Of a stretch of 33,756 nt of DNA, positions 1 through 33,756 are shown piece after piece. Both the position numbers and the translations under genes were made by a program. Under the pieces are notes generated by a model, which worked only from the letters and a program-made list of their open reading frames with translations, ran no database searches and was not told the origin of the DNA. Source of the stretch: a bacterium HR08 (GTDB lineage Bacteria > Acidobacteriota > Blastocatellia > HR10); assembly GCA_002898775.1 (NCBI GenBank), contig BEHK01000014.1, positions 1-33,756 on the forward strand, read 5' to 3'. The stretch's first letter is position 1, and every line of letters begins with the position of its first letter.

Positions 1-953
1 ATCACTCCGGAATTCGCCGAGAGCATGAGGACGAGCACGGCCAGCGCCGCCGTCACATCCTCGGCCACGCGTCCGATCCACGGCAGATGTCCCGCCACAA
101 GAGCGACCGAGCGCCCCACATTGCGCTCGTCCAGGAAAACCTCCCAGCGCACCGTGCCGAGCGTCAAGACCGAGAGCGAGACGGCGAAGAGGAAGACGGT
201 GAAGACCAACGCGATCGAAGTCCGCGGGACGATCGTCGCCGGACGCCGCGTCTCCTGCGCCGCCTGCGAGATGGACTCCAAGCCCACGAAGGAGATGATC
301 GCCAATGACGCCCCATAGAGGAACTGACGCGGATGGAAATTCGCGAACGTCTCGCTCCACTGAACCGCGAGCCGCTCCGGCCGCCAGGCGAAGATCAAGC
401 CCATGGCGATGATGAGCGTCTCCACCACAATGATCAGGACGCCGATCAACTCGTTGAGCAGACTGGCCTGCCGCATCCCCCGCACGTTCAACCACGCCAG
501 AAAGGCGATGAGCAGGAGCGTGGCCAGGGCCAGGCCGATCCGCACATGCGCGAACGGTCCGAGAGCGACCGTGGCTTCGGCTAGCTCCGGGACGAAATGC
601 GAGAAATAGGTCGTGGCGAAATAGGCGAAGAGCGCCGTGCAGAGCGTGTAATCGAGCACGAGCGCGCTGCCGGCGATCAAGCTCCAGAAGTCGCCCAGGC
701 CGCGCAAGGCGAAATATTGCCCCCCTCCGGCGACCGGATACGCCGAGGCCAATTCCGTGTACGCCAACCCCACCAAGATATAGACCAGCCCGGCCAGCAG
801 GAAGGCCAACGGCGCGGCCCCCTCCGAGAACGCGAAGACCAAACCGAGCGCGACGAAGGTGTCGGCGCCCACGTCAGCGAAGCCCCACATGTACGATCCC
901 CAGACGGTCACGTCCCGTCGCAACTCGGCGACCGCCGTTCGTCCCTCCGCCAT
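1..953 (-). CDS. APC-family amino acid permease (C-terminus cut off by window edge)
   Basis: Hand translation of the reverse strand from ATG at 953: MAEGRTAVAELRRDVTVWGSYMWGFADVGADTFVALGLVFAFSEGAAPLAFLLAGLVYILVGLAYTELASAYPVAGGGQYFALRGLGDFWSLIAGSALVLDYTLCTALFAYFATTYF..., a multi-TM protein with APC-like GGGQY motif. Missing from the ORF track because it runs off the window. Confidence 0.85.
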   Translation of the reverse strand, partial: MAEGRTAVAELRRDVTVWGSYMWGFADVGADTFVALGLVFAFSEGAAPLAFLLAGLVYILVGLAYTELASAYPVAGGGQYFALRGLGDFWSLIAGSALVLDYTLCTALFAYFATTYFSHFVPELAEATVALGPFAHVRIGLALATLLLIAFLAWLNVRGMRQASLLNELIGVLIIVVETLIIAMGLIFAWRPERLAVQWSETFANFHPRQFLYGASLAIISFVGLESISQAAQETRRPATIVPRTSIALVFTVFLFAVSLSVLTLGTVRWEVFLDERNVGRSVALVAGHLPWIGRVAEDVTAALAVLVLMLSANSGV

Positions 954-1023
954 CGCGTCTCTGTCCTTCCCAAAGGCATCACCTGCCTCAACGCAGAAGG
1001 GGAACCGGAACTCTCCCCGGAAA

Positions 1024-2685
1024 TCACGGCTTGCGCGAGGACACCGCCAGCTCCTGCGCCAGCTCGCGCGCCTCCGCATCGTTCGGATCAAGGGCTAATG
1101 CTCGTTCCACACTCAAGCGCGCGCGCTCGCGTTCGCCGACGGCCAAGTAAATACGGGCCAGTAACAGATGGGCCGAGATCGATCGAGGATCCCAAAAGGC
1201 CGCCGCCTGCGCCGCATCGGCCGCCTCGCGCCAGTCCCCGCGCCGGAAATAGAAACGCGCCTTCAGCAGATGCGCGTCGGCTTGATGCGGGGCCGTTCGC
1301 AGTACACTCTCCACGAGTCCCAGGGCCTCCTCCTCCCGACCGGCTTCCAGCAGTGCCTCCGCCTGACGCACGGCTTCGGCGGGCGACATCGCCAGGGCGC
1401 GCGAAGCCAGACCGATCGCGCCGCGCGCCTGAGGACGCGCGATCTGCAGCTTGAGCCGCGGAGCGATGGGCGGGTCGGCCATGTTCTCCCACTCGGCGAA
1501 CGCCGGCAAAGACCGTCGAGCGATCATCAAGGCCCCCTGCGCTTCCTCGGCTCGCCCCAACCGCTGCAAGCTCTTCGCCAGGAGATAATGCGCCTCGGCA
1601 TCGGCCGTCCGCTGCCGCACGACCTGTCGAAATTGTCCCGCGGCGCTCTCAAACTCCCCGAGCTTCCACAACGCGTAGCCGTAATTGAAACGGACGTCGG
1701 GATCGGGACCGGAACGCTCAAGCGCCTGCGAGAAATCAGCGGCGGCCGCTCCCATCTGCCCTAACCGCAATTCGGCGACAGCCAAGTTGTTGTAGACCTC
1801 CGCCAATGGCCACACGCGCGCCAGCGCCCGATAGATGTCCACAGCGCGCGCCCAGTCTCCTTGCCGGAGGGCACACACCCCCAGATAAAACTGCGCTTCT
1901 TTGTAGCCGGAGGCGTCCGGCTTGAGCCGATGCAAATACGGGAGCGCATCAGCACACTGCCCTTGCCGGGCATAGGCGCGCCCCACCTCCAGAAGCAAGG
2001 GGGCATATTCGGTCGCCCCTCGCCCCGCCGCGCGTTCAGCGCGATGCAGCAAGGGAATCGCCACTTGCGGATCGGCCGCCATCCACGCTTTCGTGTAATA
2101 CTCTAACGCGTTTGTGGGCAGAGCCGCCGCCGTTTGCGCCACGTCCCGACGCGCCGATGGAGAGAGGCGGTCTCCGATCACCTCCCCGACCAGCGTCGCC
2201 ATCAATGTGGGCAGGTCTCGCAGCGGAGCGCCCATCGTCAGCTCGTTCGTCAACATCCGCGCCTCCGCCACGTGAATCACCCGAGCTGCGATAGCGACGC
2301 GCTCTTGTCCTCTCGGACCCGTCACCTGATACGTCCCCACCAACAGTCGTTCGGCTCCCAAACGCTCGGCGACGACGAGCGCCGAAGCCCGCGTCACCAC
2401 CAATCCCCTGGGCAGCCGAAGCTGCTCGTAGAGCGCCCGCCGATCATCCGGGGAGACGACCGACTCCCCCGCCCGCGCCACGAGCTCCGAGAGAAGCAGC
2501 GCGCACGCCTCCCCCACCCAATGGTAATCGGCCTGCCGCGTCGTATTCTCGAAGGGTAGCACCAGCCAGGACGCCCCGCGCGTCGAAGCGCGCGCGCCGA
2601 ACAAAAGGAGCACAGCGGTTACGCTCAGACTCAACCGCAGCGCCCGCTGTGCCCTTCCCACACTCGATCTCGCCGCATCGGCCAT
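1024..2685 (-). CDS. TPR-repeat protein with N-terminal signal/TM segment
   Basis: 553-aa ORF; hydrophobic N-terminus (LSLSVTAVLLLFGARAS), then an LVLPFEN...WVGEACALLLSELV-type domain and repeated TPR units (YNNLAVAELRLGQMGAAAADFSQALE; RFNYGYALWKLGEFESAAGQFRQVV; AHLLKARFYFRRGDWREAADAAQAA). Confidence 0.85.
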   Translation of the reverse strand: MADAARSSVGRAQRALRLSLSVTAVLLLFGARASTRGASWLVLPFENTTRQADYHWVGEACALLLSELVARAGESVVSPDDRRALYEQLRLPRGLVVTRASALVVAERLGAERLLVGTYQVTGPRGQERVAIAARVIHVAEARMLTNELTMGAPLRDLPTLMATLVGEVIGDRLSPSARRDVAQTAAALPTNALEYYTKAWMAADPQVAIPLLHRAERAAGRGATEYAPLLLEVGRAYARQGQCADALPYLHRLKPDASGYKEAQFYLGVCALRQGDWARAVDIYRALARVWPLAEVYNNLAVAELRLGQMGAAAADFSQALERSGPDPDVRFNYGYALWKLGEFESAAGQFRQVVRQRTADAEAHYLLAKSLQRLGRAEEAQGALMIARRSLPAFAEWENMADPPIAPRLKLQIARPQARGAIGLASRALAMSPAEAVRQAEALLEAGREEEALGLVESVLRTAPHQADAHLLKARFYFRRGDWREAADAAQAAAFWDPRSISAHLLLARIYLAVGERERARLSVERALALDPNDAEARELAQELAVSSRKP

Positions 2686-2695
2686 AAGATGCAGA

Positions 2696-2771
2696 TGGTG
2701 AGCCGTGCAGGAATCGAACCTGCGACCCTCGGGTTAAAAGCCCGATGCTCTACCGACTGAGCTAACGGCCC
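2696..2771 (-). tRNA. tRNA-Lys (anticodon UUU), CCA encoded
   Basis: Reverse strand GGGCCGTTAGCTCAGTCGGTAGAGCATCGGGCTTTTAACCCGAGGGTCGCAGGTTCGAATCCTGCACGGCTCACCA: complete cloverleaf, anticodon loop CTTTTAA, T-loop GTTCGAATC, acceptor GGGCCGT/ACGGCTC, genomic CCA. Confidence 0.97.
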
Positions 2772-2796
2772 ACACCGCGATGCTCACGCACGTGAG

Positions 2797-2826
2797 ATGA
2801 TAGCGCGTCCCTCGCCTCCTTGTCCA
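2797..2826 (-). promoter_or_regulatory. Putative sigma-70 promoter for tRNA-Lys
   Basis: Reverse strand TGGACA-18 nt-TATCAT, about 20 nt upstream of the tRNA 5' end. Confidence 0.6.
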
Positions 2827-2978
2827 GCAGGGGTCGAGAACACCCGCGATCGAGGGAGAGTCGTTCGCCCTCATCCCTCCGAGGAGAGCAACTCCCTGTC
2901 CGCGCATCTCACCGAGGGTGGAACACGCCCATCCGAAGGGACATCCGATGGGCCCTTCCGGGAGCCCTCGAGGCCCGA

Positions 2979-4680
<1,702 letters not shown>

Positions 4681-4729
4681 AGTGCGCGTCGTCCCCGCGA
4701 GCGGCTCGCCCGGCAAAGCGCGTTCTCCC

Positions 4730-6556
4730 TCACCGATGGAAAAGCCGCTCGATCTCCCGGAGCGTGAACCGCACCACCACGGGGCGTCCGTGTGGGCAGC
4801 TCGCCGGGAAGGATGCGCGGAATAACTCCTCGACGAGCCCTTGCATCATCGGTTCGGCCAACGGGGTATTAATCTTCACGGCGGCGCGGCACGCGAGGCT
4901 GGCCGCTAAGCGATCGCGAAGGCGTTCGGGCGATGTCGTGCGCCGCTCCTGCTCGGCGATCTCCAAGAGCTCCAGGATGAAGGGGCGTGCTTCGGAGACG
5001 GGCACGCCGGCCGGTAACGCTGTGACCACAAGCGCACGCCCGGAGAACTCCCCCACTTCGATCCCCAGGCGCCCCAGCTCCTCGCGCACGCGCTCGAATA
5101 CGGCGTGCTGAGCCGGAGTCAGCTCAATGACCTCCGGTACCAGAAGGGGCTGCGCGGGCAAGGCCTCGCGCGCCAGATGCTCCCGAAAGCGCTCGAAGAG
5201 GATGCGCTCATGCGCGGCATGCTGATCAATGAGGAGCAGCTCCCGCTCGGTCGCCGCCAGGATGAAGCTCCGGCGAAATTGACCGATGACGCGAATTCGT
5301 TCCGCTTCCTCCCCTTCGATCGTCGCCTCCAGCGAGGGGCGCCTCAGGCACTGCGGGCTGATCGGCGGCGACGCCTCAAGCTGAGGGCGCGCGGCCTCGG
5401 GCGCAGATTTCGGCGAGAAGGTGAGCGCGAGCGAGGACGGGCGTGGCGTCGGTGGAGCGAGCGGCGCCTGCAGGCGAAAGGCCTCGCGATGGAGCGCGCG
5501 CTCGGAGCTCAGGGGTGAGGTCCGCTCCCGCGCCCAGGGGACGGCGCGCCCGATCTCCACGACGGGCTGCGCGCGCTCGAGCGCTCGCCGCACGGCTTCG
5601 ACGATCACCGCCTGAACCTGAACAGGGCGTCGAAATCGCACCTCGATCTTCGCCGGATGCACGTTCACGTCCACCTCCGACGGCGGCAGCTCGACGAAGA
5701 GGATCGCCGCCGGATGCGTGCCCGAGGGCAGGAGCGTGCGATAGCTCTCGCCGAGCGCCTGCGCCAATACGCGATCGCGCACGTAGCGACCGTTCACGAA
5801 GAAATACTGGGCCTCGCGCGTGGTCCGCCCCCAATTCGGCTTGGAGGTGAAGCCGTGAACGCGAATCCCCTCCCGCGTGTGTTCCAGCTCGACCACGTGG
5901 GAGAGGAAGTCCGCGCCGAAGATCTGATACGCGCGGTCGCGCATCGTCTCGACCGGAGCCACGTCCAAGAGCGTCCTCCCCCCATGCTGCAGGCGGAAGG
6001 CCACCTGCGGATAGCAGAGCGCGTAATGCGTCACGAGATTCGTGATGTGGAATAATTCGGTGGCCTCGCTCTTGAGGAACTTGCGCCGAGCTGGGACATT
6101 GAAGAAGAGGTCGCGCACGCAGACGTCCGTCCCTCCGGCCCAAGCGCAGTCGCGCACCTCCTTGATCTTCCCCCCTTCGATCTGGACCTCCGTCCCGACC
6201 AGCTCGGCCGCCGTCTTCGTCCGCAGGAGCACGCGCGCGACCGCCGCGATCGAGGGGAGCGCCTCGCCGCGAAAGCCGAGGGTCGCGATCCGCTCCAGAT
6301 CCTCGATCGTCGTGATCTTGCTCGTCGCATGCCGCTCGAACGCCAGCAGGGCGTCATCGCGCGTCATCCCTTCGCCATCATCGGTGACGCGCACGAGCTT
6401 CTTCCCCCCGAGCTCCACCTCGATCTGGATCCGCCGGCTCCCGGCATCCAGAGCGTTCTCCACCAACTCCTTGACGACCGACGCCGGGCGTTCGACGACC
6501 TCGCCCGCGGCGATCTTGCTCGCCAGAAGGTCCGGGAGAATCCGAATCTTCCCCAT
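4730..6556 (-). CDS. mutL: DNA mismatch repair protein MutL
   Basis: MGKIRILPDLLASKIAAGEVVERPASVVKELVENALDAGS (GHKL ATPase motif); C-terminal DQHAAHERILFE fits the MutL endonuclease motif DQHA(X)2E(X)4E; CPHGRP near the C-terminus. Start chosen at the internal Met of the 4730..6583 ORF. Confidence 0.96.
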   Translation of the reverse strand: MGKIRILPDLLASKIAAGEVVERPASVVKELVENALDAGSRRIQIEVELGGKKLVRVTDDGEGMTRDDALLAFERHATSKITTIEDLERIATLGFRGEALPSIAAVARVLLRTKTAAELVGTEVQIEGGKIKEVRDCAWAGGTDVCVRDLFFNVPARRKFLKSEATELFHITNLVTHYALCYPQVAFRLQHGGRTLLDVAPVETMRDRAYQIFGADFLSHVVELEHTREGIRVHGFTSKPNWGRTTREAQYFFVNGRYVRDRVLAQALGESYRTLLPSGTHPAAILFVELPPSEVDVNVHPAKIEVRFRRPVQVQAVIVEAVRRALERAQPVVEIGRAVPWARERTSPLSSERALHREAFRLQAPLAPPTPRPSSLALTFSPKSAPEAARPQLEASPPISPQCLRRPSLEATIEGEEAERIRVIGQFRRSFILAATERELLLIDQHAAHERILFERFREHLAREALPAQPLLVPEVIELTPAQHAVFERVREELGRLGIEVGEFSGRALVVTALPAGVPVSEARPFILELLEIAEQERRTTSPERLRDRLAASLACRAAVKINTPLAEPMMQGLVEELFRASFPASCPHGRPVVVRFTLREIERLFHR

Positions 6557-6595
6557 CGCTTCGCCCCGGTGGATGCGCCGCAACGCGCGGCGTCC

Positions 6596-8443
6596 TCACT
6601 CGCCGCGCCTGGAGATGATGGTCAAGCCCAATTCCTCCAATTGCGCGGGCGAGACCTCGCTCGGAGAATCGAGCATGAGATCGGTGGCGCTGGCCGTCTT
6701 CGGGAAAGCGATCACTTCGCGAATGGACGTCTCCCCCGCCAGCAGCATGATCAAGCGATCGAAGCCGAGGGCGATCCCCCCATGCGGAGGGGCTCCATAC
6801 TCGAAGGCGTCCAGCAAGAAGCCGAACTTCTGCCGCGCCTCCTCCTCCCCGAGGCCGATCACGCGGAAGACGCGCTGCTGCACATCTCGCCGATGGATAC
6901 GAATGGACCCCCCGCCGATCTCCACGCCGTTCAGCACGAGATCATACGCCTTGGCGCGCACCGACGCCGGGTCCGCCTCCAACCGATCCACATCCTCGTC
7001 GCGCGGAGAGGTGAAGGGATGATGCACAGCGCTCCACCGATGCTCGTCCGGATCCCATTCGAACATGGGGAAATCGGTGATCCAAACGAATCGGAATTCC
7101 GTTCCGTCGGCCCACCCCTCGCGTCGCGCGATCTCCACCCGCAGCAGCCCGAGCGCCTGGTTCACCACAGTTCGGGGGCCGGCGGCGATGAGCACCAGAT
7201 CGCCGCGCTCCGCGCCGACAGCGCGCGCGAGCGCTTCCAGGCGCGCCGGTCCGAGCGCGAGCGCGGAGGTCGCCTCCCCCTCGCCCAGCTTCACCCACGT
7301 CAGGCCGGAGAGCCCCGCGCGCCGCGCGATGTCCGTCAACTCGTCCAACCGCTTTCGCGAATATTTCGCTCCCCCGCGCACGGCGATCCCCTTGATCACC
7401 CCCCCACCGTCGAGCGCCCGCCGATAGGGCGCGAACTCGACGTCCCGAAGCCATGAGCTCACATCCACCAACTCCATCCCGAAGCGGAGATCCGGTTTAT
7501 CCGTCCCATAGCGCTCGATCGCTTCCGCGAAGGGGAGGCGGGGAAACGGTCGGACGATCTCTCGCCCCACCAGGAGACACAATTCCTCGATGAGCGGCTC
7601 GATGAGCGCGAAGATCATCTCGGGCGTGGCGAACGACATCTCCACGTCAATCTGCGTGAACTCCGGCTGGCGATCCGCGCGCAAATCCTCGTCGCGAAAG
7701 CAGCGCACGATCTGGAAGTACCGATCGAATCCCGCCACCATCAGGAGCTGTTTGAAGAGCTGCGGTGACTGCGGCAGGGCGTAAAATTTCCCCGGATGCA
7801 ATCGGCTCGGGACGATGAAGTCGCGCGCCCCCTCGGGCGTGGACTTGATGAGCATCGGCGTCTCGATCTCCAGAAATCCATGCCGGTCGAAGTACCGACG
7901 CACGGCGAGCGCCGCGCGATGGCGCAGGATGAGGTTCCGCTGCAAGCGCGGTCGGCGCAGATCGAGATAGCGATACTTCAAGCGCACCTCTTCGGATGGC
8001 GGACTTCCCCGCTCATCCTCAACGGGAAAGGGCGGCGTCTTCGCAGGATTGAGGACGATCACCCGCTCGGCGACGACTTCGATTTCCCCGGTCGCGATCT
8101 TCGGGTTGACCGTCTCCGGCGCTCGGCGCACGACCGTCCCGATGACGGCGATGACGTACTCGCTGCGCACGTGCTTGGCCACGGCGTGCGCCTCCGGGGC
8201 CCGCTGCTCATCGCAGACGATCTGCGTGATCCCGTAGCGATCGCGCAGATCGAGAAACGTCAGCGGGCCGAGATCGCGCCGCCGATGGACCCATCCCATG
8301 AGGATGACGCGCGCGCCGGCATGCTCCGGACGCAATTCGCCGCAGGTGTGCGTGCGCACGAGCTCCTCGCCACACGCGCTCGGAATCATCCCTCGCTCAT
8401 CCGATCGCACGACATCCATCGGAGGATCATCCCCCTTCGGCAT
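6596..8443 (-). CDS. aspS: Aspartyl-tRNA synthetase (bacterial type)
   Basis: 615-aa ORF: GWVHRRRDLGPLTFLDLRDRYGITQIV, FLEIETPMLIKSTPEGARDFIVPSRLHPGKFYALPQSPQLFKQLLMVAGFDRYFQI, ALGFDRLIMLLAGETSIREVIAFPKT. Confidence 0.97.
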   Translation of the reverse strand: MPKGDDPPMDVVRSDERGMIPSACGEELVRTHTCGELRPEHAGARVILMGWVHRRRDLGPLTFLDLRDRYGITQIVCDEQRAPEAHAVAKHVRSEYVIAVIGTVVRRAPETVNPKIATGEIEVVAERVIVLNPAKTPPFPVEDERGSPPSEEVRLKYRYLDLRRPRLQRNLILRHRAALAVRRYFDRHGFLEIETPMLIKSTPEGARDFIVPSRLHPGKFYALPQSPQLFKQLLMVAGFDRYFQIVRCFRDEDLRADRQPEFTQIDVEMSFATPEMIFALIEPLIEELCLLVGREIVRPFPRLPFAEAIERYGTDKPDLRFGMELVDVSSWLRDVEFAPYRRALDGGGVIKGIAVRGGAKYSRKRLDELTDIARRAGLSGLTWVKLGEGEATSALALGPARLEALARAVGAERGDLVLIAAGPRTVVNQALGLLRVEIARREGWADGTEFRFVWITDFPMFEWDPDEHRWSAVHHPFTSPRDEDVDRLEADPASVRAKAYDLVLNGVEIGGGSIRIHRRDVQQRVFRVIGLGEEEARQKFGFLLDAFEYGAPPHGGIALGFDRLIMLLAGETSIREVIAFPKTASATDLMLDSPSEVSPAQLEELGLTIISRRGE

Positions 8444-8458
8444 CCGGCATTTCCGCAG

Positions 8459-9736
8459 TCAACGGGACGCGCTCGCGGCGGGCGAACGCGAGGCCGCGAG
8501 CTTCTGCACGAGCGCGTCCTCCGAGAGCGCTTCCTGCGCGCCGGTCCGCATATCGCGAAGCGTATAGCGCCCGGCCGCCAACTCCTCGTCCCCGATCAGC
8601 ACCGCGTACCGCGCCCGCACGCGATCGGCTTGCGCCAGGAGCCGCCGCAGCCTCCGCTCCTCAAAATCGTAGAGCACGATGAGCCCCTCGCGGCGCAGCC
8701 GCCGGGCCAAGCGAAAGGCGTGTTGGCGCGCCGCCGCTCCCAGATACGCGATGTAGAGGTCCGGCGCCTCATCGGCGACCGCCGCCTCTTCAGGCAGAGC
8801 CAGCAGAAGCCGCTCCACCCCCAGCGCGAATCCAATCCCTTTGGCCGGCGGTCCGCCCAGCAACTCCGAGAGCCCATCGTAGCGCCCGCCGCCGGCGATG
8901 GCATTTTGCGCCCCCAACCGCGCGCCGGTGATCTCGAACGCCGTGCGCGTGTAGTAATCGAGCCCGCGCACAAGTCGCGGCGCGATTCGATAGGCGATCC
9001 CCCGAGCTTCCAAATGCCGCCGCAAGGCCTCGAAATGCGCCGCACACGCCGAGCACAAGTGATCCACCAGCGCCGGCGCCCGCTCGATGAGCGGTTGATC
9101 GTCCTCCACCTTGCAATCCAGGATCCGCAGCGGATTCACTTCATACCGCCGCCGGCAGTTCTCGCACATGCGCGGGATCGCATCGGCGAGCGCGTCCTTC
9201 AAGCGTCGCACATATGCCGGACGACATTGCGCGCACCCGACGGAATTCAGGAAGAGCACGCGCTCTCGAACCCCCAGGCGCTCCAGATACTCCTCGACCA
9301 TCTCGATCAGCTCGGCATCAATGGCCGGATCATCCGTCTGCCCGATGGCCTCGGCGCCGATCTGATGAAACTGCCGGAAGCGCCCCTTCTGCGGCCGCTC
9401 ATATCGAAAGTGCGGCCCAATGTAGAAGAGTTTCACCACGCTCCCCCATGTCCACATCTTGTGCTGAATGTAGGCGCGGACGACCGAAGCCGTGCTCTCC
9501 GGGCGCAGGCTCAAACTCTCGCCGCTGCGATCCATGAACGTGTACATCTCCTTGGCGACGATGTCCGTCTCCTCGCCCACGCTACGGGCGAATAGCTCCG
9601 TGCGCTCGAAGATCGGCGTCCGAATCTCGCGATAGCCATAGCACCGGAAGACGGCGCGCGCTGTCTCCTCCACCAACCGCCAGCGCGGCAGCTCGTCGGG
9701 TAAGATGTCGAACGTCCCCCGCACCGTCTGGATCAT
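8459..9736 (-). CDS. hisS: Histidyl-tRNA synthetase
   Basis: MIQTVRGTFDILPDELPRWRLVEETARAVFRCYGYREIRTPIFERTELFARSVGEETDIVAKEMYTF...LRPESTASVVRAYI...RGLDYYTRTAFEI. Start at 9736 (ATG overlapping the upstream TGA). Confidence 0.96.
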   Translation of the reverse strand: MIQTVRGTFDILPDELPRWRLVEETARAVFRCYGYREIRTPIFERTELFARSVGEETDIVAKEMYTFMDRSGESLSLRPESTASVVRAYIQHKMWTWGSVVKLFYIGPHFRYERPQKGRFRQFHQIGAEAIGQTDDPAIDAELIEMVEEYLERLGVRERVLFLNSVGCAQCRPAYVRRLKDALADAIPRMCENCRRRYEVNPLRILDCKVEDDQPLIERAPALVDHLCSACAAHFEALRRHLEARGIAYRIAPRLVRGLDYYTRTAFEITGARLGAQNAIAGGGRYDGLSELLGGPPAKGIGFALGVERLLLALPEEAAVADEAPDLYIAYLGAAARQHAFRLARRLRREGLIVLYDFEERRLRRLLAQADRVRARYAVLIGDEELAAGRYTLRDMRTGAQEALSEDALVQKLAASRSPAASASR

Positions 9737-10263
9737 CGCCCCGATCGCCCCCGCTCCGCGAGATAGTGGTCCTTCAGTTCGCAATAGCTTCGCCATCCCC
9801 CCTCGATCCGACGCCATTCCTCCTCGCTCAGCGCGCGCACGACGCGCGCCGGAACGCCCGCCACAAGCGACCCCGGAGGCACCACCGTCCCCTCGCGAAC
9901 CACGGCACCGGCCGCAATGAGCGACCGTTCGCCGACGACGACGCCGTCCAGGAGAATGGCCCCCATCCCGATCAAACACTCATTCCCCACCGTGCACCCA
10001 TGCACGATCGCGCGATGCCCGACCGTGACGCGATCGCCGATGAGCGCGGGAAACCGACCACCGGTCACATGCACCACAGCCCCGTCCTGAATGTTGGTAT
10101 AGCTCCCGATGCGGACGAAGTGCACGTCCCCGCGAACCACCGCGTGAAACCAAATCGAAGAATGCTCACCAATCTCAACGTCCCCGATGACCGCCGCGCT
10201 CTCTTCCACAAAGGCCGTCTCGGCGATCTTGGGCCACGTCCCGCGAAACGGCAGAATCATCAC
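9733..10263 (-). CDS. Gamma-carbonic anhydrase-like left-handed beta-helix (hexapeptide) protein
   Basis: 176-aa ORF with hexapeptide repeats and family signature: AVIGDVEIGEHSSIWFHAVVRGDVHFVRIGSYTNIQDGAVVHVTGG...VTVGHRAIVHGCTVGNECLIGMGAILLDGVVVGE. Confidence 0.9.
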   Translation of the reverse strand: MMILPFRGTWPKIAETAFVEESAAVIGDVEIGEHSSIWFHAVVRGDVHFVRIGSYTNIQDGAVVHVTGGRFPALIGDRVTVGHRAIVHGCTVGNECLIGMGAILLDGVVVGERSLIAAGAVVREGTVVPPGSLVAGVPARVVRALSEEEWRRIEGGWRSYCELKDHYLAERGRSGR

Positions 10264-10304
10264 CCACCTCTCACGCGATGCCTCACTTCACCCTGGAACC
10301 CGTA

Positions 10305-10334
10305 AGACTACCACACGATTTCTTCACCTGGCAA
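10305..10334 (-). promoter_or_regulatory. Putative sigma-70 promoter for the gamma-CA-like/hisS unit
   Basis: Reverse strand TTGCCA-18 nt-TAGTCT upstream of 10263. Confidence 0.4.
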
Positions 10335-10398
10335 GAAACGGCGAAGACGAGGGACCTTCCGCCGATCAGAACAGGCTACTTGGTTGAAGGCTCTCCCC

Positions 10399-10938
10399 TC
10401 AGTGCCGTCCGAAAGTGAAGACGATGCCGACCGAGAGTCGCGCGTTATTCTGCGTCTCGCCGCCGAAGCGCGTGAAGAGATAGTCGGCCTGCAGCAGTCG
10501 AAGCGTGAAGCGCTCCTTCAGCGGCACGTCCACACCGCCGCCGAAGACCATCCCAAAGGCGGAGAGCGCCCCGCCATCCCCCAATCGCGCTCCGCCGAAC
10601 AAAAAATGAGTGAAGGCCGTGACCGTATCGCGCAAGGCGAATCGAGGCCCCACCGTGTACGAATAGAGGGAGAGGTCCGACCGATAATGACCGCTCACGT
10701 CGGCAGCGATCCCAAACCAAGAATTCACGTTCCCCGCCATCGAGACAGTCCAGCCATGGGAGCTGATGGCTTCCGCCAACCGAGCGTACGAATAGCCAGC
10801 GAAGACTTCAACACGAGGGACCTCCTGAGCCTCCACCCGCCCCACGCCGCAAAGGATGAGGCCGAGAGCGATGCCCCCCAACCTTCTCCGCATGTCTCTC
10901 CCCCTTACCCTGTCTCCTCTATCGAAGGAGTTGCTCAC
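10399..10938 (-). CDS. Outer-membrane beta-barrel domain protein
   Basis: 179-aa ORF with signal-like N-terminus (LGGIALGLILCGVGRVEAQE), barrel-like repeats (VFAGYSYARLAEA, DVSGHYRSDLSLYSYTVGPRFAL) and C-terminal LSVGIVFTFGRH. Confidence 0.75.
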   Translation of the reverse strand: MSNSFDRGDRVRGRDMRRRLGGIALGLILCGVGRVEAQEVPRVEVFAGYSYARLAEAISSHGWTVSMAGNVNSWFGIAADVSGHYRSDLSLYSYTVGPRFALRDTVTAFTHFLFGGARLGDGGALSAFGMVFGGGVDVPLKERFTLRLLQADYLFTRFGGETQNNARLSVGIVFTFGRH

Positions 10939-11012
10939 CCATCACAAGGCGCCATTCGCCCGATGCGATGAGACAGCGCCGCGGAGGGCTCCGTCGGTCG
11001 CACCAATGCCCT

Positions 11013-11645
11013 TCAGCGAGATGCCCTCCCTGACCGGCTGCACGCCCGAACATCCGCGTCCACGTCGCGAGATGTCGCCGCAGCCTCCGCATGATGGCGC
11101 GCGTAAAAACTCAAGACATTCTCTCCTTGTCGAAGCTGCCGCACCCGCTCGAACTCGCCGTAGCGCGCTGCTAAAGCGCGCTTGGCATGATGCATGACGA
11201 TGAGTATGCCCCCTGGCGCGAGCACCGAGGGCGCGCGCGCCAGCTGCTCCAACACCGCCTCGTAGAGCTCCGAGGCATACGGGGGATCGAAGAAGATCAC
11301 GTCAAACGCCTCCCCTCGTTTCCCGAGCTGCTCCAAGGCGCGAGCCGCGTCTTGCTGGAGGATCTCGATGCCTTCGCGAATCCCACAGGCGGCGAGATTG
11401 TGCCGAAGCTGCTCAATGACGATCCGCGAGCGCTCGACGAAGGTGACATATCGAGCCCCGCGGCTGAGCGCTTCGATCCCCACCGCTCCCGTCCCGGCGC
11501 AAAGGTCCAGAAAGCGCGCCCCGATCAGTCGCGGTCGCAAGACGTTGAAGAGCGCTTCCTTCAAACGATCGGGAATCGGACGGACCGCTCGCCCCGAGAA
11601 CCCCTTCAATCGCCGCCCCCTGTATATCCCCGCGATCACACGCAC
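11013..11645 (-). CDS. rsmD: RsmD-type 16S rRNA (guanine966-N2)-methyltransferase
   Basis: MRVIAGIYRGRRLKGFSGRAVRPIPDRLKEALFNVLRPRLIGARFLDLCAGTGAVGIEALSRGA...VIFFDPPYASELYEAVLEQL. Confidence 0.93.
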   Translation of the reverse strand: MRVIAGIYRGRRLKGFSGRAVRPIPDRLKEALFNVLRPRLIGARFLDLCAGTGAVGIEALSRGARYVTFVERSRIVIEQLRHNLAACGIREGIEILQQDAARALEQLGKRGEAFDVIFFDPPYASELYEAVLEQLARAPSVLAPGGILIVMHHAKRALAARYGEFERVRQLRQGENVLSFYARHHAEAAATSRDVDADVRACSRSGRASR

Positions 11646-11695
11646 AGAATCATCTTATCGCGCCACCCGAGGGGGAGGCAATCGGCAATTTGGTG

Positions 11696-11735
11696 AAAAA
11701 GAAAACCCCACCTCCCTCCGTAAGAGGCGGTGGGG
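11696..11735 (-). terminator. Intrinsic terminator of the microprotein operon
   Basis: Reverse strand CCCCACCGCCTC-TTACG-GAGGGAGGTGGGG followed by TTTTCTTTTT. Confidence 0.8.
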
Positions 11736-11767
11736 ATTCAGATACAGATAAACTCCCCAGCTCCCTA

Positions 11768-11878
11768 CTAAGGCGAAGGCGCAGGCATGCCAAGCAGGAG
11801 GAACACAAAGAGGAACAGCACCAAAAAGATCACAAGCACCAACAATGTCGTCTGATCCATCTGTCCTCTCTCGCGCAT
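11768..11878 (-). CDS. 36-aa single-TM microprotein (distal gene)
   Basis: Reverse strand ATG...TAG translates to MRERGQMDQTTLLVLVIFLVLFLFVFLLLGMPAPSP; SD-like GGAGGG upstream; paralogous to 11967..12077. Below the size cutoff of the ORF track. Confidence 0.75.
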   Translation of the reverse strand: MRERGQMDQTTLLVLVIFLVLFLFVFLLLGMPAPSP

Positions 11879-11966
11879 CGCCTAGCCCTCCATGCTCATA
11901 ATCAATGAAGCCGACGCATCCCCTGCGTCTCACCAGAGCCACAGGGGATCTCTGCTCAGAAGGCGC

Positions 11967-12077
11967 TTAGGCTCCGCCGCCGCCTCCTCCAAGGAGCAGG
12001 AACAGGAACAGGAACAAGACCACAAACGCCATCACGAGCACGAGCGTGAGCGTATCGAGTTGTCCTCTTTCGCGCAT
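11967..12077 (-). CDS. 36-aa single-TM microprotein (proximal gene)
   Basis: Reverse strand ATG...TAA translates to MRERGQLDTLTLVLVMAFVVLFLFLFLLLGGGGGGA; preceded by AAAGGAGAGGTGAT-ATG, a near-ideal SD. Confidence 0.8.
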   Translation of the reverse strand: MRERGQLDTLTLVLVMAFVVLFLFLFLLLGGGGGGA

Positions 12078-12119
12078 ATCACCTCTCCTTTGTAAGATCA
12101 AGATTCAACATCGGCCCGA

Positions 12120-12148
12120 AGTATACAGAGAGTCCCTGGCATTGTCAA
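12120..12148 (-). promoter_or_regulatory. Consensus sigma-70 promoter of the microprotein operon
   Basis: Reverse strand TTGACA-ATGCCAGGGACTCTCTG(17)-TATACT; predicted TSS about 35 nt upstream of the 12077 ATG. Confidence 0.8.
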
Positions 12149-12237
12149 GGAAAAAATCGCATGCGCTTTTTCTCGTCGAAGGGGATGGGGCCGCTCGAGA
12201 GCCCCCCGCACGATTTTTGGGGCCCCACCGCCGTGGC

Positions 12238-12246
12238 TGCTATAAT
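12238..12246 (+). promoter_or_regulatory. Extended -10 element upstream of rlmN
   Basis: TGCTATAAT with TATAAT at 12241-12246 and a partial -35 (TTGGGG, 12217-12222); rlmN GTG start at 12255. Confidence 0.55.
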
Positions 12247-12254
12247 GCGGTGAT

Positions 12255-13352
12255 GTGAGAGAGGCGCTTCTTGGACGAACGCGAGGCGAGCTGAAGGAGC
12301 TCCTCAAGGCGCGCGATCCGAAGCCGTACCGGGCGCATCAGCTCTTCGAGGCGCTCTATCGGCGGCGCATCAGGGAGCTGCAGGCGGCGACCGATCTGCC
12401 CGCATCGCTTCGGGCGGCGCTCAGCGAGGCGTTCGTCATCACCGACGTCGAGATCGCCGACGTCTTCCGCGCGAGCGATGGGACGCGGCGCTACCTATTG
12501 CGACTGCGGGACGGGGTGCTCGTCGAGTCGGTGTGGCTCCCCGAACCCTACGCCGATACGATCTGCCTCTCGACGCAGGCCGGCTGCCCTTTGGCCTGCG
12601 CCTTCTGCATGACGGCTCGGTTGGGCCTGAGACGAAATCTGGAAGCCGGAGAGATCGTGGCCCAAGTGTGGCTCATTCTCAACGACATCTACGGTCCGGG
12701 GGTGAGGCCGGAGCGAGGGGTCAATCTCGTCCTCATGGGGATGGGTGAGCCGCTCCTGAATTACGAGAACGTTCTGAAAGCGATCCGACTCCTCTGCGAA
12801 CCGCGAGGAATGAACATCTCCCAACGGCGAATCACGCTCTCGACGGCGGGCGTCGTCCCGGGGATCCGGCGCCTCGCGCACGAACCCGTCCGCCCGGAAC
12901 TGGCCATCTCACTCTCGGCGACGACGAACGCGCTGCGCGATCAACTGATGCCGATCAATCGGCGATGGCCGCTCGAAGAACTCCAGGCCGCCTGTCGCGA
13001 GTATCCGCTTCGACGGAACGAATGGATCTCCTTCGAGTACGTCATGCTCGACCAGGTCAATGATCGTGAGGAGGATGCCCGGCGGCTCATTCGCTGGCTC
13101 CGCGGGATTCGCGCGAAGGTGAATCTGATCCCGCACAATCCGGCTCCCGAGCTGCCCTTCGCCGCCTCGCCGGAGGCGCGCGTGCTGCGGTTCCAGCACA
13201 TTTTGCGCGCTGCCGGGATCCCGACCTTCATCCGCCACCCCAGAGGCCGCGAGATCGCCGCCGCCTGTGGACAGCTCGCCGCTCGGCGACGAGAGGATCT
13301 CACGGGGCTTCTCGCGTCGTCGCCCCCTCGCGATGCCGCAGCTCGCGAATGA
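12255..13352 (+). CDS. rlmN: Dual-specificity 23S rRNA/tRNA adenine C2 methyltransferase RlmN (radical SAM)
   Basis: 365-aa ORF: LSTQAGCPLACAFCMTARLGLRRNLEAGEIVAQV (CxxxCxxC), NLVLMGMGEPLLNYENVLKAIRLL, RRITLSTAGVVPGI, INRRWPLEELQAACREYP. Confidence 0.95.
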   Translation: MREALLGRTRGELKELLKARDPKPYRAHQLFEALYRRRIRELQAATDLPASLRAALSEAFVITDVEIADVFRASDGTRRYLLRLRDGVLVESVWLPEPYADTICLSTQAGCPLACAFCMTARLGLRRNLEAGEIVAQVWLILNDIYGPGVRPERGVNLVLMGMGEPLLNYENVLKAIRLLCEPRGMNISQRRITLSTAGVVPGIRRLAHEPVRPELAISLSATTNALRDQLMPINRRWPLEELQAACREYPLRRNEWISFEYVMLDQVNDREEDARRLIRWLRGIRAKVNLIPHNPAPELPFAASPEARVLRFQHILRAAGIPTFIRHPRGREIAAACGQLAARRREDLTGLLASSPPRDAAARE

Positions 13353-14730
13353 GCTTCTCGTGAATCCCCCCGAAATCCCCATTGGAGAAGATGACGACGA
13401 CGTCCCCGGAAGTGAGCCTCAAGCTGAGATGCCGGACGATCTCCTCAACGGAGGAGAAGGCGTCGGCTGAACGCCCTCGCGCTCGAAGCGCGCGCGCCAG
13501 CTCCGGCGGGGAGAGCCGTGCGTCTTCCGGCACGACCTCGGGGCGAAACACCGGGCCGATGAGGGCGACATCGGCCACAAGTAACGCGTCCTCAAAGGCC
13601 CGTTGCATGATTCGAAGGCGCGAGGTCCGCGATCGCGGCTCGAAGACGGCGATGAGCCGCCGATCGGGATATCGCTGCCGAAGCGCCTCCAGCGTGACGC
13701 GCACGGCCGTCGGATGATGCGCGAAATCGTCAATGAGGGTGATCCCGGCGATCTCCGCCTTCACCTCCATGCGACGTCGGACGCTGCGGAAGCTGGCCAG
13801 AGCGCGAGCGAGCGCTTCGCGCTCGACGCCGAGCAACGTGGCCGCCGCGATGACGGCCAGACAATTGCGCACATTGAACGTGCCGATCAACGGCGTGATG
13901 AATTCGCCCAGAGAGCGATCGCGATATCGCACCTCGAACGTGGTGCCTCGCTCATTCTGGCGGATGTCCACGGCGCGCCATTCGGCCTCCGGCGTCGTGC
14001 CGAACGAATGGACCGGACACCACGCGCCGGTCACGACCTCGCGCACGACCGGGGAATCGAAATCGGCGATCACGCGCCCGCGTCGCGGGATGATGTTGAT
14101 CAAGCGCCGAAAGGCCGTCTTCACCGCCTCCAGATCCGCATAGATGTCCGCGTGATCGAACTCGATGACGTTCAGGATCACGGTGTCCGGCAAATAGTGC
14201 AGGAACTTCGGCCCCTTGTCGAAGAAAGCGCTATCGTACTCGTCGCCCTCGACGACGAAATACGCGCTCTCGCTCCACCGGAAATTCGTCCCGAAATTCT
14301 CCGCGATGCCGCCGATCAAGAAGCTCGGGCGCAATCCGCCCTGCTCGAGCGCCCACGCCATGAGCGAGGTCGTCGTCGTCTTGCCATGCGTTCCGGCGAT
14401 CACCACCGAATGCCGACCGCGAATGAACTCCTCCTTGAGGACTTCAGGCAGAGAGACATAGTGCAACTTCGCGTCGAGCACATATTCGATCTCCGGATTC
14501 CCGCGCGAGAGAGCATTCCCGATGACGACGCGATCCGGATGGGGCTGCAGATGCTCCGGCCGGTATCCCCGGAAGACGGGGACCCCCAAGCGCTCGAGCA
14601 GTTCCGACATCGGCGGGTAGATGTCCTGATCCGATCCCGTGACCCGATACCCCTTGGCCAGCAGGAGTCCCGCCAAGCCCGCCATCGCCGTCCCGCCGAT
14701 CCCGATCAGGTGATAGTGGCGCGCGCGCAT
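13300..14730 (-). CDS. mpl: Mur ligase family, Mpl-like (UDP-N-acetylmuramate:L-alanyl-gamma-D-glutamyl-meso-diaminopimelate ligase)
   Basis: MRARHYHLIGIGGTAMAGLAGLLLAKGYRVTGSDQDIYPPMSELLERLGVPVFRGY...VVIAGTHGKTTTTSLMAWALEQGGLRPSFLIGGIAENFGTNFRW...VVEGDEYDSAFFDKGPKFLHYLPDTVILNVIEFDHADIY. Confidence 0.9.
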   Translation of the reverse strand: MRARHYHLIGIGGTAMAGLAGLLLAKGYRVTGSDQDIYPPMSELLERLGVPVFRGYRPEHLQPHPDRVVIGNALSRGNPEIEYVLDAKLHYVSLPEVLKEEFIRGRHSVVIAGTHGKTTTTSLMAWALEQGGLRPSFLIGGIAENFGTNFRWSESAYFVVEGDEYDSAFFDKGPKFLHYLPDTVILNVIEFDHADIYADLEAVKTAFRRLINIIPRRGRVIADFDSPVVREVVTGAWCPVHSFGTTPEAEWRAVDIRQNERGTTFEVRYRDRSLGEFITPLIGTFNVRNCLAVIAAATLLGVEREALARALASFRSVRRRMEVKAEIAGITLIDDFAHHPTAVRVTLEALRQRYPDRRLIAVFEPRSRTSRLRIMQRAFEDALLVADVALIGPVFRPEVVPEDARLSPPELARALRARGRSADAFSSVEEIVRHLSLRLTSGDVVVIFSNGDFGGIHEKLIRELRHREGATTREAP

Positions 14731-14786
14731 AGGGCCTCAATGCTACTGTCCGCCCGCCGATCCGTCAACGGACGACGCGATCCCCC

Positions 14787-15218
14787 TCACTCCGACTCCA
14801 CACAGAGGAAGGCTTCGAGCGCCTTCAGCTTTCGCGCGCCCACGCCGCGCAGGATCAGCAGCTCCTCCACGCGATGGAATGGGCCGTGTCGTTCTCGATG
14901 GCGCACGATCTCCTGCGCCAGAACAGGGCCGATGCCCCGAACGGCCTCCAGCTCTGCCGGCGCCGCCCGATTCACGTTCACCTTCCCGGGCGAACACACC
15001 CGCTCGACGGATGCCCGCCGCTCGCGGATCGCGCGCTCTTCCCTCCACCGGCGAAAGCGCGCGAACGCCAACACGAGTATGGCGAGGAGCACCACCATGC
15101 TCGCGCCTTTGAGGCCGCGCTCGAGCGATTCGCGCCATTCGGTCTCACCGATCTTCCGGCGCGCGCGCCGGGCAACGATGGCGATGGCGCTCCACGCATT
15201 CCTGATAGAGGGCCGCAT
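14787..15218 (-). CDS. ComEA-like helix-hairpin-helix protein
   Basis: TM segment (GASMVVLLAILVLAFARF) then KVNVNRAAPAELEAVRGIGPVLAQEIVRHRERHGPFHRVEELLILRGVGARKLKALEAFL. True start may be internal (about 15098). Confidence 0.8.
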   Translation of the reverse strand: MRPSIRNAWSAIAIVARRARRKIGETEWRESLERGLKGASMVVLLAILVLAFARFRRWREERAIRERRASVERVCSPGKVNVNRAAPAELEAVRGIGPVLAQEIVRHRERHGPFHRVEELLILRGVGARKLKALEAFLCVESE

Positions 15219-15480
15219 CGTCGCGCACCACCTCCGCGAAGGGGTTCACCGAGTCGGAAGCATTTCGAAGCTGTCGCCAGACATCGAGGCGCTCGACGAT
15301 CCGACGGAGCGGAGCCGCTATATCGCGCGCCCCTGCATTCGAAGACCCCCTCGGTTCGACCTCGATGAGGCGTTCCATCCGCCTCACACGCGCGCAGACG
15401 ATCGGGCGTCTGGCCGCGAGGGCCAGAGTCTCGACCCCGCCGACGGGGGAGAGGCGATAAGCGGCTGCCGTGATCTTCAT
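15145..15480 (-). CDS. Hypothetical protein
   Basis: 111-aa ORF on the same strand immediately upstream of and partly overlapping the ComEA-like ORF; no recognised family; ATG at 15480. Confidence 0.4.
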   Translation of the reverse strand: MKITAAAYRLSPVGGVETLALAARRPIVCARVRRMERLIEVEPRGSSNAGARDIAAPLRRIVERLDVWRQLRNASDSVNPFAEVVRDDAALYQECVERHRHRCPARAPEDR

Positions 15481-15531
15481 GCCTCTTCATGTTAGCACAC
15501 ACGCAACGCACGATGAGGCGAAGACCACGCT

Positions 15532-15560
15532 TTGACAAGCACGCGCCCTCCCGTTAAACT
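15532..15560 (+). promoter_or_regulatory. Sigma-70 promoter of the glutamine amidotransferase/MFS unit
   Basis: TTGACA (15532-15537) - 17 nt - TAAACT (15555-15560). Confidence 0.7.
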
Positions 15561-15600
15561 GAAGGATTTTCGCGCGAGCGCTCTTTCGGTGGAGAGGGGG

Positions 15601-16326
15601 ATGATGAGGAGGCCGCTGATCGCCATTTCGATGCGGAGCCACCCGAGGCGGGCGCATTTTTACCTGGAGCGCTCATATGCGGAGGCGGTGCGCGCAGCCG
15701 GCGGTGTTCCGATCCTCGTCCCCCCGCTGCCGGATCGCGCCTCCCTCTTCGATTTGGTGGCGCGATGTGACGGGGTGCTCCTCAGCGGAGGTCACAACGA
15801 CGTGGACCCCCGCCGATATGGGCGCCCCCCGCATGCGCGCTTGAGGTCGGTGCTGCCGGAGTGCGACGAGACCGATTGGCAGCTTCTGGAGGCCGCGGAG
15901 GTCTATCGCCGACCCGTACTCGCCATCTGTTACGGAATGCAAGTGCTCAACGTCTTTCGGGGCGGTACGCTCTATCAGGATATCGCCTCGGAGCGAGATG
16001 GGGCCGTGCGGCATGAACCGGGTGCGCCCGGGGAGCATCCCACCCATCGCATCCGCATCGCGGAAGGGACGCTCCTGGCCCATCTGGCCGGAGGGACGGC
16101 GGCCGACGTCAACAGCTTCCACCATCAGGCGGTGAGAGACGTGGGACGCGATCTGCAGCCGATCGCATGGAGCGAGGATGGGATCGTCGAGGCCGTGCTC
16201 GATACGCGACCGGAGCGGTTCATCCTCGGCGTCCAATGGCACCCGGAGCTGACGTTCGCTTCGGATGCCTTCTCACGGGCGATCTTCGAATGTTTCCGGC
16301 ATGCGGCGGCCAGACGAGCCCCATGA
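15601..16326 (+). CDS. Class-I glutamine amidotransferase-like (gamma-glutamyl-GABA hydrolase/peptidase C26 family)
   Basis: MMRRPLIAISMRSHPRRAHFYLERSYAEAVRAAGGVPILVPPLPD...LLSGGHNDVDPRRYG...RPVLAICYGMQVLNVFRGGTLYQDI (nucleophile Cys)...GVQWHPE. Start placed after the promoter. Confidence 0.9.
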   Translation: MMRRPLIAISMRSHPRRAHFYLERSYAEAVRAAGGVPILVPPLPDRASLFDLVARCDGVLLSGGHNDVDPRRYGRPPHARLRSVLPECDETDWQLLEAAEVYRRPVLAICYGMQVLNVFRGGTLYQDIASERDGAVRHEPGAPGEHPTHRIRIAEGTLLAHLAGGTAADVNSFHHQAVRDVGRDLQPIAWSEDGIVEAVLDTRPERFILGVQWHPELTFASDAFSRAIFECFRHAAARRAP

Positions 16327-16339
16327 CGCGGAGGTCCAC

Positions 16340-17539
16340 ATGTCACGAGAAGGGCGGCGAGCGCTCTTGGTTCTCGGATTCGGCCATTTCGTGAACGATT
16401 TGCATACGAGCACGCTCTATCCGCTGCTGCCGCTGATCGCGCGGAAGCTGAATCTGAGCGAAGCGGAGGTCTTCTGGCTCGCGCCGCTCTTGAATTTCAC
16501 CTCCTCACTCATGCAACCCGTGTATGGATTTCTCGCCGATCGGTACTCGCGTCGCGCCTTCGCCATCGCCGGGCCGGCTCTCGCCGGATCGTTCCTCTCG
16601 CTCATCGGCACGGCGACATCCTATGGGATGCTCCTGCTCTTCCTCGTCTTGGGGGGGATCGGCAATGGGGCGTTTCATCCGCAGGGCGCGGCCCTGGCCG
16701 CTCGAACCCATGAGCATCGGCGCCGGCTCGCGCTCTCGATGTTCTCGTCCTCGGGGACGCTCGGTTTCGCCCTCGGCCCTCTGATCATCACGGCGATCGT
16801 GGCGGCCACGGACCTGACGCGAACCTATGCGCTGATGCCGCTCGGATGGCTGGCGGCTCTCCTTCTTCATCGCTATGGCCCCCGCGATGACTGGCGCGAA
16901 CGGCACTCGAACAGGTCGCACGCGCTCACCGAATTGACGGGGACGCTGCGTCGCGTCTGGCGCCCGATGCTCTCCCTCTACCTCATCACCGTCTCCCGCT
17001 CGGCCCTGTACGTGATGACCAACAGCTACATGCCCTTCGTTCTGACGCAGCGGGGATATGGCTTGCGCCAAACGGGTGGGCTTTTGACGGCATATCTGCT
17101 GGCCGGAGCATGCGGGAGCTTTCTCGGAGGAGCCTTTGCCGAACGCTTCGGCGGCCGATGGCTCACGTTCGGGACAGGTGCGCTCATCCCGCTCTTGTTC
17201 GCCATGGCGGCGCTCGGGCGCGGTCCGCTGAGCGTGGCAGCGCTCATCGCCGGAGGGTTCACCCTCATGTCCGTCTTCCCCGTGAACGTCGCCACGGCCC
17301 AAGAGCTGGCCCCAAGAGAGACGTCCACCGTCTCCGCGCTGATGATGGGATTCGCGTGGGGAATCGGCTCGATGGCTCCGGCGCTTGGTGAACCCCTCAC
17401 CCGAATGTTCGGATTTGAGGGTGTGCTCGCGGCGATGGCGGCCTTTCCCTTCGCGACGTCGCTCCTCGCCCTGTGGATTCCTGAGGGTCGCGCCCTCGCC
17501 CTTCCCTCCCGCGCGACCTCCCCACACCCGGCCCGATGA
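16340..17539 (+). CDS. MFS transporter (fosmidomycin-resistance Fsr-like)
   Basis: MSREGRRALLVLGFGHFVNDLHTSTLYPLLPLIARKLNLSEAEVFWLAPLLNFTSSLMQPVYGFLADRYSRRAF...; GHFVNDLH...LYPLLP start is typical of Fsr-like MFS proteins. Confidence 0.88.
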   Translation: MSREGRRALLVLGFGHFVNDLHTSTLYPLLPLIARKLNLSEAEVFWLAPLLNFTSSLMQPVYGFLADRYSRRAFAIAGPALAGSFLSLIGTATSYGMLLLFLVLGGIGNGAFHPQGAALAARTHEHRRRLALSMFSSSGTLGFALGPLIITAIVAATDLTRTYALMPLGWLAALLLHRYGPRDDWRERHSNRSHALTELTGTLRRVWRPMLSLYLITVSRSALYVMTNSYMPFVLTQRGYGLRQTGGLLTAYLLAGACGSFLGGAFAERFGGRWLTFGTGALIPLLFAMAALGRGPLSVAALIAGGFTLMSVFPVNVATAQELAPRETSTVSALMMGFAWGIGSMAPALGEPLTRMFGFEGVLAAMAAFPFATSLLALWIPEGRALALPSRATSPHPAR

Positions 17540-17542
17540 GGC

Positions 17543-19087
17543 TCACATCCAATACGCGCGGTCGAGACTGCGATACTGAATCGCCTCGGAGATGTGATGC
17601 GGTCGGATGACGTCACTCTCTTCGAGATCGGCGATCGTGCGGCTCACCTTCAGGATGCGATCGTAGGCGCGGGCGGACAGCCCCAACCGCGAGACGGCTT
17701 GTTCCAGGAGGCGCCCGGCCGATTCGTCCAGCCGACAGTATGTGCGGATCAGCCGGGGCGTCATCTGCGCATTGCAGTAAATCCCATCGGCCACATAACG
17801 GCGCACCTGCCGCTCGCGAGCACGAATCACGCGCTCCCGAACGGCCTGAGAGGGTTCACCTGCAGCGCTATCGGCGAGCTCCCGAAATCGCACCGCCGGG
17901 ACCTCGATGTGAATATCTATGCGGTCCAAAAGCGGCCCGGAGATCTTCGAGACGTAACGCTGGATCATGGCCGGCGTGCACGTGCACTGTCGCACGCGCG
18001 ACCCCCAATACCCGCACGGGCAGGGATTCATCGCCGCCACCAGCATGAACCGCGCGGGGAACGTCAAGGACATCGCCGCGCGGGAGATCGTCACGCGCCC
18101 GTCCTCCAACGGCTGCCGCAAGACTTCGAGCACATTTCGATCGAACTCCGGCAGCTCATCCAAGAAGAGGACGCCATGGTGGGCGAGGCTGACTTCCCCG
18201 GGTCGGGGAATAGCGCCGCCACCGATCAGCCCCGCATCACTGATCGTGTGATGCGGGGCGCGAAACGGTCGGGTCACCACAAGACCGCGCTCTTCGGTCA
18301 ATCCCGCGACACTGTGAATCTTGGTGACCTCGATGGCTTCCTCGAAGGTGAGCGGCGGCAGGATCGTCGGAATCCGCTTGGCGAGCATCGTCTTGCCGCT
18401 TCCCGGCGGGCCGATCATCAAGATGTTGTGCCCTCCAGCGCAAGCCACCTCGATAGCCCGCTTGGCCGCCAGTTGCCCCTTCACCTCGCTGAAATCGACG
18501 GAATACCGATTGATCTCCCCCAAGAACTCGCCGGGAGAGAGCTTCAAGGGAGCAGTCGAGGTCTGCCCGGTGAGCATCCGAACGAGATCCGGGAGCGCCC
18601 GCACCGGGTATACGTCAATCCCCTCGACGACGGCCGCCTCGCGCGCATTCTCCTCGGGCACGAACAGGCGCCGCAGATGGCGCGCCCGCGCGGCCACGGC
18701 AATGGGCAACGCGCCGCGAATCGGTCGGAGGCGACCATCCAGAGAGAGTTCTCCCACAAAGAGCGCATCATGGAGGCTCACCCCCTCCAGGTATCCATTC
18801 GCGCCGAGAATGCCCACGGCGATCGGCAGATCAAAGCTCGACCCCTCTTTCTTGATGTCCGCCGGGGCGAGGTTCACCGTGACGCGATGAATGGGGAAGA
18901 AGAACCCGCAATTTTGAATCGCCGCGCGAATGCGCTCGCGACTCTCCCGAACGGCCGCATCCGGCAAGCCCACCATGATGAAGGCCGATCCGGCCTGATC
19001 CCCCGTCCGAGGAGAGAGATCCACCTCGACCTCCACCAGATAAGCATCAATGCCGAGCGTCGCCGCGCTCATGACCTTGAAGAGCAT
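17543..19087 (-). CDS. comM: YifB/ComM-type Mg-chelatase-like AAA+ ATPase
   Basis: [62 protein letters not shown]...[43 protein letters not shown]...[19 protein letters not shown]. Confidence 0.95.
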
Positions 19088-19143
19088 GGGGCATCGCCTC
19101 CACCTGGTGCGATCGTCCAAACCGCGAAGTGAGGGCCTCAATG

Positions 19144-19201
19144 AAATAAAATCAGGACGACCCGCGTCGGGTCCGGATCACCTCCCCGACGAGGGTCGTC
19201 C
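19144..19201 (-). terminator. Long-stem intrinsic terminator downstream of the 19217..19591 gene
   Basis: Reverse strand GGACGACCC-T-CGTCGGG-(GAGGTGATCCGGA)-CCCGACG-C-GGGTCGTCC then TGATTTTATTT: 9 bp + 7 bp stem with a 1x1 mismatch and a U-rich tail. Confidence 0.7.
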
Positions 19202-19216
19202 CATCACTGGAGATCC

Positions 19217-19591
19217 TCACGATGTCCGAGCAGCCGCTCGGGCCACCTGGACACGGATGGACTTGAGCAGGCACTTGCCGCCGGATTCGTCGCAGCGCGT
19301 AGTCACGCGATCGCCCGGCTTCACCTCCCCCAGGGTGATCGTCTGACGCGCCTTCGTGATCCGAGCGTCCGGAGCGACCTCCAACGTCATCTCTTTGCCC
19401 GTCCGCTGCTTGATCACGATCTGGTTCTTCGCCGTGTCGACGGAGACGACCTCACCGGAATGCGTCTTGAGCGCCGGACGCGCCGTCGCTTTCGGCGCCG
19501 GTGCTTGTCCGGCTTTTTGCTCCTGAGCCCACAGGCTGACCAATGGGATGATCAGGGAAAGCGCGACACTGCATGCGATCACTCGCCTCAT
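19217..19591 (-). CDS. Small secreted/periplasmic protein of unknown function
   Basis: 124 aa; signal peptide MRRVIACSVALSLIIPLVSLWAQE, then a beta-rich domain THSGEVVSVDTAKNQIVIKQRTGKEMTLEVAPDARITKARQTITLGEVKPGDRVTTRC. Confidence 0.8.
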   Translation of the reverse strand: MRRVIACSVALSLIIPLVSLWAQEQKAGQAPAPKATARPALKTHSGEVVSVDTAKNQIVIKQRTGKEMTLEVAPDARITKARQTITLGEVKPGDRVTTRCDESGGKCLLKSIRVQVARAAARTS

Positions 19592-19636
19592 GGCTCCATC
19601 CCTCCTCGTCGTTGTATTAGTGGTTCGACGGTTGCC

Positions 19637-19666
19637 ATTTTATGCGGTTAGGGGGCAAGGCGTCAA
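19637..19666 (-). promoter_or_regulatory. Putative sigma-70 promoter of the 19217..19591 gene
   Basis: Reverse strand TTGACG-18 nt-TAAAAT. Confidence 0.55.
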
Positions 19667-19695
19667 GAGCGCCGCTGGGAGAAAGCCCCCTCTTC

Positions 19696-19716
19696 GCGTG
19701 ATCCCCGGGATCACGC
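19696..19716. repeat. 21-nt perfect inverted repeat GCGTGATCCCCGGGATCACGC
   Basis: 10-bp arms around a single central C, between the rho 3' end and the next promoter; overlaps a second hairpin CGCCCTC-GCA-GAGGGCG (19714-19730). Confidence 0.9.
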
Positions 19717-19748
19717 CCTCGCAGAGGGCGGAGAGGGCGCGTCGAATC

Positions 19749-20945
19749 TCAGCGTCGCGACGAGGCGGCTCGCTCCGATTCGACTTGGAGCGAATTCAGG
19801 AACTCGGCGTTCGTCTTCGTCTTCGCCAGGCGCTCCAGCATGAGCTGCATCGCCTCGACCGGCGAGAGCGTGGCCAGAACGCGACGCAGGACGATGATGC
19901 GATTCAGATCCTGAGGCGGGATGAGCAACTCCTCCCGCCGCGTCCCCGACCGATGGATGTCAATGGCCGGGAAGACGCGCTTGTCCGCCAACGCGCGGTC
20001 CAGGTGAATCTCCATGTTGCCCGTTCCCTTGAACTCCTCGAAGATGACCTGGTCCATGCGCGATCCCGTATCAATGAGCGCCGTGGCGATGATGGTGAGA
20101 CTGCCCGCATCCTCCAGATTGCGCGCGGCGCCAAAGAAGCGCTTCGGCTTCTCCATGGCGCTGGCATCAATCCCCCCGGTCAGCGTCCGACCGCTCCGCT
20201 CCACGATAGAGTTGTGCGCGCGCGCCAAGCGGGTGATGGAATCCAACAGGATCACCACATCGTTCCCATACTCGACAAGCCGCTTGGCCTTCTCCAGGAC
20301 CATCTCCGCCACGCGCGCATGCCGCTCCGCCGGCTGATCGAAGGTGGAGGCGACAATCTCCCCGTGCACCTTGCGCTCCCAATCGGTGACCTCCTCCGGA
20401 CGCTCGTCAATCAGGAGAACGATCAGCTTCACCTCCGGATGATTGCGGGTGATCGAATTGGCGATCGTCTGCAGCAGCATCGTCTTCCCCGTGCGCGGCG
20501 GCGCCACGATCAGACCGCGCTGCCCCTTCCCGATCGGGGTCAACAGATCCATCACCCGCGCCGAGAGGTTGTCTGGCGTCGTCTCCAGGCGGAATCGCTC
20601 CTCCGGAAACAGCGGGACCAGCGTCTCAAAAGGCGGCGTCTCGCGCCGCTTGTCCGGAGGCTCCCCATTGATCGTCTCCACCCGCACCAGAGCGAAGTAT
20701 CGCTCATCATCGTGGGGCGGGCGACAGAGCCCACACACGACATCGCCCGTGCGCATCTTGAACCGACGAATTTGCGATTGCGCGACGTAGATGTCGTCCG
20801 GGCTGGGAATGTAGCCATTCTCGGGCGAGAGCAGAAAGCCATGCCCTTCGGGCAGGACCTCCAACACGCCCTCGATCAGGATGAGATCGTTTTTCGTCAT
20901 AGTCGAATGGGATGAAGCTTCATGTCCGGTATGGAACTCCTCCAT
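19749..20945 (-). CDS. rho: Transcription termination factor Rho (short N-terminus)
   Basis: [48 protein letters not shown]...[29 protein letters not shown]...[16 protein letters not shown]-type motifs...[26 protein letters not shown]. Start ambiguous among 20966, 20957, 20945 and 20900. Confidence 0.95.
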
Positions 20946-20962
20946 CCGCTCTCCCATAGCCC

Positions 20963-22687
20963 TCAACCCAGGAAGGACTTGAGCTTGGAGCTGATCGCCG
21001 GATGTCGCAGTTTCGCTAAGGCCCGAGCCTCGATCTGACGGACGCGCTCACGCGTGACGCCCAGATGCTTGCCGATCTCCTCCAGCGTGTATTCCTCCCC
21101 CTGCGGATTGAGGCCGAACCGCATGCGAATGATCGTCTGCTCGCGCGGCGTCAGCACCTTCAGCGATTCCTCCGTCACGCGCTTGAGGTTATTCTGAATC
21201 GCCAGCTCAATGGGGTTGTTGGAGCTCTTGTCCGGGATGAGGTGACCGAGCCGGACTTCCTCGTTCTCAAACATGGGCGTCTCCAAGGAGACCGGTCCCT
21301 GCGCGGCCTCCATCAGTTGCCGCAGCTTCTCGGTCGTGATCCCCACCTTCCGCGCGATCTCGGCCGGCGTCGGCTCCCGTCCCAACTTCTCACTCAGCTC
21401 CCGCGTCACCTGCCGGACGCGCTCCAACGTATCGGTCACGTGCACGGGGAGACGAATCGTCCGCGCCTTGTCCGAAATCGCCCGCCGAATCGCCTGTCGA
21501 ATCCACCATACGGCATACGTCGAGAACTTATACCCCCGCCGATAGTCGAACTTCTCGACCGCCTTCATGAGCCCGATGTTCCCTTCTTGAATGAGGTCAA
21601 GGAGCGGCAGCCCCAAATGCGCATATCGCTTGGCGAAGGCGATCACCAGACGCAGGTTCGCTTCCGTCAACTCGCGCTTCGCCTGTTCCGACTGCTGCTC
21701 GCCCCGCGTGATCCGCTCCAACGTTCGAGCCGGGTCTTGAAGCGCGACACCGTATTGCGCCTCCAACTCCCGCATCCGCCGTCGGGCCGCGCGCAGACGC
21801 GCGAGCGTCTCGGCCGACTTCCGCCCGCTCCGCTTGGCGGCGGCCTCGGCTTGCGCCACCTCCTCGCGCGCTCGCTGCAGTTCCTCAACCGCTTGCCGGA
21901 TCTTCGCGATGAGTCTCTCGCGAACCGAGGGCGTCAGATCCAGTTCCCGAATCTTGCGCGAGAGCTCAACCCGCGTCTTCTGAAATTGGCGCAGCAGCCG
22001 ACGCCGACGCGCCCCATCCTTGCGAAGCGTCCGGAGCCGCTCCGCTTGCGAGCGACAGCGCCGATAGAGCTTCTTCACCTCGTCCAGAATATGCAACACC
22101 TGCGCCCTCAACTGACGCGCTCGCTCCTCGGACGAGGCCTCAGCCTCCGTATCCACGAGCTCCTCCAGCTCGATCTCCCCCTTCCGAAGCCGCTCCCCCA
22201 GCGCCAAAAGCTCCATGACGGCGATCGGCGAACGAGAGAGGGCCTTCCGCACCATGCGCTGCCCGCGCTCAATGCGCTTGGCCAGCATGACCTCCCCTTC
22301 CTGCGTCAGCAGGGGCGTCGAGGCGATCTCCCGAAAATACGTCCGAATCGCATCGACCGCCTCAACTTCCTCGATCTCCCCCTCTCCCGCGATCTCCTCC
22401 TCTAACGCCTCACCCTCAGAGAGGCCTTCCAATCCCTCCTCAAACTCCTCGGGATAGGCGAAATCCAAGAGGTCCTCACGGGAGAATCCCTCCTCCAGAG
22501 AGGACGGGTCTTCTTCCATGAGGAGCTCGTCATCAATGGATTCCAGTAAGGTCTCCATACGCGTTCTCGTCTTCTTCAGAATCCGCCCCACGCTTACTGG
22601 ATGTCGGGTCGTCTCCGCACGTTGCTCTTCCGACGAAGCGACCGAAGTTCGGTCCTGCACAGAGGGCCCCGCTTTTCCCCGGAGCAC
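20963..22687 (-). CDS. rpoD: RNA polymerase primary sigma factor RpoD (sigma-70)
   Basis: [83 protein letters not shown]...[63 protein letters not shown]. Start uncertain (GTG 22687 or ATG 22558). Confidence 0.97.
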
Positions 22688-22742
22688 CCAGGCGGCGGCA
22701 CGCCCTGTCCCCTCACGCGCTCCTCGACAACCCGCCGGGTGC
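22684..22742 (-). promoter_or_regulatory. Predicted long-range hairpin in the rpoD 5' leader
   Basis: Reverse strand GCACCCGGCGG pairs with CCGCC(T)GGGTGC (11 bp, one bulge), overlapping the candidate GTG start at 22687. Confidence 0.4.
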
Positions 22743-22775
22743 CTGAGACGCCCACCCTCTCTACAGAACCAGTTA

Positions 22776-22805
22776 AGTGTACGGAGAAGAAGTCCCTTTT
22801 GTCAA
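22776..22805 (-). promoter_or_regulatory. Putative sigma-70 promoter for rpoD
   Basis: Reverse strand TTGACA-18 nt-TACACT. Confidence 0.6.
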
Positions 22806-22809
22806 GCAC

Positions 22810-22846
22810 GAAAAAGAAAAATCCCCCTCCCGGCTCGGGAGGGGGA
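22810..22846 (-). terminator. Intrinsic terminator of hsp20
   Basis: Reverse strand ATCCCCCTCCCGAGCCGGGAGGGGGATTTTTCTTTTTCG. Confidence 0.9.
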
Positions 22847-22855
22847 TGACGATCC

Positions 22856-23377
22856 TCACTTGGCCGCCGCCTCGGCCGCCCGGGGAGCTTCCAGCACCTT
22901 CACCTGGACCTTCTTCACCTCCAGCGCCGCCGGAGCTGGCATCACCAACTCCAGGACGCCATTCCGATAGACGGCCTCGATCTGGTCCGTGTTGACCCCC
23001 TCAGGCAGCGGGATCACCCGCTCGAAGCTCCCATAGGCGATCTCCCGACGGATGAAGTTGGCTTCCTCGACCTTTCGATCAAACGTCTTGCGACCGCGAA
23101 TCGCGAGCTGATTGCCCGTGACGCTGATGTCCAAGTCCTTCGGATCCACACCCGGCACCTCCACCCGCAGATGCAGCTTCCCCTGATCTACGAACGCTTC
23201 GACCGGAATCCACGAGCTGGACAGCCGAGGAAGCCCCTCCTCCTCGGACCGAGGCGCGAACCACTCTTCAAGATCCCGGGTCAGATCATAGAAGACCCGG
23301 CGAAACATGTTGTCAATGTCTCGGTAGAGATTGAAGAACTCATCAAACGGTCGCCATCTCGCCAGCATAGCCTTCAC
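22856..23377 (-). CDS. Hsp20/alpha-crystallin small heat-shock protein
   Basis: 173 aa: WIPVEAFVDQGKLHLRVEVPGVDPKDLDISVTGNQLAIRGRKTFDRKVEEANFIRREIAYGSFERVIPLPEGVNTDQIEAVYRNGVLELVMPAPA. Confidence 0.95.
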   Translation of the reverse strand: MKAMLARWRPFDEFFNLYRDIDNMFRRVFYDLTRDLEEWFAPRSEEEGLPRLSSSWIPVEAFVDQGKLHLRVEVPGVDPKDLDISVTGNQLAIRGRKTFDRKVEEANFIRREIAYGSFERVIPLPEGVNTDQIEAVYRNGVLELVMPAPAALEVKKVQVKVLEAPRAAEAAAK

Positions 23378-23419
23378 CTCCCAAAAGTTTCGTTTTATTC
23401 GCTCAACTTTCCTGCTATG

Positions 23420-23448
23420 AATATAGTAAGATTTTCTGATTTTGTCAA
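23420..23448 (-). promoter_or_regulatory. Consensus sigma-70 promoter of hsp20
   Basis: Reverse strand TTGACA-AAATCAGAAAATCTTAC(17)-TATATT. Confidence 0.8.
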
Positions 23449-23497
23449 GAGCATGGATTGGCCTCCCTCCATCTTCTATGTGCTCACTAAGCCTCAG

Positions 23498-25195
23498 TTA
23501 TTTCAGCACCTTGAGCCTTACAATGCCGTACTCGCCATCTGATCCAAGCAGCTCAACATCGAACCCAGGAGAGCTGCGAAGCTCGCGCACATGGCGCCAT
23601 CGGGTTACAACGAGCATGGAGCCGAGATCGTGCGCGATTTCACGTAACTCTTTTTGAGAGAAGATGATGCGGACTCTCCCGCGCTCATCATAGATCGAAC
23701 GCGCGTTGGTGTAGAAGGTCAACGTATGGTGAAACCAACCGTACCCGACAAGTTTCTCCTCGGGCCGGAAATTTTTCAAAGCGATCTCGGCTAGGGTTCG
23801 ATGGGACTCTTTTCTTTCAATCGCGGGCTGAAAGATCTCAAGCAGTACGGGCACACTGGCGACACATACCGAGAGAATGAGCAGAATGAGGGCCTTCTGT
23901 CGAGCGGCGAGCGCCAGTCCGATTCCGACCAAAGCTCCTCCCCCGATCCCCACGAGCAAGAGGGGCTTCGTGGCGTTGACCTCCCCAAGCTCTCGTTGGG
24001 CATAGAGGAGCGCCGCTCCGGCAATGGCGAAGAAAAAGATCGGGAGTGAGATCGCCTGCAGCCTCATCGCGCGATCCGGAGACGCCCCCCATAGGCGGAG
24101 CAGTTCAGCAGCAGCCAGGAGAGCAGCGGCCGGGATGACGGGCAACAGATAGCCCGGAAGCTTGGACTGAGAGAAAGAGAAGAAGAGGAAGGGCCAGGCG
24201 ATCCACAGGGCCGCGAACACCTTGAGGCGTGCACAGGATTGGTTCTCGGAATCCTCGCTCGAAGCGACGCCGCGTCGCTCTCTGAGAAGCCGCGCGAGGG
24301 CCAGAAGGAGCAGAGGCGTCCACGGGAACATACCCACGAGCAAGACGGGGAGATAGTAATACACAGGGCCGGGGTGTTGAAATCGCCCGGTCGTGTAACG
24401 CTGGATGTGGTGCTCGATGAAGAACTCATTGATGAACCGCCATCCGTGTCGCGCGAGCATGGGACCATACCAACTGGCGCATGCGAGCAGGAAGGCGAGT
24501 CCACTCCAAGCGAGCTCTTTCCCTCGCGGGAATATCCTCAGCGACTGGCGAAGGAAGAGAGAGCTCCCGATGATCAGAATGGGGAAAAGTACCCCGACGA
24601 GCCCCTTCGCGAGGACGGCGAGGCCGAAGCAGAAGCCGGCCGCGATGAAGAGCCGGGCTCGGCTTCGGGGCGCAGTCGCCTCTGAAGCGAGGAAGAGGAA
24701 GCAGAGGCCGGCTGTGAGTGTCGCCGAGAACGGCATATCGGTCGTCGCGCCGCGCGCGAAGCCGAAGGCCATTGGAGTCACGATGAAACAGCACGCGGCG
24801 AAGAAGCCATAGAGGGGAGAGTGTACCCGCCGTCCTACGCCGTAGAGGAAGAAGGCCACGGCTGTCGCCAGCAGCGCCGAGGGCAATCGAGCGGCGAACT
24901 CGCTGACGCCCAAGGCCTGCATGCTGAGCGCCATCAACCAGTAGGTGAGGGCGGGCTTCTCCAGCCAGGGCTGTCCGCCGATTGTCGGGGTGATGGGATC
25001 TCGGCGAGCCAGCATCTCTCGAGCGACCTGGGCATAACGCGGTTCATCGGGGCCGATGAGGGCCATCGCGCCCAGGCGGTAGAAGAAGAAGAGTCCGCAC
25101 ACTCCCGTCAGCAGGAGCAGCCATAGCATCTCCTTCTGCAGCCGGCGCGCGAGCACCGAACAGAGATTATGAGAGGGGTCTTTTTGAGCGAGCAA
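23498..25195 (-). CDS. GT39/ArnT-like membrane glycosyltransferase
   Basis: Multi-TM ORF with FYRLGAMALIGPDEPRYAQVAREMLARRDPITPTIGGQPWLEKPALTYWLMALSMQALGVSEFAARLPSAL, typical of dolichyl-phosphate-mannose-type/ArnT glycosyltransferases. Start may be internal. Confidence 0.88.
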   Translation of the reverse strand: MLAQKDPSHNLCSVLARRLQKEMLWLLLLTGVCGLFFFYRLGAMALIGPDEPRYAQVAREMLARRDPITPTIGGQPWLEKPALTYWLMALSMQALGVSEFAARLPSALLATAVAFFLYGVGRRVHSPLYGFFAACCFIVTPMAFGFARGATTDMPFSATLTAGLCFLFLASEATAPRSRARLFIAAGFCFGLAVLAKGLVGVLFPILIIGSSLFLRQSLRIFPRGKELAWSGLAFLLACASWYGPMLARHGWRFINEFFIEHHIQRYTTGRFQHPGPVYYYLPVLLVGMFPWTPLLLLALARLLRERRGVASSEDSENQSCARLKVFAALWIAWPFLFFSFSQSKLPGYLLPVIPAAALLAAAELLRLWGASPDRAMRLQAISLPIFFFAIAGAALLYAQRELGEVNATKPLLLVGIGGGALVGIGLALAARQKALILLILSVCVASVPVLLEIFQPAIERKESHRTLAEIALKNFRPEEKLVGYGWFHHTLTFYTNARSIYDERGRVRIIFSQKELREIAHDLGSMLVVTRWRHVRELRSSPGFDVELLGSDGEYGIVRLKVLK

Positions 25196-25286
25196 GCTCG
25201 ATCGAGCATGCCGGTGATGGAGCGCGGTGCTTACGACGGCGCGTCGCTTGCCCCTCAGGATCGGGCTTCATTACACTTGACACACG

Positions 25287-26240
25287 ATGATGCGCGTGGC
25301 GGTCGTCGGCGTGGGGCGCATTGGGAAAGAGCATGTGCGGATCTACACCTCGCTCCCGGAGGCCACGCTCGTTGGCGTGTGCGACACGGATCGGGCGCGA
25401 GGCGAGCAGATCGCCGCGCAATACGCCGTTCGGTACTACGCCGATTATCACGAGCTCCTCGGCCAGGTGGATGCTGTGAGCATCGCCGTCCCGACTGAGA
25501 GCCACTGCGAGATCGCCTGCGAATTCTTGAGACACGGCGTGGCCGTGCTCGTGGAGAAGCCGATGGCGCGCACATTGGAAGAGGCTGAGCGCATGATCCG
25601 GTGGGCGCGGGAGACGGGAGCGCTCCTGCAGGTCGGGCATCTGGAGCGGTTCAACCCGGCAGTGCGGGCGCTGACACCGCTCGTCTTCGAGCCCAAGTTC
25701 TTCGAGGTTCACCGCCTGGGCGAGTTCACCGAGCGCAGCTTGGACATTGACGTCGTCCTCGACCTGATGATTCACGATTTAGACATCCTGCTCTCTCTGG
25801 TCGAGGCCGATATTCAGGCGATTGACGCGGTGGGTGTCCCCATCCTGACCGATCGCGTGGACATCGCCAATGCGCGCCTGGAGTTCGCCAACGGCTGCGT
25901 CGCCAACGTGACGGCGAGCCGCATCTCGCGGGAGAGGGTGCGAAAGCTCCGGGTCTTTCAACCGAACGCGTATCTCTCCCTGGACTATACCCGTCAGGAG
26001 CTGGAGGTCTATCGCCTCGTGACCCCCTCCGATCTCGGCCAGCGCCCGCGCATCGTCGCCGAGCGCGTTCCGGTGGCGAAGGACGAGCCGCTGCGCGCGC
26101 AGCTTCAGTCTTTTCTGAGGTGTGTGCGCGAAGGGGCGCCTCCTCTTGTGAGCGGCGAGGATGGACGCAAGGCGCTGGCGCTGGCGCTGCGCATTCTCGC
26201 GGCGATCGAAGCGCGTGGGCATCGCGTGGGGATCAGTTGA
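25287..26240 (+). CDS. Gfo/Idh/MocA family NAD(P)-dependent oxidoreductase
   Basis: MMRVAVVGVGRIGKEHVRIYTSLPEATLVGVCDTDRARGEQIAAQY...VSIAVPTESHCEIACEFLRHGVAVLVEKPMARTLEEAERMI. Confidence 0.93.
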   Translation: MMRVAVVGVGRIGKEHVRIYTSLPEATLVGVCDTDRARGEQIAAQYAVRYYADYHELLGQVDAVSIAVPTESHCEIACEFLRHGVAVLVEKPMARTLEEAERMIRWARETGALLQVGHLERFNPAVRALTPLVFEPKFFEVHRLGEFTERSLDIDVVLDLMIHDLDILLSLVEADIQAIDAVGVPILTDRVDIANARLEFANGCVANVTASRISRERVRKLRVFQPNAYLSLDYTRQELEVYRLVTPSDLGQRPRIVAERVPVAKDEPLRAQLQSFLRCVREGAPPLVSGEDGRKALALALRILAAIEARGHRVGIS

Positions 26241-26266
26241 TTCGGCGGCCAGCTCCGGGCTATCAT
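26237..26266 (+). promoter_or_regulatory. Putative promoter for the TonB-family gene
   Basis: TTGATT-18 nt-TATCAT. Confidence 0.4.
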
Positions 26267-26385
26267 TGTGCGTGTTTCGGATCGCGAGGCAGCGTTCGGC
26301 CAGAAGAAGCCGTCGGCGAAATGGCACCGTGGGCGTCGTGCCAGGTTGCTCCGCGCACGCTCGGCTGGAATGAAAGGACGGGCAG

Positions 26386-27342
26386 ATGGAGCGCCTCTCC
26401 TTCCAGACGGCTCTTGCCCTGAGCGAGACGTCTCGCTTGACGCGGGAAGCACGCGTCGGAGTGGTGATCTCGCTGCTGCTTCATCTGGTTCTTGCTCTCG
26501 TGATCTCGCTTTGGGGAGCTTCTCCGCCGCCATCCGCTTCGGCGGAAGGGGAGAGATGGGCCGCGGTCGGATACCCCCGCGCGGAGATCATCGAGCTGGA
26601 TAAACCCTTCTATGCGCCTCCGCCGGAAGTGATTCGGCAACTTGGGGGAGTGGAAGCCGCGCGTCCGCCGCGACGTCCCGAATTTCTCTCCGAGCGCACG
26701 ACGATCGCGCGGGGGGAGCCGAATCCCAACCCCATGGGCTCTTCCTCGCTGCCGAAGGTGAGTGGCCGAGGTCGTGCGCTGCCGGAGCTGATCGAGGACA
26801 AGCCTCCGGCCTCTCGCACCTCAGCCGGTTCGTCTTCTCAGGAAGCGCGGGCGGACCCGCGCCTGGCTCCGACTCTTCCGGCCCCGGGATCCCGCGCAGA
26901 AGCGCTCGACCGTCGTCGCGACTCCATTCCAGAATCCATCCTCGCCGCGCTTCGCGGCAGCAGTGCTCCGGCTTCGGTGGAATCGTTCAGCAATCCACAA
27001 TCGGGCGTGACGCTGGAGGGCCCGCCGTCGGTGAATGCCCAAGCTGTCGCCGCCATGGAAGAGTACCGCGCGTATTTGGAGCGCGCGATCCAGCAACGGT
27101 GGTTCATCCCCCCGGAGGCGAATCTCCTTCAAGCGCCGACGACGGTGATTGTCGTCTTCGAAGTCGCGCGGGATGGACGGCTGCTGCAATTGCGGCTGCG
27201 ACAATCTTCGGGCATCCCGGCGCTTGATCGGGCGGCCATCAACGCGGTTCGTCTGGCTGCGCCGTTTCGTCCGCTGCCAAGCGTGTACGCCTTCGAGAGT
27301 CAGTGGTTCACGGACAAGTTCATCTATTATCCACCTCGATGA
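26386..27342 (+). CDS. TonB-family energy-transducer-like protein
   Basis: Single N-terminal TM (VGVVISLLLHLVLALVISLWGA), Pro-rich linker, C-terminal TonB-like domain RAIQQRWFIPPEANLLQAPTTVIVVFEVARDGRLLQLRLRQSSGIPALDRAAINAVRLAAPFRPLP. Confidence 0.88.
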   Translation: MERLSFQTALALSETSRLTREARVGVVISLLLHLVLALVISLWGASPPPSASAEGERWAAVGYPRAEIIELDKPFYAPPPEVIRQLGGVEAARPPRRPEFLSERTTIARGEPNPNPMGSSSLPKVSGRGRALPELIEDKPPASRTSAGSSSQEARADPRLAPTLPAPGSRAEALDRRRDSIPESILAALRGSSAPASVESFSNPQSGVTLEGPPSVNAQAVAAMEEYRAYLERAIQQRWFIPPEANLLQAPTTVIVVFEVARDGRLLQLRLRQSSGIPALDRAAINAVRLAAPFRPLPSVYAFESQWFTDKFIYYPPR

Positions 27343-27457
27343 GCTGACGGTCGTGAGCGTCGGTGTCGGTCGCGCGCCGGAGATTCGCAGAGCGCGCGCT
27401 CAGGCCTTCCAACGGGGTGGACCGCACGGATCGAGAGATCGGGATAGAGGATCAGTC

Positions 27458-27541
27458 ATGACGCGGGGGCAACGGTGGGGAGCATGGTTGCTCTTGACCG
27501 CGCTGCTGCTGCTCAGCCTCATGCGCGGATTCTGGCCATGA
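27458..27541 (+). CDS. 27-aa single-TM peptide overlapping the miaA start
   Basis: ATG at 27458: MTRGQRWGAWLLLTALLLLSLMRGFWP, stop TGA inside ATGA with the miaA ATG (27538). It is the tail of the tracked ORF 27149..27541, so the true start is uncertain. Confidence 0.5.
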   Translation: MTRGQRWGAWLLLTALLLLSLMRGFWP

Positions 27542-28515
27542 CCGCGGAGCGTCCGATCTTGGCCATCGTGGGACCGACGGCATCAGGGAAGAGCGAACTG
27601 GGGATCGCCCTAGCCGAAGCTTTCGATGGTGAGATCATCAACTGCGATTCCGTGCAGCTGTACCGAGGGCTTTACGTGGGCACGGCGAAGGTCCCGCCGG
27701 AGAAGCGGCGCGGCGTCCCGCACCATCTCATTGATGTCCTGGAGCCCACGGAGCATTTCACGGCGGGCGAATATGCGCGTCGCGCGCTCTCGGTCATCGA
27801 GGCGGTCGAGGCGCGGGGCAAGCTCGCCATTCTCGTCGGTGGGACAGGCTTCTACATCCGGGCGCTGCGTCAACCGCTCTTCTCCTCCCCGCCGACGGAC
27901 CTCGCCTTGCGAGAGCGATTGAAGCGCATCCTTCAGCGGCACGGGCCGCAGCATCTGCATCGGATGCTCGCGCGCGTGGATCCGGAGGCAGCCGCGCGCA
28001 TCCCCCCGCGAGATTGGGCGCGCACGACGCGCGCGCTAGAGTATTTCTTTCAGACCGGGCGGCGCATCTCCGAAGCGCAGCGCGAGCGTCCCGCTCCTCC
28101 TCCGCTGGCGCGGAGGTTGCACCTGATCGCCTTGAATCCGCCGCGCGAGGAGCTGTACCGCCGCATCAATCGGCGCGCGGAGGAGATGTTCGCGCGCGGA
28201 TGGGTCGAGGAGGTTCAAGCGCTGCTGCGAGCGGGCGTCCCGGAGACGGCCAAGGCGCTTCAGGCCCACGGGTATCGGCGGATCGTGCAATACCTGCGCG
28301 GGGAGATCTCGCTCGCGCGAGCGCTTGAGCTGACGCAGCGCGACGTGCGCCATTACGCGAAGCGGCAGCTCACCTGGTTTCGTCACGAACCCAACGTCAT
28401 ATGGTTTCACGGATTTGGCGATGACCCTCATCTTCAGGGCGAGGTGATGCGCGTGATTCGCGCGCGATGGGGGGATCTCTTGACCGATGTTGAAAACCGG
28501 GCCGCGAAGTGTTAG
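27538..28515 (+). CDS. miaA: tRNA dimethylallyltransferase
   Basis: MTAERPILAIVGPTASGKSELGIALAEAFDGEIINCDSVQLYRGLYVGTAKVPPEKRRGVPHHLIDVLEPTEHFTAGEYARRAL...RDVRHYAKRQLTWFRHEPNVIWF. Confidence 0.97.
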   Translation: MTAERPILAIVGPTASGKSELGIALAEAFDGEIINCDSVQLYRGLYVGTAKVPPEKRRGVPHHLIDVLEPTEHFTAGEYARRALSVIEAVEARGKLAILVGGTGFYIRALRQPLFSSPPTDLALRERLKRILQRHGPQHLHRMLARVDPEAAARIPPRDWARTTRALEYFFQTGRRISEAQRERPAPPPLARRLHLIALNPPREELYRRINRRAEEMFARGWVEEVQALLRAGVPETAKALQAHGYRRIVQYLRGEISLARALELTQRDVRHYAKRQLTWFRHEPNVIWFHGFGDDPHLQGEVMRVIRARWGDLLTDVENRAAKC

Positions 28516-28531
28516 GGTTAGGGGTGATCCC

Positions 28532-29140
28532 ATGCCAGGGGTGTTCATCACGTTCGAGGGGATTGATGGAAGCGGCAAGACGACGATGCTTCAGTCCGTC
28601 GCGCTGAAGTTGCAGTCTTTGGGTCTTCCTGTGGTGGTGACGCGCGAGCCGGGAGGGACCGAGTTGGGTCGCGCCCTCCGCGATCTCGTGCTCACGCATG
28701 AGATGTCGCCGATGGCGGAGCTCTTCCTCTACGCGGCGGATCGCGCCGAGCATGTCGCGCGCGTCATTCGACCGGCCCTGGAGGAAGGGCTCATCGTCCT
28801 CTCTGATCGGTATGCGGATGCGACGCTCGCCTATCAGGGATACGGGCGGGGACTCCCCCTCTGGATGGTTCGTCAGGTGAACCAGTGGGCGACCGATGGG
28901 GTGATGCCCAAGCTCACGATCGTGCTCGATTGTGAGATCGCCGAGGCACGGCGCCGCAAAGGGCCGTCCACGGATCGGTTCGAGCGCGATGGGGAAGACT
29001 TCCTGACCCGCGTGCGGCAGGGGTATCTGGAGGTCGCGCGCCAGGAGCCAGAGCGCGTTCGTGTCATCTCCTCCTCAGGGCCGAAGGACGTGACGGCTGA
29101 GCTGGTCTGGACGACCGTGGCATCTGCGCTCAATTTATGA
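28532..29140 (+). CDS. tmk: Thymidylate kinase
   Basis: MPGVFITFEGIDGSGKTTMLQSVALKLQSLGLPVVVTREPGGTELGRALRDLVL...LSDRYADATLAYQGYGRGLP. Confidence 0.96.
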   Translation: MPGVFITFEGIDGSGKTTMLQSVALKLQSLGLPVVVTREPGGTELGRALRDLVLTHEMSPMAELFLYAADRAEHVARVIRPALEEGLIVLSDRYADATLAYQGYGRGLPLWMVRQVNQWATDGVMPKLTIVLDCEIAEARRRKGPSTDRFERDGEDFLTRVRQGYLEVARQEPERVRVISSSGPKDVTAELVWTTVASALNL

Positions 29141-29225
29141 GCGCTCTGCGACCGATCACCTGTTTCACTCCGCGGGCGAGGTGACGGATGATCACAGAGA
29201 CGGCAGCTCGCGGCAGCCATTGACG

Positions 29226-30218
29226 ATGGCCTTTCGCGACCTCATCGGGAACGAACCGGTGAAGCGAGCGCTTCAGATGGCCGTGCGCGAGGGACGTCTC
29301 GGCCACTCGCTGCTGTTCTCCGGGCCGGAGGGCGTCGGCAAACGCCAATTCGCGCTGGCGCTGGCCAAGACGATCAACTGCCCGCACGCGAGGAGGGAGC
29401 CCCTCCCTGACAGTTGCGACGCGTGCCCGAGCTGCCGGAAGTTCGACCGGGGCGAGCATATGGATTTCTCCCTCATCCGCCCGGAGACGGCGTTCCTCAA
29501 GATCGAGCAGATTCGCGTGCTCTGCGAGCACGCGCACCGGAAACCCTTCGAGGCGCGCCGGCGCATCTTCCTCATTGATGGAGCTGAGGCGATGACCGAG
29601 CAAGCGGCCAATGCTTTGCTGAAGACGCTGGAGGAGCCCCCGGCGGAATCCTTGCTCATCCTCCTGACCGACCAGCCGACTCGCCTCCTGCCCACGATTC
29701 GCTCGCGATGCCAGATCTACTATTTCGCTCCGCTGAGGACGGCCGAGATCGAACGCTTCCTCCGGGAGCGCTTCACGCGCCCGGAGGAGGAGGTCCGCCT
29801 GCTGGCCCGCTTGGCCTCGGGCCGGATCGGAAAAGCGCTCTCGATTGATCTCTCGGTCTATCGGGAAATGCGCCATGAGATCCTCGAGCTCCTGGCGGTG
29901 CTCGCCGCCGGAGACCGCGTGCGGCTCATCAAGGCGGCGGAATACTTGGGGCGGCGTCTTGACCGGGAGGACTTCGAGCGTCGGCTGGAGATCCTCGAGC
30001 AGGTGCTCAGCGATCTGCTCCGTCTGCATCTGGGCGTGGAGGAGGTGGTGAACGCGGATGTCGCCCCGCGTCTGACCGCGCTGGCGGCCTTCTTCCCGCC
30101 GCCGCGTCTGATGCGGCTCGCGGAGAAGTTCGCCGCCCTGAGGCGAGATCTCTGGCGGAACCTCAACCGGCAACTGGCCCTGGAGGCCTTGTTCCTGTCT
30201 GAAGCGCCCTCGCCCTAG
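29226..30218 (+). CDS. holB: DNA polymerase III delta' subunit-like clamp-loader ATPase
   Basis: MAFRDLIGNEPVKRALQMAVREGRLGHSLLFSGPEGVGKRQFALALAKTINC...CDACPSCRKFDRGEHMDF (Zn-binding module)...AMTEQAANALLKTLEEPPAESLLILLTDQPTRLLPTIRSRCQ. Confidence 0.9.
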   Translation: MAFRDLIGNEPVKRALQMAVREGRLGHSLLFSGPEGVGKRQFALALAKTINCPHARREPLPDSCDACPSCRKFDRGEHMDFSLIRPETAFLKIEQIRVLCEHAHRKPFEARRRIFLIDGAEAMTEQAANALLKTLEEPPAESLLILLTDQPTRLLPTIRSRCQIYYFAPLRTAEIERFLRERFTRPEEEVRLLARLASGRIGKALSIDLSVYREMRHEILELLAVLAAGDRVRLIKAAEYLGRRLDREDFERRLEILEQVLSDLLRLHLGVEEVVNADVAPRLTALAAFFPPPRLMRLAEKFAALRRDLWRNLNRQLALEALFLSEAPSP

Positions 30219-30244
30219 GCAAATCACCGCCGCTCGCGTAAAAT
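30216..30244 (+). promoter_or_regulatory. Putative promoter for proS and the downstream MetE-core pair
   Basis: TAGGCA-17 nt-TAAAAT in the short intergenic gap before proS; -35 is weak. Confidence 0.4.
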
Positions 30245-30278
30245 ATCCTGACTTGCCGTGGAAGGCAAAGGGGGATGT

Positions 30279-32009
30279 ATGCGGTGGTCGAGAGCGTTCA
30301 TTCCGACCCTGCGCGAGACGCCGGCGGATGCCGAAGTCGTCAGCCATCAACTGCTGCTGCGCGCCGGGATGATCCGGCAGCTCGCCTCGGGCATCTACAG
30401 CTTCCTGCCGCTGGCCTGGCGCGTCATGCAGAAGATCATCGCCATCATCCGCGAGGAGATGGATCGCATCGGGGGACAGGAATTCCACCTGCCCGCGCTG
30501 CATCCGGCGGAGATCTGGAAGGAGTCGGGGCGCTGGGAGATCATGGGAGAGAACATGTTCCGCCTGCGCGACCGGCGCGGGAGCGATCTCTGCCTGGGCA
30601 TGACGCATGAGGAGGTCTTCACCGCGATCGCGCGCCACGAGCTGCGATCCTACAAGCAGCTGCCTCAGGTGTGGTATCAGATTCAGACGAAGTTCCGCGA
30701 TGAGCCGCGTCCGCGCTCGGGCGTCTTGCGCGTTCGCGAATTCATCATGAAGGACGCCTACACGTTCGATCTCGATGAAGAGGGGCTCGATCGCGCGTAT
30801 CGGGATCAATATCAGGCCTATTGTCGCATCTTCGACCGCTGCGGGTTGAAATACCTGGTCGTCCAGGCCTCCTCCGGCGCCATGGGGGGGCAGGAATCGG
30901 CCGAGTTCATGGTCCTCACCGACGCCGGGGAGGATCACATCGCGCTCTGTTCCTCCTGCGGCTATGCGGCCAATACGGAGAAGGCGACCTCTCGCGTGCC
31001 GGAGATCGTGGACGCCGATGGGCTTCCGGCTCCGGAGATGTTCCCGACTCCGGGCGTGCGCACGATCAAGGACCTTGAAGAATTCCCCGGCGGCGCGCCG
31101 GCCGAGCGACAGATCAAGACGCTCGCTTACGTCTTGGACGATCAGTTCACGCTCCTTCTGCTCCGCGGCGATCACGAGCTGAATGAAGCGAAATTGGCCG
31201 ATGCCACCGGCGCCACGCACATTCGTCCCGCACAGCCGGAGGAGATCAAGGCGGCGCTCGGTGCGTATCCGGGGAGCATCGGCGCTGTGGGCGTCACCGC
31301 CTATCCGATCCTCGCTGACCTCGCTCTGCGCGGGCGGCGCGACATGGTCACTGGGGCCAATCGCGACGATTTCCACTGGCGCGGAGTGGACGTCGAGCGG
31401 GACATTCGCGTGACGCGGTGGGCCGATCTGCGTCTGGTGAAGACGGGCGAGGGTTGCCCGCAGTGCGAGGGCACGCTCGTCGTCCGGAAGGGGCTGGAGA
31501 TCGGTCACATCTTCAAGCTCGGCACGCGGTATAGCGAGTCCATGGGTGCCTATGTGCTCAATCAGGAGGGGAGAGCCGTGCCGCTGGTCATGGGCAGCTA
31601 TGGCATCGGCGTCGAGCGCGTCATGGCCGCGGCCGTCGAGCTCTATCACGATGAAGACGGCATCATCTGGCCGATCACGATCGCGCCGTTTCAGGTCATC
31701 CTCGTCCCCGTGAACATGGCCGATGACGCGCAACGCGCAGCGGCCGAACGCCTCTATGCCGAGCTGACGGCGGCCCATGTCGAGGTCCTCTACGACGATC
31801 GCGAGGAACGCGCCGGCGTGAAATTCAAAGATGCGGACCTCATCGGCATTCCCCTTCGCGTGACCATCGGGCCGCACAAACTCGCGCGCGGTCAGGTGGA
31901 GATCCTCCGCCGCCGCACGCGAGCGATCGAGGACGTCGCGCTCGAAGCAGCCGTCTCGCGCATCCGCGAGATCATCGACGAAGAGACCCGCGAGGTGCTC
32001 CGACAATGA
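30279..32009 (+). CDS. proS: Prolyl-tRNA synthetase (bacterial type with editing insertion)
   Basis: [53 protein letters not shown]...[10 protein letters not shown]...[38 protein letters not shown]...; INS/YbaK-like segment present. Confidence 0.97.
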
Positions 32010-32986
32010 ATCTGATCCTGACCAATGCCGGGAGCTATCCACGCATTGGCGATTCGCCCGAGTTGCACATCCTGCGCCAGGCGCTGGCGCGCTTCGATCG
32101 CGGGGAAGCGACCGAAGCCGATATTCGGCGCGCCGAGGACGAACTGGTGCGTCGCGCCATCGCTGAGCAGATCGAAGCTGGGCTGGACGTGGTGACCGAT
32201 GGGCAGATCCGCTGGTATGATCCGATCTCCCATCTGGCGGGGAAGCTGCGGGGGACGAAGATCAATGGCCTGCTGCGATACTTCGATACGAACTTCTACT
32301 TCCGCCAACCGGTCATCGTGGACCGCCTCGTTCGCGAGCGCCCGATCCTTCTTGAGGAATATCGGTACGCGCGCTCGGTCTCCTCGCGACCGGTGAAGCC
32401 CGTGCTGACGGGTCCCTATACGCTGGCCGTCTTCTCGTTGGTCGAGCGGGAGGAATATCGCGATCTGCAACGGCGCGTCGAGGATTACGCTACGGCCTTG
32501 GCCGAAGAAGTGGCGGAGTTGGCTGCGGCGGGCGCCGAGCTCATCCAGGTGGATGAACCGGCGATCGTGCTCGAGGACGCGGCGTTCGATCTCTTCGCCG
32601 CCGGAATCCGCGCGCTCGCCGAGGCCAAAGGTGCCGCTCGCCTGGCCCTCTATATCTCCTTCGGCGACGTCTCGGCGCTCTATGCGCGGCTCCAAGAGCT
32701 TCCCGTGGACGTTCTGGGGCTGGATTTCACCTACAGCCCGCAGCTTGTGGAGCGCATCGCCGTCGAGGGGTCGGCCAAGGCTCTTGGCCTCGGCCTCATT
32801 GATGGACGCAACACGAAACTGGAGCCCGAAGCCGAAGTCGCCGCGGCGCTCGAACGGTTGCTGCCGGCCATTCGCAGCGATGTCGCTTACTTGAACCCCT
32901 CTGTGGGACTCGAATTCTTGCCGCGCGATCGCGCGTTTCGGAAATTGCGGCATCTGGTCACTATCGGCATGAGGTTCAAGTCATGA
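32006..32986 (+). CDS. MetE-core-like paralog lacking Zn-ligand residues (cobalamin-independent methionine synthase family)
   Basis: 326 aa: [16 protein letters not shown]...[46 protein letters not shown]...[15 protein letters not shown]...[14 protein letters not shown]...[22 protein letters not shown]. Overlaps the proS stop by ATGA. Confidence 0.85.
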
Positions 32987-33756
32987 GTCGAGAGAAATTG
33001 CGCGCTTTAGGCATTGAACTTCCCCTGCTGCCGACGACCTCCGTCGGGAGCTTCCCCAAACCCGACGAGCTGCAACGGGCGCGCGCGCAGTGGGCGCGCG
33101 GCCTCATCTCGCGCGAGGAGCTGGAACGACTCGAACGCCGCGCGACCGAATTCTGGATCCGCACGCAGGAGGAGCTGGGGATTGACGTCCTCGTGGACGG
33201 CGAACAATATCGCGGGGACATGGTCACCTACTTCGCCGAGAACATGCGCGGGTTCGAGATCGGCGGTCTCGTTCGCTCCTATGGGAACCGGTACTACCGA
33301 AAGCCGATCATCGTCTCCGAAGTGCGATGGGAGCGGCCGATCACCGTCTCCTGGTGGCGCTTCGCTCAACGCCTCACGACGAGACCGGTCAAGGGCATGC
33401 TCACCGGCCCGTATACGGTCATGGACTGGTCCTTCAACGAATATTACCCGGATCGCCACGCCACCTGCCTGGCGCTGGCGCGCGAGATTCGAAAAGAGGT
33501 CGAAGCGTTGATCGAGGCCGGGGCGCGAATCATCCAAATTGACGAGCCCGCGCTCTCGGTCCGCCCCTATGAACTGGGGCTGGCGCGCGAAGCGATGCAG
33601 ATCGTGACCGAGGGACTCCCCGCCTACTTCATCAGCCATGCGTGCTACGGCGCGTTTGAGAAGATCTATCCGGACATGCTCGCGCTGCCGGTGGACAACT
33701 TCGACCTGGAGATGTCCAACAGCAACCTCGATCTTCTCGAGCACTTCAAGCGCTTC
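32983..33756 (+). CDS. MetE-core-like cobalamin-independent methionine synthase (3' end beyond window)
   Basis: [91 protein letters not shown]...GMLTGPYTVMDWSF...AGARIIQIDEPALSVRP...YFISHACYGAFEKIYPDMLALPVDNFDLEMSNS; ATGA overlap with the preceding gene. Confidence 0.88.
   Translation, partial: MSREKLRALGIELPLLPTTSVGSFPKPDELQRARAQWARGLISREELERLERRATEFWIRTQEELGIDVLVDGEQYRGDMVTYFAENMRGFEIGGLVRSYGNRYYRKPIIVSEVRWERPITVSWWRFAQRLTTRPVKGMLTGPYTVMDWSFNEYYPDRHATCLALAREIRKEVEALIEAGARIIQIDEPALSVRPYELGLAREAMQIVTEGLPAYFISHACYGAFEKIYPDMLALPVDNFDLEMSNSNLDLLEHFKRF

What the first reader, a model, noticed from the sequence alone, without database searches (positions are those of the whole stretch)
11696..12148. 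Stand-alone operon of two tandem paralogous 36-aa transmembrane microproteins
Seen directly: on the minus strand, between rsmD and rlmN, two 36-codon ORFs share an N-terminal MRERGQ(M/L)D and a single hydrophobic helix but differ in their tails: MRERGQMDQTTLLVLVIFLVLFLFVFLLLGMPAPSP and MRERGQLDTLTLVLVMAFVVLFLFLFLLLGGGGGGA. They sit between a consensus promoter (TTGACA-17-TATACT, 12120-12148) and a strong intrinsic terminator (11696-11735). The first gene has an SD (AAAGGAGAGGTGATATG) close to the anti-SD complement. The size-filtered ORF track misses both. Inference: a highly transcribed duplicated membrane-microprotein unit; it could be a small regulatory subunit, a stress peptide or a toxin-like peptide. 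I recognise no family.
Basis: partly seen in the sequence, partly recalled or inferred. Interest (0 to 1): 0.88.

Follow-up and report, generated by a model that had tools for sequence, protein, structure and literature searches.

The report
Tandem GQxD membrane microproteins in HR10
In a lineage of hot-spring Acidobacteria, two real 36-residue single-helix membrane proteins sit in tandem behind a conserved strong promoter; they are a stand-alone offshoot of a new, order-restricted family of tiny membrane proteins whose more widespread copies precede a stress-type sigma factor gene, so they are probably small membrane regulators, but their function is untested.

Summary
On the minus strand between rsmD and rlmN lie two 36-codon ORFs, A (12077-11967) and B (11878-11768), with an 11/12 sigma70 promoter and a terminator. 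Four same-genus genomes (HR10; GAL08-type hot-spring Acidobacteriota) keep the promoter hexamers and gene A at the same place; three keep B, and the fourth has a second A-like copy instead. A evolves as protein (dN/dS 0.08-0.34): the N-terminal motif is fixed, the tails drift. Its more widespread locus has 1-5 tandem copies ending in G-x-C, directly upstream of an ECF sigma factor in 9/10 genomes (no anti-sigma gene beside it) and divergent from a TPR-HTH regulator in 5/10. The window pair is a genus-specific offshoot: no cysteine, longer helix, no sigma gene. Most likely mechanism (inferred): a constitutively made, N-in single-span adaptor/regulator that docks a partner through RERGQ[LIM]D. 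Toxin and pheromone readings are less likely but not excluded. New family, function unproven.

The parts
12120..12148 (-). sigma70 promoter TTGACA-17-TATACT preceded by a T-rich stretch (GATTTTTTCC)
   Evidence: 11/12 match, only site in 1.1 kb; -35 and -10 hexamers identical in 5/5 species
12079..12111 (-). Leader: conserved ATGTTGAATCTTGATC near the predicted transcript start (about 12113). Here it reads as a 10-codon upstream ORF, MLNLDLTKER, stopping 1 nt before the ATG of A; in G003 and G004 the same ATG is in frame with A. Function unclear
   Evidence: sequence; alignments; frames
12082..12091 (-). Shine-Dalgarno of gene A (AAAGGAGAGG)
   Evidence: -15.0 kcal/mol duplex with the anti-SD; SD present in 5/5 species
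11967..12077 (-). Gene A, 36-aa single-span microprotein MRERGQLDTLTLVLVMAFVVLFLFLFLLLGGGGGGA
   Evidence: orthologues in G001-G004; dN/dS 0.08-0.34 in frame 0; helix 9-31 predicted, mean pLDDT 82.9
11918..11949 (-). A-B intergenic hairpin AUCCCCUGUG...CGCAGGGGAU; stem conserved in 5/5 species, followed by a T-run in G001, G003 and (shorter) G004 but not here
   Evidence: -22.9 kcal/mol, z -3.1; G001 version -22.1, z -4.1
11768..11878 (-). Gene B, 36-aa single-span microprotein MRERGQMDQTTLLVLVIFLVLFLFVFLLLGMPAPSP
   Evidence: positional counterparts in G001, G002, G003; G000/G002 dN/dS 0.15, G001/G003 0.58
11696..11735 (-). Intrinsic terminator after gene B
   Evidence: -22.6 kcal/mol, z -3.3; counterpart in G002

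Best explanation
A and B are genuine bitopic membrane microproteins (N-in, C-out), made constitutively from their own sigma70 unit. They are a genus-specific, sigma-less offshoot of an order-wide family of tandem GQ[LIM]D microproteins. Most likely mechanism: the helix parks the peptide in the inner membrane, and the short invariant cytosolic motif (M)RERGQ[LIM]D docks a partner, either a larger membrane complex or a regulatory protein, whose localisation or activity it tunes; the drifting external tail is dispensable. Tandem copies give dosage and slightly different versions. Shown: genes, conservation, promoter, family, synteny. Inferred: topology, membrane location, partner docking. Not known: the partner.
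For: Same-genus conservation and synteny, 5/5 for promoter and A, 4/5 for B. dN/dS of A 0.08-0.34 in frame 0; length changes confined to the tail and in multiples of three. RERGQ[LIM]D is kept in all A and B copies except G004's second A-like copy, while tails vary (GGGGGGA, GGGTTP, GGGGAGS, V, MPAPSP, SRPPA), so constraint lies in the N-terminal motif and helix. Predicted helix 9-31, long enough to span a membrane. The order-wide family shares exactly this motif: hhalign E 2.9e-8 over RERGQxDxxTL, mostly outside the hydrophobic stretch; found in 10/10 genomes of the order and 0/152 of the rest of the class. At the more widespread locus the microproteins precede an ECF sigma gene with no anti-sigma gene beside it, which fits a regulatory or adaptor role.
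Against: No partner gene sits next to the window pair: rsmD and rlmN are housekeeping rRNA methyltransferase genes. There are no expression, localisation or phenotype data. Copy number turns over (G004 lacks B and has an extra A-like copy without RERGQ), so a strict one-to-one subunit is unlikely. Single helices of this kind could also be toxins or secreted-peptide precursors. The N-terminus is only weakly basic, so N-in topology is not certain.
Confidence: 0.5

Rival explanations
1. Toxic hydrophobic peptides of a type I toxin-antitoxin kind (Ldr/Ibs/ZorO-like): multicopy, tandem, lineage-restricted, single helix; made only when an antisense RNA is lost, and damaging the membrane.
For: Size, hydrophobicity, tandem copies, intergenic position and narrow taxonomic range fit. 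Type I toxins are small hydrophobic proteins repressed by RNA antitoxins (PMC8309996, PMC3919570; abstracts).
Against: No sigma70-like antisense promoter in any of five species; short leader, strong SD and near-consensus promoter, i.e. built for constant expression. The conserved element is a polar motif, not only hydrophobicity. No PADLOC or PHROG match.
Confidence: 0.12
2. Precursors of exported or signalling peptides: the helix is an export signal and the C-terminal tail is the product, sensed by the TPR-HTH regulators of this order (an RRNPP-like logic).
For: At the more widespread locus the copies share the front part but differ in short tails (CPISF, CPIRF, CPIALGR, CPIPGVTQ, CPTP), and a TPR protein with a C-terminal Fis-type HTH is divergently encoded next to it in five genomes of four genera. 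Some TPR-HTH paralogues also have a small hydrophobic ORF close by.
Against: The window tails lack Cys and are the least conserved part, the opposite of a conserved pheromone. In the window genus the TPR-HTH orthologue lies elsewhere. Adjacency in related genomes may be inherited synteny.
Confidence: 0.14
3. Membrane-tethered stand-ins for an anti-sigma factor: GQ[LIM]D peptides hold the neighbouring ECF sigma at the membrane until a signal frees it; the window pair is a trans-acting spare set.
For: The linked ECF sigma has GQxD genes as its co-directional upstream neighbours in 9/10 genomes and no anti-sigma gene beside it. Three of the ECF paralogue loci inspected (L157, L159, L161) have a zf-HC2-type anti-sigma gene directly downstream (Pfam-tested for L157 and L161).
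Against: G007 keeps a GQxD-like gene without an adjacent ECF gene. The cytosolic part is only about 8-14 residues, far shorter than known anti-sigma domains. The window pair has no sigma gene nearby. Three other ECF paralogue loci (L158, L160, L162) show no obvious zf-HC2 neighbour either.
Confidence: 0.13
4. Accessory small subunit of a respiratory, transport or photosynthesis-like complex (KdpF, CydX or PsbI type).
For: Same size and topology; weak profile similarity to photosystem II PsbI (E 0.33) and to generic single-helix models.
Against: Those matches are at chance level and cover only the hydrophobic part; neither locus is next to membrane-complex genes.
Confidence: 0.08

Closest known systems
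Prli42 of Listeria (membrane miniprotein linked to the stressosome; PMC6614362, PMC9840623)
   Same: What it may work like: a tiny single-span membrane peptide with a short cytosolic end that ties a sigma-controlling machine to the membrane (general knowledge; of the papers only the search listing and abstracts were seen)
   Different: No sequence relationship tested; no stressosome genes seen near either locus; tandem copies; an ECF sigma at the other locus rather than sigma B
Type I toxin peptides (Ldr, Ibs, ZorO; PMC8309996, PMC3919570)
   Same: Short, very hydrophobic, single helix, often duplicated in intergenic regions, narrow taxonomic range
   Different: Conserved polar RERGQ[LIM]D motif; no antisense promoter found; leader and SD open for translation
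RRNPPA receptor-propeptide pairs (PMC9765709)
   Same: At the other locus of the family: small hydrophobic peptides beside a divergent TPR-HTH regulator
   Different: HTH is C-terminal and Fis-like; the window pair is not next to such a gene and its tails drift; RRNPPA systems are described from Firmicutes
KdpF/CydX/PsbI-type small subunits
   Same: 30-40 residues, one helix
   Different: No neighbouring complex genes; no significant profile match

Membership tests
Order-wide GQ[LIM]D microprotein family (defined here) | GQ[LIM]D-type motif directly before one hydrophobic helix, 29-37 aa, usually tandem | tested here: met
   hhalign A6 vs A5 E 2.9e-8, 95% probability; A1 profile reaches the other loci weakly
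Order-wide GQ[LIM]D microprotein family (defined here) | C-terminal G-x-C after the helix | tested here: not met
   Present in all array-type copies, absent from all rlmN-rsmD copies: a subfamily difference
Order-wide GQ[LIM]D microprotein family (defined here) | Directly upstream of an ECF sigma gene | tested here: not met
   True at the other locus in 9/10 genomes; the window copies lie upstream of rsmD behind a terminator
Type I toxin-antitoxin | Antisense RNA over or beside the toxin gene | tested here: inconclusive
   No sigma70-like antisense promoter in 5/5 species; consensus scans cannot exclude other promoters
Type I toxin-antitoxin | Growth arrest on overexpression | not testable with these tools
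   needs an experiment
RRNPPA-like signalling | Adjacent TPR-HTH receptor gene | tested here: not met
   Not next to the window pair; orthologue at G000:C70. Met at the other locus in G005-G009
RRNPPA-like signalling | Conserved C-terminal mature peptide | tested here: not met
   Tails vary in sequence and length between species
Anti-sigma factors | Recognisable anti-sigma domain | tested here: not met
   No Pfam or NCBIfam match at or above the curated cut-off
Known small membrane subunits (KdpF, CydX, PsbI) | Family profile match above cut-off and complex genes next door | tested here: not met
   neighbours rsmD and rlmN
Bacterial lipoproteins | Lipobox with Cys | tested here: not met
   No Cys in A or B

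The most novel reading that the evidence does not exclude
Tandem single-span GQ[LIM]D microproteins replace the usual anti-sigma protein: several near-identical membrane-anchored peptides jointly control one ECF sigma factor, and in genus HR10 a second, sigma-free set has been split off under its own constitutive promoter as a trans-acting reservoir.
Probability: 0.13. Interest if true: 0.8.

Novelty: new variant of a known kind. Interest (0 to 1): 0.52.

Why it matters
It adds an unannotated, order-restricted family of membrane microproteins in uncultured hot-spring Acidobacteria, with clear coding evidence at the window locus. The more widespread locus ties the family to an ECF sigma factor that has no adjacent anti-sigma gene and to a TPR-HTH regulator, so a function becomes testable: does a set of 32-37-residue membrane peptides regulate a sigma factor? 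It also shows how ORF size filters hide conserved operons.

Tried and rejected
Rfam search of the loci: nothing credible. Curated protein libraries and PDB sequences: only chance-level matches. Mobile-element origin: no match in phages, plasmids or IMG/VR. Wider phylum: two marginal hits (E about 0.005 each in 396 genomes) inside 287- and 421-codon frames, about as many as chance predicts. Homology of the two promoter leaders: pooled shuffles looked strong, but that null treats related sequences as independent; per-pair tests gave only 0.005-0.34, so it is not claimed. Reading the array-type copies as lipoproteins was set aside because residues before the Cys include Q and T, which a lipobox does not normally allow (general knowledge). 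Literature searches for a described equivalent found none.

Full report
Observation. Promoter-proximal A is 12077-11967 and B is 11878-11768, minus strand. Neighbours are rsmD (PF03602, E 3.7e-52) and rlmN (Radical_SAM and RlmN_N). A's SD pairs at -15.0 kcal/mol with the assumed standard 16S tail, B's at -9.8. Two further elements were seen: a hairpin between A and B (11949-11918; -22.9 kcal/mol, z -3.1), and a conserved ATG at 12111, about two bases inside the predicted transcript start.

Are they genes? Four same-genus genomes carry the unit at the same place between rlmN and rsmD. The -35 and -10 hexamers are identical in all five. Gene A is in 5/5 and B in 4/5; G004 has a shortened A (30 aa, GTG start) plus a second A-like copy, MDTMTLILVMAFVFLFLLLFLLLGGGGGS, before the hairpin, and no B. 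For A, dN/dS is 0.08-0.34 in frame 0; one shifted frame also looks low (0.21-0.57 in most pairs), the other does not, so the frame contrast alone is not decisive, but the open frame, start, SD and in-frame tail changes agree. The G000/G002 pair of B gives 0.15, but G001/G003 B gives 0.58, so B is under weaker or less certain constraint, and several B comparisons are saturated.

Operon or not. In the window species only one promoter and the end terminator are found, consistent with one A-B transcript. In G001 and G003 the A-B hairpin is followed by a long T-run, and in G004 by a shorter one (G001 version -22.1 kcal/mol), so A probably ends there and B depends on read-through. The terminator scan does not list that hairpin; its loop is longer than the scan allows.

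Organism. The literature places the GTDB group HR10 with GAL08, a hot-spring order of Blastocatellia (PMC8787282).

Family. A profile of the window genes gave weak but patterned hits: one orthologous place in each of four genus genomes and four tandem places in G006. Reading them revealed array-type microproteins such as MRREKGQLDLATLLLALLAALQLLGSGSCPIPGVTQ and MNKIKQQLGQIDPITLLLALLLALGTGACPISF. A joint profile finds the family in 10/10 genomes of the order (best E per genome 9e-19 to 1e-3) and in none of the 152 other genomes of the class; an array-type profile over 396 genomes of the phylum adds only two chance-level hits. MRERGQ[LMI]D over 84,980 species returned only three relatives, all of this genus (records of the window's own genome may be left out by the tool). 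Profile-profile comparison links both subfamilies, E 2.9e-8, over RERGQxDxxTL. With so few and similar sequences this E-value is a guide only.

The other locus. It has 1-5 tandem copies: two in each g1 genome, three in G005, five in G006, one each in G007-G009. In the nine genomes other than G007 it is preceded by a sigma70-like promoter (10/12 in G000; sequences) and followed, co-directionally, by an ECF sigma gene (Sigma70_r2 and r4_2). The next gene is convergent, so no anti-sigma gene is beside it. Three ECF paralogue loci (L157, L159, L161) do have a zf-HC2-type gene directly downstream; three others (L158, L160, L162) do not obviously. On the other side lies a divergent TPR protein with a C-terminal Fis-like HTH in G005-G009 (47-67% identity), or groES-groEL in the window genus, whose TPR-HTH orthologue is elsewhere (G000:C70). 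Neither neighbour is universal: G007 lacks the adjacent ECF, the window genus lacks the adjacent TPR-HTH.

Origin of the window pair. rsmD in G005-G009 has no such ORF upstream, so the rlmN-rsmD copy is most simply a gain in the genus, with loss of the Cys tail and a longer helix; the direction is inferred from distribution. The promoter leaders resemble each other, but a fair per-pair test is weak.

Mechanism. The fixed parts are the polar start (M)RERGQ[LIM]D and a helix (9-31 predicted, mean pLDDT 82.9 with only seven rows); the tail is free. By the positive-inside rule (general knowledge) the start is probably cytosolic, though it is only weakly basic. This favours a membrane-anchored docking peptide over a secreted signal (whose tail would be conserved) or a pure membrane-damaging toxin (which would not need the polar motif). 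The partner is unknown. The ECF sigma at the other locus is the best lead, held at 0.13 because the cytosolic part is very short and the window pair has no sigma gene.

Verdict. Real genes, a new order-restricted family, a plausible regulatory role, no demonstrated function. Interest 0.52.

Noticed in passing
L118:4864-5241 (G000:C70), also L125:4709-5074: Directly after the TPR-HTH orthologue in the window genus lies a 121-125-aa protein with a signal-peptide-like start and repeats GVTAGG[KR]P[YF]; possible secreted repeat peptide.
   Followed up: no
L108:3192-3359, L109:1053-1220, L111:1201-1293, L114:1217-1309: Other TPR-HTH paralogues have a small hydrophobic ORF just downstream (55-aa MKKL..., or 30-aa MELWLLILFAFYRFFIQFVN...), hinting that this regulator family goes with small peptides.
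   Followed up: partly
L147, L149, L150: In G006, G007 and G008 rsmD is followed by groEL (with groES between in G007); in the window genus groES-groEL instead sits next to the GQLD array, so this neighbourhood has been rearranged.
   Followed up: no
window 12079-12111: Possible leaderless 10-codon upstream ORF (MLNLDLTKER) ending 1 nt before gene A; the same conserved ATG is in frame with A in G003 and G004.
   Followed up: partly
window 10399-10938, 3001-4578 and 15673-16242, minus strand: Predicted proteins of 179, 525 and 189 aa without any Pfam match.
   Followed up: no
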